From Streptococcus intermedius SK54 = ATCC 27335 (GTDB taxonomy: Bacteria; Bacillota; Bacilli; Lactobacillales; Streptococcaceae): a stretch of DNA of 64,000 nt. Position numbers and translations under genes: made by a program. The stretch covers positions 62,001-126,000 of the forward strand of contig NZ_ATFK01000003.1 in NCBI RefSeq assembly GCF_000413475.1, read 5' to 3'. Under the pieces are notes generated by a model, which did not search any database, was not told the origin of the DNA, and was given only the letters and a program-made list of their open reading frames with translations. Shown piece after piece: positions 1 through 64,000 of the stretch; the stretch's first letter is position 1; every line of letters starts with the position of its first letter.

Positions 1-108
1 ATGGTGGGGTTCTCCATGGAGTTTTATTCGGAGACGAGGGCATTTTAGAACATTATTTCGTCAAAAAATCATACATTGGTGGTTGAAGATAATTGAATGT
101 TGTACAAC
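1..108 (+). other. Left edge, possible 3' end of a truncated gene
   Basis: One frame is open from base 3 to a TGA at 84-86 and would encode 27 residues ending in SYIGG. A second frame is also open to a TAA further on. The hairpin just downstream would suit the end of a plus-strand gene. The stretch is too short to identify a family, so this is only a possible truncated 3' end. Confidence 0.2.
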
Positions 109-158
109 AAAAGAGTTGAAAGAACTTTTCAAGTAAGTTTTCTTTCAACTCTTTTTGT
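109..158. terminator. Bidirectional intrinsic terminator
   Basis: The arms AAAAGAGTTGAAAG and CTTTCAACTCTTTTT are complementary and flank a loop of about 19 nt, with A and T runs on the outer sides. It ends next to the stop codon of the minus-strand fatB and could also end a plus-strand gene entering from the left edge. Confidence 0.8.
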
Positions 159-1130
159 TTATTTTCCAGCTATATTTTTGACATCTTTAATCATCAATTT
201 AGTAGACTCGAGACCACCACCGCTAAGGTACCAAAGATCCGATGTTAAATTAACAATCGCTTTCTTTTTAGCAGCATTTGTCTCTTGAATTAATGAATTA
301 TTCAATAAATCTTTATTCACTGAATTATCACCGCCGATAGCAAGAGTTCGGTTGAGAGAGAAAATAATGTCTGGGTTAATTTGTTTGACACTTTCGAAAC
401 TGACCTCTTGACCGTGCCGAGAGTCTTTAATTTTGGCATCAGTGGCTTTGAATTTCAGGGTGCTATAAAGAAATGCAAAACGTGATTTCGCACCAAATGC
501 TGACATTGCGCCCTCGTTCAACATAAGCGTTAAAGCTTTTTTAGTTGACTTTTCATTTGCACTTGCAACACTTTCAATCTCTTTATCTAATGCAGCTAGT
601 TCGCTTTTAGCTTTTTTTGTTCCATCTTCTCCAAAGATACTTGCCAGGGAGAGAATGTTTTGTTTAGTAGACCCCCAGTAATCTTTATTATCTGCTTTAA
701 AAAGGACAGTAGGAGCAATTTCTTTAAATTTCTTAACATACTGTGCCGTACGTGGAGAAGCAATGATTAAATCTGGTTTCAAGGCAGCGATTGCTTCCAT
801 ATCAGGCTCTTTCATGGTGCCAACATTTTTGATGTTTTTTGAAAGATTTTTCAAGTAAGCAGGCAAGGTTTTCTTTGGGATCCCAGCGAGACTACTTTCC
901 TTTCCTAGAGCCCGAATGGTATCGGCTGCACCAAGGTCAAACGTAACAATTTTTTTAGGATTGATTGGAACTTTAGTCTCCCCTGCTGCCGATTTAATAG
1001 AGACTTCACTTGCAGAAGATGAGGTATTTGTCTTTGTGTTTTGTTTATTATGAGCACCACAAGCTGCTAAAAGCACAACAGCAAAAGCTGTAAGGATAGA
1101 TAACAATAGTTTTTTTGTATTCTGTTTCAT
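159..1130 (-). CDS. fatB: Iron-siderophore ABC transporter substrate-binding lipoprotein (FatB/CeuA family)
   Basis: This 323-residue protein should be the lipid-anchored receptor that captures ferric siderophore outside the membrane and passes it to the two permeases encoded upstream. The N-terminus has a basic start, a hydrophobic stretch and the lipobox LLAAC with the lipidated Cys near residue 24. A Ser/Thr/Asn-rich linker follows. The rest shows the periplasmic-binding fold typical of FatB/YclQ proteins, including PKKIVTFDLGAADTIRALG and LKPDLIIASPR. It is the last gene of a four-gene minus-strand operon (permease, permease, ATPase, receptor). The ligand is not readable from sequence: catecholate siderophores are usual for this family. 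The gene symbol is by family analogy. Confidence 0.88.
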   Translation of the reverse strand: MKQNTKKLLLSILTAFAVVLLAACGAHNKQNTKTNTSSSASEVSIKSAAGETKVPINPKKIVTFDLGAADTIRALGKESSLAGIPKKTLPAYLKNLSKNIKNVGTMKEPDMEAIAALKPDLIIASPRTAQYVKKFKEIAPTVLFKADNKDYWGSTKQNILSLASIFGEDGTKKAKSELAALDKEIESVASANEKSTKKALTLMLNEGAMSAFGAKSRFAFLYSTLKFKATDAKIKDSRHGQEVSFESVKQINPDIIFSLNRTLAIGGDNSVNKDLLNNSLIQETNAAKKKAIVNLTSDLWYLSGGGLESTKLMIKDVKNIAGK

Positions 1131-1151
1131 CAGAAATCCTCCAAATTTAAA

Positions 1152-1904
1152 TTATAGATATACACAGATTTTTTTCCCGTTGATTTCACCAAGGGTTATG
1201 TCCATTTCGTACAATGAATCTAAAGTTTCTTTTTTCATGATTTGTTCTGTCGTACCTTGACAAAAGAGTTTTCCATCTTTAAAGGCGACAATCTCATCCA
1301 CATATTGACTAGCGATATTGATATCATGAATGACAATAATAATCGTTTTTCCCAGATCATCCACAAGTGAACGCAAGATTTTCATCATGGCAATACTTTG
1401 CTTAATATCCAGATTATTCAGTGGCTCATCCAAAAGAATAAAATCTGTATCCTGTGCCAAAACCATGGCAATGAAGACACGTTGCAATTGCCCTCCTGAA
1501 AGTGTATCAATAAAGCGATTTCGCAAGTCAAGGATATTCAGATAAATCAAGGCTTGCTCCACTTTTTGAACATCATCTTTTGTTAAGTGATCTTGGCTAT
1601 ATGGAAAGCGCCCAAATGAAACTAGTTCTTCAACGGTTAATTTCGATTGATAGTTGATTTTTTGCTTTAAAATCGTTAGCTCTTTAGCTAATTCTCTAGA
1701 ATTCCAAGCTTCAATTTCTTTTCCTTTGATACTGAGAAACCCTTGATCTTTTTTGAGTAAGCGACTCATGATAGAGAGAAGAGTAGATTTTCCAGCACCA
1801 TTTGGTCCGATAAAGGCGGTGAATTTACTGGGAGAAATTCTTAAACGAATGTCGTCTAAGACTAACTCTTCCCCAAATGATTTGCTAATGTTTTCTAATT
1901 GCAT
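1152..1904 (-). CDS. Iron-siderophore ABC transporter ATP-binding protein
   Basis: This 250-residue ATPase should drive siderophore import. Visible motifs are Walker A GPNGAGKST (about residues 33-41), the signature LSGGQLQR, Walker B DFILLDEPLNNLD and a switch His in IIIVIHDIN. It matches the FecE/CeuD/YclP type in length and motif spacing. Its ATG directly follows the stop codon of the upstream permease, and fatB begins 21 bases after its end, so the genes are almost certainly co-transcribed and translationally coupled. Confidence 0.9.
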   Translation of the reverse strand: MQLENISKSFGEELVLDDIRLRISPSKFTAFIGPNGAGKSTLLSIMSRLLKKDQGFLSIKGKEIEAWNSRELAKELTILKQKINYQSKLTVEELVSFGRFPYSQDHLTKDDVQKVEQALIYLNILDLRNRFIDTLSGGQLQRVFIAMVLAQDTDFILLDEPLNNLDIKQSIAMMKILRSLVDDLGKTIIIVIHDINIASQYVDEIVAFKDGKLFCQGTTEQIMKKETLDSLYEMDITLGEINGKKICVYL

Positions 1905-2867
1905 TTAACGTTTTGCCTCCTTTGCTAACAGATAGAAGAAGAAAGAACCTCCTACTAACTCGATGACCATGCTGACATTAATTTGTAGTTGAAAGATTCG
2001 CTCTACCAGCAGTTGTCCGCTGATTAGAAAGATAAAGCCGAGTAAACTGGCCACTAAAAAGAGCCATTTATGCTGGTATTCTTTGATGAGTAGATAGGCT
2101 AGATTAGACATCATAAAGCCAAAAAACATCATGGGTCCAGCTAAAGCAGTCGTTGACGAAGTCAGTAAAACAATAGCCCATAGCAGTTTTTTTTGCTCTT
2201 TTTCTACCTCTATGCCTAAAATCATAGCTGTCTTTTTATCTAAACGGAAGACATTGAGCACAGCATTCTTTTTCAGTACATATAGACTGACTAGTCCGAT
2301 GATGACAGTAGCAATCAGAACAATTTCCATATTCATTCGTTGAAATGAAGGAAATAATTTTGTTTGAAGCTTATCGTATTCGTTAGGATCCATCAATACT
2401 TGCAGAAAGGTACTCGTACTTCTAAATAGTGTGCCTAATGCCATACAGATGAGTAAGATGAACACAAAACCTTGTTGTAACAGTTTTTTAATCATAGGCT
2501 GCAAACAAAGGAAAAATCCACATTGAATACTCATAATGATAATAAACTCAAACAAGGGATTTGATATCTTTCCAATAAACTGATTGGCAAAAAATAGATA
2601 GACAGTCTGCATGAGCACGTAGAGAGCATCCAGGCCTAGGATACTTGGTGTTAAAAATCGATTTTCAGTAATCGTTTGGAAACTGATTGTTGAAAAACTA
2701 GCAGCAACTGCAATGATTAGATAGGCCAATAACTTTTGCGATCGCAGTTTTATGATAAAGCCTGTCAAAGGATACTCTGTTGGCATCAGGTAGAAAAATA
2801 TAGCTACTATAGCCACAAAAAGTAGCAAGATGATGAGCCCTCTTGTTTGGATTTTCATTTTATTCAT
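1905..2867 (-). CDS. fatC: Iron-siderophore ABC transporter permease
   Basis: This is a FecCD-family integral membrane permease with about nine hydrophobic segments. The ATG at 2867 (MNKMKIQTRG) is preferred because GAGGTG lies six bases upstream. A GTG three codons further out is also possible. The start overlaps the end of the preceding permease gene by 8 bases, which implies translational coupling. With its partner permease it should form the heterodimeric membrane channel for ferric siderophore. No truncation is apparent. Confidence 0.87.
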   Translation of the reverse strand: MNKMKIQTRGLIILLLFVAIVAIFFYLMPTEYPLTGFIIKLRSQKLLAYLIIAVAASFSTISFQTITENRFLTPSILGLDALYVLMQTVYLFFANQFIGKISNPLFEFIIIMSIQCGFFLCLQPMIKKLLQQGFVFILLICMALGTLFRSTSTFLQVLMDPNEYDKLQTKLFPSFQRMNMEIVLIATVIIGLVSLYVLKKNAVLNVFRLDKKTAMILGIEVEKEQKKLLWAIVLLTSSTTALAGPMMFFGFMMSNLAYLLIKEYQHKWLFLVASLLGFIFLISGQLLVERIFQLQINVSMVIELVGGSFFFYLLAKEAKR

Positions 2868-3813
2868 GAGTGGCACCTCGCCATAAAAGATAAATGAATG
2901 TTAAACTTCCAAAAATTCCCAGAATCAAACTAACTGAGATTTCGTAGGGACGGATCACCATGCGTGACATAATATCACAGATTAAAATCAAGCCTGCTCC
3001 TGTCAGGGCAGTAATACTTTTGATGCGCGTGATATGATCTCCATAAAATTTTCGCACAATATTTGGTACAATCACGCCTATGAAAGGAAGTGAGCCCACT
3101 GTAATCATTGTCACACTGGTTGTGAGAGCAATGAGAAATAGGCTCAATCCTTCCATTTGATAAAAAGATATCCCTAGATTATGGCTAGCATCTTCTCCTA
3201 GATTCATGATTGTAAAAGTAGCAGACAACCGCCAGACAGCAATCAGAATAACAAAACTCAAAAAAAGCCACTCATATTGATGTGTCTGAATCATTGCAAA
3301 AGATCCTTGCGTCCACGATGTCATACTTTGCACTAGATCAAAACGATAGGCAAGAATTTCAGCAGCTGCACTAATGACACCACTATAAATAATTCCGACA
3401 AGTGGCAGCAACCATTTTTCCTTGAATGATAATTTTCTGATAAATCTAATAAAAATAATCGTAAAAAAAATAGAAGAGAGAAAGGCGAAGAGCATTTTTT
3501 GAGCCAAATTCGCTGTTGGAAAGAAGAAGAGGCTGAGAAGCATACCGAACTTTGCAGCATTTACTGTTCCAATTGTACTAGGCGCCGCAAAATGATTCTG
3601 TGTAACAGATTGCATCAAAAGCCCTGCAATACTCATGCTAGAACCTGCCAAAATGATACTAATGGTCCTTGGTAAGCGTGACTCTAAAAACAACAGCCAA
3701 GTGTTCGTCTCACCACTAAGTAGTTTATGCCAAGAAAAACTGCTAGCACCAACCATAATTGAAATGAAAGCCAGTATAAGACAAAGAATTCCTAAAAATT
3801 TTGTCTGTTTCAT
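2860..3813 (-). CDS. fatD: Iron-siderophore ABC transporter permease, first gene of the operon
   Basis: This is the second FecCD-type permease (317 residues). It has an N-terminal membrane helix and then the conserved SRLPRTISIILAGSSMSIAG region. The family motif GSLPFIGVIVPNIVR, which contacts the ATPase, lies in the C-terminal half. It is first in the operon, so its upstream gap (3814-4049) holds the promoter that should respond to metal supply. The subunit assignment fatC versus fatD is by analogy with other siderophore operons. Confidence 0.87.
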   Translation of the reverse strand: MKQTKFLGILCLILAFISIMVGASSFSWHKLLSGETNTWLLFLESRLPRTISIILAGSSMSIAGLLMQSVTQNHFAAPSTIGTVNAAKFGMLLSLFFFPTANLAQKMLFAFLSSIFFTIIFIRFIRKLSFKEKWLLPLVGIIYSGVISAAAEILAYRFDLVQSMTSWTQGSFAMIQTHQYEWLFLSFVILIAVWRLSATFTIMNLGEDASHNLGISFYQMEGLSLFLIALTTSVTMITVGSLPFIGVIVPNIVRKFYGDHITRIKSITALTGAGLILICDIMSRMVIRPYEISVSLILGIFGSLTFIYLLWRGATHE

Positions 3814-3833
3814 TTGTCAACTATTCCCTCTTT

Positions 3834-3920
3834 CTCTGAAAATTTACTTTAACTTAAGATACTAGAATAGGCTAACAAAAAAACATTAGAGTGTCAATTA
3901 TTTTCTGAAAATTTAATAAT
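3834..3920 (-). promoter_or_regulatory. Candidate promoter/metalloregulator region for the iron-uptake operon
   Basis: On the minus strand a TTGACA lies at about 3892-3897, upstream of fatD, but no good -10 sits at 17 bases. Two partly symmetric AT-rich motifs flank it: TTTAACTTAAG near 3848-3858 and ATTTTCTGAAAAT near 3903-3915. The first resembles DtxR-family (MtsR/ScaR-like) operator half sites in streptococci. Regulation by metal is an inference from gene content and motif shape only. Confidence 0.35.
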
Positions 3921-3984
3921 TCTGTCTATTGAGAACAATAAAGAGCTATACACATCTTTTACATATTTTATTCAGAAAAATTAT

Positions 3985-4013
3985 TCCACAAAATATTATT
4001 TTTTTGATATAAT
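3985..4013 (+). promoter_or_regulatory. Probable degV promoter
   Basis: TATAAT at 4008-4013 is preceded after 17 bases by TCCACA at 3985-3990, a 4/6 match to the -35 consensus. The spacing to the degV start is about 36 bases. Confidence 0.5.
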
Positions 4014-4049
4014 AAATTAAATAGATAAAAATTATAAAGTAGGGAAAAC

Positions 4050-4883
4050 ATGGCAAAAATCAAAATTGTAACGGATTCATCTATTACGATTGAACCGCAA
4101 GTTGTAGAGGATTTAGAGATTACAATCGTCCCTTTGTCTGTAATGGTAGATGGTGTTGTTTATTCCGACGCTGATCTGAAAGAAGGAGAATTTCTTCGCT
4201 TGATGCAGTCCAGTAGAAATCTTCCTAAAACAAGTCAACCGCCCGTTGGAGTCTTTGCAGAGGTTTTTGAACGATTAGGTGAACATGCTGATAAAATCAT
4301 TTCAATTCATATGTCCCATGCTTTATCTGGAACAGTTGAAGCCGCCCGGCAAGGTGCTACTTTATCAAATGTTGATGTCACAGTCATTGATAGCTCTTTT
4401 ACAGATCAAGCTTTGAAGTTTCAAGTGGTAGAAGCTGCCAAATTAGCCAAGGCAGGTGCTGATTTAGAAGATATTTTAGCAAAAATTGAAGAAGTGCGTG
4501 AAAAAACGGAACTTTATATTGGTGTATCAACTCTTGAAAATCTTGTAAAAGGAGGTCGCATTGGTCGTGTAACAGGACTTCTCAGCTCGCTTCTGAATAT
4601 TCGAGTGGTGATGCAAATGAAACAGCATGAACTACAACCAATTGTAAAAGGGCGGGGCGTAAAAACTTTTAAAAAGTGGGTCAATGATTTAGCTGTCAAT
4701 CTGCAAGATAAAAAAGTGGCAGAAATTGGAATTTCGTATGCAGGGACTGCTGAATTGGCGAACGAGATGAAACAAGTCTTGCAAGAGTATGTGACCATGC
4801 CAATTCCTGTTTTAGAAACGGGTTCTATTATTCAAACGCATACGGGAGAAAATGCTTGGGCAGTCCTAGTTCGTTATGAATAA
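4050..4883 (+). CDS. DegV family fatty-acid-binding protein
   Basis: This 277-residue protein begins with the DegV signature [12 protein letters not shown] and continues with the TSQPPVG motif, both typical of the fold that holds a single fatty acid. Family members include FakB, the acyl-carrier partner of fatty acid kinase FakA, but no fakA is nearby. The start follows AGTAGGGAAAAC. The gene appears monocistronic and is followed by the HU gene with its own promoter. Whether it works as a FakB is not certain from sequence alone. Confidence 0.88.
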
Positions 4884-4925
4884 GTTTAATATTTTGTGAA
4901 AAATATAAAAAAGTTCGTTTTGTGC

Positions 4926-4954
4926 TTGACCTAATGGTATTTTTTAGATATGAT
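4926..4954 (+). promoter_or_regulatory. HU gene promoter
   Basis: TTGACC at 4926-4931 and TATGAT at 4949-4954 are separated by 17 bases and lie about 57 bases before the HU start codon. This is a strong housekeeping-type promoter, as expected for an abundant nucleoid protein. Confidence 0.65.
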
Positions 4955-5011
4955 AATACTTGTTAGGATTAGTAACTACTAATTCATAAAATATTTTGGA
5001 GGATTTGTTAA

Positions 5012-5287
5012 ATGGCTAACAAACAAGATTTAATCGCAAAAGTAGCAGAAGCTACAGAATTGACTAAAAAAGATTCAGCAGCAGCAGTTGATGCAGTATT
5101 TGCAGCAGTAACTGAATTTCTTTCAGCTGGTGAAAAAGTTCAATTGATTGGTTTTGGTAATTTTGAAGTTCGTGAACGTGCAGCTCGTAAAGGTCGCAAC
5201 CCACAAACTGGTAAAGAAATCACAATTGCAGCTTCTAAAGTACCAGCTTTCAAAGCAGGTAAAGCTCTTAAAGACGCTGTAAAATAA
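5012..5287 (+). CDS. hup: DNA-binding protein HU
   Basis: This 91-residue protein is the nucleoid-associated HU homolog (also called HlpA in streptococci). It binds and bends DNA without strong sequence preference. The sequence shows the family signature [21 protein letters not shown] across the DNA-binding beta arm. The length is the usual one and the SD GGAGGATTTG lies just upstream of the ATG. It stands alone between its own promoter and a strong terminator. Streptococci usually carry only this one HU gene and it is generally essential. Confidence 0.97.
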
Positions 5288-5296
5288 CAGCGATTT

Positions 5297-5346
5297 AAAA
5301 AGCCTATTGCGTCAAGCTTTCTAGCTTGTGCAATAGGCTTTTTTCT
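5297..5346 (+). terminator. Intrinsic terminator of the HU gene
   Basis: AAAAGCCTATTGC pairs with GCAATAGGCTTTTTT across a loop that itself contains the smaller stem AAGC-tttcta-GCTT. The T run ends the structure. Confidence 0.9.
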
Positions 5347-5416
5347 ATAGTTTGAGGGAGAGGTTTAGCATTTGTTTTGTGTTACAATCATTCTAATACG
5401 CATTCTTCTGTTTTCA

Positions 5417-5425
5417 TGATATAAT
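5417..5425 (+). promoter_or_regulatory. Extended -10 element upstream of perR
   Basis: TGATATAAT (TG, one base, TATAAT) lies about 30 bases before the perR start. No convincing -35 is visible, as is common for extended -10 promoters in streptococci. Confidence 0.5.
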
Positions 5426-5454
5426 AAAGAAAAATGATTATGAGTGAGTAGGAA

Positions 5455-5916
5455 ATGAGTTTACATCCTTATTTAGAAATTAAAGATCAAAGTGATTATG
5501 AAAATGTTATTCAACGATTGAAAAAGAAAGGTGTGCGTATTACAGAAACCAGAAGGGCAGTTATTGCCTATATGATTTGGACGCATGCGCATCCTAGTGC
5601 AGAAAAGATTTATCAAGATTTGAGGCCTGAGTTTCCTAGCATGAGCTTAGCAACGGTTTATAATAATTTAAAAGTGCTGACTGACGAGGGGGTTGTGGAG
5701 GAAATTAAAATAAAAAATGATAACACGACCTATTTTGATTTTATGGGGCATGAGCATTTGAATATTGTTTGTGAAAAATGTGGGCGAATCGCTGATTTTG
5801 ATGATGTAGATATTCCAGATATTAAGCGAGAAGCCGAGGAGCAAACAGGCTACAGTATTACAAAAACAAAAGTTTTGATGTATGGAATTTGCTCGGATTG
5901 TTTGAAAAACGGCTAA
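5455..5916 (+). CDS. perR: Fur-family peroxide/metal regulator, PerR type
   Basis: This 153-residue Fur-family repressor has an N-terminal winged helix (ITETRRAVIAYM through LATVYNNLKVL) and a C-terminal dimerisation domain. The structural zinc site is visible as CEKCG and CSDC, and the regulatory metal ligands fall in the GHEHLNIVCE region. Streptococci usually have one Fur homolog, which acts as PerR and controls peroxide stress and iron-storage genes. That makes PerR a better call than Fur, but sensing specificity cannot be proved from sequence. Confidence 0.88.
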   Translation: MSLHPYLEIKDQSDYENVIQRLKKKGVRITETRRAVIAYMIWTHAHPSAEKIYQDLRPEFPSMSLATVYNNLKVLTDEGVVEEIKIKNDNTTYFDFMGHEHLNIVCEKCGRIADFDDVDIPDIKREAEEQTGYSITKTKVLMYGICSDCLKNG

Positions 5917-6053
5917 GATTATAGGTGCTATCTAAACAAAGAAAATTTTCAAAAATAGAATATTCTCCCGTTGATACTAGCTTTTTTTGAAAAAATTTTG
6001 TAAAATAGAGTAGTGACTGCAATACAGTTTTCAAAAATCAAAGGAGATATCTA

Positions 6054-6746
6054 ATGGTAAAATTAGTTTTTGCTCGCCATGGTGAGTCTGAATGGAACAA
6101 AGCTAACTTGTTTACGGGTTGGGCTGATGTTGATTTGTCTGAAAAGGGGACACAACAAGCAATTGATGCTGGTAAGTTGATCAAAGAAGCTGGTATTGAA
6201 TTTGACCAAGCATATACGTCTGTTTTGACACGTGCTATCAAAACAACAAATCTCGCTCTTGAAGCTGCAGGTCAACTTTGGGTTCCAGTTGAAAAGTCAT
6301 GGCGTTTGAATGAACGTCACTATGGTGGTTTGACAGGTCAAAACAAAGCTGAAGCAGCTGAAAAATGGGGTGATGAACAAGTTCATATTTGGCGTCGTTC
6401 TTATGACGTATTGCCACCAGCAATGGCGAAAGATGATCAATATTCAGCACATACTGATCGCCGTTATGCAAATCTTGATGACTCAGTTATTCCAGATGCA
6501 GAAAACTTGAAAGTAACCTTGGAACGTGCACTTCCATTCTGGGAAGATAAAATCGCTCCAGCTTTGAAAGATGGTAAAAATGTGTTTGTTGGGGCACATG
6601 GGAACTCAATTCGTGCTCTTGTAAAACACATCAAGCAATTGTCAGATGACGAAATTATGAATGTAGAAATTCCAAACTTCCCACCACTTGTTTTTGAATT
6701 TGATGATAAATTGAATCTTGTAAAAGAATACTATCTTGGAAAATAA
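6054..6746 (+). CDS. gpmA: 2,3-bisphosphoglycerate-dependent phosphoglycerate mutase
   Basis: This 230-residue glycolytic enzyme interconverts 3- and 2-phosphoglycerate in the cytoplasm. The phospho-acceptor His is in [10 protein letters not shown] near residue 10 and the second catalytic His is in [10 protein letters not shown]. The substrate-binding loop [13 protein letters not shown] is intact. The SD AAAGGAGATAT precedes the ATG. The length is standard. Codon use is strongly biased, as expected for a highly expressed glycolytic gene. Confidence 0.96.
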
Positions 6747-6762
6747 GTCCAATAAAATATTA

Positions 6763-6790
6763 AGAGGCTCTGCGTAAGCGGGGCTTTTTG
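6763..6790 (+). terminator. Intrinsic terminator of gpmA
   Basis: GCTCTGC pairs with GCGGGGC, using two G-U pairs, around a GTAA loop and is followed by TTTTT. Confidence 0.75.
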
Positions 6791-6848
6791 ATATTGTACC
6801 AAGCTTTCATTCTTTGCTTGTATTTTTTATCAGTATTTTCCATTTTAC

Positions 6849-6880
6849 TTGACTTCATTTTCTTGGATTTGTGGTACAAT
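6849..6880 (+). promoter_or_regulatory. Promoter of the pbp2b-recR unit
   Basis: TGGTACAAT at 6872-6880 is an extended -10 element. TTGACT at 6849-6854 may serve as a -35 although its spacing (20 bases) is long. The TTG of this hexamer is in frame with pbp2b but is more likely promoter than start codon. Confidence 0.5.
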
Positions 6881-6914
6881 AAAAGGTAGCATTTTGACTA
6901 GAATGAGAGAAAAT

Positions 6915-8963
6915 ATGTCTAAGAAAATAAGAAAATTTGATAGTCACTCTATCCCACGACGCTTGAATTTATTATTTGGAATTGTGATTTTATTGTTTAT
7001 GGGCTTGATCGTTCGCTTGGGCTATATGCAGGTTGTCCATAAACATTTTTATACAAAAAAGTTAGCAACGGCCAGTAAAACCAAAGTGACAACCAGTTCT
7101 GTTCGTGGTCAGATTTATGATGCGAGTGGGAAACCTTTGGTTGAGAATACAACCAAGCAAGTTGTTTCCTTTACACGTAGCAATAAAATGACAGCAGAAA
7201 AGATTAAAAAAATTGCTCAGAAGTTGCTATCATTCGTTTCTATTTCCAATGTAAAGGTTACTGACCAGCAACAAATAGATTATTATTTAGCAGACAGTGA
7301 GATTTATAAGAAAGTTGTTAATCGACTTCCTAAAAATAAAAAATATAGTTCAGATGGAAATCGTTTGGCGGAATCTAAGATTTATAAGAATGCCGTTAAG
7401 AGTGTGGATGTGGCTGAGCTAAATTATTCAGATGAAGATAAAAAAACGATTTATTTGTTCAGTCAAATGAATGCCATTGCAAATTTTGAGACAGGAAATA
7501 TTCGAACAGATGATTTATCGGCTGACCAAATTGCGACAATTGCCTCTAGTTCGAAAGACTTATCTGGTATCAGTATTACCACTAGCTGGGATAGAAAAGT
7601 ACTAGATACATCTTTAGCCTCTATCGTTGGAAGTGTTTCCAGTGAAAAGGCAGGTCTGCCCGCTGAAGAAGTTAATGCTTATTTGAAAAAGGGTTATTCT
7701 CTCAATGATCGTGTTGGAACAAGTTACTTAGAGAAGCAATATGAATCTACTCTTCAAGGGAAACGTGCAGTCAAAGAAATCAATCTTGATAAAAATGGGA
7801 ATATGGAAAGTGTTAAAAATATTTCCAACGGTAGTAAGGGAAATAATCTGAAATTAACACTGGATTTGGCATTTCAGAATGGTGTTGAAGATATTCTAAA
7901 ACGATATTTTACGGCCGAGTTAGCTAGTGGACATGCCACTCATTCGGAAGGTGTTTATGCAGTTGCTATGAACCCTAAAACGGGTGCTATTCTAGCAATG
8001 GCAGGTCTGAAACATGACATCAATACAGGGAAGTTAACAGCAGATTCTCTGGGGACCATTATGAATAGTTTTGTGCCTGGTTCGGTTGTTAAGGGTGCGA
8101 CTTTAACAGCTGGCTGGGAATATGGAGCTATCACTGGAAATCAAGTTATGACAGATCAGCCGATTTCTTTTGGAGGTTCCTCTGCAATCACTTCTTGGTT
8201 TACACAATATGGAGCGCGACAAATTACAGCTTTAGAAGCGTTGGAATATTCCTCTAATACATACATGGTCCAACTAGCGTTGAATATGATGGGAACGCCT
8301 TATTCGCCTAATATGACGATTGATTTGAAAAATTTGAATTCCTCTATGGACAAATTGCGTAAAACTTTTGCGCAATATGGATTAGGAGCATCCACAGGAA
8401 TTGATTTACCAAGTGAGTCCGAAGGCTATACTCCTAAAAAATATACGTTTGCAAACTATTTAACCAATGCTTTTGGCCAGTTTGATAATTATACACCAAT
8501 GCAATTAGCTCAGTATGCTGCAACGGTAGCTAATGGTGGTACTCGTATCGCACCACACTTAGTGGAAGGAATTTATGACAATAATGAAAAAGGTGGTCTT
8601 GGAAAATTAATTGAAGGAAAAGCCACCAAAGAGTTAAATAAAGTGGACATTTCAAAAGACAATATGGAATTAATTCGTCGAGGTTTTTACCAAGTAGTAC
8701 ATGGCACAAGCGGCTTTACAACAGGGCGTACTTTATCTCAAGGTGAAGCAGTGCCAATCAGCGCGAAAACAGGGACAGCAGAAACCTTTGCAGGTGGAAA
8801 AGAAGCCATCAACACCAATGTCGTCGCTTATGCGCCAAGTAATAATCCGCAGATTGCTGTAGCGGTCGTATTTCCACATAACACCAACCTATCTTCAACC
8901 GTTAGCCATAGTATAACTCGTGATATTATTAACTTATATCATCAACAACATCCGATGAACTAG
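6915..8963 (+). CDS. pbp2b: Penicillin-binding protein 2B (class B, septal/peripheral transpeptidase)
   Basis: This 682-residue membrane-anchored transpeptidase crosslinks peptidoglycan. An N-terminal helix near residues 20-42 anchors it and a PBP dimer domain follows. The transpeptidase motifs are S390-V-V-K, S446-S-N and K618-T-G. The ATG at 6915 is chosen because GAGAG lies about five bases upstream and the length then matches pneumococcal PBP2b. An ATG at 6903 is also in frame. It is followed 10 bases later by recR, the conserved streptococcal order. The transpeptidase motifs look intact. Mosaic alleles that lower beta-lactam affinity cannot be judged without a reference. Confidence 0.95.
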
Positions 8964-8973
8964 AAAGGAACTT

Positions 8974-9570
8974 ATGCTTTATCCAACACCGCTTGCAAAA
9001 TTGATTGAAAGTTTTTCAAAATTACCAGGAATTGGCATCAAATCAGCAACACGTTTGGCATTTTATACCATTAGCATGAGTGATGATGATGTTAATGAAT
9101 TTGCTAAAAATTTACTTGCAGCAAAACGTGAGTTAACATATTGCTCTATTTGTGGGAATTTAACGGATGACAATCCCTGTGCTATCTGTACCGATGAGAC
9201 TCGTGACCAATCGACTATTTTAGTTGTAGAAGATAGCCGAGATGTCTCTGCTATGGAAAACATTCAAGAATATCATGGCTTGTACCATGTTTTGCAGGGA
9301 TTGATTTCTCCTATGAATGGTATTGGTCCAGATGACATCAATCTGAAAAGTTTAATCACACGATTGATGGATAGTGAAGTGACAGAAGTGATTGTAGCAA
9401 CTAATGCAACAGCAGATGGAGAAGCAACTTCCATGTATATTTCACGAGTGTTAAAGCCAGCTGGTATCAAAGTGACACGTCTCGCTCGAGGATTAGCAGT
9501 TGGTTCTGATATTGAATATGCAGATGAAGTGACTTTGCTTCGAGCTATTGAGAATCGTACGGAGTTGTAA
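8974..9570 (+). CDS. recR: Recombination protein RecR
   Basis: This 198-residue protein works with RecF and RecO to load RecA at gapped DNA. It shows the helix-hairpin-helix start [15 protein letters not shown], a four-Cys zinc site ([16 protein letters not shown]) and a TOPRIM domain beginning at ILVVEDSRD. The length is standard for RecR. The SD AAAGGAACTT precedes the ATG. It is likely co-transcribed with pbp2b. Confidence 0.97.
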
Positions 9571-9694
9571 AAGGGTGATAGAGCTTTGTTTAAAAGAAAA
9601 TGAAAGCTCTGTTTCTGTTCAAAAACAAGCTAAAATATGGTATACTAAAAGGCGATTAAATTTGTAGATTTCTTTTAAGATGAGAAGGTTAGGT

Positions 9695-10747
9695 ATGAAA
9701 ATGTCAAAACAACAAATCATTCTTCTTTACGGCGGACGCAGTGCGGAAAGAAAAGTCTCTGTCTTATCAGCAGAGAGTGTCATGCGTGCGATTAATTATG
9801 ACAAATTTTTTGTCAAAACTTATTTCATCACGCAAGCGGGTGATTTTATCAAGACGCAAGAATTTTCAAGCAAACCTGCTGATGATGAAAAATTAATGAC
9901 CAATGATACCGTCATTGAGAGTCAAAAAATGAAGCCGAGTGACATTTACGAAGAAGGGGCAGTTGTGTTCCCAGTTCTTCATGGCCCAATGGGAGAAGAC
10001 GGGTCTATCCAAGGATTTCTTGAAGTGTTGAAAATGCCTTATGTTGGCTGCAATATTCTTTCGTCGAGTATTGCGATGGATAAAATCACAACTAAACGTG
10101 TGTTAGCTTCTGCTGGTATTCCTCAAGTACCGTATGTAGCCGTAGTGGAAGGGGAAGATGTAGAAGAAAAGATTGCAGAAGTAGAAGTTAATCTGACTTA
10201 TCCAGTCTTTACTAAACCATCAAATATGGGTTCTAGTGTTGGCATTTCTAAATCTGAAAACAAAGATGAATTGTGTTCTGCTCTTAAGTTAGCTTTTAAA
10301 TACGATAGTCGTGTCTTGATTGAGCAAGGTGTCAATGCGCGTGAAATTGAAGTTGGTTTATTTGGGAACGAAGGAGCTAAAAGTAGTTTACCAGGTGAAG
10401 TGGTGAAAGATGTCGCTTTTTATGATTACGAAGCCAAGTACATTGACAATAAAATTACTATGGATATCCCTGCAAAACTCTCTGAAGATGTTATTGCCAC
10501 TATGTGTGACTATGCTGAAAAAGCTTTCCATGCAATTGGTGGCGTTGGGTTATCTCGTTGTGATTTCTTTTATACTAATAAGGGTGAGATTTTCCTCAAT
10601 GAGTTAAACACGATGCCTGGATTCACACAGTGGTCAATGTATCCACTTCTTTGGGAAAATATGGGACTTTCTTACTCTGACTTGATCGAGCAATTAGTCC
10701 TCTTAGCCCAAGAAATCTTTGCAAAACGTGAAAAACACTTACTGTGA
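9695..10747 (+). CDS. ddl: D-alanine--D-alanine ligase
   Basis: This ATP-grasp ligase (350 residues from this start) makes the D-Ala-D-Ala dipeptide for peptidoglycan. The N-terminal [20 protein letters not shown] motif and the ATP-grasp segments [15 protein letters not shown] and [18 protein letters not shown] are intact. The ATG at 9695 has GAGAAGG six bases upstream. ATGs at 9680 and 9701 are in frame. The Tyr in the [12 protein letters not shown] neighbourhood fits a D-Ala rather than D-Lac ligase, and the gene order pbp2b-recR-ddl-murF supports a housekeeping Ddl. Confidence 0.95.
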
Positions 10748-10795
10748 GAAGATTTTGAGCGAGATGGATTAGGTGCTGTTTCAAGCTTGAAAAGC

Positions 10796-10837
10796 GAACA
10801 AAATTCAAGTTCTACTTTCAACTTTAAAGTTTTGTTC
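10796..10837. repeat. Imperfect 42-base inverted repeat between ddl and murF
   Basis: GAACAAAA and TTTTGTTC form the outer arms and AAGTT/AACTT the inner arms of a hairpin around ctactttc. There is no terminal T run, so it is a weak terminator candidate and may be an mRNA-stability or repeat element. Function unknown. Confidence 0.45.
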
Positions 10838-10952
10838 TAAGCAATTAGCCATTAGCGTTAAGATAAGACAGGGATAATATTTTTCCTGCCTTTTCATTTT
10901 TTCTGTTATTTTGCTAGATCTTTTAGTGAATCTGTAAAAGTCGGTTTTTCTG

Positions 10953-10961
10953 TGGTATAAT
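10953..10961 (+). promoter_or_regulatory. Extended -10 promoter for murF
   Basis: TGGTATAAT lies 40 bases before the murF start, and the SD is in AAGCAGGGGAT. No clear -35 is seen. Confidence 0.6.
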
Positions 10962-11000
10962 GAGAGAGTTAGAGATATTTAAGATAAGCAGGGGATAAAA

Positions 11001-12371
11001 ATGCAATTAACGTTCTATGAGGTGGCTTCTGTTTTGAAAGCCAAAAATGATGTTCATCTATTTCCAGATTATACATTTAGAAAGGCAGAATTTGACAGCC
11101 GATTGATTGGAGAGGGAGATTTATTTCTGCCTCTTAAGGGTGCGCGTGATGGGCATGACTTTATTGCGACAGCATTTGAAAATGGAGCTGTGGCAACCTT
11201 ATCAGAAAAAGAATTGGAAGACTATCCTTATATTTTAGTAGATGATGTATTAGCAGCACTGCAGCATTTGGCACGGTATTATCTGGAAAAGATGAAGGTA
11301 GATGTTTTTGCAGTCACAGGTTCTAATGGTAAGACGACGACCAAAGACATGCTGGCTCACCTCTTGTCAATGGCTTATGAGACTTACAAAACGCAAGGAA
11401 ACTACAATAATGAAATTGGTCTTCCTTATACGGTCTTGCATATGCCAGATGATACTGAAAAGTTGGTGCTGGAAATGGGGCAAGATCACATGGGGGATAT
11501 TCATCTTTTATCTACTATCGCTCAGCCAAAAGTAGGCATAGTGACTTTAATTGGAGAAGCACATCTAGAATTTTTTAAAAGCCGTCATGAAATTGCAAAA
11601 GGAAAGCTACAAATCGCTGACGGTATGAAAAATGGGGCTCTTTTAGTTGTCCCAGCGGACAAGATTATCAATGACTTTTTACCAAGTCAGCAAAATGTTG
11701 TTCGTTTTGGTCCAGACGAAGATATTTGTCTAACAAAATTAGAAGAACGAAAAGATAGCTTGACCTTTGAGACCAACTTTTTAACTAGTGCTATTGACCT
11801 TCCAGTAACTGGAAAATACAATGCGGCTAATGCTATGGTTGCAACCTATGTAGCTTTAAAAGAAGGGGTGACAGAAGAGGCCATTCAAAAAGCTTTTTTG
11901 ACTCTTGAATTAACGCGAAATCGCACTGAATGGAAAAAAGCTAAAAATGGAGCTGATATCCTCTCAGATGTTTATAATGCGAATCCAACAGCTATGCGTC
12001 TGATTTTGGAAACTTTTTCTACAATTCCTTATAATGATAATGGTCGGAAGTTGGTTGTTTTAGCTGATATGAAGGAGCTGGGGGCTGAGTCTAAACAAAT
12101 GCATAGCGCTATGATAACTAGTCTAAATCCGGAAATTTTATCAGAAATATTTCTCTACGGAGAAGATATGGCTGCTCTTTTTAGCTATGCCAAGGAAATT
12201 TTCCCGCTAGGGAGAGTCCACTATTTTGTAAAAAATGCTGAAAAAGACCAGTTTCCGGCCTTAGTAAAAGCGATTAAAAAAGTGCTCCAACCAGCAGATC
12301 AAGTGTTGATAAAAGGAAGTAACTCTATGAATTTAGCTAATCTAGTAGAGGAATTGGAGAATGAGGTGTAA
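11001..12371 (+). CDS. murF: UDP-N-acetylmuramoyl-tripeptide--D-alanyl-D-alanine ligase
   Basis: This 456-residue Mur ligase adds the D-Ala-D-Ala made by Ddl to the UDP-MurNAc-tripeptide, completing the cytoplasmic peptidoglycan precursor. The P-loop TGSNGKTTTKDM lies at about residues 107-118. The family motifs EMGQDHMGDIHLL and DVYNANPTAMR are intact. Its neighbour ddl supplies the substrate. The 3' end overlaps the next ORF by 11 bases. Confidence 0.96.
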   Translation: MQLTFYEVASVLKAKNDVHLFPDYTFRKAEFDSRLIGEGDLFLPLKGARDGHDFIATAFENGAVATLSEKELEDYPYILVDDVLAALQHLARYYLEKMKVDVFAVTGSNGKTTTKDMLAHLLSMAYETYKTQGNYNNEIGLPYTVLHMPDDTEKLVLEMGQDHMGDIHLLSTIAQPKVGIVTLIGEAHLEFFKSRHEIAKGKLQIADGMKNGALLVVPADKIINDFLPSQQNVVRFGPDEDICLTKLEERKDSLTFETNFLTSAIDLPVTGKYNAANAMVATYVALKEGVTEEAIQKAFLTLELTRNRTEWKKAKNGADILSDVYNANPTAMRLILETFSTIPYNDNGRKLVVLADMKELGAESKQMHSAMITSLNPEILSEIFLYGEDMAALFSYAKEIFPLGRVHYFVKNAEKDQFPALVKAIKKVLQPADQVLIKGSNSMNLANLVEELENEV

Positions 12372-12909
12372 GCATCAGGTGCAGTATCTTGCTCTTCTTC
12401 GCGGTGTGATGCCTATGGGACCAAATCGAATTCCTAAGATGAGTGATTTAGTTCAATTGTTGGAAACATCTGGTTTAGATAATGTTTCAAGCTATATTCA
12501 ATCAGGTAATGTGATTTGTGAAACGAGTATATCTGCTAAAGAATTGGCTCGACATATTCATCAATTGATTTTAGAGAAAATCGGCGCAAATTTAGCCATT
12601 ATTGTAAAAGAAAAATCGGATTTAGAAAAAGCTATCTTACAAAATCCTTTCCCCGAGGAATTGGATTCATCACGGATTCATCTGGTTTTTACAAACAGTC
12701 ATATTTCGACAGAGCGATTGACAGAAGTGAGAGAAATGAACTTTACAGATGAAATATTTGCAGTTGGAGAAACTTGCCTTTATATGTATCTACCAAGAGA
12801 TGCTAGAATAAAGAAATTAAATAATAATTTTCTTGAAAAGAAATTAGGTATTATTGCTACAACAAGAAAATTAAGTGTCATAAAAAAATTAATTGATAGG
12901 ATGGATTAG
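12361..12909 (+). CDS. DUF1697 family protein
   Basis: This 182-residue protein matches DUF1697 proteins, with the typical start YLALLRGVMPMGPNRIPKM, then LVQLLETSGLDNVSSYIQSGNV and the C-terminal NNNFLEKKLGIIATTR. The ATG lies inside the murF 3' end and GGAG precedes it by a few bases, so translation is probably coupled to murF. The biochemical role of the family is not established. The sequence looks complete. Confidence 0.85.
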   Translation: MRCKHQVQYLALLRGVMPMGPNRIPKMSDLVQLLETSGLDNVSSYIQSGNVICETSISAKELARHIHQLILEKIGANLAIIVKEKSDLEKAILQNPFPEELDSSRIHLVFTNSHISTERLTEVREMNFTDEIFAVGETCLYMYLPRDARIKKLNNNFLEKKLGIIATTRKLSVIKKLIDRMD

Positions 12910-12915
12910 TAGAAG

Positions 12916-13620
12916 ATGAATCTACAAGAATTTTTTACAAACCATAAAACGGAGGCACCACAATTGACCCCGTTTTGGTACGGAATAATGTTTTTAGGAA
13001 TCATTTACATCATGTACAGTGCTGTAAAATATCATCAAAATAAGCGTTATCAAATTATTTTAAAATTTGTACAAGGATTCCAAATTCTAATGCTTTATAG
13101 CTGGTATGTCGCCACTTTGTCACCACTATCTGAGGCACTTCCTTTTTATCATTGTAGATTGGCGATGTTTGCTATTTTGTTTCTGCCTGATTCCTCAGTT
13201 TATAAACAATATTTTGCACTTTTGGGAGTATTTGGGCCTATTTGTGCATTGATTTATCCTTTGTTTGATCCATTTACTTTTCCTCATATTACCTTAGTAT
13301 CTTATCTGATTGGCCACTATGCTCTTTTGGGAAATTCTCTTACGTATTTGATGAATCATTATGATAGTAAGCAATTGGGCTTGCGGCGAATTGTAGAGAT
13401 TAGTTTTGCTATGAATCTCTTGTTATTATTTGTAAATTTTGTGAGCGGTGGAAATTATGGTTTTTTGAAGGAGCCGCCTTTAGTAGGTGATTATGGGATG
13501 ATTAGCAATTATCTATTGGTATCATTGCCTCTGATTTTAGCTATTTGGATGATTTCTCTGGTCTTTAAACAAATACAGATTAAGCAAGAACAAGAAGAAA
13601 CGATAAGACAGGAAAATTAA
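12916..13620 (+). CDS. YwaF/TIGR02206-type integral membrane protein (copy 1)
   Basis: This 234-residue protein has about six hydrophobic segments and the family signature LPFYHCRLAMFAILFLPDS, followed by FDPFTFPHI and GNYGFL near the C-terminus. It resembles the Bacillus YwaF family of unknown function. A paralog follows four bases later, and the two share much of their length, so they look like a tandem duplication. Both are probably translated from the murF transcript. Confidence 0.8.
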   Translation: MNLQEFFTNHKTEAPQLTPFWYGIMFLGIIYIMYSAVKYHQNKRYQIILKFVQGFQILMLYSWYVATLSPLSEALPFYHCRLAMFAILFLPDSSVYKQYFALLGVFGPICALIYPLFDPFTFPHITLVSYLIGHYALLGNSLTYLMNHYDSKQLGLRRIVEISFAMNLLLLFVNFVSGGNYGFLKEPPLVGDYGMISNYLLVSLPLILAIWMISLVFKQIQIKQEQEETIRQEN

Positions 13621-13623
13621 ATT

Positions 13624-14313
13624 GTGCTGAAGAATTTTTTAACTACTCATACAACAGAACCGCCTCTGATATCGACATTTTGGCATGGATTGATGCTTAT
13701 GTTTATCTTACTGTTCATCTATGTGGCTGTGAAATATCATGATAATTCATATATTGTAGAAACGTTTAAATGGATTCAAATCATACAGTTAGTTGTTCTT
13801 TATACATGGTATATTGGCTTTCGATTACCACTAGCCAATAGTTTACCCCTTTATCATTGTCGTTTAGCCATGCTTGCTGTTGTTTTTTTACCAGACAACT
13901 GGCGAATCAAACAGTATTTTGCTTTAATGGGAGTAAGCGGTGCGGTATTTGCTTTGGGCTATCCGGTCTTTGACCCTTATGATTTTCCACATATTACGAG
14001 CTTTTCTTTCTTGATTGGTCATTATGCCTTGTTGGGTAATTCCCTTGTGTATCTGATGAATTCGTATGATAAGAAAGCACTAAAAAAATATCAGATTCTT
14101 TTTTATACTTTTGCATTAGATTTATTTTTAGTAGGGGTTAATCATTTGACAGGTGGTAACTATGGTCTTATGACACACCCACCTTTTATTAAAGGGGAGA
14201 ATATTTTGTTTAATTATTTGGTTGTTTCAACCATACTGTCTGTCACCTTGATTCTTCTTGATGAAATATTTAAAAGGCGATGGAAAAAGAAATCAAAAAT
14301 AATTTCAAACTGA
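13624..14313 (+). CDS. YwaF/TIGR02206-type integral membrane protein (copy 2)
   Basis: This 229-residue paralog of the preceding gene carries the same LPLYHCRLAMLAVVFLPDN, FDPYDFPHITSF and GNYGLM motifs and a similar membrane pattern. It starts with GTG four bases after the stop of copy 1. The copies have diverged strongly at the nucleotide level, so the duplication is not recent. The function is unknown. A terminator follows. Confidence 0.78.
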   Translation: MLKNFLTTHTTEPPLISTFWHGLMLMFILLFIYVAVKYHDNSYIVETFKWIQIIQLVVLYTWYIGFRLPLANSLPLYHCRLAMLAVVFLPDNWRIKQYFALMGVSGAVFALGYPVFDPYDFPHITSFSFLIGHYALLGNSLVYLMNSYDKKALKKYQILFYTFALDLFLVGVNHLTGGNYGLMTHPPFIKGENILFNYLVVSTILSVTLILLDEIFKRRWKKKSKIISN

Positions 14314-14332
14314 TATATCTCAATATTTATTT

Positions 14333-14362
14333 TCCTGTCAAATTTACTTGGCAGGATTTTTT
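14333..14362 (+). terminator. Intrinsic terminator after the YwaF pair
   Basis: CCTGTCAA pairs with TTGGCAGG (one G-U pair) around ATTTAC and is followed by ATTTTTT. Confidence 0.8.
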
Positions 14363-14448
14363 CCACTATTTTGTGCAATGTAAAAAATTTTTGCTAGATT
14401 TTATGCAAGAAAATAGTAAAATGAGAGTAGAAAGATAGGAGAGAGATT

Positions 14449-14856
14449 ATGGAAATTGGTAAAAAATTAAAAGAAGCGCGGCAAATATGTGGCCTGACAC
14501 AAGAAAGTGTCGCAGAAGAATTAAATGTATCTAGACAAACTATCTCAAATTGGGAAACAGAAAAATTTTATCCGGATATTTTATATGTTTTACAGTTAAG
14601 TGATTTGTATCAGGTTAGTTTGGATGAATTGTTGAAAGGAGATGAGCATATGATTCAGCACTTAGAAGATTCCACTAATACTGTTAAGAGCAATCGAAAG
14701 ATTTTACTAGCCTTTATATGTAATATTTGTTTATTATTCCTTTTCTTCATTTTTGTCACTCCAATCTCTAAGAGTTATCTGTTGACCTTGTTAGCGGTGG
14801 CGCTGGTAACTGGGACAAGTGGGTATATCTTGGTGCAGATTATTCGCAAAATATAG
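14449..14856 (+). CDS. XRE-family regulator with C-terminal membrane helices
   Basis: This 135-residue protein has an N-terminal Cro/CI helix-turn-helix (LKEARQICGLTQESVAEEL, SRQTISNWETEKFYPD; residues 5-60) and two hydrophobic helices in the C-terminal half. It should be a membrane-tethered DNA-binding regulator. The partner gene begins 11 bases later and encodes a small membrane protein, so they form a two-gene unit. The signal sensed is unknown. Confidence 0.82.
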   Translation: MEIGKKLKEARQICGLTQESVAEELNVSRQTISNWETEKFYPDILYVLQLSDLYQVSLDELLKGDEHMIQHLEDSTNTVKSNRKILLAFICNICLLFLFFIFVTPISKSYLLTLLAVALVTGTSGYILVQIIRKI

Positions 14857-14867
14857 GAGGTTTTATC

Positions 14868-15188
14868 ATGACTTGGTATCTGTTGACCTTGATTGGTTTG
14901 CTTATCGTAACAAATGGACTGTTTGTTTATCAATTATTTAAATTGATTGAATTAGATGCTGCGGTTCGCGGGATGAAACACCCCAAATTTTGGGCTTTCT
15001 TAACGACTGGCGGTCAACGAGGAGAAGGATTGATTTTGTACCTATTAAAACGGAACAAGGCCGTTTTTTCCATGACAGCAGAAGAAACAGAAGAACTTCA
15101 AACGAGGAAACAACGGTTAATCTATTTACTGGTGTTAATGGTTATCTTAGCGATTTTTCTCTTTGCTAGTGTGCTTGTGAGATTTTAA
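14868..15188 (+). CDS. Small membrane protein, unknown function
   Basis: This 106-residue protein has an N-terminal hydrophobic helix (WYLLTLIGLLIVTNGLFV) and a C-terminal one (LIYLLVLMVILAIFLFASV) around a basic soluble middle. The SD AGGAGG lies just upstream. It follows the XRE regulator closely and probably works with it. I recognise no family. Confidence 0.7.
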   Translation: MTWYLLTLIGLLIVTNGLFVYQLFKLIELDAAVRGMKHPKFWAFLTTGGQRGEGLILYLLKRNKAVFSMTAEETEELQTRKQRLIYLLVLMVILAIFLFASVLVRF

Positions 15189-15218
15189 TAGAAGTCTCGA
15201 CTATCGAAAAAAATAAAT

Positions 15219-15245
15219 TAATCGCCCGAGAGGGCAATTTTTATC
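15219..15245 (+). terminator. Intrinsic terminator
   Basis: ATCGCCC-GAGA-GGGCAAT forms a short GC stem followed by TTTTTAT, ending the XRE gene pair. Confidence 0.7.
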
Positions 15246-15257
15246 TTCTCTAGATTA

Positions 15258-15286
15258 TTGAAAAAAAGCGCTAAATCCGCTATAAT
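15258..15286 (+). promoter_or_regulatory. prfC promoter
   Basis: TTGAAA at 15258-15263 and TATAAT at 15281-15286 are separated by exactly 17 bases. About 90 bases of leader follow before the ATG. Confidence 0.75.
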
Positions 15287-15378
15287 GGATAAGTTGAAAG
15301 GATCAAGGATTCCGATGTAAAGATAAAAAGTAGATGCTAACATTCACGATTATTCTAAAATGAAAGAAAGAGAAAAAG

Positions 15379-16923
15379 ATGACTTTACAAGAAGAAATTA
15401 AGAAGCGACGGACTTTTGCTATTATTTCCCACCCGGACGCAGGGAAGACGACCATTACGGAGCAGCTGCTCTACTTTGGAGGCGAGATTCGTGAGGCTGG
15501 GACAGTCAAGGGGAAAAAGACCGGAAACTTTGCCAAGTCCGACTGGATGGATATTGAGAAGCAGCGGGGAATTTCTGTGACGTCCTCTGTCATGCAGTTT
15601 GATTACGATGGCAAACGGGTCAATATTCTGGATACGCCAGGGCATGAGGATTTCTCAGAAGATACTTATCGAACTCTGATGGCGGTCGATGCAGCGGTCA
15701 TGGTCATTGACTCGGCTAAAGGTATTGAGGCCCAGACTAAGAAGTTATTTGAGGTTGTCAAACATCGCAATATCCCAGTCTTCACCTTTATGAACAAGCT
15801 GGATCGAGATGGCCGCGAACCTTTAGATCTACTGGAAGAACTGGAAGAAATTCTAGGCATTGCTAGCTACCCGATGAACTGGCCAATCGGTATGGGAAAA
15901 AGTTTTGAGGGTCTCTATGATCTCTATAATGAACGTCTAGAACTGTACAAAGGCGATGAGCGTTTTGCTTCTTTGGAAGATGGCGACCAACTTTTTGCTT
16001 CCAATCCTTTCTATAATCAGGTCAAGGAAGATATCGAACTCTTACAAGAAGCTGGAAATGAATTTTCAGAAGAAGCGATTTTAGACGGTAAGCTGACACC
16101 CGTTTTCTTCGGTTCAGCCTTGACCAACTTTGGCGTGCAGACTTTCTTAGAAACTTTCCTTAAGTTTGCTCCGGAACCACATGGCCATAAGAAGACAGAC
16201 GGTGAAGAAGTCGAGCCACTCAGCCCAGACTTTTCAGGTTTTGTCTTTAAAATTCAGGCCAATATGGATCCGCGCCACCGCGATCGTATTGCCTTTGTCC
16301 GTATCGTTTCTGGTGAGTTTGAGCGCGGTATGAGTGTCAATCTGCCTCGCACTGGAAAGTCTGCCAAGCTGTCTAATGTCACCCAGTTTATGGCCGAAAG
16401 TCGGGAAAATGTCACAAATGCTGTGGCAGGTGATATCATCGGAGTTTACGATACTGGGACTTATCAGGTAGGAGATACTCTAACTGTGGGCAAGAACAAG
16501 TTTGAATTTGAACCTCTGCCAACCTTTACACCAGAGATTTTCATGAAGGTTGCAGCTAAGAATGTCATGAAGCAAAAATCCTTCCATAAGGGGATTGAAC
16601 AGCTGGTGCAAGAGGGAGCCATTCAGCTTTATACCAATTACCAAACTGGCGAGTATATGCTAGGAGCTGTCGGTCAGCTCCAGTTTGAAGTCTTCAAGCA
16701 TCGCATGGAAAATGAATACAACGCCGAAGTGGTTATGAATCCCATGGGCAAAAAGACAGTTCGCTGGATTTCACCAGATGACCTTGATGAGCGTATGTCC
16801 TCGAGTCGCAATATCTTAGCCAAGGACCGCTTTGACCAGCCTGTCTTCCTCTTTGAAAATGATTTTGCTCTTCGCTGGTTCGCAGACAAGTATCCGGATG
16901 TCAAGTTAGAAGAGAAGATGTGA
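15379..16923 (+). CDS. prfC: Peptide chain release factor 3 (GTPase)
   Basis: This 514-residue translational GTPase recycles RF1/RF2 from terminating ribosomes. The GTP-binding motifs are SHPDAGKTT (G1), DTPGHEDF (G3) and NKLDRD (G4), followed by the EF-Tu-like domain 2 and a C-terminal RF3 domain. The length is standard. The gene is clearly richer in G and C at third positions (many CTG, GAG, AAG, CGG codons) than its AT-rich neighbours, which suggests a different mutational history or exchange with a higher-GC streptococcus. A terminator and corA follow. Confidence 0.96.
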
Positions 16924-17045
16924 CGTACCAAAACTATCTGATTACAGACCGTGTATAGCAACATCATAGTTATAATAAAATCGGCTCGCTAGGTTAGTTG
17001 CTACAGGATATAAAGATTTACTGATTGTATATATTAAATTTTCCT

Positions 17046-17076
17046 AAGGATTGAGCTTTCTTCTCTCAGTCCTTTT
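17046..17076 (+). terminator. Terminator-like hairpin between prfC and corA
   Basis: AAGGATTGAG pairs with CTCAGTCCTT around a CTTTCTT-type loop and is followed by TTCC. It lies about 25 bases before the corA start. It may end prfC or lie in the corA leader, because no clear corA promoter falls between it and the GTG. Confidence 0.6.
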
Positions 17077-17101
17077 CCATTGATAGTGAAAGGGGAAAGT
17101 A

Positions 17102-18010
17102 GTGTTTATCGAAAAGAAATTACAGAGTGGAATGGCCTGGATAAATTTGGATGCAGATATTTTAAGTCAACACCCAGGTTCTTATACAAAATACAATATT
17201 GATGAAGAAACAATTGAGTATGCACTGGATAAAAATGAACGCGCCCACATGGACTACAATCGTGAGACAGGAACAGTTGTTTTTATTTTCAATGTACTCA
17301 ATTTAAAAAGATCTAAAAATTACTATGAAACAGTCCCTATGACCTTTGTGGTACAGCAGGATCGGCTCATTACCATTAGCAATAAGGAAAATACTTATGT
17401 TGTAGATATGATGAAAAATTATGTTGAACACCATGAACCAGTTACAGTTTACAAATTTCTATTTGCTAGTTTAGAATTGGTGTGTAATTCGTATTATCCT
17501 GTGATTGAACAAATGGACGAAACAAAAGATAACATCAATCATCTCTTGCACCAAACAACCACTAAAAAAAATCTCTTTGCTTTGGCAGACTTAGAGACTT
17601 CCATGGTCTATCTGGTCGCTGCTGCAAAGCAAAATCGCATGTTATTAGAGCATATTAGAGGACATGCAATTTATCGCCGTTTAGATGAAGTTGAAAAAGA
17701 GCAGTTTGATGATGTCATGATTGAAGCTCGCCAGTTAGTAGCAATGACTGACTTAATTTCTCAAGTTCTCAGTCAATTGTCAGGTTCTTACAACAATATT
17801 TTGAATAATAATCTGAATGACAATTTAACCGTTTTAACAATCATTTCTGTTCTCTTAGCGGTTCTTGCTGTTATTACTGGGTTCTTTGGCATGAATGTAC
17901 CACTTCCGTTATCCAATGACAAGAATGCTTGGATTTATATTGTTGTCATTAGTTTAGTTATATGGGGACTTCTGACCAAGGTTCTTAAGTGGCTGGCCAA
18001 TAAACGGTAA
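17102..18010 (+). CDS. corA: CorA-family divalent cation transporter
   Basis: This 302-residue protein is a CorA-family channel expected to carry Mg2+ (or Co2+/Ni2+). A large cytoplasmic domain is followed by two membrane helices. The invariant GMN motif is present in GFFGMNVPLP just after the first helix. The start is GTG with AAAGGGGAAAG upstream. The usual MPEL loop is replaced by a polar NDKNAW stretch, as in many Firmicute CorA homologs. Ion specificity is not readable from sequence. Confidence 0.88.
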   Translation: MFIEKKLQSGMAWINLDADILSQHPGSYTKYNIDEETIEYALDKNERAHMDYNRETGTVVFIFNVLNLKRSKNYYETVPMTFVVQQDRLITISNKENTYVVDMMKNYVEHHEPVTVYKFLFASLELVCNSYYPVIEQMDETKDNINHLLHQTTTKKNLFALADLETSMVYLVAAAKQNRMLLEHIRGHAIYRRLDEVEKEQFDDVMIEARQLVAMTDLISQVLSQLSGSYNNILNNNLNDNLTVLTIISVLLAVLAVITGFFGMNVPLPLSNDKNAWIYIVVISLVIWGLLTKVLKWLANKR

Positions 18011-18015
18011 TAAAT

Positions 18016-18045
18016 TAAAAAGGCTTCCTTAACTCTTGGAAGCCT
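18016..18045. terminator. Bidirectional terminator between corA and the convergent small gene
   Basis: AGGCTTCC and GGAAGCCT form the stem. The minus-strand reading is followed by TTTTTAA and the plus-strand reading by a later T run. The minus-strand stop codon lies in the loop. Confidence 0.8.
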
Positions 18046-18433
18046 CTTCATCGCTTTTTTGTCTTTTTCGATATTCTAATCCCCAACCAATCATCCAGCA
18101 GAAAACCAGCAAATAATTTTCAATCCAGCCCAGTAGATTAGCTTGATTGGCTTTTTCCAGATAGCCTAGCAGATGGTTGGTGCCAAAGCCCAGTCCACCC
18201 AGAATTAGAGCTAGTAGGGTCATACGCAAATAGAACCAATCATACTTCATGTTGGCGGCAAGTAGTAACGGCAGAATAGCCAGATTCCAGAAGCCGATTT
18301 CTCTCTGCCAGTAGGGCGCTAGACCATAGATAGATTCAGCGCCTAAGAGTTGGGGCTGGAAAATCTGGATAATAGCTGCACTCAGCATAGCTAAGATAAG
18401 TAAAATGAAAATCACGCGTAAAAATTTATTCAT
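18029..18433 (-). CDS. Small integral membrane protein, unknown function
   Basis: This 134-residue protein has about four hydrophobic segments and a charged Lys/Glu-rich C-terminus (EYRKRQKSDEEASKS). The SD GAGGAGATAGGT lies upstream of the ATG on the minus strand. I recognise no domain. Its base composition is a little more GC-rich than the surrounding genes. Confidence 0.68.
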   Translation of the reverse strand: MNKFLRVIFILLILAMLSAAIIQIFQPQLLGAESIYGLAPYWQREIGFWNLAILPLLLAANMKYDWFYLRMTLLALILGGLGFGTNHLLGYLEKANQANLLGWIENYLLVFCWMIGWGLEYRKRQKSDEEASKS

Positions 18434-18558
18434 ACCTATCTCCTCTCTTCTTTGTAGATTATAATGTTTTTGAAAATGATTTTTAAGTTTTCATTTTTTA
18501 CAGAGAGAATCTCTAATAAAATATTTTACACTCAAGTCCTATCTTTTTACCTTTCTTT

Positions 18559-18569
18559 ATGTTATACTA
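18559..18569 (+). promoter_or_regulatory. Extended -10 element upstream of cshA
   Basis: TGTTATACT fits the TG-N-TATACT pattern about 160 bases before cshA, which would give a long untranslated leader. The -35 is not obvious. Confidence 0.4.
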
Positions 18570-18686
18570 GATAAGTTGTAAATTAGTTAGCTTTCTCATT
18601 CATCTTTGACAGAAAATTAAGCTGCAGTCGTTTCGATTGGAACCCTTGTGTCAGATTCGTTGAATGAAAAGCAAAATATGTTTGAT

Positions 18687-18710
18687 AAGGTAGCTTCGCA
18701 CTGCCTTTTT
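18687..18710 (+). promoter_or_regulatory. Terminator-like hairpin in the cshA leader
   Basis: AAGGTAG pairs with CTGCCTT (one G-U pair) around CTTCGCA and is followed by TTT, directly before the cshA ribosome-binding site. It sits in a long leader, so it may attenuate or modulate cshA. This is an inference. Confidence 0.4.
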
Positions 18711-18726
18711 AGAAAGAAGAAGAACA

Positions 18727-20271
18727 TTGAAATTTAATAAATTCCATTTGTCTGCTGAATTGTTAGCAGAGGTTGAAAAAGCTGGCTTTGTTGAAGCCAG
18801 CCCAATCCAAGAACAAACAATCCCGCTTGCTATGGAGGGAAAAGATGTGATTGGACAAGCGCAGACTGGTACAGGAAAGACAGCTGCTTTTGGTTTTCCA
18901 ACTCTTGAAAAAATTAACACAGAAAATCCCTTTATCCAAGCGTTAGTTATTGCACCAACTCGTGAGTTAGCTGTTCAAAGTCAGGAAGAGCTCTTTCGCT
19001 TTGGCCGTAGTAAAGGAGTGAAAGTTCGATCAGTTTATGGTGGCTCTAGCATTGAAAAGCAAATTAAAGCCTTGAAATCAGGCGCCCACATTGTCGTAGG
19101 AACCCCAGGGCGTTTATTAGACCTCATTAAGCGCAAGGCGTTGAAACTCAATCATGTAGAAATTCTTATTTTGGATGAAGCAGACGAAATGCTCAATATG
19201 GGCTTCTTAGAAGACATTGAAGCAATCATCTCACGCGTACCAGAAGAACGCCAAACCTTGCTCTTTTCTGCGACGATGCCAGATGCTATCAAGCGGATTG
19301 GTGTGAAGTTTATGAAAGATCCAACACATGTCAAGATTGCAGCTAAAGAATTGACAACTGAGCTGGTGGATCAATATTATATTCGCGTAAAGGAAAATGA
19401 AAAATTTGATACCATGACACGCCTGATGGATGTGGAACAGCCTGAGCTATCTATCGTCTTTGGTCGGACCAAGCGACGGGTGGATGAGCTGACTCGTGGG
19501 TTTAAACTCCGTGGTTTCCGAGCAGAGGGTATCCATGGTGATTTGGACCAAGGCAAGCGCCTCCGCGTCCTCCGAGACTTTAAAAACGGCAATCTGGATG
19601 TCTTGGTGGCGACAGATGTAGCTGCACGTGGATTAGATATTTCTGGTGTTACCCATGTTTACAATTACGATATTCCACAAGACCCCGAAAGTTATGTTCA
19701 TCGTATCGGACGGACAGGTCGTGCTGGTAAATCTGGTCAGTCTATTACATTTGTAGCGCCAAATGAAATGGGTTATCTTCAAATCATTGAAAGCTTAACC
19801 AAAAAACGTATGAAAGGTATGAAGCCAGCATCTGCAGAAGAGGCTTTTCAAGCTAAGAAAAAAGTTGCACTCAAAAAGATTGAACGAGATTTTGCAGATG
19901 AAGCTATTCGTAGCAATTTTGAGAAATTTGGTAAGGATGCTCGTAAGCTAGCGGCTAAATTTACACCGGAAGAATTAGCCTTATATATTTTGAGTCTGAC
20001 AGTACAGGACCCAGATACTCTTCCAGAAGTGGAAATTGCGCGCGAAAAACCACTGCCGTTTAAATATGTTTCTGGTGCCAATAAGGGAAATCGGAATCAT
20101 AAAGGTGGTAATCGTCGTGATCGTGGTAATAGACGCGATAATTACAAAAAAGGAGCTCGCAATGAGCATTTTGACAAGGAAAAACGCTACCGTAAAGATC
20201 ACAAAAAACCTCGCAATACTTCAAGCGAAAAGAAAACTGGCTTTGTGATTCGGAATAAAGGGGATAAATAA
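18727..20271 (+). CDS. cshA: DEAD-box ATP-dependent RNA helicase CshA
   Basis: This 514-residue helicase unwinds RNA and in Firmicutes belongs to the RNA degradosome and cold adaptation. All core motifs are seen: ASPIQEQTIP (Q), AQTGTGKT (I), PTRELAVQ (Ia), TPGRLLD (Ib), DEAD (II), SAT (III), ARGLD (V) and HRIGRTGR (VI). The C-terminal tail is Gly/Arg/Asn/Lys-rich and should bind RNA. The start is TTG with GAAGAAGAA upstream. A Met start does not exist at this position and the N-terminus MKFNKFHLSAELL matches streptococcal homologs. The segment near 19440-19610 is more GC-rich than the rest. Confidence 0.94.
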   Translation: MKFNKFHLSAELLAEVEKAGFVEASPIQEQTIPLAMEGKDVIGQAQTGTGKTAAFGFPTLEKINTENPFIQALVIAPTRELAVQSQEELFRFGRSKGVKVRSVYGGSSIEKQIKALKSGAHIVVGTPGRLLDLIKRKALKLNHVEILILDEADEMLNMGFLEDIEAIISRVPEERQTLLFSATMPDAIKRIGVKFMKDPTHVKIAAKELTTELVDQYYIRVKENEKFDTMTRLMDVEQPELSIVFGRTKRRVDELTRGFKLRGFRAEGIHGDLDQGKRLRVLRDFKNGNLDVLVATDVAARGLDISGVTHVYNYDIPQDPESYVHRIGRTGRAGKSGQSITFVAPNEMGYLQIIESLTKKRMKGMKPASAEEAFQAKKKVALKKIERDFADEAIRSNFEKFGKDARKLAAKFTPEELALYILSLTVQDPDTLPEVEIAREKPLPFKYVSGANKGNRNHKGGNRRDRGNRRDNYKKGARNEHFDKEKRYRKDHKKPRNTSSEKKTGFVIRNKGDK

Positions 20272-20288
20272 GGATGCCATAATGATGG

Positions 20289-20339
20289 GGTGGGACAGAA
20301 ATCAATCGTTTCGTAGAAACTTGATTCTATCTTCCCACC
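20289..20339. repeat. Interspersed streptococcal hairpin repeat (GTGGGACAGAAATC type)
   Basis: GGTGGGA and TCCCACC are the outer arms of an imperfect palindrome that includes ACAGAAATCAA and TTGATTCT and a TTTC-GTA-GAAA core. Sequences of the form GTGGGACAGAAATC occur repeatedly in streptococcal intergenic regions. Assignment as a dispersed repeat is from general knowledge, and this copy is degenerate. The rest of the gap 20340-20486 shows no gene. Confidence 0.5.
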
Positions 20340-20486
20340 TCCACGATATGACCTTGGAAAACTTGTGGATTATTGAAGGTCGGAAATAAAGGCAAGTGAA
20401 GTGAAGCTTGACCTCTTGAAATCTGCAAAGTTGATTTATCAATGTATTAGAATCCGATCAACTAATGCATTTTGAAATTATAGCTA

Positions 20487-20535
20487 TATAAAAATATGAA
20501 GCTGAGATAACAGAGCTCAGCTTCATATTTTTATA
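20487..20535. terminator. Perfect 20-bp palindromic terminator at the lacD end
   Basis: The arms at 20487-20506 and 20516-20535 are exact inverse complements (core TATGAAGCTGAG / CTCAGCTTCATA) around a 9-base loop. AT-rich ends supply T runs in both directions, so it should end lacD and also stop read-through from cshA. Confidence 0.85.
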
Positions 20536-20551
20536 AGAAGATATAAAGTTA

Positions 20552-21499
20552 TTAAAATGTAACTGGCGTAGCAGTTTCTTGAAGAACGGTATCTAATTCA
20601 ATAATGTTTTGTTTGCCCACTGTTTCAAGCCATTTAATTGTAGCTTCTTGGCCACCTTCCTGATATGCTTTTGTAGCATCAGCCCAAGTAGCGCGTCCAC
20701 AAAGGACACCGTTGAAAGTTGACCCGGCTTCTTTAGCAAAACGTAAAGTATCTTGAAACAGTTGAGCGGAAACACCAGCAGATAAGAAAATAAATGGAAG
20801 AGAAGTGGCGTCGCTTTGTTCTTTGTAGAAGGCTGCCGCTTCTTTTTTATTGTATAAGATGTCATCTTTAGCGAAACCTTCAACGTATTTCATATTAACA
20901 GGAACTTCAACTTTGAGGACATCAACACCAAATCGTTCTTGTGAGTATAGTTTCATAGCTTCAATGACTTTATGAGGTTTGAGTTTGGCATATTCTTTTT
21001 CATCTGTTACTTTGGCATCATAAGAAACCAACTCAAGGAAAAATGGCATATCTTCGGCTTTACACTCAGAAGCGATACGTTCAATAAAGGCCTCTTTAAT
21101 ATCATTGACTTCCTTGCCTTCGTCAATATCTACATAGAGTAAGACTTTTACAGCATCGGCACCTTGGGCTTTGAGGCGTTGAACTGATACATTTTCGACA
21201 AGGTCAGGGAAACGACCGGCTACAGTTTTATCATAACCTGTTTTTTCGTAAGCGACAAGTAATCCAGCGTTTTCGGATCGAGCGGTTGCAGCTTCCCATC
21301 CTAATTCTGGATCAAGTAAAATAGAAGAAGCATACCTTGTTAAATATTTCGATACTAATACTTTAAACTCTTCCAGTTGCTTAACCGGAGTATCTTCACC
21401 AAGCATACGGCGTAAAGCTCCACGTTGGTCAATGGCTAAAGCACCAATAATTCCATTTTTATCACATAAACGGTTTAATTTTTCTTGTTTTGTTGTCAT
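20552..21499 (-). CDS. lacD: Tagatose 1,6-diphosphate aldolase
   Basis: This 315-residue class I aldolase splits tagatose-1,6-bisphosphate to dihydroxyacetone phosphate and glyceraldehyde-3-phosphate, the last step of the tagatose pathway. The start MTTKQEKLNRLCDKNGIIGALAIDQRGAL is typical of LacD. The Schiff-base Lys is K196 in GVDVLKVEVPVNMK, and YLSAG-like FLSAGVSAQLF is intact. It is about ten residues shorter than common LacD proteins (about 325). Unusually, it is not in line with lacABC but alone on the minus strand with its own promoter, divergent from lacR. Confidence 0.93.
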   Translation of the reverse strand: MTTKQEKLNRLCDKNGIIGALAIDQRGALRRMLGEDTPVKQLEEFKVLVSKYLTRYASSILLDPELGWEAATARSENAGLLVAYEKTGYDKTVAGRFPDLVENVSVQRLKAQGADAVKVLLYVDIDEGKEVNDIKEAFIERIASECKAEDMPFFLELVSYDAKVTDEKEYAKLKPHKVIEAMKLYSQERFGVDVLKVEVPVNMKYVEGFAKDDILYNKKEAAAFYKEQSDATSLPFIFLSAGVSAQLFQDTLRFAKEAGSTFNGVLCGRATWADATKAYQEGGQEATIKWLETVGKQNIIELDTVLQETATPVTF

Positions 21500-21529
21500 T
21501 CCCAGACTCCTTTTATTTTATATGATTTC

Positions 21530-21558
21530 ATTATAAAGTACAAACAAAACAAAGTCAA
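21530..21558 (-). promoter_or_regulatory. lacD promoter with candidate LacR operator in the spacer
   Basis: On the minus strand TTGACT (21553-21558) and TATAAT (21530-21535) are 17 bases apart. The spacer holds the motif ACAAACAAAACAA (plus-strand reading, 21540-21552), which recurs exactly at 23638-23650 at the PTS operon. A DeoR-type repressor bound there would block the polymerase. Operator identity is inferred. Confidence 0.7.
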
Positions 21559-21667
21559 ACAATAACTGACAAAAATGAAAAAAATCTTGTTTTTAATTTT
21601 TCAAAATGAATAATTTGTTGTATAATATATTTGAGGAATCTAATTATATGATTAGAAAGGAGACAAA

Positions 21668-22414
21668 ATGAAAGAAGGACGACATAGAGTTATTCTTCAA
21701 GAACTGGATCAGCAAGGAGTTGTTTCTGTTAAGAAGTTAAAAGAACTGTTAGATGTGACCGATATGACGATACGTCGAGATTTGATCGATTTAGAAAAGC
21801 AGGGCTTGTTGACTCGGGTTCATGGAGGAGCTCATAAAAAAGTCAAAAATGGCTTGAACGAAGCTTCTCATACTGAAAAAACGATGTTGAATATTGAAGA
21901 AAAACAAGCTATAGCTCGAAAATGTGCCAGTTTAATTTCTTCTGGTGACACAGTTTTTATCGGTTCAGGAACAACGACGGATTTTATCGGAGATTATTTA
22001 GCTGATAAAAGCGTGAGCATTGTGACAAATTCGCTCCCTATTTTTGAAAAATTGAAAGATAATCCTAATTGTGATATTATTCTGATAGGTGGTCGCTATC
22101 GGGTGAAGACACAAACGTTTGTCGGGCAGTTTGCTAATAAATTATTGAAGGAAATCAAAGTTGTTAAAGCGTTTATTGGTGTCAATGGGATTGATGGACA
22201 TAATGTTACTACTGCTAATGAAGAAGAAGGAAATGGCAATGCAATTATCTTGAATAATGCGATTGAAAAGTATATTGTGGCAGATAATAGTAAATTTGAT
22301 AGTTATTCTTTCTATTGTTTCTACCAATTAGATGATTTGGATGCAGTCATTACAGACGATCATCTATCACCTAAAATCAAGGAAAAATATCAATCGTATA
22401 CGCGTGTGTTATAG
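21668..22414 (+). CDS. lacR: DeoR-family lactose/galactose repressor LacR
   Basis: This 248-residue repressor has an N-terminal DeoR winged helix (LLDVTDMTIRRDLIDLEKQGLLTRVHGGA, residues about 22-53) and a C-terminal phosphosugar-sensing domain (FIGSGTTTDFIGDYL, SLPIFEKL). LacR normally responds to tagatose-6-phosphate. The SD AAAGGAG precedes the ATG. It lies between the divergent lacD and convergent lacAB and probably controls all promoters of the island. In S. intermedius, LacR is also reported to affect the intermedilysin gene, which is not in this window. Confidence 0.9.
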   Translation: MKEGRHRVILQELDQQGVVSVKKLKELLDVTDMTIRRDLIDLEKQGLLTRVHGGAHKKVKNGLNEASHTEKTMLNIEEKQAIARKCASLISSGDTVFIGSGTTTDFIGDYLADKSVSIVTNSLPIFEKLKDNPNCDIILIGGRYRVKTQTFVGQFANKLLKEIKVVKAFIGVNGIDGHNVTTANEEEGNGNAIILNNAIEKYIVADNSKFDSYSFYCFYQLDDLDAVITDDHLSPKIKEKYQSYTRVL

Positions 22415-22425
22415 TTAATATTTTA

Positions 22426-22459
22426 ATCACCTGTTCGTGAAGAAGCAGGTGATTTTTTT
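22426..22459 (+). terminator. lacR terminator
   Basis: ATCACCTG pairs with CAGGTGAT around TTCGTGAAGAAG and is followed by TTTTTT. Confidence 0.88.
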
Positions 22460-22484
22460 GAAGAAAGATTGACAGTTTCTATAA

Positions 22485-22523
22485 AAAACAGGTCTCATCT
22501 ATGTTAGATTGAGCCTGTTTTTA
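22485..22523 (-). terminator. lacAB terminator
   Basis: AAACAGG/CCTGTTT and TCTCA/TGAG-type inner arms form a hairpin with T runs on both sides. It lies just past the lacB stop on the minus strand. Confidence 0.75.
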
Positions 22524-22540
22524 TGAGTATTAACTTTTAT

Positions 22541-23059
22541 TTAATCATGATATTCGCCGCGAGCCCACTTCGCATTTTCTTCGTCAAAAATATGATCATT
22601 TTTGGCGACTTCAGGGCTGACTTCAATAATATTATTGATTTTTTCAATCAGTTGTCTATTGGATTCTGTTGGTTGGTATTCTGTTTCAAGAAAAACATCA
22701 ACGATATTGTGGATGAGGTTTTGACCAAGAATGCGTCCTCCAAAGGCGATGATATTTGCATTCAGTTCTTTTTTTGCATAACGCGCAGTTAGAACGTCAC
22801 CAACAAGAGCAACACGTGTACCTGGAACTTTATCGGCAGAGGCAGAAATTCCCACACCAGTGCCGCAAAGGGCGATTCCAAGATCAGCTTTTCCTGAAAC
22901 AACATTTTCTGCAATTAAACGACCAAAGATTGGGTAATGAGTACGATGAAAATCATAGGTCCCAACATCAATGACTTCATGTCCAAGGTCTTTTAAGTGT
23001 TCAGAAATTTTCATTTTTGTATCCGTTACGATATGATCACAACCGAGAGCAATTTTCAT
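22541..23059 (-). CDS. lacB: Galactose-6-phosphate isomerase, subunit LacB
   Basis: This 172-residue RpiB/LacAB-family subunit forms, with LacA, the enzyme converting galactose-6-phosphate to tagatose-6-phosphate. The active-site region [28 protein letters not shown], with its catalytic Cys, is present. The ATG at 23059 (MKIALGCDH) is chosen because GGAGG lies eight bases upstream, and an upstream in-frame TTG overlaps that SD. LacA ends 19 bases before this start, so the two form a lacA-lacB operon. Confidence 0.94.
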
Positions 23060-23078
23060 AATCTTTTCCTCCAACTTT

Positions 23079-23510
23079 TTAACACAATTTATTAAGCATA
23101 TCTATGCGTACTTGGTGCCGTCCAGCATCATAATCAGATTTTAAATAAGCCTCTGCGCAAGCATTTGCCAACTCTTCTCCAAGGATAGCTGCCCCCAGAG
23201 TGATAATTCGTGTTGAATTGTGACGAATAGTCATCATGGCAGAATGTTCATCTGAGACAGCAGCGCAGATAATGCCTCTATGTTTATTTGCGACCATGTA
23301 AGAGCCAATCGCAAAACGATCAAAAAGAATGCCGCGAGCTGTATCATCTTTTCGTAATTCTTTCACAAGAGAGACTGTAGAATCGACAAAGTCCAGTGCT
23401 CCTTCTGTTTCATTAAGATCTGTAATATCATAACCGATCTGAAGCAAATGAGTTTTCACTTTATTTTTTAAGTCAAAGCCGTCTCGGTCCGCTGCTAATA
23501 TAACTTTCAT
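23079..23510 (-). CDS. lacA: Galactose-6-phosphate isomerase, subunit LacA
   Basis: This 143-residue subunit is the partner of LacB. It keeps the family fold ([48 protein letters not shown]) but lacks the active-site Cys, as is normal for LacA. The ATG at 23510 has the strong SD AAAGGAGGTATAAC. It is the first gene of lacAB and its promoter lies back-to-back with that of the PTS operon. Confidence 0.93.
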
Positions 23511-23540
23511 TGTTATACCTCCTTTTTCTTTTACAACAAC

Positions 23541-23590
23541 AATATAACATCTAAAAATAGCATTGTCAAACAAAAAACAACAAAATAAAG
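23541..23590 (-). promoter_or_regulatory. lacAB promoter with upstream operator-like motif
   Basis: On the minus strand TTGACA (23564-23569) and TATATT (23541-23546) are 17 bases apart. The plus-strand motif CAAACAAAAAACAACAAAA, overlapping and just upstream of the -35, resembles the ACAAACAAAACAA motif at the lacD and PTS promoters and is a candidate LacR site. Confidence 0.7.
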
Positions 23591-23602
23591 CATAATAAAT
23601 CA

Positions 23603-23650
23603 TTGACAACGCTTTCAAATAATTATATAATGGTTTTACAAACAAAACAA
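23603..23650 (+). promoter_or_regulatory. Galactose-PTS operon promoter with cre site and LacR-type operator
   Basis: TTGACA (23603-23608) and TATAAT (23626-23631) are 17 bases apart. TGACAACGCTTTCA (23604-23617) matches the CcpA cre consensus and overlaps the -35. ACAAACAAAACAA (23638-23650) lies just after the -10 and is identical to the lacD spacer motif. Together these predict repression by LacR and catabolite repression by CcpA. Confidence 0.8.
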
Positions 23651-23674
23651 CACAAATAAACAGAAGGAGAGGAT

Positions 23675-24157
23675 ATGATGGAACTTAATCATTTCTTTGA
23701 GAAAGATTTAGTTTTTTGCCTACATGCTGATAATCAAGAAGACCTTTTTAATCAAGTTGCTAATCTCCTTGAGGAGAGACACATTGTAACGTTTTCTTAT
23801 AAAAATGCCTTGATTGAACGCGAAAGGGCATTTCCTACTGGATTGGATATGAATTTTTTAGGAAAGGATTTGCCGAATGTGGCGATTCCGCATACAGATA
23901 TTGTCCATAATTTAGCAGAAAAAGTGGTAGTGGTTCGATTGGATCAACCGGTGACCTTTCATAATATGATTGTTCCATCAAATGAAGTGCAAGTATCGCT
24001 GTTGTTCTTCATTATCAATAATTCTAATGCTAGCCAAACGAATATTTTGGCTCAATTGATGGACTTTTTTACTGCTGCCGGAAACCTAGAGGCCTTATCT
24101 AAGATGGACGATGCAGATAAACTATTTCATTATATTTCGGAAACAATAAATCATTAA
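23675..24157 (+). CDS. PTS EIIA component, galactitol/galactose family
   Basis: This 160-residue protein is a cytoplasmic PTS EIIA of the fructose-mannitol fold. It carries the phospho-acceptor His in NVAIPHTDIVHN, accepts phosphate from HPr and passes it to the EIIB encoded next. The SD AAGGAGAGG precedes two tandem ATGs. It starts an EIIA-EIIB-EIIC-lacC operon. In related streptococci such a PTS within the lac cluster imports galactose as galactose-6-phosphate, which suits the adjacent tagatose-pathway genes. Confidence 0.87.
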   Translation: MMELNHFFEKDLVFCLHADNQEDLFNQVANLLEERHIVTFSYKNALIERERAFPTGLDMNFLGKDLPNVAIPHTDIVHNLAEKVVVVRLDQPVTFHNMIVPSNEVQVSLLFFIINNSNASQTNILAQLMDFFTAAGNLEALSKMDDADKLFHYISETINH

Positions 24158-24179
24158 AAATAAAATGGAGGATTTTACA

Positions 24180-24485
24180 ATGATTAAAATTTTAGCAGCC
24201 TGCGGAGCAGGAGTAAACTCAAGCCATCAAATCAAAAATGCACTGGAAGAAGAACTTTCAAATCGTGGTTATGATGTTCAGTGCGATGCTGTCATGGTAA
24301 AAGATGTTAATGAAGATTTGATAAAGGGGTACGATATTTTCACACCAATAGCAGCAACCGATTTAGGATTTGAACCGGGGATTCCGGTTGTTGAAGCTGG
24401 ACCAATTTTATTCCGTATTCCAGCAATGAGTGCGCCGGTATATGACAATATTGAAGCAGCTATTAAGGAACAGGGACTTAGTTAA
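24180..24485 (+). CDS. PTS EIIB component, galactitol/galactose family
   Basis: This 101-residue protein has the EIIB phosphocysteine loop ACGAGVNSSHQIK, with Cys near residue 9, in a small alpha/beta fold. It relays phosphate from EIIA to the sugar at EIIC. The ATG at 24180 follows GGAGGATTTTAC. A longer reading from 24165 overlaps the SD and is less likely. Confidence 0.88.
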   Translation: MIKILAACGAGVNSSHQIKNALEEELSNRGYDVQCDAVMVKDVNEDLIKGYDIFTPIAATDLGFEPGIPVVEAGPILFRIPAMSAPVYDNIEAAIKEQGLS

Positions 24486-24615
24486 ATAATCCATTAGAAA
24501 ATTCATAATGAGAAGTTGAAATGGTAGGTAAGATGGATATTTATTGACTTTAGTATTTTGTCATTTCTCTTTTCGTTCACTATCATTCAAAAAAATAAAA
24601 TCGGGAGGATTTTTT

Positions 24616-26091
24616 ATGAATGTCATTATTGACTTAGCGAATCGCTTCTTTAAACCCATTTTAGATATGGGCGCACCAATCATCATGTTGATAGTTTTAA
24701 CAGTACTTGCTTTATGTTTTGGAGTGAAGTTTTCCAAAGCTTTGGAAGGCGGTATTAAACTTGCCATAGCTCTTACTGGTATCGGCGCTATTATCGGTAT
24801 GCTGAATGGTGCATTCTCAGCTTCGCTTGCAAAATTCGTTGAAAACACCGGTATTCAACTTAATATTACAGACGTTGGTTGGGCACCATTAGCTACGATT
24901 ACATGGGGTTCTGCTTGGACGCTTTATTTCCTGCTCGTTATGCTCATCGTCAATGTTGTGATGTTGATTACAAAAAAGACAGATACCTTAGATGTTGATA
25001 TTTTTGATATTTGGCATCTATCAATCACAGGTCTATTGATCAAATGGTATGCGGACAATAATGGTGTTAGTCAAGGTGTTTCTCTCTTTGTCGCAACGCT
25101 TGCCGTTGTACTCGTTGGAGTAATGAAAATTATTAACTCGGACTTAATGAAGCCAACATTTGATGACTTGCTCAATGCACCAAGTTCGTCTCCAATGACA
25201 TCTACTCACATGAACTACATGATGAATCCAGTCATTATGGTTTTGGATAAGATTTTTGATAAATTTTTCCCTTGGCTGGATAAGTATGACTTTGACGCTG
25301 CCAAGCTGAATAAGAAAATTGGTTTCTGGGGTTCTAAATTCTTTATTGGATTTATTCTTGGAATTGTTATTGGGATTATGGGAACACCACATCCAGTATC
25401 TAGTGTTGCCGAAGCAGCAAAATGGTCACTCGTTATCAAAGGTTGGTTGTCTCTTGGATTAACTGCTGGTGTCTGCTTGGAATTATTCTCTCTTATTGGT
25501 TCTTGGTTCATCGCAGCAGTAGAACCTCTGTCGCAAGGGATTACAAATGTTGCGACAAAACGTCTTCAAGGACGTAAATTTAATATTGGATTGGATTGGC
25601 CATTTATCGCAGGTCGAGCAGAAATTTGGGCATGTGCTAACGTTTTAGCACCAATTATGTTGATTGAAGCAGTTCTTCTTTCTAAAGTGGGAAATGGTAT
25701 CTTGCCACTTGCAGGAATCATTGCTATGGGTGTTACGCCAGCGCTTCTTGTTGTAACACGTGGTAAGCTGATCCGCATGATTGTATTTGGAACGTTGTTG
25801 CTCCCATTATTCCTTCTTTCAGGAACACTGATTGCACCATTTGTTACTGATTTAGCGAAAGGCGTAGATGCATTTCCTAAAGGTGTAGCAAGTACACAAT
25901 TAATTACTCACTCTACTCTTGAAGGACCAATTGAAAAATTATTTGGTTGGACAATCGGGAATGCGACTACTGGTGATATAAAGGCTATCTTTGGTGTTAT
26001 TGCCTTTCTAGCATTTTATATCGGTATCTTTGCTTGGTATAGAAAACAAATGATTAAACGAAATGAAGAATATGCTGCAAATGCAAAATAG
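24616..26091 (+). CDS. PTS EIIC component, galactitol/galactose family
   Basis: This 491-residue membrane permease of the galactitol (Gat) PTS family has many hydrophobic segments and conserved stretches such as GWAPLATITWGSAWTLYF and GLDWPFIAGRAEIWACANVLAP. The ATG at 24616 has GGGAGG upstream. Earlier in-frame starts lie before that SD. It should form the sugar channel for galactose/galactitol-type substrates. The 130 bases between EIIB and this start hold no other gene. Confidence 0.88.
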   Translation: MNVIIDLANRFFKPILDMGAPIIMLIVLTVLALCFGVKFSKALEGGIKLAIALTGIGAIIGMLNGAFSASLAKFVENTGIQLNITDVGWAPLATITWGSAWTLYFLLVMLIVNVVMLITKKTDTLDVDIFDIWHLSITGLLIKWYADNNGVSQGVSLFVATLAVVLVGVMKIINSDLMKPTFDDLLNAPSSSPMTSTHMNYMMNPVIMVLDKIFDKFFPWLDKYDFDAAKLNKKIGFWGSKFFIGFILGIVIGIMGTPHPVSSVAEAAKWSLVIKGWLSLGLTAGVCLELFSLIGSWFIAAVEPLSQGITNVATKRLQGRKFNIGLDWPFIAGRAEIWACANVLAPIMLIEAVLLSKVGNGILPLAGIIAMGVTPALLVVTRGKLIRMIVFGTLLLPLFLLSGTLIAPFVTDLAKGVDAFPKGVASTQLITHSTLEGPIEKLFGWTIGNATTGDIKAIFGVIAFLAFYIGIFAWYRKQMIKRNEEYAANAK

Positions 26092-26107
26092 AATAATAGA
26101 ATAAAAT

Positions 26108-26144
26108 AAGCTAGGCTATTCCTTTTGAAATAGTCTGGCTTTTG
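26108..26144 (+). terminator. Hairpin between EIIC and lacC
   Basis: AAGCTAGGCTATT and AATAGTCTGGCTTTT pair with two mismatches and end in TTTTG. It lies before the lacC SD and may reduce, rather than abolish, lacC expression. Confidence 0.6.
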
Positions 26145-26166
26145 CTTGAAAAAAGAAAGGAAAAGA

Positions 26167-27099
26167 ATGATTCATTTAGTTTGCCCCAATCCTGCTTTGG
26201 ATCGGACTATTTTACTACATGATTTGAAAGAAGATCTAGTCAATCGTCCGGACGCAGTACATGAAAATGCTGGTGGAAAGAGTTTCAATGTTGCTTATGT
26301 TTTGAACTGTGAGAAAGACAAAGAGCAAGGAAATTTTTGTATTCATACGATGCTGGGTGGCAAAATGGGGGAATACATTGAGCAGTTAAATAAAGAAAAC
26401 TCCATTCCGCTTGTCGTGACCAGAGTAGTGAAAAATACCCGTACTTGCACGATTACGATTGATACTGAAACTGGAAAGACTTATCTAGTTTATGAAAAAG
26501 GTTTTGATTTAGATGAAAAACTGCTGGATACATTTACAGCGAATCTTTTAAAATCTATCAAACCTGGTGACAATGTTGTCTTTTCAGGTTCTTTAATGAA
26601 AGGTATGCCAGATGATTATATCGCACAAATTAGTCGTCTTTTACCTCAAAATGTAAATTTAGTAGTTGATACTAGCGGCACAGCTTTACAAGCAGCTTTC
26701 TTAGCTCGTCCTAAAGTTGTAAAAATTAACGACGAGGAATTGACAGATCTGACTGGAAAACCAACTGATACAGTAGAGCAAGTGGCAAACATTTTGAAAG
26801 AGTATGCAGAAATTCCCTATTTTATCGTCACAATGGGTAGTAAAGGGGTTATTGCTCGTTTGCAAGATGATCTGTTTCAACTGACTTTTCCAAAAATTCA
26901 AGTCAAAAATCCTATTGCTTCGGGTGATTTCTTTCTCGGCAGCCTTTGCCATTCTTTAGACAACAAAGGATTCATTGATAGAGAAGCAGTCATTCGTGCC
27001 TGTGCTTACGCAACAGCGAACTGTCTGCAATGGATTCCAAAAGTAGATAAGGAGGATGTAAAACATATTATACAAGAGATTCAATTGAGATCTTTATAA
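26167..27099 (+). CDS. lacC: Tagatose-6-phosphate kinase
   Basis: This 310-residue PfkB-family kinase phosphorylates tagatose-6-phosphate to the 1,6-bisphosphate used by LacD. The PfkB motifs are the N-terminal NPALDRTILLHDL and GGKSFNVAYVL and the C-terminal IASGDFFLGSLCHSL with the catalytic Asp. The ATG at 26167 follows AAAGGAAAAG and gives the usual LacC length. The gene lies with the PTS instead of with lacAB and lacD, so the pathway is split into three transcription units. Confidence 0.93.
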   Translation: MIHLVCPNPALDRTILLHDLKEDLVNRPDAVHENAGGKSFNVAYVLNCEKDKEQGNFCIHTMLGGKMGEYIEQLNKENSIPLVVTRVVKNTRTCTITIDTETGKTYLVYEKGFDLDEKLLDTFTANLLKSIKPGDNVVFSGSLMKGMPDDYIAQISRLLPQNVNLVVDTSGTALQAAFLARPKVVKINDEELTDLTGKPTDTVEQVANILKEYAEIPYFIVTMGSKGVIARLQDDLFQLTFPKIQVKNPIASGDFFLGSLCHSLDNKGFIDREAVIRACAYATANCLQWIPKVDKEDVKHIIQEIQLRSL

Positions 27100-27191
27100 C
27101 ATTGATAATTTGCTTGTTTTATGAAATTTTCTAAATGATAGCATTCCATCTTTATAGAAATCTTAAATATAGGAGGATTCATTTAGAGTAG

Positions 27192-33920
<6,729 letters not shown>

Positions 33921-34004
33921 CGATATTCTAAAGAGTTTGAATAGCATAAAAAGTTTAGTAGCCGTTTACTTCATAAAAAATGTTTTAAAAACAACACGTA
34001 AGGG

Positions 34005-34033
34005 TTTACAAAACAACTTATTTATGTTATAAT
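34005..34033 (+). promoter_or_regulatory. lacTFEG promoter
   Basis: TTTACA (34005-34010) and TATAAT (34028-34033) are 17 bases apart, with TG at 34025-34026 giving an extended -10. The -35 region TTACAAAACAAC resembles the LacR-like motif at the PTS promoter. Confidence 0.75.
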
Positions 34034-34050
34034 AAATATACAATTAAATA

Positions 34051-34144
34051 GGGTGAGCGTTACTAAGCTTCATTAGGCGTAACCACAGATAAATGTGAAA
34101 AATTTATTCTAATTTTCCATTTGTTTGTGGTTACTTTTTATTTT
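34051..34144 (+). promoter_or_regulatory. LacT-type RAT antiterminator overlapping an intrinsic terminator
   Basis: The RAT-like segment 34051-34083 (GGTGAGCGTTACT ... AGGCGTAACC) overlaps the left arm of a terminator. GTAACCACA (34079-34087) and GTGGTTAC (34127-34134) form its stem, with a second AAATG/CATTT pair inside, and TTTTTATTTT follows. Binding of LacT to the RAT hairpin would prevent the terminator from folding. This is a classic BglG-family leader, located just before lacT. Confidence 0.82.
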
Positions 34145-34176
34145 ATGAAAACTCAGTATACAATAAGGAGGATAAT

Positions 34177-35010
34177 ATGTACCGAATCGTACATCCTATG
34201 AATAATAATGTTGCTTTAGCTAAAAATGAACATCATGAAGAAGTGATGCTGATTGGTAGCGGCATAGCATTTAATAAAAAGAAAGGGGATGTTGTTCTTG
34301 AAAGTAAGATCGAGAAAATCTTTCATTTGAGAACTGAGGAATCAAAAGAGAATTTTGTTGCGCTTCTAAAAGACGTTCCTTTGGACTTTATTACAATTAC
34401 TTATGATATCATTGAAAGTCTGTCTAAAAAGTACAATTATCCAGTACAAGAGTATATCTACATCACATTAGCAGATCATATTTATTGTGCCTATCAAGCT
34501 GTTATACAGGGAAACTATAAAGAAAGTGATTTACCAGATGCGTCTGATAAGTATCCGATTCCCTATCAGATTTCTAAAGAAGCGGTTGATATATATCGAG
34601 AACGAATCTTGGATAGTTTTCCGGATGATGAAATTAGTCGGATCGCCTTTCATTTTATCAATGCAGAAGGAACGACAAGCACAGTTGGACAACAGCATCT
34701 AGATCAGCGCAAAGAATTATTAATTTTGGTTGAAGCAGAATTGAGACGAAATGAAATTAGAAGAACAAAAGAGAATAGTAACTTTTATGATCGTTTCATG
34801 ATTCATCTGAACTATTTCTTGGATTCTTTGAATAGAAGTCGGGATGATAATCGATCTCTGAGGGAAATGGAAACTCAAATCAGACTTACCTATCCTAAGG
34901 CATATAAAATTGCGACAGGGATTTATGATATTATCTCTCGTGAGACAGGAGTTGATTTGTATCAAAGTGAGCGTGTATATTTAGTTTTACATATTCAAAG
35001 ATTGCTATAA
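34177..35010 (+). CDS. lacT: BglG-family transcriptional antiterminator LacT
   Basis: This 277-residue RNA-binding antiterminator has an N-terminal CAT domain (MYRIVHPMNNNVALAKNEH, residues 1-55) and two PTS regulation domains with conserved His residues (ADHIYCA, FHFINAE and VLHIQRLL). It should be controlled by PTS phosphorylation through LacE/LacF and should bind the RAT site in its own leader. The SD AAGGAGG precedes the ATG. It is the first gene of lacTFEG. Confidence 0.92.
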   Translation: MYRIVHPMNNNVALAKNEHHEEVMLIGSGIAFNKKKGDVVLESKIEKIFHLRTEESKENFVALLKDVPLDFITITYDIIESLSKKYNYPVQEYIYITLADHIYCAYQAVIQGNYKESDLPDASDKYPIPYQISKEAVDIYRERILDSFPDDEISRIAFHFINAEGTTSTVGQQHLDQRKELLILVEAELRRNEIRRTKENSNFYDRFMIHLNYFLDSLNRSRDDNRSLREMETQIRLTYPKAYKIATGIYDIISRETGVDLYQSERVYLVLHIQRLL

Positions 35011-35046
35011 CATAAATCTATTAAACATAGGAAAGGAAATATACGA

Positions 35047-35363
35047 ATGAATAGGGAAGAAACAACATTACTTGGCTTTGAAATCGTAGCTTATGCAGGC
35101 GATGCTCGTTCAAAATTATTAGAAGCTTTAAATGCTGCTCAGAAGGGTGAATTTGAACAGGCAGAAAAGTTAGTAAAAGAAGCAGATATCTGCATTGCAG
35201 ACGCGCATCGTGCACAGACTGATTTACTGACAAAAGAAGCGGCTGGAGAAGATTTGGCTTATAGTGTTACCATGATGCACGGACAAGATCATTTAATGAC
35301 AACATTATTATTGAAAGACTTAATGAAGCATTTCATTGAACTATACAAAAAGGAGGCAACAAG

Positions 35364-35367
<4 letters not shown>
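35047..35367 (+). CDS. lacF: PTS lactose-specific EIIA component
   Basis: This 106-residue EIIA of the lactose/chitobiose family is all-helical. It has the conserved [10 protein letters not shown]-like segment ([14 protein letters not shown]) and the phospho-acceptor His in [11 protein letters not shown]. It passes phosphate to LacE. It overlaps lacE by four bases (ATGA), which implies translational coupling. Confidence 0.95.
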
Positions 35368-38475
<3,108 letters not shown>

Positions 38476-38483
38476 TGAAGTTG

Positions 38484-38525
38484 AATGGCAGTATTGATAT
38501 TTATCAGTCAAACTGCCATTTCTTA
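38484..38525 (+). terminator. lacG terminator
   Basis: AATGGCAGT pairs with ACTGCCATT around a loop with a smaller TGA/TCA stem and is followed by TCTTATT. The stem is strong and the T run weak. Confidence 0.7.
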
Positions 38526-38594
38526 TTGTCGCATATTACTTTATATATTTTTTGTAACAATTTCCTACGGTCCGTGTGATATTTTTGGAATCTA

Positions 38595-38624
38595 TTGACT
38601 TGAAAAAATTCCTCTTTATATAAT
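38595..38624 (+). promoter_or_regulatory. Promoter of the ICMT-like gene
   Basis: TTGACT (38595-38600) and TATAAT (38619-38624) are 18 bases apart, about 30 bases before the start. Confidence 0.65.
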
Positions 38625-38653
38625 GGAATAGAACATTTTTATAAGGAGGTCAT

Positions 38654-39187
38654 ATGACTTTATCAGGACTCATTGTTTTGGTGGTATTTATATTTCGGTT
38701 GGTATTTTTGAAACGATCTATTAAAAACGAAAAGGCGATTCTGGCAAATGGTGGCCGCGAATATGGCGTTCAAAATACCAAATATATCACCATCCTTCAT
38801 ATTTTATTTTACCTTTCTTGCTTTGCAGAAGCCACAATACGTCAAGTTCATTTTGATACGTTCGGTGTTATGGGGCTAGGGCTCTTAATATTTGCGATGT
38901 TTATGCTCTATGTTGTGACAAAACTTTTAGGGGAAATTTGGACTGTAAAGCTGATGCTGGTTAAGAATCATCAATTTGTTGACCATTGGCTTTTCCGTTA
39001 TGTCAAACATCCAAATTACTTCTTGAATATCATTCCGGAGTTGATTGGTTTAGCACTTCTTTGCCACGCTCTCCTTTCATTTTGCATTTTGTTTCCGTTC
39101 TATATTATTGTTCTATACAATCGTATCAAGGAAGAAGAACAGCTCCTTCGAGAAGTCATTATTCCAAATGGAATTGTTGAAAAATAA
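38654..39187 (+). CDS. Isoprenylcysteine carboxyl methyltransferase-like membrane protein
   Basis: This 177-residue protein has about five hydrophobic segments and the ICMT/phospholipid-methyltransferase signature RYVKHPNYFLNIIPELIG followed by YNRIKEEEQLLRE, which forms the SAM site in related enzymes. The SD AAGGAGG lies just upstream. The natural substrate in streptococci is not known, and no prenyl or polyketide genes lie nearby. Confidence 0.8.
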   Translation: MTLSGLIVLVVFIFRLVFLKRSIKNEKAILANGGREYGVQNTKYITILHILFYLSCFAEATIRQVHFDTFGVMGLGLLIFAMFMLYVVTKLLGEIWTVKLMLVKNHQFVDHWLFRYVKHPNYFLNIIPELIGLALLCHALLSFCILFPFYIIVLYNRIKEEEQLLREVIIPNGIVEK

Positions 39188-39260
39188 TATTGGAATAACT
39201 GCTATTGTTTAAATAGCTGGAGATATAAATGATTCAACCTACAAATAGATAGTATAAAAA

Positions 39261-39526
39261 GAGGCGAGGCTAGGACAAAAGTCTTTAGTTTAAAAGTGTG
39301 CAGTTTAATAAAGCACAGAAGCTCTCTCCAATTGCTCAAAGCTATGCTTTGAGCAATTGGAGAGAGCTTCTGTAAATTTCAAGGTTATCGCTTTTCAGGT
39401 TCGGAAGAATACTCTTGATGAAAACTTCGTTTCCTTTATTGGGCACTTCAACAGCCTATCAAATTGTCGAATAAGCTTGTAGGGGTGAGACTATGAACTC
39501 AAAAATTTTCTATCTTGAGCATAATC
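39261..39526. repeat. Repeat-rich intergenic region with perfect 27-bp palindrome
   Basis: It opens with GAGGCTAGGACAAAAGTC, which resembles a streptococcal dispersed repeat. It then carries an exact inverted repeat with arms at 39316-39342 and 39346-39372 (core CTCTCCAATTGCTCAAAGC) around only three bases. There is no T run after the palindrome. No ORF is supported. A separate hairpin near 39483 acts as terminator. This is probably an interspersed repeat cluster. Confidence 0.6.
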
Positions 39527-39541
39527 TCACCTCTTTTTCTT
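39483..39541. terminator. Terminator between the repeat region and the GIY-YIG gene
   Basis: GGTGAGACTATG...CTCAA and TTGAGCATAATCTCACC pair with few mismatches and the plus-strand side is followed by TCTTTTTC. It overlaps the GIY-YIG stop codon on the minus strand. Confidence 0.65.
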
Positions 39542-39790
39542 ATGCTCGTTGATATAGGCTAATTTTTGTTGGCGTGTTTTCCTTTTAAAGAGTGCCTCAG
39601 CTGACATGGCAGAGGGTTTATTGGAGAATTCCTCTTGGTATAAAAGAGTAACAGGTAATCGTGCACGTGTATATTTGGCGCCTTTCCCAGCATTGTGTGC
39701 GGCCACTCGTTTTTGGACATTGGTCGTATAACCTGTATAGAGAGAACCATCAGCACATTTTAGGACGTACATATAGGCTTTATTTTCCAT
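39527..39790 (-). CDS. GIY-YIG nuclease-fold protein (UPF0213 family)
   Basis: This 87-residue protein has the GIY-YIG signature as [19 protein letters not shown], followed by the conserved Arg and [17 protein letters not shown]. It belongs to the short YhbQ/UPF0213 group, whose members have DNA-related but poorly defined roles. The ATG at 39790 ([10 protein letters not shown]) lies inside the 3' end of trmN6 by 11 bases, so the two are coupled. Longer in-frame readings into trmN6 are not credible. Confidence 0.86.
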
Positions 39791-40526
39791 AGTAGATCTC
39801 ATGAATTTCGGGAGTGTAGCTGCCATCTTGGTTGTGAATGAACAGTGGTGGTAAGATTTTGAGTCCATCACGGGAGCCATCTTTGATAGCTTCAATAAGG
39901 AGCATATTGGCTTCTCGATTTGCCTTGGGATAAACAAACCGAATGCGCTTTGGTGCTAAATTATGAGCTGTCATAGTGTCCATAATGTCAAGAAATCGTT
40001 CAGGACGATGCACCATTGCCAAACGCCCATTAGATTTCAAAACTCGCTGAGAAATTTTGCAGATTTCTTCAAGATTTGTCGCAATTTCATGCCGTGCAAG
40101 CAGATAATGTCGACTTGCGTTGAGGTTGGAATGCTCATCTACTTTAAAATAAGGTGGATTACAGAGAATCATGTCTACTTGGTTACCACTAATGTATTTG
40201 GTAAGGTATTTCAAATCATCTTGAATCACCTGCATTTGACTAGTCAAGTTATTTAGCTCAATGGAGCGCTGAGCCATATCTGTCAATCGTTCTTGAAGTT
40301 CTACAGCAATGATTTGAGCTTGTGTGCGCGTGCTTGCAAAAAGGCCGACAGCACCATTGCCGGCACATAGGTCAATAATCAATCCACTCTTAGGTAATTT
40401 TGGAAAATGTGAGAGGAGCACGCTATCCACTGAGTAGCTGAAAACCTCTCGGTTTTGGATAATTTTGACGTCAGTGGAAAAGAGCTGATTGACCCGCTCC
40501 CCGTCTTTTAAAAAAATTTCTGCCAT
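39780..40526 (-). CDS. trmN6: tRNA1(Val) A37 N6-methyltransferase (TrmN6/YfiC family)
   Basis: This 248-residue class I SAM-dependent methyltransferase has the SAM loop [15 protein letters not shown] and the adenine-N6 catalytic motif NPPYFKV. Homologs methylate A37 of tRNA1(Val). The Firmicute target is inferred from family. It is the first gene of a two-gene minus-strand unit with the GIY-YIG protein. Confidence 0.85.
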
Positions 40527-40693
40527 ACAGTCTTATTATATCATGTTTTATAAAGGATGCAGCAATAAAAATAGGTGGTAAGGAAAAAGTGGAAACAACA
40601 AATTTGAAAAAGTCATTGCAAAATTTGTAGATCTTTTGGATAGTGCAAAAGATTAGTTTTCCAAGATGGTACCCAAAACGGTACTAAAAGTAA

Positions 40694-40730
40694 AAAAGCC
40701 AATTCCAATTTCTTGGAAAAGGCTTTGTAT
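40694..40730 (-). terminator. rpmE2 terminator
   Basis: On the minus strand AAGCC...CCAA-GAAA-TTGG...GGCTT folds into a hairpin followed by TTTTTTA. The gap 40527-40693 upstream of trmN6 shows no other gene. Confidence 0.75.
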
Positions 40731-40759
40731 CAACGCTTTTAAGCAAGCAATGCGGTTGA

Positions 40760-41005
40760 TTATTTGAGACCGTATTTTTTGTTGAAACGATCCACACGTC
40801 CGTCTGCTTGAGTGAATTTTTGGCGTCCAGTATAGAATGGATGTGAATCTGATGAAATTTCCACACGGATTAGTGGATAGGTATTTCCATCTTCCCATTC
40901 AACAGTTTCGCTAGAATGCTTAGTAGAACCACTAAGGAATTTGTAGCCAGTTGAAGTATCCATAAAGACAACAGGACGGTATTCAGGATGAATATCTTTT
41001 CTCAT
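40760..41005 (-). CDS. rpmE2: 50S ribosomal protein L31 type B
   Basis: This 81-residue ribosomal protein starts [24 protein letters not shown], as type B L31 does, and lacks the zinc-binding Cys residues of type A L31. The ATG at 41005 gives the usual length. In-frame starts further upstream are not supported by the family. Type B L31 usually replaces the zinc form when zinc is scarce, though streptococci have only this form. Confidence 0.95.
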
Positions 41006-41109
41006 TTTAAAAAATTTCCTTTCTGCCATGGTCTCTCTGCGAGCCATAGATTCATTACTTTGATAGTTTACCAAATTCTACCGATTTTGACAAGTCTTTT
41101 CTCTCAATT

Positions 41110-42048
41110 TTAATGTCTTTTTGCCAATTCTTTTAATTCTTGGTAAATTTTTTCGATTTCTTCTGTAGAGTAAGCATTGGCACCACTAGCAAGTGGATGA
41201 CCGCCTCCATCATGTTTTTTAGCCACTTCATTGATAGGGATAAATTTACTCCGTAGACGAACTCGGTAATTGCCATTTTCTTGTTCAACAAAAATTCCCC
41301 AAAGTTCAACACTGTCAATCCGCCCTGGAGCTGAAACGATAGCAGAAGTATCAGCATCTGTTAACTGATTGGATTTGAGAAGTTCTTGAGTTAAAATAAC
41401 ACGAGCTGCACCATTTTCATCGACTTCTAAATGATCGTAAACGTAGCCTTGAAGTTTAGCGATTTGATAGCTGAAAGAGTCCATTTTCCGCGCTAAAGCA
41501 GCAAAGTCAAAAGGATATTCGCGAAGTTTGCTGGCGATAGCCATAGTTCGGGCAGTTGTGGCAGGATATAGGAAACGCCCAGTATCACCAACGATTCCAG
41601 CATAAAGTAACTTAGCAGAATAATCATCTAATTTTAGATGATTTTCTAATGCAAAGAGAGCAATTAACTCACTAGCGCTACTTGAGCTAGTATCTACCCA
41701 AGCAATGTCTCCATAAATATCATCGTTTGGATGATGATCGATTTTGATGAGAAAATCTCCTTTGCTGTAGCGTTCATCATCAATTCGTGCAGTATTTGCT
41801 GTATCGCAAACAATCACTAAAGCATTTTTGTAATCATCATCTGAAATCTCATCCATGGTAGCCAGCCAAGCAAGACTAGGTTCAGTCGTTCCTGCTACTT
41901 TAATCTGTTTCTCAGGAAAATTTACTTGAAGTAATTTCTTTAAACCGACTTGGCTACCCAAGGCATCAGGATCAGGTCGCATGTGACGATGGATAATGAT
42001 CGTATCATATTCTTTGATTTTATGTAAAATTTGCTTAAAAATTTCCAT
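41110..42048 (-). CDS. pde2: DHH/DHHA1 phosphoesterase (NrnA / Pde2-type)
   Basis: This 312-residue enzyme has the DHH-domain metal motifs IIHRHMRPDPDALGS, VCDTANTARID and IKIDHHPNDD, and a C-terminal DHHA1 domain ending HDGGGHPLASGA. Homologs degrade short oligonucleotides and pAp. The pneumococcal Pde2 also cleaves the c-di-AMP product pApA. The exact substrate preference is not readable here. It lies upstream of rpmE2 on the minus strand. Confidence 0.88.
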   Translation of the reverse strand: MEIFKQILHKIKEYDTIIIHRHMRPDPDALGSQVGLKKLLQVNFPEKQIKVAGTTEPSLAWLATMDEISDDDYKNALVIVCDTANTARIDDERYSKGDFLIKIDHHPNDDIYGDIAWVDTSSSSASELIALFALENHLKLDDYSAKLLYAGIVGDTGRFLYPATTARTMAIASKLREYPFDFAALARKMDSFSYQIAKLQGYVYDHLEVDENGAARVILTQELLKSNQLTDADTSAIVSAPGRIDSVELWGIFVEQENGNYRVRLRSKFIPINEVAKKHDGGGHPLASGANAYSTEEIEKIYQELKELAKRH

Positions 42049-42200
42049 GTTATAACCTCTAATCTACCTTTTATTCATTGTATCATAAGATAACTATTTT
42101 AAAAAGAAAAAGTGGAAAGTGACAGGCCTTGGAGAGGTTTGAAGTGCAACTATTTGTTCAATGTGTTATAATAAGCTGATAGAACATTTTGGAGGAAATT

Positions 42201-42644
42201 ATGGCTTTAGCAAAAATTGTATTTGCTAGTATGACAGGAAATACAGAAGAAATCGCAGATATTGTAGCTGATAAATTGAAAGAACTTGGTTTAGAAGTAG
42301 ATATTGATGAATGCACAATGGTGGATGCAGAGGAATTTTTGGAAGCAGATATCGCAATTGTTGCTTCTTATACATATGGAGACGGTGAATTACCTGATGA
42401 GATTATTGACTTTTATGAAGATCTGGCAAGTCTTGATTTGACTGGAAAGGTTTATGGTGTTGTCGGGTCAGGTGACACATTCTATGATGAGTTTTGTAAA
42501 GCAGTAGATGACTTTGATCGTGCTTTTGCAGCGACAGGTGCTGAAAAAGGTGCTGAAAATGTCAAAGTTGATTTATCAGCAGAAGAGGAAGACGTTGAAA
42601 ATTTGGAGAAATTTGCTGAAGAGTTAGCTGCTAAGGTGAGGTAA
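42201..42644 (+). CDS. Flavodoxin
   Basis: This 147-residue electron carrier has the FMN phosphate loop SMTGNTEEIAD and the isoalloxazine contacts SYTYGDGELPDE and GSGDTFYDEF. It is acidic, as flavodoxins are. The ATG at 42201 follows GGAGGAAATT. An earlier in-frame ATG overlaps that SD. The gene is monocistronic with its own terminator. Confidence 0.92.
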   Translation: MALAKIVFASMTGNTEEIADIVADKLKELGLEVDIDECTMVDAEEFLEADIAIVASYTYGDGELPDEIIDFYEDLASLDLTGKVYGVVGSGDTFYDEFCKAVDDFDRAFAATGAEKGAENVKVDLSAEEEDVENLEKFAEELAAKVR

Positions 42645-42651
42645 TCATGTA

Positions 42652-42681
42652 AGAAGGCTAGGGAATTTCCTAGTCTTTTTT
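42652..42681 (+). terminator. Flavodoxin terminator
   Basis: AAGGCTAGG pairs with CCTAGTCTT (one mismatch) around GAATTT and ends in TTTTTT. Confidence 0.8.
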
Positions 42682-42712
42682 AGCTTAATTTATCAGATTT
42701 TAGGCATATGTT

Positions 42713-42741
42713 CTGACATTTTTAATATAGAATAGTATAAT
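42713..42741 (+). promoter_or_regulatory. sufB promoter
   Basis: CTGACA (42713-42718) and TATAAT (42736-42741) are 17 bases apart, about 36 bases before the sufB start. Confidence 0.7.
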
Positions 42742-42776
42742 GGGAAAAGATGATTTGTAACAATGGGAGGAATAAG

Positions 42777-44162
42777 ATGAAGAAAGAACGAGATTATGCT
42801 TTTGGATTTCATGATGATGTGAAACCGTTGTTCTCGACTGGTAAAGGTCTAACAGAAGAGGTTGTTCGTGAAATTTCTGAAATTAAAAATGAACCGCAAT
42901 GGATGCTGGATTATCGTTTGCGTTCTTTAGAATTATTCCATAAATTGCCTATGCCTAATTTTGGTCCGGATTTATCCGACATACGATTTGATGACATTAT
43001 CTATTATCAAAAATTAAGTGGAGAACGAGCTAGAAGTTGGGATGAAGTACCAGATGAAATCAAGAAAACCTTTGATCGTCTAGGTATTCCTGAAGCAGAG
43101 CGTCAATTCTTATCAGGAACTGTTGCTCAGTATGAATCTGAAGTAGTCTATCACAATATGAAAGAAGAATTTGCCAAGCAAGGGATTATTTTTACAGACA
43201 CAGACACGGCGGTGCAAGAATATCCTGACTTAGTGAAAAAGTATTTTGGAACAGTAATTTCCAATGCAGAGCATAAGTTTTCTGCTTTGAATAGTGCTGT
43301 TTGGTCCGGTGGGACATTTATTTATGTACCTAAGAACGTTCAATGTCAGGTACCGGTTCAGACCTATTTCCGTATCAATGGAGAGAATGCTGGTCAGTTT
43401 GAACGTTCCCTCATTATCGTAGATGAGGGGGCCTCTATTCAATACATAGAAGGCTGTACAGCGCCGACTTATACAACCAATAGTCTTCATGCTGCAAATG
43501 TGGAAATTATTGTCAAAAAAGATGCCTTTTTCCGTTATACAACGATTCAAAATTGGTCAGACAATGTTTATAATTTGGTGACAGAGCGAGGAACGGTTGA
43601 AGAAGGTGGGACTTTGGAATGGATTGATGGCAATCTAGGCAGTAAGGTCAATATGAAATATCCATGCAGCATTCTCAATGGACGCAATGCAAGGACTTCG
43701 GTTCTTTCCATGTCCTTTGCTAATTATGGTCAGCACTTGGATGCAGGTTGTAAAGTTTATCATAATGCACCAAAGACTTCTAGCACCTTGATTTCCAAGT
43801 CTGTTGCAAAAGATGGAGGTAAAACGGATTATCGGGGGCAAGTCCGTTTTGGAAAGAATAGTGCGGGTTCTAAGTCTCACATTGAGTGCGATACTATTCT
43901 TATGGATGGTGAATCTAGTTCAGATACTATTCCATTCAATGAAATTCACAATTCAAATGTTACACTTGAACATGAAGCTAAGGTTTCAAAGGTTTCAGAA
44001 GACCAACTTTATTACCTCATGAGTCGTGGCATTAGTGAGGAAGAAGCCACTGCCATGATTATCAATGGCTTTATGGAGCCTATTACTAAAGAACTCCCGA
44101 TGGAGTACGCAGTTGAACTCAATCAGCTTATCAACATGAGTATGGAAGGATCTGTAGGATAG
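42777..44162 (+). CDS. sufB: SufB-family Fe-S cluster assembly protein (stand-alone copy)
   Basis: This 461-residue protein matches SufB over its length, with [32 protein letters not shown] and the C-terminal [21 protein letters not shown]. SufB is the scaffold of the SUF system. The ATG at 42777 follows GGGAGG. Streptococcal sufB normally ends a sufC-sufD-sufS-sufU-sufB operon, but here it is alone with its own promoter and terminator. It also looks more diverged from the streptococcal consensus than expected. It may be an additional copy or a relocated one. The rest of the genome is needed to tell. Confidence 0.87.
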
Positions 44163-44169
44163 AAGTAAA

Positions 44170-44194
44170 AACAGTCGGTAAGACTGTTATTTTT
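44170..44194 (+). terminator. sufB terminator
   Basis: AACAGTC-GGTAA-GACTGTT forms a 7-bp stem followed by ATTTTTG. It lies directly after sufB and faces the tracrRNA terminator. Confidence 0.8.
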
Positions 44195-44219
44195 GTCCCT
44201 GATTAAAAGAAGAGAACAC

Positions 44220-44322
44220 AAAAAGCACCGAATCGGTGCTCCCTTTTTCAAGTTGAGTACGGACTGGATTAAAAATCACTGCCTTATTTTAACTTGCTGT
44301 GTTGTTTCGAATGGTTCCAAAA
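44220..44322 (-). ncRNA. Type II-A tracrRNA without a cas9 locus
   Basis: Read on the minus strand from 44322, the sequence starts GGAACCATTCGAAACAACAC and continues AGCAAGTTAAAATAAGGC, the Cas9 tracrRNA anti-repeat and lower stem. After an extra insert of about 15 nt comes AGTCCGTACTCAACTTGAA (nexus and stem-loop 1). Then follows AGCACCGATTCGGTGCT (stem-loop 2) and TTTTT. The anti-repeat (44296-44322) is a 27-base exact partner to the known GTTTTAGAGCTGTG-type streptococcal II-A repeat. A TATATT-type -10 lies just upstream of 44322 on the minus strand, with TTGTGA as a weak -35. No cas gene or CRISPR array occurs in the window. The orientation, minus strand and divergent from a plus-strand gene, is that of tracrRNA beside cas9. 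Confidence 0.88.
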
Positions 44323-44425
44323 TATATATGCAGTTTTTTTAATTATTCACAAAGTATTACTCTTTCTTCAAGAATTTTTTAGTGAAAAATGCTACAATTA
44401 GATAAATAAAGAAAGGGTTGTCTGT

Positions 44426-45604
44426 ATGGAACATAAAAAGAAGGATTTTAGCCTATCATGGTTTTTTCGATGGTTTTTGGATAACAAAGCAATCACCGGT
44501 TTTTTGGTGACTTTATTATTGGGGTTGAATATTTTTGTATTAAGCAAAATTAGTTTTATTTTCCTTCCTGTCTTAGAATTTATCGGAGTTATTATGCTGC
44601 CAGTTATTCTAGCGGGTCTTTTGTATTATTTATTAAATCCAATTGTTGATTTTATGGAAAAGCATAGAATCAACCGCTTAGTCGCGATTGCGATTGTCTT
44701 TATTTTGATTGCATTACTTTTAATTTGGGGATTAGCTGTAGCTATTCCGAGTTTGCAGCATCAGATAGTTAGCTTTGCAAAAAATTTGCCAGCTAATTTG
44801 AAAAAATCGAATAAAATTATTCAGGATTTTTTAGAAAATCGGATTTCTGATGATGTCAAGCCCCAATTGGAAGAGATTGCAAATAATTTTTCAAATCAAG
44901 TGACAACTTGGGCAAGTCATTTTTCATCGAAAGCAGTGAATTGGGTTAGTACATTGATTAGTACGGCTTCGCAGGTGATTGTAGCGATTATTATCATGCC
45001 CTTTATCCTTTTTTATCTTTTACGAGATGGAAAAAATTTGAAATCTTATTTGACAAAATTCATGCCAACAAAATTTCGTGACCCTGTTGGTCAAATTTTG
45101 ACAGACGTCAATACACAGCTTGCTAATTATGTTCGTGGTCAGGTGACTGTTGCTATCATTGTAGCGATTATGTTTATCATTTTCTTTAAGATAATAGGCC
45201 TTCGTTATGCGGTTACGCTTGGAGTAACTGCAGGGATTTTAAATTTGGTTCCCTACTTAGGAAGTTTTCTCGCGATGTTACCGGCTCTTGTCTTAGGTTT
45301 GATTGCTGGGCCAATTATGCTATTGAAAGTTATTGTTGTCTTTATTGTAGAGCAAACGATTGAAGGGCGGTTTGTATCCCCATTGATTTTGGGTAGTCAA
45401 TTGAATATCCATCCGATTAATGTCCTTTTTGTCCTTTTGACAGCTGGTTCTATGTTTGGTATTTGGGGTGTTTTACTGGGAATTCCAATTTATGCTTCTG
45501 CAAAAGTTGTGATTACTGCTATTTTTAAATGGTATAAAAAAGTTAGCGGTTTGTACGAAGAGGAATTAGTAGATGAAACAGGAGAGAGAATTGAACAACA
45601 GTAA
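44426..45604 (+). CDS. AI-2E family membrane transporter
   Basis: This 392-residue integral membrane protein has about seven to eight hydrophobic segments and the AI-2E/YdiK family features PFILFYLLRDGKN, LANYVRGQ and YLGSFLAMLPALVLGL. Family members export small molecules or act as Na+/H+ antiporters. The link with AI-2 is not general. The SD AAAGG lies before the ATG. The 3' end overlaps the TPR gene. Confidence 0.83.
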   Translation: MEHKKKDFSLSWFFRWFLDNKAITGFLVTLLLGLNIFVLSKISFIFLPVLEFIGVIMLPVILAGLLYYLLNPIVDFMEKHRINRLVAIAIVFILIALLLIWGLAVAIPSLQHQIVSFAKNLPANLKKSNKIIQDFLENRISDDVKPQLEEIANNFSNQVTTWASHFSSKAVNWVSTLISTASQVIVAIIIMPFILFYLLRDGKNLKSYLTKFMPTKFRDPVGQILTDVNTQLANYVRGQVTVAIIVAIMFIIFFKIIGLRYAVTLGVTAGILNLVPYLGSFLAMLPALVLGLIAGPIMLLKVIVVFIVEQTIEGRFVSPLILGSQLNIHPINVLFVLLTAGSMFGIWGVLLGIPIYASAKVVITAIFKWYKKVSGLYEEELVDETGERIEQQ

Positions 45605-46820
45605 AAAAATGGTTGCTTCTCTACAAAAGCAGGATTTGGCGCATGCTAATAAATATTTTGAGAGAGCCCTAACAAATGATACAGAAGAAGAATTACTTGA
45701 ATTGGCCGATTACTTAGAAAGTATCGGCTTTTTCCCTCAAGCTAAGCAAATTTATGAAAACTTAGCTCCCCACTATCCAGAATCCTATATTAGTTTAGCA
45801 CAGATTGCTAGTGAAGATGGGAAAGTGGAAGAGGCCTTTGCTTATCTAGAAGAAATTAAGTTTGATAGTGATTGGTACGTGACAGCTCTATTGGTCAAAG
45901 CTGATTTGTACCAAATGGAAGGGTTGCCAGACGTTGCAAGAGAAAAATTAGCCGAGGCAAAGCAATTGTCCGATGAACCCTTAGTAACTTTTGGTTTGGC
46001 TGAAATAGATTTTGAATTGGGAAATTTTAATCAAGCCATTAAAGAGTATGCTAGTTTAGACAATCGTATCATTTATGAGCAGACAGGTATTTCTACTTAT
46101 CAGCGAATTGGCGTTTCCTATGCAAATCTTGGTAAATTTGAAGCAGCAGTTGAATTTCTTCAAAAAGCCTTAGAGATTGAATATGATGATATGGTGGCCT
46201 TTGAACTAGCAACTATTTTATATGATCAGAAAGAATATCAAAAAGCCAATCTGTACTTTAAGCAAATTGATACGATTTCGTCAGAATTTGAGGACTATGA
46301 GTACGGTTATGCTTTGTCGCTTCATGCAGAACATCAGACAGAAGAAGCTTTACGCCTCACGCAGCAGGGCTTATCGAAAAATCCGTTTGACACTCGTCTT
46401 TTGCTACTGGCTTCACAACTTTCTTATGAGCTACACGATGAGCAAAAGGCAGAAGAATATCTGCTGCAAGCGCAAGAAAATGCTGAAGACGAGGAAGAAA
46501 TCGTACTACGTTTGACGAATCTTTATGTGCAGCAAGAGCGTTTTGATGAAGTTTTAGAATTTGAAAAGCGAGATGTAGACAATGTTCTGACGAGATGGAA
46601 TATTGCGCGTGCCCATCAAGCGTTGGAACATACAAAAGCAGCTGTAGAGCGCTATCGTCTGTTGCTCTCAGACTTAAAGGAAAATCCAGAATTTTTAGAG
46701 CAATATATCTATCTACTTCGTGAAACTGGTGACTTTGAAGAAGCAAAATACCAAGCAGAGCATTATCTTCGCCTCGTTCCAGATGATGGTATTATGCAAG
46801 AATTGTATGCTAGTTTGTAA
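45573..46820 (+). CDS. TPR-repeat protein
   Basis: This protein of about 410-415 residues is built of tandem tetratricopeptide-like helical pairs (for example FERALTNDTEEELLELADYLE, FEAAVEFLQKALEIEYDD), giving a protein-interaction scaffold of unknown partner. It has no signal peptide. The ATG at 45573 overlaps the previous gene. An in-frame TTG at 45591, with GGAGAG six bases upstream, is a good alternative start. It is conserved in streptococci but has no established function. Confidence 0.82.
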   Translation: MKQERELNNSKKMVASLQKQDLAHANKYFERALTNDTEEELLELADYLESIGFFPQAKQIYENLAPHYPESYISLAQIASEDGKVEEAFAYLEEIKFDSDWYVTALLVKADLYQMEGLPDVAREKLAEAKQLSDEPLVTFGLAEIDFELGNFNQAIKEYASLDNRIIYEQTGISTYQRIGVSYANLGKFEAAVEFLQKALEIEYDDMVAFELATILYDQKEYQKANLYFKQIDTISSEFEDYEYGYALSLHAEHQTEEALRLTQQGLSKNPFDTRLLLLASQLSYELHDEQKAEEYLLQAQENAEDEEEIVLRLTNLYVQQERFDEVLEFEKRDVDNVLTRWNIARAHQALEHTKAAVERYRLLLSDLKENPEFLEQYIYLLRETGDFEEAKYQAEHYLRLVPDDGIMQELYASL

Positions 46821-46902
46821 AAAGAGTAACAAGCACTATCCTATAAGGCGCATGAGAATTATGCTATAATGATGATCGTGATATTTAGAAAGGATCAAGA
46901 AA

Positions 46903-48567
46903 ATGGCTGAAAAATTTGGTGCTGATTTAATTGTGGATAGTTTAATCAATCACAAGGTGGATTATGTATTTGGGATTCCTGGCGCAAAGATTGACCGTGT
47001 GTTTGATACATTAGAAGACAAAGGACCACAGCTTATTGTTGCTCGTCATGAACAAAACGCAGCTTTTATGGCGCAAGGGATCGGACGGATTACTGGAGAA
47101 CCGGGAGTGGTGATTGCAACGAGCGGACCAGGAGCTTCAAACTTAGCTACAGGCTTAGTAACAGCAACAGCAGAAGGTGATCCAGTGCTAGCTTTAGCCG
47201 GTCAGGTCAAACGAGCTGATCTTCTCAAACGTGCACATCAGTCCATGGATAATGCTGCACTGTTTAAGCCGATTACCAAGTATTCTGTCGAAGTGCAAGA
47301 TGGCAATACTCTTTCAGAAATTATTGCTAATGCTTATCGTCATGCTAAGTCCGGAATGCCGGGGGCAAGTTTCATTTCCATTCCGCAGGATGTGGTGGAC
47401 AGTCAAGTACGAGTAGAAGCAATCAAACCGCTGACGGGTCCTCAACTGGGGTCTAGCTCAGTGGCAGATATCAACTACCTAGCGCAAGCAATTAAAAATG
47501 CTGTATTACCCGTTCTTCTATTGGGGAATGGGGCTTCAAGTGCCAAAGTGACAGCTTCGATTCGTCAGTTGTTGGAGCAAGTACAGTTACCTGTTGTGGA
47601 AACTTTCCAAGGTGCAGGGATTTTGTCTCGTGAATTGGAAGAAGCAACTTTCTTTGGACGGGTCGGACTGTTTCGTAATCAGCCAGGAGACATGCTGTTG
47701 AAGAAATCTGACCTAGTAATTGCTATCGGTTATGACCCTATTGAATATGAAGCGCGCAACTGGAATGCGGAAATTTCTGCTCGTGTTATTGTTATTGATG
47801 TAGAGCCGGCAGAGATTGATACTTACTTTCAACCGGAGCGTGAGTTGATTGGAGATATTGCCAATACTTTAGACTTATTGTTGCCAGCGATTAACGGTTA
47901 TCAATTACCGGAAGGATCGAGAGAATATTTGCAAGTATTACATAATAAGATGGCTGGTGATGTGAAATTTGACCGCAGCCAAACTGAAACAGGACGACTA
48001 CACCCGCTGGATATTGTCGAAGTCTTGCAGGAAAATACGACAGACGACATGACGGTTACTGTAGATGTGGGTACGCATTATATTTGGATGGCGCGTTATT
48101 TCAAAAGCTATGAACCACGGCACTTGCTCTTTTCAAATGGGATGCAAACGCTAGGCGTGGCATTGCCTTGGGCAATCTCAGCAGCCTTGGTTCGTCCTAA
48201 CACCAAGATTATTTCTGTGTCTGGAGACGGTGGCTTCCTCTTTTCGGCTCAGGAGCTAGAGACAGCGGTTCGTCTACGATTACCAATTGTGCATCTCATT
48301 TGGAACGATGGTCATTATAATATGGTGGAATTCCAAGAAGAAATGAAATACGGTCGTTCATCTGGAGTGGACTTTGGGCCTGTTGATTTTGTTAAATATG
48401 CAGAGAGTTTTGGTGCAAAGGGATTTCGAGCAACATCTCCAGTGGAATTAATGCAGTTGCTCCAAAAAGCCTTAAAGGAAAATGGACCGGTTATCATTGA
48501 TGTGCCAGTGGATTACAAGGACAGCAGCACGCTGGGAGAAACCATTCTGCCAGATGAGTTTTATTAA
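46903..48567 (+). CDS. alsS: Catabolic acetolactate synthase
   Basis: This 554-residue ThDP enzyme condenses two pyruvates to acetolactate on the acetoin route. The catalytic Glu is in [12 protein letters not shown]. The ThDP/Mg site is [16 protein letters not shown]...WNDGHYN. It lacks the FAD-linked small subunit, as catabolic AlsS does. An extended -10 (TGCTATAAT) lies about 30 bases upstream. alsD follows with a hairpin in between. Confidence 0.94.
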
Positions 48568-48574
48568 AGAAGAA

Positions 48575-48626
48575 GTGGGAAAGAACTCGAAATTTTTAAA
48601 AGAGTTCGTTTTTCCACGGTTTTTTC
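48575..48626 (+). terminator. Hairpin between alsS and alsD
   Basis: GTGGGAAAGAACTC pairs with GAGTTCGTTTTTCCAC with a bulge and is followed by GGTTTTTTC. It is a terminator or attenuator that would make alsD expression lower than alsS unless a second promoter exists. Confidence 0.7.
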
Positions 48627-48660
48627 AAGGAAAGATAGTAAACATTGTCTAGGAGGAGAA

Positions 48661-49380
48661 ATGGCAGAGCTTGTAACATTATTTCACTACAATACTTTGG
48701 GAGCTTTAATGGCGGGGCTTTACAAAGGAACGATGACGATTGGAGAATTGCTTAAACATGGTGATTTAGGGATTGGTACTTTAGACTCCATTGACGGAGA
48801 GCTGATTGTGCTTGACGGCAAGGCCTATCAAGCCAAGGGGATAGGAGCAAGTCCTGAAGTGATAGAAGTTTCAACGGATAGGACGGTTCCTTATGCTGCA
48901 TTGGCTTTCCACCGAGCGGAAGTGCGTTTTCGTCAGGACATTGAGCTAAGCGATGAAGCGTTGAAGAAGTGCATAGAGGCTAGTTATGTCGGGGAAAATC
49001 TTTTTCACTCAATTAAGATTCATGGTGAATTTAGTAGCATGCATGTGCGCATGGCTCCAAAAACCTCTCCGGGAAAGAAGTTCGCAGAAATCGCAGCTCA
49101 TCAGCCGGAGTATCATGCAGAACACATTTCGGGAACAATCGTTGGCTTTTGGACGCCAGAGCTGTTTCACGGTGTCAGCGTAGCTGGTTTTCATCTTCAT
49201 TTTCTATCGGATGACCACCAATTTGGCGGACATGTTATGGATTTTATCATGAAAAATGGAGAGGTTGAAATCGGAACAATCGCAACATTAGAGCAACGTT
49301 TCCCTGTTCAAGACCAAGATTTTCTATCGGCCAAGCTAAATGTGGCGGAGCTAAAGGAAGATATTGAGAAATCTGAATAA
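48661..49380 (+). CDS. alsD: Alpha-acetolactate decarboxylase
   Basis: This 239-residue zinc enzyme decarboxylates acetolactate to acetoin. The metal ligands are the three His in the C-terminal HGVSVAGFHLHFLSDDHQFGGHV region, and the catalytic Glu region YHAEHISGTIVGFW is present. The SD AGGAGGAG precedes the ATG. It completes the acetoin pathway with AlsS, which disposes of pyruvate and limits acid. Confidence 0.95.
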   Translation: MAELVTLFHYNTLGALMAGLYKGTMTIGELLKHGDLGIGTLDSIDGELIVLDGKAYQAKGIGASPEVIEVSTDRTVPYAALAFHRAEVRFRQDIELSDEALKKCIEASYVGENLFHSIKIHGEFSSMHVRMAPKTSPGKKFAEIAAHQPEYHAEHISGTIVGFWTPELFHGVSVAGFHLHFLSDDHQFGGHVMDFIMKNGEVEIGTIATLEQRFPVQDQDFLSAKLNVAELKEDIEKSE

Positions 49381-49435
49381 AATAGCAGTTAGATAAAAAC
49401 TCAAATTCTACTCAAAATTCAAGAAAAATGATACT

Positions 49436-49483
49436 AAAAAGACTTAAAATCAATTCTTTATCCAAGATGATTTTGAGTCTTTT
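49436..49483. terminator. alsD terminator
   Basis: AAAAAGACTTAAAATCA and TGATTTTGAGTCTTTT pair with one mismatch around a 15-base loop with T-rich flanks. Confidence 0.8.
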
Positions 49484-49499
49484 ACTATTGGCGAATTTG

Positions 49500-49671
49500 T
49501 GTTTAGTCTCTTATCATGAAAATTCTTGCGTCATCTTGGTCAATGGGCTGAATCAAAACGGTGTATTTTATTGACTACGGTAACAATCTTCCTGAGATGC
49601 GACTGGCTGTATCTGAGTGTTAGGCGTCCTAGTAAACACCTATCCCGTCTGATGAACGAAGAATAGTCCGA
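49500..49671. other. Intergenic stretch with no supported gene
   Basis: No ORF or RNA is supported between alsD and fbpA. One frame reads IDYGNNLPEMRLAVSEC and stops, which might be a remnant of a gene or insertion element. I recognise no family. Confidence 0.3.
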
Positions 49672-49697
49672 AAAAGGTGTCAGTTAGTAGACACCTT
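49672..49697 (-). terminator. fbpA terminator
   Basis: On the minus strand AAGGTGTC-TACTAACT-GACACCTTTTTC forms a hairpin with a T run, beginning at the fbpA stop codon. Confidence 0.85.
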
Positions 49698-51345
49698 ACA
49701 TCTTCATGGATTTAATTTTGACTTCATCAGGAGTAACGCGTAGGGTCTTTTGCCCTGTGTAGGTTACAAAACCAGGTTTACCACCTGTTGGCTTGTTAAG
49801 TTTTTTGACTTCAATCATATCCACCTGAACGAGATTGGACAATCTCGCCTTAGAAAAGTATGCCGCCAATTCCGCAGCATCTGTCTTGACATCATCACTT
49901 GGATGTAGGTTGCCCGTGATAACGACGTGACTACCGGGAATATCCTTGGCATGAAACCAAAGTTCTTCTTTTTTAGCCATTTTAAAGGTCAGCTCATCAT
50001 TTTGCAGATTGTTTCGTCCAACCAGAATAATTGTCTGTCCATCAGTAGACAAATATTTCTCAGGTTTCTTCCGTTTTTGGATTTTTTCACGCTGACGTCG
50101 ACGAATAAAGCCTGTCTGAATCAATTCTTCTCGGATTTCTGTAATTTCTGTGAGATTAGCTTGCGACAAAGCTGTTTCTACGCTCTCCAAATATTGAATG
50201 GTTTCTTTAGTTTCTTCAATCAGTCCCGTTAAATGCTTGACTGCTTCTTTTAGCTTTTGGTATTTCTTAAAATAGCGCTGAGCATTTTGGTTAGGGGTCA
50301 AAGCTTTATCCAACACAATAGTAATTTTCTCGCTTGTGTAGTAATTGTCCAGTTCTACTTGGTCTTGATTGTTGGGAACTTGGTGCAAAAAAGTAGTGAG
50401 GAGTTCTCCCTTTTGTCGAAATTCTTCAGCATTTTCAGTCGCGACCAGTTCTTGCTCTTGTTTCGTTAATTTTTTACGATTCTTTTCTAATTCATTTTCC
50501 ACTCGATGAATCAGTTCACTGGCTTGTTGATTAACGCGATCGCGTTCCGCCTTATCTTGATAGAAAGCATCTAACAATTGTGATAAACTAGGAAATTCTT
50601 TCTGACTATCCGCAAAGAGAATGGGGGTAAATGACTTGCTAGTCAGGGTTGCCTGAGTGGACTTAGCGAAGAAGGCGCGGAAGGTTTTTAACTTATCATT
50701 TGTTAAGCGCTGGCTGAGTTCAGCTGCTGTATCGTGTCCCAATCCTTGAAATAAGTTTTGTAAAGAACGGGCTGACAAATCTTCTGTATGCAGAATTTCA
50801 AATAGCTTTTCATCAGAAATGGTAAAGGGATTGCGCTTATCTGTTTGAGGTGGAGTGACATAGCTTGAACCAGGCAGAATCGTACGGTAACTATTTTGAG
50901 AAAAACCAACATGTTTAATAGCTTCAATAATATTGCCGCTTGCCTTATCCATTAGGATGATATTGCTGTGCTTGCCCATGATTTCGATGATAAGAGTTGC
51001 TGCCACGTTATCTCCGATTTCATTTTTATTGGAGACAGAAATTTCTAAAATTCGGTCATTCTCGATTTGTGAAATGTTTTCAATTGTAGCGCCTTGTAGA
51101 TATTTTCGCATAACCATGATAAATGTAGTGGGCACTGCTGGATTTTCAAAGGCGGTACGGGTTAGTTGAATGCGACTAAAAACAGGGTGAGCAGACAAGA
51201 GCAATTTATAATTTTGTCGATTACTGCGAATTTGTAGCACTAATTCCTGATTAAACGGTTGATTGATTTTTTGAATGCGACCGTACAGTAACTGTTGCCG
51301 CAATTCATCTATCATGTGATGTAAAAAAAATCCGTCAAAGGACAT
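49696..51345 (-). CDS. pavA: PavA/FbpA-type fibronectin-binding protein, Rqc2/RqcH homolog
   Basis: This 549-residue protein has an N-terminal NFACT-N domain (MSFDGFFLHHMIDELRQQL, GRIQKINQPF), a coiled coil and a C-terminal NFACT-R domain (DELWFHAKDIPGSHVVI-type sequence). It is called PavA/FbpA for surface fibronectin binding in streptococci. In Bacillus the homolog RqcH adds Ala tails to stalled peptides. It has no signal peptide or wall anchor, as in other PavA proteins. Both roles are known for the family. Confidence 0.92.
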   Translation of the reverse strand: MSFDGFFLHHMIDELRQQLLYGRIQKINQPFNQELVLQIRSNRQNYKLLLSAHPVFSRIQLTRTAFENPAVPTTFIMVMRKYLQGATIENISQIENDRILEISVSNKNEIGDNVAATLIIEIMGKHSNIILMDKASGNIIEAIKHVGFSQNSYRTILPGSSYVTPPQTDKRNPFTISDEKLFEILHTEDLSARSLQNLFQGLGHDTAAELSQRLTNDKLKTFRAFFAKSTQATLTSKSFTPILFADSQKEFPSLSQLLDAFYQDKAERDRVNQQASELIHRVENELEKNRKKLTKQEQELVATENAEEFRQKGELLTTFLHQVPNNQDQVELDNYYTSEKITIVLDKALTPNQNAQRYFKKYQKLKEAVKHLTGLIEETKETIQYLESVETALSQANLTEITEIREELIQTGFIRRRQREKIQKRKKPEKYLSTDGQTIILVGRNNLQNDELTFKMAKKEELWFHAKDIPGSHVVITGNLHPSDDVKTDAAELAAYFSKARLSNLVQVDMIEVKKLNKPTGGKPGFVTYTGQKTLRVTPDEVKIKSMKM

Positions 51346-51438
51346 GGTGTTTCTCCTTGAATGATACTAAAGAAAATTATAACAAAAAATAGCAAGAAAA
51401 GGTTGAAAAATTATTATCAGAAAAGTTTGACAAAATAC

Positions 51439-51467
51439 TTGACATTTATTTCAGAAACCTCTAAAAT
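51439..51467 (+). promoter_or_regulatory. trpXYZ promoter
   Basis: TTGACA (51439-51444) and TAAAAT (51462-51467) are 17 bases apart, giving a start point near 51474 and a leader of about 355 bases. Confidence 0.75.
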
Positions 51468-51473
51468 AATATC

Positions 51474-51730
51474 AAATTAGAAAAGTAATAAAATGTCTGT
51501 TGGCAGAGAACTTGTGGTTGGTGGAAACAAGTAGCAGGGTTTTATGAAATTGGGCTAATGGATAGAACTTGAATTTGAAACGATAAAAATTCGGTAAGCA
51601 CACCTTATAGTGCAACTTGTTGTTAGACAAGATAGAGATGTAGGAAAAGTGTATGATTTTTCCCATAATTGAGGTGGCACCGCGATTTACGCCCTCACAC
51701 AGGATGAACTGTGTGTGGGTTTTCTTTTAT
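51474..51730 (+). promoter_or_regulatory. T-box riboswitch upstream of trpXYZ
   Basis: The T-box sequence AATTGAGGTGGCACCGCG is at 51667-51684. It is followed by the terminator CCCTCACACAG-GATGAA-CTGTGTGTGGG-TTTTC (51691-51725). The likely specifier is TGG (Trp) at 51522-51524 in the stem I internal loop (GGTGGAAAC). Uncharged tRNA-Trp should stabilise the antiterminator and turn on the Trp transporter. The specifier is inferred from position and the downstream genes. Confidence 0.87.
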
Positions 51731-51760
51731 TGTTTCCGTCTTGTTAAATGGAGGGGAAGT

Positions 51761-51799
51761 ATGTTTAAGCGATGGCGACTCTGGATTTTACTTGAATAA
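51761..51799 (+). CDS. Short Trp-containing leader ORF (12 codons)
   Basis: ATG at 51761 reads MFKRWRLWILLE then TAA. GGAGGGG lies six bases upstream. Two of twelve codons are TGG, placed downstream of the T-box terminator and 31 bases before trpX. It could sense Trp-tRNA by ribosome stalling, as in classic trp leaders. It is too short to show conservation here. It is not in frame with trpX. Confidence 0.5.
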   Translation: MFKRWRLWILLE

Positions 51800-51830
51800 A
51801 CATTTGAAACATACGAAATGGAGAACAGAT

Positions 51831-52835
51831 ATGAAAAATAAACGACTAATGGCAATTATTGCACTTTTAGTAGTCTTAGTTGTTGGAAGAATCATTTATT
51901 CTAGCATTAATGATGGGAAAACAACGAAAATCAACAATACAACAAAAACAGTAAAAGTCGGCGTACTACAATATGTTAGTCATCCATCGCTGGATTTGAT
52001 TTATAAGGGCATTCAAGAAGGCTTGGCCCAAGAAGGCTACAAAGGCAAGAAAATCAAGATTGATTTTATGAATGCAGAAGGTGATCAAAGTAAAGTAGCA
52101 ACGATGAGTAAGCAACTGGTCGCAAATAATAATGATGTGCTGATTGGAATCGCAACGCCTGCTGCTCAGGGGCTAGCTAGTGCAACGAAAGACAAGCCAG
52201 TCGTTATGGGAGCAGTGACCGACCCAGCTGGAGCAAATTTGGTCAAAGATTTGAAACAGCCTGACGGTAATATCACAGGTGTTTCTGATCACAATCCAGC
52301 TAAGCAACAGTTAAATCTGATTAAACAGTTAACACCGAATGTGAAAACAATTGGTATTCTTTACTCAAGTAGTGAGGACAATTCCAAAACGCAGGTAGAA
52401 GAATTTACAACTTTGGCTGAAAAAGCAGGCTATAAGGTGCTTCCTTATTCTGTGCCTTCGACAAATGAGATTGCTTCAACTATGAATGTGATGACAGGGA
52501 AAGTAGACGCCATTTGGATTCCAATTGATAACACCATTGCTTCTGCTTTTTCAACGGTTGTTTCCAGCAACCAAACAGTTAAAAAACCTATCTATCCAAG
52601 CGCGACGGCTATGGTAAAAGAAGGTGGTCTAGGTTCCGTTGTAGTAGATCAAAAAGAACTTGGAGTAGCGACTGGAAAAATGACTGCGAAGATTTTGAAA
52701 GGGGCTAAACCAGCAAGCACAGCGGTTGAAATCTTTACTACTGGAAAAACGGTTATAAATAAAAAAGTGGCTGCTCAGCTAGGAATAACGATTCCAGAAG
52801 ATATTCTGAAAAAAGCAGGACAAGTCATTGAGTAA
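51831..52835 (+). CDS. trpX: Tryptophan ABC transporter substrate-binding protein
   Basis: This 334-residue protein of the TrpX/BMP-like ABC receptor family has an N-terminal hydrophobic helix without a lipobox Cys, so it should be membrane-anchored or cleaved. The conserved VGVLQYVSHPSLDLIYKGIQEG and LGVATGKMTAKIL segments match streptococcal TrpX. The ATG at 51831 is preferred over upstream frames that lie in the T-box. The T-box and gene order (receptor, permease, ATPase) support Trp uptake. Confidence 0.91.
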   Translation: MKNKRLMAIIALLVVLVVGRIIYSSINDGKTTKINNTTKTVKVGVLQYVSHPSLDLIYKGIQEGLAQEGYKGKKIKIDFMNAEGDQSKVATMSKQLVANNNDVLIGIATPAAQGLASATKDKPVVMGAVTDPAGANLVKDLKQPDGNITGVSDHNPAKQQLNLIKQLTPNVKTIGILYSSSEDNSKTQVEEFTTLAEKAGYKVLPYSVPSTNEIASTMNVMTGKVDAIWIPIDNTIASAFSTVVSSNQTVKKPIYPSATAMVKEGGLGSVVVDQKELGVATGKMTAKILKGAKPASTAVEIFTTGKTVINKKVAAQLGITIPEDILKKAGQVIE

Positions 52836-52879
52836 TCCGATTGATAAGAAATGATATTTTTTAAAGTTAGGACAACATT

Positions 52880-53746
52880 ATGATTATTTCAATTGTCTCA
52901 CAAGGCCTTGTTTGGGCCATACTAGGTTTGGGGATTTTTATGACTTTTCGTATTTTAAATTTCCCTGACATGACAACAGAAGGCTCTTTTCCATTAGGTG
53001 GAGCAGTGGCAGTTACGCTGATTAGTAAAGGCATCAATCCCTTTCTGGCGACTGTTGTTGCCATTCTGGCAGGGTGTTTAGCAGGTATGGCAACAGGACT
53101 TCTTTATACCAAGGGGAAAATACCTACTCTACTTTCTGGAATTTTGGTCATGACTTCCTGCCATTCGATTATGCTCATGTTAATGGGGCGAGCTAATCGT
53201 GGTCTTCTCGGAACGAAGCAAATTCAAGATTTTCTCCCATTTTCTAGTGAAATCAACAATCTTCTAACAGGGCTACTTTTTGTCAGTTTGGTAATAGCTG
53301 CACTGCTCTTTTTCTTAGATACAAAATTGGGTCAAGCTTATATTGCTACAGGAGATAATCCTGATATGGCGAGGAGTTTTGGCATTCACACAGGGCGAAT
53401 GGAGCTGATGGGGTTGGTGCTATCTAATGGTGTTATTGCTCTAGCTGGAGCCCTCATTGCTCAGCAGGAAGGTTATGCGGATGTCTCGCGCGGTATTGGA
53501 GTGATTGTTGTCGGACTTGCTAGCCTCATCATTGGCGAGGTGCTCTTTATTAGTCTGACATTAGCAGAACGTTTACTAACGATTGTTGTCGGAGCTATTT
53601 TCTATCAATTTCTGATTTGGGGTGTGATTGCACTTGGTTTTAATACCAGTTATCTCCGTCTGTATAGTGCGGTTATCTTGGCGGTTTGCCTCATGATTCC
53701 GGCTTTTAAAAATAAATTCTTTAAAGGAGTCAAGTTAAGCAAATGA
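52880..53746 (+). CDS. trpY: Tryptophan ABC transporter permease
   Basis: This 288-residue permease has about eight hydrophobic segments and the branched-chain-permease-type motifs FRILNFPDMTTEGSFPLGGAVAV and GDNPDMARSFGI. It is the membrane channel of TrpXYZ. The 3' end overlaps trpZ by four bases. Confidence 0.9.
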   Translation: MIISIVSQGLVWAILGLGIFMTFRILNFPDMTTEGSFPLGGAVAVTLISKGINPFLATVVAILAGCLAGMATGLLYTKGKIPTLLSGILVMTSCHSIMLMLMGRANRGLLGTKQIQDFLPFSSEINNLLTGLLFVSLVIAALLFFLDTKLGQAYIATGDNPDMARSFGIHTGRMELMGLVLSNGVIALAGALIAQQEGYADVSRGIGVIVVGLASLIIGEVLFISLTLAERLLTIVVGAIFYQFLIWGVIALGFNTSYLRLYSAVILAVCLMIPAFKNKFFKGVKLSK

Positions 53747-54501
53747 CAGCAATTGTAGAATTGAAAAATGCAACAAAAATTGTCGATATAGGTGTTGAGG
53801 AAGAAAAAATCATTTTGAATGACATTTCGTTGGATATTTTTGAGCATGACTTCATTACCATTTTAGGTGGAAATGGTGCAGGGAAATCCACTCTTTTCAA
53901 CGTTATTGCGGGTACATTACCATTAACAAGTGGGGACATTTATATTCTAGGTGAAAATGTGACGAGTTATTCGCCAGAGAAACGCGCTAAGTATCTGTCA
54001 CGTGTCTTTCAAGATCCAAAAATGGGAACAGCTCCTCGTATGACAGTGGCAGAGAATCTGTTAATTGCAAAATTTCGTGGTGAAAAGCGTCGTTTGGTCC
54101 CACGTTGTCTGAAGCGTTATCGCAAAGAATTTCAAGAAATAATAGAGAAAATTGGCAATGGTTTAGAAAAACATTTGGATACGCCAATTGAATTTCTTTC
54201 TGGTGGTCAGAGACAGGCTTTGAGTTTGCTGATGGCGACTCTCAAGCGCCCAGAACTGCTTCTTCTAGACGAACATACAGCAGCGCTGGATCCAAAAACT
54301 AGTGTTGCCCTTATGGAGTTGACTGCTGATTTTGTCCAAAGAGACCAACTGACGGCTCTTATGATTACTCATCACATGGAGGATGCGCTCAAATATGGCA
54401 ATCGTCTCATTGTCATGAAGGAGGGACAGATCATCTTAGACCTTAAGCAGAAAGAAAAAGCCAAGATGACCATAGCAGATTATTATGGTTTGTTTGAATA
54501 A
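53743..54501 (+). CDS. trpZ: Tryptophan ABC transporter ATP-binding protein
   Basis: This 252-residue ATPase has Walker A GGNGAGKST, signature LSGGQRQALS and Walker B ELLLLDEHTAALD with switch His in MITHHMED. It drives the TrpXYZ importer. A bidirectional terminator follows. Confidence 0.92.
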   Translation: MTAIVELKNATKIVDIGVEEEKIILNDISLDIFEHDFITILGGNGAGKSTLFNVIAGTLPLTSGDIYILGENVTSYSPEKRAKYLSRVFQDPKMGTAPRMTVAENLLIAKFRGEKRRLVPRCLKRYRKEFQEIIEKIGNGLEKHLDTPIEFLSGGQRQALSLLMATLKRPELLLLDEHTAALDPKTSVALMELTADFVQRDQLTALMITHHMEDALKYGNRLIVMKEGQIILDLKQKEKAKMTIADYYGLFE

Positions 54502-54540
54502 AAAATTCCAATCTCATTTGAGGTTGGAATTTCTTTTTTG
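54501..54540. terminator. Bidirectional terminator after trpZ
   Basis: AAATTCCAA and TTGGAATTT form the stem around ATCTCATTTGAGG and are followed by CTTTTTT. It also terminates the convergent gene. Confidence 0.85.
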
Positions 54541-54840
54541 TGCTTCTCTAATAGTATTGGGAACGAGACGAATCCGTTTAATATCTGAAATACGAATGAT
54601 AGTAGACATACTTTTTTGAAAGTTTTTGACAATCAATTGTTGGCGTCCTTTGTCATATTTTACAATATCACCAGTAAAACTTTTATCTAAAAAAATGACA
54701 TGTACACCTGATTTCTTTTGCAAAGCGGTTTCAATCATCTGCAAGATATCGGCGTTATCTTCTTCCAGATCTTGAGTATCGTTTTTGTAATTGATAAATT
54801 CACTGGCTCGTTCTAAAATCATTTCGAGAAATTTTTTCAT
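54514..54840 (-). CDS. Conserved hypothetical small protein
   Basis: This 108-residue protein starts MKKFLEMILERASEFIN (ATG at 54840 with GGAG eight bases upstream). An N-terminal acidic helical part (DTQDLEEDNADILQMIE) is followed by a beta-rich C-terminus (HVIFLDKSFTGDIVKYDKGRQQLIVKNF) reminiscent of small beta-barrel domains. I do not recognise a family with confidence. Confidence 0.65.
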   Translation of the reverse strand: MKKFLEMILERASEFINYKNDTQDLEEDNADILQMIETALQKKSGVHVIFLDKSFTGDIVKYDKGRQQLIVKNFQKSMSTIIRISDIKRIRLVPNTIREAQKRNSNLK

Positions 54841-54941
54841 AGCTAAATTCTCCATAACTTGTTACAATATATTATATAACAAACTTGCTAAAAAAGTAAA
54901 TTTTTTACGAATAAATCAAGAAAGAAGAAAAAGGAGACAAT

Positions 54942-55154
54942 ATGTCAGAGTTCAAATTTGAGATAGAAGAAAAGTTACTGGTGTTATCAGAAAATGATAA
55001 AGGCTGGACGAAAGAGCTGAACCGAGTGAGTTTCAATGGTGCACCAGCCAAATATGATATCCGTAGCTGGAGTCCTGATCATACAAAAATGGGAAAAGGG
55101 ATTACACTTTCCAATGAAGAATTTCAAGTACTGGTGGATGCGTTTAAAAATTGA
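54942..55154 (+). CDS. PC4-like single-stranded DNA-binding protein (YdbC family)
   Basis: This 70-residue protein has the PC4-fold pattern FEIEEKLLVLSENDKGWTKELNRVSFNG...YDIRSWSPDHTKMGKGITLSNEEFQVLVDA, as in lactococcal YdbC, which binds single-stranded DNA. The SD AAGGAGAC lies just upstream of the ATG. Its physiological role is not established. Confidence 0.82.
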   Translation: MSEFKFEIEEKLLVLSENDKGWTKELNRVSFNGAPAKYDIRSWSPDHTKMGKGITLSNEEFQVLVDAFKN

Positions 55155-55168
55155 TTGGAATTAAGGGG

Positions 55169-55195
55169 ACATTGTTTTGTTAACAATGTTTTTTT
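55169..55195 (+). terminator. Intrinsic terminator
   Basis: ACATTGTT pairs with AACAATGT around TTGTT and ends in TTTTTT, after the YdbC-like gene. Confidence 0.8.
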
Positions 55196-55361
55196 ATGTT
55201 TAAAAGATATTTTTGATTTTTAATACTTTTTTTCTAGACTAAAATGATAGTTTAAAGTCTACTCTAGTAGAAGAATAGCTTTGTATCAGCTTTTAGATTA
55301 TGTTATACTCTAAGCTAGTTAGTAAATAATTATTTTATAGGATAACATAAGGAGGTGTTTT

Positions 55362-55757
55362 ATGAAAACGAGGGAATGGATTGTGAAACTGTTACTATTA
55401 GTCATACCAATATTATTTATAGGAGGGTGTAAAATGTTTGAGAATAAACTAACTTTGACGAAAGAACAACAGAGGAATGTAGTATATTGGATAGTACGAA
55501 AATATGAGGTGAATTCTATCAATTTTACAGATTTTCAAAGAGATAATATGACAGGAAGTTATCACCTTAAATTTAAACTTAACAATCAATATGAAACAGG
55601 TTTAACGGTAAATGGCTTTAAAGAATTCAATGTTTCTGATGGAATTGTCACTTTGGGACCAATAGAAGACTTCCGAAAAATCGAAAAAAATCCGTCGCTT
55701 TCTGAGAATGACAAGGTGGATATTTCCAGCATTAAAATTACGTATTTAGGAGAATAA
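55362..55757 (+). CDS. Small lipoprotein, unknown function
   Basis: This 131-residue protein has a signal peptide with lipobox FIGGC (Cys near residue 23) and a short acidic/polar domain (KLTLTKEQQRNVVYWIVRKYEV...FNVSDGIVTLGPIEDF). The SD AAGGAGG precedes the ATG. An extended -10 (TGTTATACT, 55311-55319) is just upstream. It is followed at once by a frameshifted coiled-coil gene. Small lipoproteins of this kind occur as immunity proteins in streptococcal toxin operons, but no toxin is present here and the role is unknown. Confidence 0.7.
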   Translation: MKTREWIVKLLLLVIPILFIGGCKMFENKLTLTKEQQRNVVYWIVRKYEVNSINFTDFQRDNMTGSYHLKFKLNNQYETGLTVNGFKEFNVSDGIVTLGPIEDFRKIEKNPSLSENDKVDISSIKITYLGE

Positions 55758-55758
55758 T

Positions 55759-56210
55759 ATGGCTTTTATAGATGAAGAATATAGATGGCTGTCGGAACAA
55801 TCCTACTGGGTAGATTCAAAGAAGGATGATAAGGATTATACCCCTAAAGAAGGAAAGAAGAAGAGTACAATGAGTTAGAAAGCGCTTATCGTATTCAGAA
55901 AAAGGCATTTGAAGCCAAGCACGAGGAAATTTTTGATCGAAAATTTCAGCTTGCCCGAATCGCAGATGATGAGGCAGGAAAGTTGAATGCATTTTTATAT
56001 AAGACCAATCATTCTTATCATGATGGAGAACGTTTTTTTCAAAATTTGCAGCAATTAATGGAACAATCAGATAGTGCATTTAGGAAGAGAAGTAGCACTT
56101 TGGAGATGGAAGAGGAAAAATTGGATCGTGCTTATCGTAAAGAACGAGCGGCGCTTGAAGAAGAAGTTAATAAATTGAGGAGAGAGTATGCTAACGCCAA
56201 TTATGAATGA
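55759..56210 (+). pseudogene. Frameshifted coiled-coil gene (DUF3958-like)
   Basis: The frame from ATG 55759 reads MAFIDEEYRWLSEQSYWVDS and then stops at 55879. In the +2 frame a matching reading continues from about 55851 (KEEEYNELESAYRIQKK) to TGA at 56210, ending in a long Glu/Arg-rich coiled coil (FQNLQQLMEQSDSAF). A one-base deletion near the A/G run at 55845-55860 would explain this. The intact protein would be about 150 residues and resembles DUF3958-type helpers of LXG/type VII toxins. Family assignment is tentative. A sequencing error is also possible. Confidence 0.6.
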
Positions 56211-56481
56211 CTATTATTCTGATAAGGAATATCATTATGCTTTAGAACAGATGTATCGGATGATGGAACGTAGCCGTATTCAAACGATGGCAATGATTTT
56301 GACCAATAGTAAAAAAGCTACTATGCAGACATACAAAGCAAAGGTTTCAGATAGTGCACAGCGAACTAAATTAACGCTTCAAGCTATTGAGGAACAGATG
56401 GATACAGCCTTTAAAGGGCAGGTGCAACGAAAAATTGAACAGGTGGTAAGCGAGAAAAGTAGCCAATATGACAAAATCTAG
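56188..56481 (+). CDS. Small helical protein, unknown function
   Basis: This 97-residue protein is predicted all-helical (YYSDKEYHYALEQMYRMMER, RTKLTLQAIEEQMDTAF), is rich in Met and Gln, and has no signal peptide. Its ATG overlaps the end of the disrupted coiled-coil gene by 23 bases, so it belonged to the same operon. It may be a partner helper protein in a type VII-like module, but no toxin gene follows. Confidence 0.6.
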   Translation: MLTPIMNDYYSDKEYHYALEQMYRMMERSRIQTMAMILTNSKKATMQTYKAKVSDSAQRTKLTLQAIEEQMDTAFKGQVQRKIEQVVSEKSSQYDKI

Positions 56482-56601
56482 AGGAATTGATATGAAAATT
56501 TTTCTTATTTCAAATCAATTAACTCTTTTGTTTTGCTCTTCTACGGGAACTCTTTTTGGTAAGAAAAATTGTTTGAACCTAGAAATAATGGATATCAGTA
56601 C

Positions 56602-56630
56602 TTGAAAAAATATTTTTAAAGCGCTATAAT
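56602..56630 (+). promoter_or_regulatory. Promoter of the ABC-2 exporter
   Basis: TTGAAA (56602-56607) and TATAAT (56625-56630) are 17 bases apart. ATATGCGCATAT further down (56644-56655) is a 12-base palindrome in the leader and could be an operator. Confidence 0.7.
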
Positions 56631-56685
56631 CAGTATAAATTTCTATATGCGCATATAGTGAACCTAGAACTGTAGGAGGTTTAGG

Positions 56686-57579
56686 ATGCTTGAAATTCAA
56701 AAGTTAGAAAAAAGTTTTGGACAAAAACAAGTTCTATTTGGTGTCGATTTTAGAGCTGAATCAGGACAAATCCTTGGTCTGATTGGAAAAAACGGTGCTG
56801 GGAAAACAACGATTTTTCACAGCATTCTGCGTTTTTTAGAATATAGCGGTAGGATTTCTTTTGAGGGCAAAGCTATTTCTCAAGACACTTATCGGGAAAT
56901 TGGCTATTTACCAGAAGAACGAAGTTTGATGCCTAAGTTGACTGTCTATGAGCAAGTTCGGTATTTGGCAAACTTAAAGGGAGTGCCCAATGCAGTTGTG
57001 AAAGAAAAGTTGCCCCAGTGGATGGAACGCTTGCAAGTCAAAGGGAAAGTGACTGACAAAATCAAGAGTTTGTCAAAAGGAAATCAACAGAAAGTGCAGT
57101 TAATCATTACACTACTGCATGAGCCAAATTTGATTATCTTAGACGAGCCTTTTAGTGGTCTTGATCCTGTCAATACAGAAATTTTAAAACAAGTTATTGT
57201 TGAAGAAAAAGAGCGTGGAGCTACGATTATCTTTTCTGATCATGTCATGACCAATGTAGAAGAATTATGTGATGACGTTGTTATGATTCGTGATGGTAAA
57301 GTCATTTTGGATGGTAGTGTACAAGAAGTTCGTAATCAATACGGGAAAACACGCTTATTTGTATCTAGCACACTATCCCAAACTGAATTAGAAGCACTTC
57401 CTCACGTAACCAAGGCTAATTTGACCAACCAAGGAACATGGCGGTTGATCTTAGATGACGAAGCGGCTGGTAAGGAATTGTTTGACTTGCTGACTAAGGG
57501 ACAATATATTGCAACTTTTGACCAACAAGCTCCAACAATAGATGAAATCTTTAAATTAGAATCAGGGGTGGAACTATGA
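56686..57579 (+). CDS. ABC-2 type exporter ATP-binding protein (NatA-like)
   Basis: This 297-residue ATPase has Walker A GKNGAGKTT, signature LSKGNQQKVQ and Walker B LIILDEPFSGLD, the usual LSKGNQQ variant of ABC-2 exporters. A C-terminal extension follows the ATPase core. It overlaps the permease gene by four bases. The substrate is unknown: Na+ extrusion is known only for some homologs. Confidence 0.88.
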   Translation: MLEIQKLEKSFGQKQVLFGVDFRAESGQILGLIGKNGAGKTTIFHSILRFLEYSGRISFEGKAISQDTYREIGYLPEERSLMPKLTVYEQVRYLANLKGVPNAVVKEKLPQWMERLQVKGKVTDKIKSLSKGNQQKVQLIITLLHEPNLIILDEPFSGLDPVNTEILKQVIVEEKERGATIIFSDHVMTNVEELCDDVVMIRDGKVILDGSVQEVRNQYGKTRLFVSSTLSQTELEALPHVTKANLTNQGTWRLILDDEAAGKELFDLLTKGQYIATFDQQAPTIDEIFKLESGVEL

Positions 57580-58790
57580 AACAGGCTTTAATTGTTATCC
57601 AAGAAACTTATCTTCGGCATGTCAAGTCATGGAGCTTTGTCTTTATGGTAATTTCGCCTTTTATTTTTATCGGTCTTAGTTTGGGAGTTGGCTATCTTTC
57701 TTCCATGTCAAGTAGCAATTCTAGCCGCATTGCAGTCGTAGCGAACCATACCCAGATTAAAGAAGTTTTAAAGGATACCAAGAATCTGGACTTCGATTAT
57801 AAAGATGAAGCAGCAGCCAAGAAAGCTGTAAAAGACGGCGATATTGGTGGCTATTTATTAGTGTCAGAAGTAAATGGTCAGATTAAGGCTACTTACTTTG
57901 CGGATACAAGCATGAACAGCACGATTAAAGCTACGATTTCACAGAAACTGATGCAGTTGCAACAGGTGGCCAATATTAGCCAAGCTAATCTATCAGATCA
58001 GCAAGTCAAGCTTCTTTCTAGAGGCATTGATTTTAAGGAAAAAATTGACGAAAAGAAAGAGGCTAAGAAAACGATTCAAACAGTTGTTGCAACAGCAATT
58101 GGCTTGGTGTTGTACATGATTCTCATTGTTTATACAAGCTCAACTGCGCAGGAAATTGCAAGCGAAAAAGGAACAAAGATTATGGAGGTTATTTTCTCCA
58201 GTATCAAGGCATCTGAATATTTTTATGGTCGAATGGCTGGAATTTTTGCAGTTATCTTGACCCATGTGGGTATTTATGTAGTTGGCGCTATAATCTTGCT
58301 TGCTTTTTCAGGACAAATTTCTTTTGTGAAGCATTTCTTAGATGCTAATCCAAATTTAATGAAGCATTTAGGTGAGGCAATTTCCTTTAACACGATTGCT
58401 TTCATTACTTTGAGTGTCTTTATGTTTGTAGTCTTGTCTGCTTTTTTAGGCTCGATGGTCACGAGAATTGAAGATGTTGGCAAAGCCGTTCAACCAGTTG
58501 TGATGCTAGTTGTATTAGGATTCTTAGGTGTAACATCTTTGGGAAATGCAGGCGACACGATTTTACTGAAAGTAGGTTCTTATATTCCGTTTATTTCGAC
58601 TTTCTTTATGCCTTTCCGTGCGATTAATGGTTATGCGAATGGACTCGAAGCGTGGGTTTCGTTTGCTATTGCTTTTATCTTTACATTAGGAATGACGGTC
58701 TATATCGGTCGGATTTATTCGAGTTTGATTTTGCAAACAGATGATATGGGCATTTGGAAGAGCTTCAAAAAGGCTTTAGCTTATCGTTAG
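57576..58790 (+). CDS. ABC-2 type exporter permease (NatB-like)
   Basis: This 404-residue membrane protein has one N-terminal helix, a large extracytoplasmic domain (residues about 45-170) and then five to six helices with the ABC-2 motif ASEKGTKIMEVIFSS. It forms an export channel with the preceding ATPase. The substrate is unknown. Confidence 0.88.
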   Translation: MKQALIVIQETYLRHVKSWSFVFMVISPFIFIGLSLGVGYLSSMSSSNSSRIAVVANHTQIKEVLKDTKNLDFDYKDEAAAKKAVKDGDIGGYLLVSEVNGQIKATYFADTSMNSTIKATISQKLMQLQQVANISQANLSDQQVKLLSRGIDFKEKIDEKKEAKKTIQTVVATAIGLVLYMILIVYTSSTAQEIASEKGTKIMEVIFSSIKASEYFYGRMAGIFAVILTHVGIYVVGAIILLAFSGQISFVKHFLDANPNLMKHLGEAISFNTIAFITLSVFMFVVLSAFLGSMVTRIEDVGKAVQPVVMLVVLGFLGVTSLGNAGDTILLKVGSYIPFISTFFMPFRAINGYANGLEAWVSFAIAFIFTLGMTVYIGRIYSSLILQTDDMGIWKSFKKALAYR

Positions 58791-58796
58791 TCGTTT

Positions 58797-58828
58797 ATCT
58801 TCACAAGTTTTCTTGTGAAGATTTTTTG
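58797..58828 (+). terminator. ABC exporter terminator
   Basis: ATCTTCACAAG-TTTT-CTTGTGAAGAT is a perfect 11-bp stem followed by TTTTTG. Confidence 0.92.
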
Positions 58829-58911
58829 TTATGCTTCAAGGCAGTTGTTTTCTGTTGAACAGATTCAAAAATGATATAATAAAACTATATTTTGATAGAA
58901 AAAGGATGCAC

Positions 58912-61900
58912 ATGAAATTACTTTATACAGATATTCGCAATCCCTTAACAACGATTTTGGTGAAAGAAGCAGAGCGTTTGGCACAGGAAGGTAACCGCGT
59001 GTTTTATATTGCTCCTAACTCTCTTTCATTTGAAAAGGAGAGAGTAGTTTTAAGCCAGCTCACTCATCAAGCGTCCTTTGCTATTACAGTGACGCGGTTT
59101 ACCCAGATGGCACGCTATTTTGTCCTCAATGATATACAGCAAGGTAGCCCATTAGATGATATTGGTCTGGGAATGTTATTTTACAAAGTCTTGTCAGAAA
59201 TGGATGAGAAGGACTTGCGAGTGTATGGCGGTATTCGCACGGATGCACAATTTATTCAGCAGTTGGTTGAACTTTATCATGAGTTGCAGAGTGCTCAGAT
59301 GACGTTCACGGATTTGGAACATCTGGAAGAAGATGAGAAGAAAGCAGATTTCCTCAAGATTTTGCAGGCTGTTACACAGCAGATCAATCAGAGTGAGTTT
59401 AGTTCTGAATCAAATATTATGACCTTTGCCAATCATATAATGACAGGTGATGTAGATAAGGAATTGCAAGATTTAGTCTTGGTGATTGATGGCTTTACGC
59501 GTTTTTCTGCTGAGGAAGCCTACTTGGTTGAGCTACTGCATAGCAAGGGAGTGGAAATTGTTATTGGTGTTTATGCAAGCGAAAAAGCATACCGTACAAG
59601 TTTTCGAGAGGGAAATCTCTATCAAGCTAGTGTAGATTTCTTACGCTATTTGGCAGATAAATATGAAGTGAAGCCTGAGCATAGACTAGCAACACCATTA
59701 GATGATGCATTTGGAAATATTTCAAAACTGTTAGAAAGTCGGTATGATTTCTCAGATGTTGACCTAGAGTTAACGGAGCAGGATCGCTCGCATGTGCAGA
59801 TTTGGTCAACAGTCAATCAAAAGGAAGAATTAGAATATGTAGCAAAAAGCATTCGTCAGTTAGTTCATGATGGAGTTCGTTATAAGGATATTCGCGTTCT
59901 TTTGGGAGATGTGGAAGCGTATCATTTACAGTTAAAGACGATTTTTGATCAGTATCAAATCCCTTTTTATCTGGGACGAAGTGAGGCTATGGCCCATCAC
60001 CCTTTGGTGCAATTTATTGAAGCTTTAGTGCGCCTAAAACACTACAATTTTCGAACGGAAGATTTGCTCAATCTCTTAAAAACAGGTCTCTATGGTCATT
60101 TAAACCAAGAAGAGTTAGACTTGTTTGAGCAATATATCTGCTTTGCAGATATAAAAGGAATGGGTAAGTTTTCTAAGGAATTTACTCACAATCAACATCA
60201 AAAATTTGATCTCATTCGCATCAATCACTTAAGAAAAGAAATAGTCATTCCTCTTTTGGATTTTTTAAAATCTCGTAGTCAAACAGCAATGGGGTTACTT
60301 CAAAACTTTCATCAATTTTTAACAACAATTTCTTTTTCTCAGAATTTTGCTGGTTTAGTAGATTTTACGAATCCGCAAGATCAAGAACGGCAAGAGGAAG
60401 TTTGGAAAGCTTTTTGTCATGTTTTGGAACAGTTTGCCAGTGTCTTTTCAGCCAGCAAGATTAAGCTAGATGATTTTTTGACCTTGGTGCAGTCGGGAAT
60501 GCTGTTATCTAATTATCGGACTGTTCCAGCAACAGTAGATGTCGTAACTGTTCAGTCTTATGATTTAATTGAGCCTTTGTCGAGTCCTTTTGTCTATGCT
60601 ATTGGTTTGACCCAAGATTATTTTCCAAAAATTGTCCAAAATAAGAGTCTTTTATCAGATGAAGATCGTTTATTGTTAAATGAAGCGACAGGTGAGTACT
60701 CAGAATTGGTGATTGCTACTCAGGAAAATCTTAAGAAAAATCGTTTTGTCGCCTTGTCACTTCTGAATGCGGCAACAGACAGATTAGTTCTCTCTACTCC
60801 TCAGATTGTCAATGAAATAGAAAACAATATTTCTTCCTATTTACTAGAACTACATGAACAACCAATTGCTTTGCCAATTGAAGTGAAGCGTCCACAGGCA
60901 ACGAGTGATGATATTGGTACTTACCGCGGTTTATTGGCAAGGATTATTGAATTAAATCAAGGAGAGATTGACAAAGAGCGTTCTTTGTCTGATAAAGACC
61001 AGACTTTTTGGGCAGTTGCCGTACGAGTTTTGCGCAAAAGATTAGAAAATGAAGGTGTTTCGATTCCTAATGTAACATCAAGTCTTGAAACAGAGACTTT
61101 GTCAGATCAGACCTTACAGGTTCTTTATCCGTCTCATCAAGTATTTTTACTATCAACTTCAGCCTTGACAGAATTCTATCGTAATCAGTATGCTTATTTT
61201 TTGAAGTATGTCCTAGCTCTACAAGATGAAATGACGATCCATCCAGATGCGCGCAGTCATGGAAATTTTCTGCATCGTGTGTTTGAAAAAGTCATGCAAG
61301 ATTCATCAAGTGAGCAGTTTGATTATCGGCTAGAAAAAGCTATTCAAGAAACGAGCCAGGAAGCGGAATTTAAAGCGATTTATACTGAAAATGCAGTAGC
61401 TTTATTTGCGCATGAAGTGTTGCTTGATACGGCGCATGCAACAGGGCTCGTTTTAGAAAAAAATGATTTGGTAGATACTATTCAAGAAGAAGCGGTTTTT
61501 GGACAAGAAGATGTGAACTTTTTAAGCTTATCAGATGGACGTAAGCTTCAAATTCGCGGGAAAGTTGACCGAATTGACCGATTGAGGAGTAATAACAGTT
61601 TAGGAATTGTAGATTATAAATCAAGTGATACGAATTTTGATTTTCAAAAATTTTTTAATGGCTTAAATTCTCAATTGCCAACCTATCTAGCGGCATTGAA
61701 GCAAGAAAAGTGGGTAGATGATGGTACGCAGTTTTTTGGAGCTATGTATTTACAGATGGGTAACCCACTTGTGCCTTTAGCTAAAACGAAGTCGTACGAT
61801 GATACGGTCAAAGAAGCGATGAAAATTCTGGAATATAAGGGCTTGTTTTTATCTGATCAAGCTCATCAGCTCAATAACTTGTATAATAAAAAGAAAGTCA

Positions 61901-62184
61901 ATTTGTTAAGTCAAGAAGAACTAGAAACTTTGTTAGCTTATAATGCACTTTTGTACCGTCGTGCTGCCGAGCAGATATTGGCAGGGCATTTTAAGATTAA
62001 TCCTTATACAGAAAATGGCAAAAGTATTGCACCTTTTGTGGAGCAGTACAAGTCGATTACGGGCTTTGAAGCCAATCTTCACCTTTCTAGAGCCCGACAT
62101 TTGGTTAAGCTAGATAAGCACTCAGCAGGTGAAAAAAAACGTCAAGCGTGGATAGAAAAGATGAAGGAGGAGCTAGAAAAATGA
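58912..62184 (+). CDS. rexB: ATP-dependent exonuclease subunit RexB (AddB-type)
   Basis: This 1090-residue subunit of the AddAB-type (RexAB) helicase-nuclease processes double-strand breaks. An inactivated helicase-like N-terminus ([20 protein letters not shown]) is followed by the C-terminal RecB-type nuclease ([12 protein letters not shown] ... [13 protein letters not shown] ... GIVDYKSSD). The ATG at 58912 follows AAAAAGGA at good spacing and excludes a long leader reading. It overlaps rexA by four bases. Confidence 0.93.
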
Positions 62185-64000
62185 AGAGACTACCATTTTT
62201 GAATCAAGCAGAAATTTGTGCTTTGCAGCATCAAGAAGCACAGTCTAATAAAACTCAAAAACGTACAGCAGAGCAAATCGAAGCCATCTACTCCTCTGGT
62301 CAAAACATTCTCGTGTCTGCTTCTGCAGGATCAGGAAAAACCTTTGTAATGGTGCAGCGGATTATTGATCAAATTATGCGGGGAGTTCGTATTGAGCAGC
62401 TCTTCGTTTCAACTTTCACCGTAAAAGCAGCTAGTGAATTAAAAGAGCGCTTGGAGAAAGAGTTGTCCAAGGCCTTGAAAGAAACAACTAATGAGGAACT
62501 TAAACAGCACTTGGCGCAGCAATTAGCTGATATTCCCAATGCAGATATTGGAACTATGGACTCTTTCACTCAAAAAGTCCTGAATAAATATGGTTATCTG
62601 TTGGAGTTGGCACCAAATTTTCGCATTTTACAAAGTGCGAGTGAACAATTATTGCTACAAAACGAAGTTTTTGAGCAAGTTTTTGAAGACTTCTATCAAT
62701 CTGATCAGGCAGCTTTGTTTAAAAAAATGGTCAAAAACTTTACAGGTCAGAGGAAAGATTTGTATGGTTTTCGAGAGCAAGTTTATAAGATTTATTCTTT
62801 TTTGCAGTCTACTAGTAATCCAATAGAATGGTTGGAAAAAGACTTTTTGAAAGGTTATGAGTTTGCAGATTTCCAAGAAGAGAAAGCACAACTCTTAACG
62901 AAGACTAAAGAAGCCCTCTTTGATTTAGAAGATTTTTTCCATTATCATTTGATCCATGAAGCCAAGGAATTTCCCAAAGCAAAATATCTTGAAAATGTGC
63001 AGCGTGTGCTTGATGGCCTTTCAAGTTTACAAGGGCATTCCTCTGAGAAAGTCTATCTCACAGCGCTCAATCATATTGTAGAAATATCGCGTGACAGCAA
63101 TGGAAAAGCCTTGACGAACAGCGGTCGTAAAGAAGAATTAAAAGAAATCATCAACGCCTATAACGAAAAACGCAAAGAAAAAATTCAAGTTCTACGAGAC
63201 TTGGCGGATCAATTTTATCGTTTTGAATTTCAAATGACCTACCATGAGGAAGCAAAAGAAATTTTGCTTGTTTTGCAGCAATTTATGAAATCGTTTGTTA
63301 CAAGCTATTTGAATCGCAAAAAAGAAGAAAATGCTTTTGAATTTGCGGACATTAGTCATTTTGCTATTCAGATTTTAGAAGAATGTTCGGATGTGCGTCA
63401 GTTTTATAGGAACAAATACCATGAAGTTATGGTAGATGAATATCAAGATACTAACCACACGCAAGAGCGGATGCTAGAACTGTTATCAAATGGGGATAAT
63501 CGCTTTATGGTAGGGGATATTAAACAGTCTATTTACCGTTTTCGTCAAGCGGATCCGCAGATTTTCAATGAGAAATTCAAAACCTATAAAGAAGATAGCA
63601 GACAAGGGAAATTGATTGTCTTAAAAGAGAATTTTCGCAGTCATTTGGAAGTCTTGGAAGCCACCAATGATGTGTTTAAGCGCCTCATGGATGAGGAAGT
63701 GGGAGAAATTGATTACAATGAAACGCATTATCTGGTCGCTGGAAATCCTGATAAAAAAGAACCAAATCCCTTGTATCAGACAGAATTTCTCATTTATGAT
63801 GGAGCGCTTGAAGCGGATAAGGAAGAGAATGACAAGGAGGTTTCTTCTGTTTCTGCAGGAGAAGTAGAACTGGTAATTAAAGAAATTATTCGCCTGTACA
63901 ATGAAGAAAATGTCCAATTTGAGGATATTACTTTGCTAACGGCTTCGCGGACGCGCAACGATGTGATTTTAGCTGAATTTGCTAAATATGGTATTCCTGT
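62181..64000 (+). CDS. rexA: ATP-dependent helicase/nuclease subunit RexA (AddA-type), 3' truncated by window end
   Basis: About 606 residues of a protein that is normally about 1200 are present. UvrD-type helicase motifs are seen: Walker [12 protein letters not shown] (residues about 45-55), [13 protein letters not shown] (Ia), [10 protein letters not shown] (Walker B, II) and [17 protein letters not shown] (III). The nuclease C-terminus lies beyond the window. It overlaps rexB (ATGA) and has GGAGG upstream. Confidence 0.93.

What the first reader, a model, noticed from the sequence alone, without database searches (positions are those of the whole stretch)
51761..51799. Trp-containing 12-codon leader ORF between T-box and trpX
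MFKRWRLWILLE has two Trp codons in twelve, a strong SD (GGAGGGG) and lies downstream of a tRNA-Trp T-box terminator. A second layer of Trp sensing by ribosome stalling would be unusual in addition to a T-box.
Basis: partly seen in the sequence, partly recalled or inferred. Interest (0 to 1): 0.6.

Follow-up and report, generated by a model that had tools for sequence, protein, structure and literature searches.

The report
Tryptophan-codon leader ORF behind T-box
Between a tRNA-sensing RNA switch and a tryptophan-uptake gene sits a tiny translated-looking reading frame whose Arg-Trp core has been kept across streptococci and lactobacilli, so these bacteria probably check their tryptophan supply twice, the second time with the ribosome itself.

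Summary
The ORF is real and sits where stated (51761-51799, MFKRWRLWILLE, SD GGAGGGG at 51750-51756), behind a Trp T-box and before trpX. It is not chance. Of 110 streptococcal trpX upstream regions, 98 have the T-box motif; 92 of those 98 carry an in-frame mini-ORF with core (K/R)RW(R/H), and 0 of the 12 without the motif do. With a strict ATG+SD rule it is 80 of 98, against 2 of 9800 dinucleotide shuffles. The same pair stands before lone trpB genes and, in a family I take to be Lactobacillaceae, before trpD, trpE-like and OppA-like genes (unbiased trpD set 15 of 16). It is missing at 30 of 30 streptococcal trpE loci read. One Trp codon is universal; 12 of 92 leaders have more. CGA-UGG-C is kept more strictly than the peptide requires. 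No second terminator, no consistent hiding of the trpX SD and no fixed stop-to-start spacing were found, so neither an E. coli-type attenuator nor the rtpA geometry fits. Best reading: a second, ribosome-based Trp-tRNA sensor in tandem with a T-box, output unknown. B. subtilis rtpA is the precedent in principle.

The parts
51439..51467 (+). sigma-70-like promoter, TTGACA-17-TAAAAT
   Evidence: 11 of 12 consensus bases; consensus match only, shuffles give 2.1 on average
51463..51699 (+). T-box leader (RF00230)
   Evidence: 100.6 bits, gathering 93
51551..51553 (+). specifier triplet UGG (Trp)
   Evidence: read by me from the alignment and the sequence; agrees with the UGG specifier reported for S. 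suis trpX (PMC9382623)
51673..51684 (+). T-box motif GGTGGCACCGCG; the UGGC that pairs with the tRNA 3' end is 51675-51678
   Evidence: the pairing is established knowledge of T-boxes
51691..51730 (+). intrinsic terminator hairpin and T-rich tail of the T-box
   Evidence: (stem 51696-51715), fold
51750..51756 (+). Shine-Dalgarno GGAGGGG of the leader ORF
51761..51799 (+). leader ORF MFKRWRLWILLE*
   Evidence: mini-ORFs with the same core in 92 of 98 trpX regions with a T-box motif
51767..51776 (+). conserved core AAG-CGA-TGG-C (Lys-Arg-Trp and the first base of the next codon)
51773..51775 (+). the conserved Trp codon
   Evidence: TGG in 50 of 50 distinct leaders (the core was required for a leader to be counted)
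51782..51784 (+). second Trp codon, in this context only in the window's closest relatives
51820..51824 (+). Shine-Dalgarno GGAGA of trpX
   Evidence: 20 nt after the leader stop
51831..52835 (+). trpX, tryptophan ABC transporter substrate-binding protein
   Evidence: NF041285 463.8 bits over cut-off 390; PDB 3lft, E 7e-146
52880..53746 (+). trpY-like ABC permease
   Evidence: ORF; permease models only, all below their cut-offs; name by position and by the trpXYZ operon of S. suis (PMC9382623)
53743..54501 (+). trpZ-like ABC ATPase
   Evidence: ORF; ATPase models, those shown below their cut-offs; name by position

Best explanation
A two-layer tryptophan sensor. Layer one, the T-box, lets RNA polymerase through only when tRNA-Trp is uncharged (shown experimentally for S. 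suis trpX by others). Layer two is the short leader ORF that starts past the T-box terminator: a ribosome loads at its SD, reads a few codons and meets the conserved CGA-UGG-C; when Trp-tRNA is short it waits with UGG in the A site. The waiting ribosome is a second cis signal that raises output of the read-through mRNA. Because the place of the stop codon and the distance to the next gene vary widely, the output most likely does not depend on a fixed RNA fold or on ribosome occlusion. I favour protection of the mRNA from 5'-to-3' decay by the stalled ribosome, as proposed for erm leaders. Shown by sequence: conserved frame, start, Trp codon and linkage to a Trp T-box. Inferred: translation, stalling, direction and route of the effect.
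For: Linkage: of 110 trpX upstream regions T-box+/leader+ 92, T-box+/leader- 6, T-box-/leader- 12, T-box-/leader+ 0 (start codon ATG, GTG or TTG, SD used only to rank). Chance: core ORF in 80 of 98 regions with a strict ATG+SD rule, in 2 of 9800 dinucleotide shuffles. Coding: of 102 CGATGG sites found without regard to frame, 95 have an SD-preceded ATG in frame and no stop between, at eight different distances from 6 to 27 nt; six of the seven others have an in-frame TTG start, one is an unrelated site (the 102 include six second copies in MKRWRWW-type leaders). Mobility: the same pair precedes lone trpB (L191, L192, L194, L195; two of the four tested and over the TIGR00263 cut-off) and, in L197, a gene apparently cut by an IS110-like element, and trpD, trpE-like and OppA-like genes in Lactobacillaceae-type genomes. 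In an unbiased set of 30 trpD loci, 15 of 16 with a T-box up to 450 nt upstream carry it. Codon level: CGA before W in 49 of 50 distinct streptococcal leaders and 13 of 15 trpD leaders, the other two CGG, against 0.12 to 0.20 of Arg codons in the background; the base after the conserved UGG is C in all of these, although the residue changes between R, H, Q and P. Extra Trp codons occur in 12 of 92 leaders of at least two different kinds.
Against: No ribosome profiling or reporter result for this ORF was found; the Ribo-RET paper on S. pneumoniae (PMC9426450) does not mention it in the passages I searched, and its supplements were not open to me. One Trp codon is a weak sensor compared with the three I recall for B. 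subtilis rtpA. In S. suis a reporter without the whole T-box was constitutive, with less GFP at low Trp according to the Discussion (PMC9382623), which argues against strong leader-driven induction if the leader was in that construct (not visible to me). 30 of 30 streptococcal trpE loci with a T-box and 8 of 8 trpB-first T-boxes at the trpD loci have no such leader, so a Trp T-box does not need it. Six T-box-bearing trpX regions lack it. CGA codons did not impede lacZ translation in B. subtilis (PMC10454642, passage), against CGA as a slow codon. C follows TGG in 23 of 52 cases at the trpD loci anyway. [quoted passage not shown]
Confidence: 0.55

Rival explanations
1. Relief of interference, as in B. 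subtilis rtpA: ribosomes that finish the leader block initiation at the next gene; a stall at UGG frees it.
For: In the Lactobacillaceae-type loci the leader often overlaps or ends near the next start (gaps -107 to +40 over 21 loci; -53 to +71 over 15 trpD loci, where the trpD start was placed by a simple rule).
Against: In streptococci 68 of 92 leaders stop 36 to 60 nt and 10 of 92 stop 62 to 172 nt before the trpX ATG, too far, on usual ribosome footprints (recalled), for a terminating ribosome to cover the trpX SD.
Confidence: 0.2
2. The conserved thing is an RNA element, CGAUGGC or a longer motif, that binds something (for example the GCCA end of tRNA-Trp, as the T-box UGGC does), and the ORF is a by-product.
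For: Constant C after UGG with four different residues; no AGA or AGG at either Arg although synonymous; UGGC is the same as the T-box bulge.
Against: The motif lies in frame with an SD-preceded start at eight different distances; CGT and CGG occur in place of CGA (L117, L260, L261); no shared fold around it (core unpaired 0.43 against 0.50 for the segment, 92 regions).
Confidence: 0.12
3. Classical attenuation: stalling on the leader switches a downstream RNA structure (terminator, or a helix that hides the trpX SD).
For: Leader ORF with a Trp codon upstream of a Trp gene; in the window the MFE fold pairs the leader flank with the trpX SD region (z -1.67).
Against: No second terminator-like site between leader and trpX in the window; trpX SD mostly open in every state over the regions folded (means 0.73 free, 0.70 stalled, 0.71 at stop, 0.66 at initiation); long extra stretches tolerated on both sides.
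Confidence: 0.06
4. The peptide itself (KRW core) acts in trans or as a nascent-chain arrest peptide.
For: Basic residues around one Trp are kept; TnaC and S. meliloti peTrpL are known Trp leader peptides with peptide functions (recalled).
Against: Length from 7 to over 40 residues and a free C-terminus; the residue after Trp varies R/H/Q/P while its first base does not.
Confidence: 0.07

Closest known systems
B. subtilis rtpA (anti-TRAP) leader: Trp T-box plus rtpLP leader peptide
   Same: Trp T-box, then a leader peptide with Trp codons, then the regulated gene; T-box antitermination and tRNA-dependent ribosome stalling stated in PMC11255114 (passages); the anatomy of the leader is recalled.
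   Different: Other order of bacteria and other genes; one general Trp codon in a KRW core rather than three consecutive ones (recalled); stop codon not placed at the next SD.
S. suis trpXYZ T-box (PMC9382623)
   Same: Same operon and a Trp T-box, proven with reporters.
   Different: The paper calls the stretch upstream of trpX a non-coding leader sequence and, in the passages and two sections seen, names no leader ORF. Strain 10 itself is not among my named loci.
Rfam RF04312 trpB motif
   Same: Precedes trpX where no T-box motif was found (L182 above, L122 and L177 below the gathering score), and holds a Trp-containing ORF in which UGG is followed by C.
   Different: Not found in window 40000-64000; peptides end WQSWRR, WQNWRK or WQTWRR.
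E. coli trpL attenuator
   Same: Trp codon in a leader peptide upstream of a Trp gene (recalled).
   Different: No terminator-like site follows the leader here.
erm leader peptides with mRNA stabilisation
   Same: Stalling on a leader ORF and mRNA stabilisation are believed to act together in ermB induction (PMC9178857, passages).
   Different: Signal there is a macrolide, here (inferred) Trp-tRNA.

Membership tests
T-box leader (RF00230) | covariance-model match above the gathering score | tested here: met
   100.6 against 93 bits
T-box leader (RF00230) | specifier codon matching the gene's amino acid | tested here: met
   UGG at 51551-51553 by my reading of the alignment, before a Trp transporter
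rtpA-type tandem T-box plus leader peptide | leader ORF with Trp codon between T-box terminator and regulated gene | tested here: met
rtpA-type tandem T-box plus leader peptide | three consecutive Trp codons (recalled) | tested here: not met
   two separated Trp codons in the window, one in most relatives; six relatives have RWRWW, still not three in a row
rtpA-type tandem T-box plus leader peptide | leader stop codon next to the SD of the following gene (recalled) | tested here: not met
   stop to trpX SD 20 nt in the window, 13 to 161 nt in the rows kept
rtpA-type tandem T-box plus leader peptide | translation of the gene rises when ribosomes stall on the leader | not testable with these tools
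   needs reporters
ribosome-mediated transcription attenuator (trpL type) | terminator and antiterminator downstream of the leader ORF | tested here: not met
   only the T-box terminator, upstream of the ORF, was found in 51380-51900
Rfam trpB motif RF04312 | covariance-model match | tested here: not met
   no match at the gathering score in window 40000-64000

The most novel reading that the evidence does not exclude
A widespread tandem Trp sensor of Lactobacillales in which a start-proximal CGA-UGG-C site is tuned at the nucleotide level to stall ribosomes when Trp-tRNA runs low, and the stalled ribosome acts on mRNA decay rather than on RNA folding, so that it works at any distance from the gene and can be placed behind the T-boxes of different Trp genes (trpX, trpB, trpD, trpE-like, OppA-like).
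Probability: 0.25. Interest if true: 0.8.

Novelty: new variant of a known kind. Interest (0 to 1): 0.62.

Why it matters
T-boxes are usually treated as complete switches. A leader ORF conserved behind Trp T-boxes in many streptococci and in Lactobacillaceae-type genomes, in a stretch described as non-coding in the S. suis study, would mean that read-through is not the last checkpoint. It would also make a general question testable: can a single codon in a chosen context serve as an amino-acid sensor without any partner RNA structure? Tryptophan supply may limit the window's organism in particular, since no trpE match was found in its genome.

Tried and rejected
Sequestration of the trpX SD by the leader region: the window MFE fold suggested it, but the 86 distinct regions entered (rows whose SD search fell before the leader stop were dropped) show no consistent change with ribosome position. 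A duplex between the leader start (51760-51766) and 51807-51813, seen by eye in the window and in S. sanguinis-type sequences, is missing in others such as L018 and L002; I made no formal count. A second terminator in the window: none. A shared structure at the core: none. A habit of T-boxes in general: one search gave eight T-box matches in the genome (two over the cut-off); behind the seven others there is no mini-ORF like this one, only an unrelated 22-codon ORF behind one of them (for two of the seven, L201 and L204, the start of the stretch was set by position, not by the motif). A habit of all Trp T-boxes: no KRW leader in 30 of 30 trpE loci. The regex could not see KRWQ, so I repeated it for any RW mini-ORF: two hits, L225 and L232, both with the peptide LRWHR, which I read as the T-box motif itself in translation. 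Antimicrobial-like Arg/Trp peptide: dropped, because the C-terminus is free and the codons are more conserved than the peptide. An overlapping ATG-GC inside the core as a start: no SD at a proper distance, by eye. Spread outside the order: the exact pattern hit 15 of 348 genomes of the class, 13 of them in the window's genus, plus G916 and G990 (judged chance from the printed letters, not fetched on purpose). In the order it hit 56 of 385 genomes: 49 of the window's genus, 6 of family f9 and 1 of f4, where G446 (f4) and G501 (f9) do not look like T-boxes from the printed letters. These are exact patterns with fixed spacing and miss variants. An A-to-I editing paper on S. pyogenes proved irrelevant. 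A first T-box regex missed the ACCGTG variant and was corrected; one search also read many of the loci on the wrong strand, corrected.

Full report
The observation. The sequence at 51761-51799 is exactly as described. Sixty-one bases separate it from the end of an Rfam T-box match (51463-51699), and 31 bases separate its stop from the ATG of trpX, which matches the NCBIfam TrpX equivalog over its cut-off and PDB 3lft. Among 49 SD-preceded ATG ORFs of 6-20 codons in the window, both strands, it is the only one with two Trp codons. That strain has the nearest named TrpX, 91% identical (which says that records very near the window may be left out), so I take the window to come from the anginosus group.

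Conservation in the genus. A trpX homologue was found in 194 of 197 genus genomes. I examined 110 upstream regions: the 30 loci given and 80 more fetched. These are part of the places that one search listed, and one search left further matches unlisted; the 110 include distant homologues below 60% identity. The T-box motif is present in 98; 92 of the 98 have an in-frame mini-ORF with (K/R)RW(R/H), 6 do not (L105, L110, L125, L128, L135, L139), and none of the 12 regions without the motif has one. In that count any of ATG, GTG and TTG was accepted and the SD served only for ranking; with ATG and SD both required it is 80 of 98, against 2 of 9800 dinucleotide shuffles. Typical forms are MFKRWRP, MKKRWRLSL, MEIKRWRRLNK, MERKRWRRLFR, MKKRWRL, MKRWRSKK and MKRWRWWNSILMM. 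The C-terminus varies in length and sequence. Twelve of 92 leaders have more than one Trp codon: L001-L003 and L026 (KRWRLW), six of the MKRWRWW kind, L107 and L109. Named carriers include S. sanguinis, S. cristatus, S. gordonii, S. australis, S. pseudopneumoniae, S. infantis, S. azizii and, with a TTG start, S. oralis; S. massiliensis (T-box motif present), S. devriesei and S. ratti (no motif) do not show it.

Is it coding? Searching the bare nucleotides CGATGG after the T-box, 95 of 102 non-redundant sites have an SD-preceded ATG in frame with no stop between, at eight different distances (6, 9, 12, 15, 18, 21, 24, 27 nt). Six of the seven exceptions have an in-frame TTG start; one is an unrelated site. 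Six of the 102 are second copies within MKRWRWW-type leaders. Many of the sites come from related genomes, so they are not 102 independent cases. I take the ORF to be translated; this is inference from sequence, not a measurement.

Nucleotide-level constraint. Among 50 distinct streptococcal leaders the codon before Trp is CGA in 49 and CGT in one; the codon after it is CGT 27, CGA 15, CAT 7, CGC 1. In the 15 leaders of the trpD set the codon before Trp is CGA in 13 and CGG in L260 and L261, and the codon after it is CAA, CAG, CGA, CGG or CCA. So the residue after Trp may be R, H, Q or P, but its first base is C throughout, and the synonymous AGA or AGG does not appear on either side. In the background CGA is 12 to 20% of Arg codons; C follows TGG in 24 of 156 cases in the window but in 23 of 52 at the trpD loci, so the second argument is weaker there (background from open frames found mechanically). 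UGG-C is also the T-box bulge sequence UGGC. That CGA may slow decoding is recalled from Curran 1995 (seen only as a title in a reference list); [quoted passage not shown] subtilis, which counts against it.

Beyond trpX. A pattern search hit 104 of 197 genus genomes; eight stretches chosen from it and were read. The T-box plus KRWR leader stands before a lone trpB in L191, L192, L194 and L195 (L191 and L194 tested and over the TIGR00263 cut-off; the L192 gene looks broken by a frameshift near its start) and before a gene apparently cut by an IS110-like element in L197. L193 is a trpX locus with leader; L196 and L198 were chance hits at other genes. Twenty-one loci were read: 20 and L032. All 21 have an in-frame ATG with an SD by a lenient rule. 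The set is biased by the pattern. Of the following genes I tested L239 (trpD, over its cut-off), L247 and L251 (best model trpE_most, below its cut-off) and L244, L249, L256 (SBP_bac_5; for L244 and L249 the best NCBIfam model is OppA, below its cut-off); the rest I named by resemblance. The unbiased set of 30 trpD loci gives: T-box within 450 nt of trpD in 16, leader in 15 of them (L264 has none); L262 has a leader behind a T-box 1.4 kb upstream; 8 T-boxes stand before a trpB-like first gene (L272 tested) and have no such leader; 5 loci show no T-box motif. By contrast 30 of 30 trpE loci read in streptococci have a T-box motif upstream and no KRW leader, and nothing like it follows the seven other T-box matches in the window's genome.

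Mechanism. The distance from leader stop to the trpX ATG is -4 to 172 nt over 92 loci: 2 overlap, 12 at 21-35, 68 at 36-60, 10 above 60. Extra stretches also occur between terminator and leader (T-box motif to UGG distance 81 to 307 nt). The trpX SD is mostly unpaired in every ribosome state modelled, and the window has no second terminator-like site. What stays fixed is the start-proximal part: start, a few codons, CGA-UGG-C. A signal that does not depend on geometry points to an effect such as protection of the mRNA by a stalled ribosome, as believed for erm leaders (PMC9178857, passages; a title in its reference list argues that erm mRNA stability is independent of stalling). Decay of the S. 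pneumoniae trp-operon T-box RNA, with RNase Y and PNPase involved, is described in PMC8546594 (passages). This is the least secure step. Evidence against strong induction by the leader alone comes from S. suis, where a whole-T-box deletion was constitutive and gave less GFP at low Trp (PMC9382623: passages, two sections); whether that construct kept the leader I could not see.

Comparison. B. subtilis rtpA is the precedent for a T-box followed by tRNA-dependent ribosome stalling (PMC11255114, passages). The details of its leader (three Trp codons, stop next to the SD) are recalled. The present leaders share the principle but fail the geometry and the codon-number features, so I call them a new variant, not members. 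Papers: search listings, and passages of PMC9382623 (plus two sections), PMC8546594, PMC9426450, PMC2494555, PMC11255114, PMC10454642, PMC9178857 and PMC11472039. In what I saw of these, none describes a leader ORF between a Trp T-box and trpX. The library lacks most subscription papers, so this is not proof of absence in print; PMC2271356, a T-box survey, was not held.

Noticed in passing
L182 797-897; L122 103-205 (- strand); L177 1031-1127; L178-L180 upstream of the trpX homologue: Where trpX homologues show no T-box motif upstream, some are preceded by Rfam trpB motif RF04312 (L182 above, L122 and L177 below the gathering score) or, in L178-L180, by another region, with Trp-containing mini-ORFs (ending WQSWRR, WQNWRK, WQTWRR, TWQSR). 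The trpB motif may be a ribosome-mediated Trp leader.
   Followed up: partly
window genome G000: No trpE_most match in the genome that holds the window, which suggests tryptophan auxotrophy.
   Followed up: no
window 44218-44322 (-): tracrRNA, 90.3 bits against a gathering score of 70, pointing to a type II CRISPR system.
   Followed up: no
L197: T-box plus MKKTNTKRWRLMKI leader before a gene that appears cut by an IS110-like element shortly after its start.
   Followed up: no
L192: The lone trpB behind the T-box and leader looks broken by a frameshift near its start.
   Followed up: no
L247, L251-L253, L255 (family f9): In this family trpE-like genes do have the KRW leader behind their T-box, while 30 of 30 streptococcal trpE loci read do not.
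   Followed up: partly
window 51772-51795: The core contains an out-of-frame ATG-GC, giving short overlapping frames such as MATLDFT; no SD at a proper distance.
   Followed up: partly
L069, L076, L079, L093, L094 between leader and trpX; L115, L124, L130 between terminator and leader: Long extra stretches, possibly insertion or repeat elements, lie on either side of the leader while the core stays intact.
   Followed up: partly
window 49696-51345 (-): Divergent neighbour is an EfbA/RqcH-type gene, below the curated cut-offs of both models.
   Followed up: no
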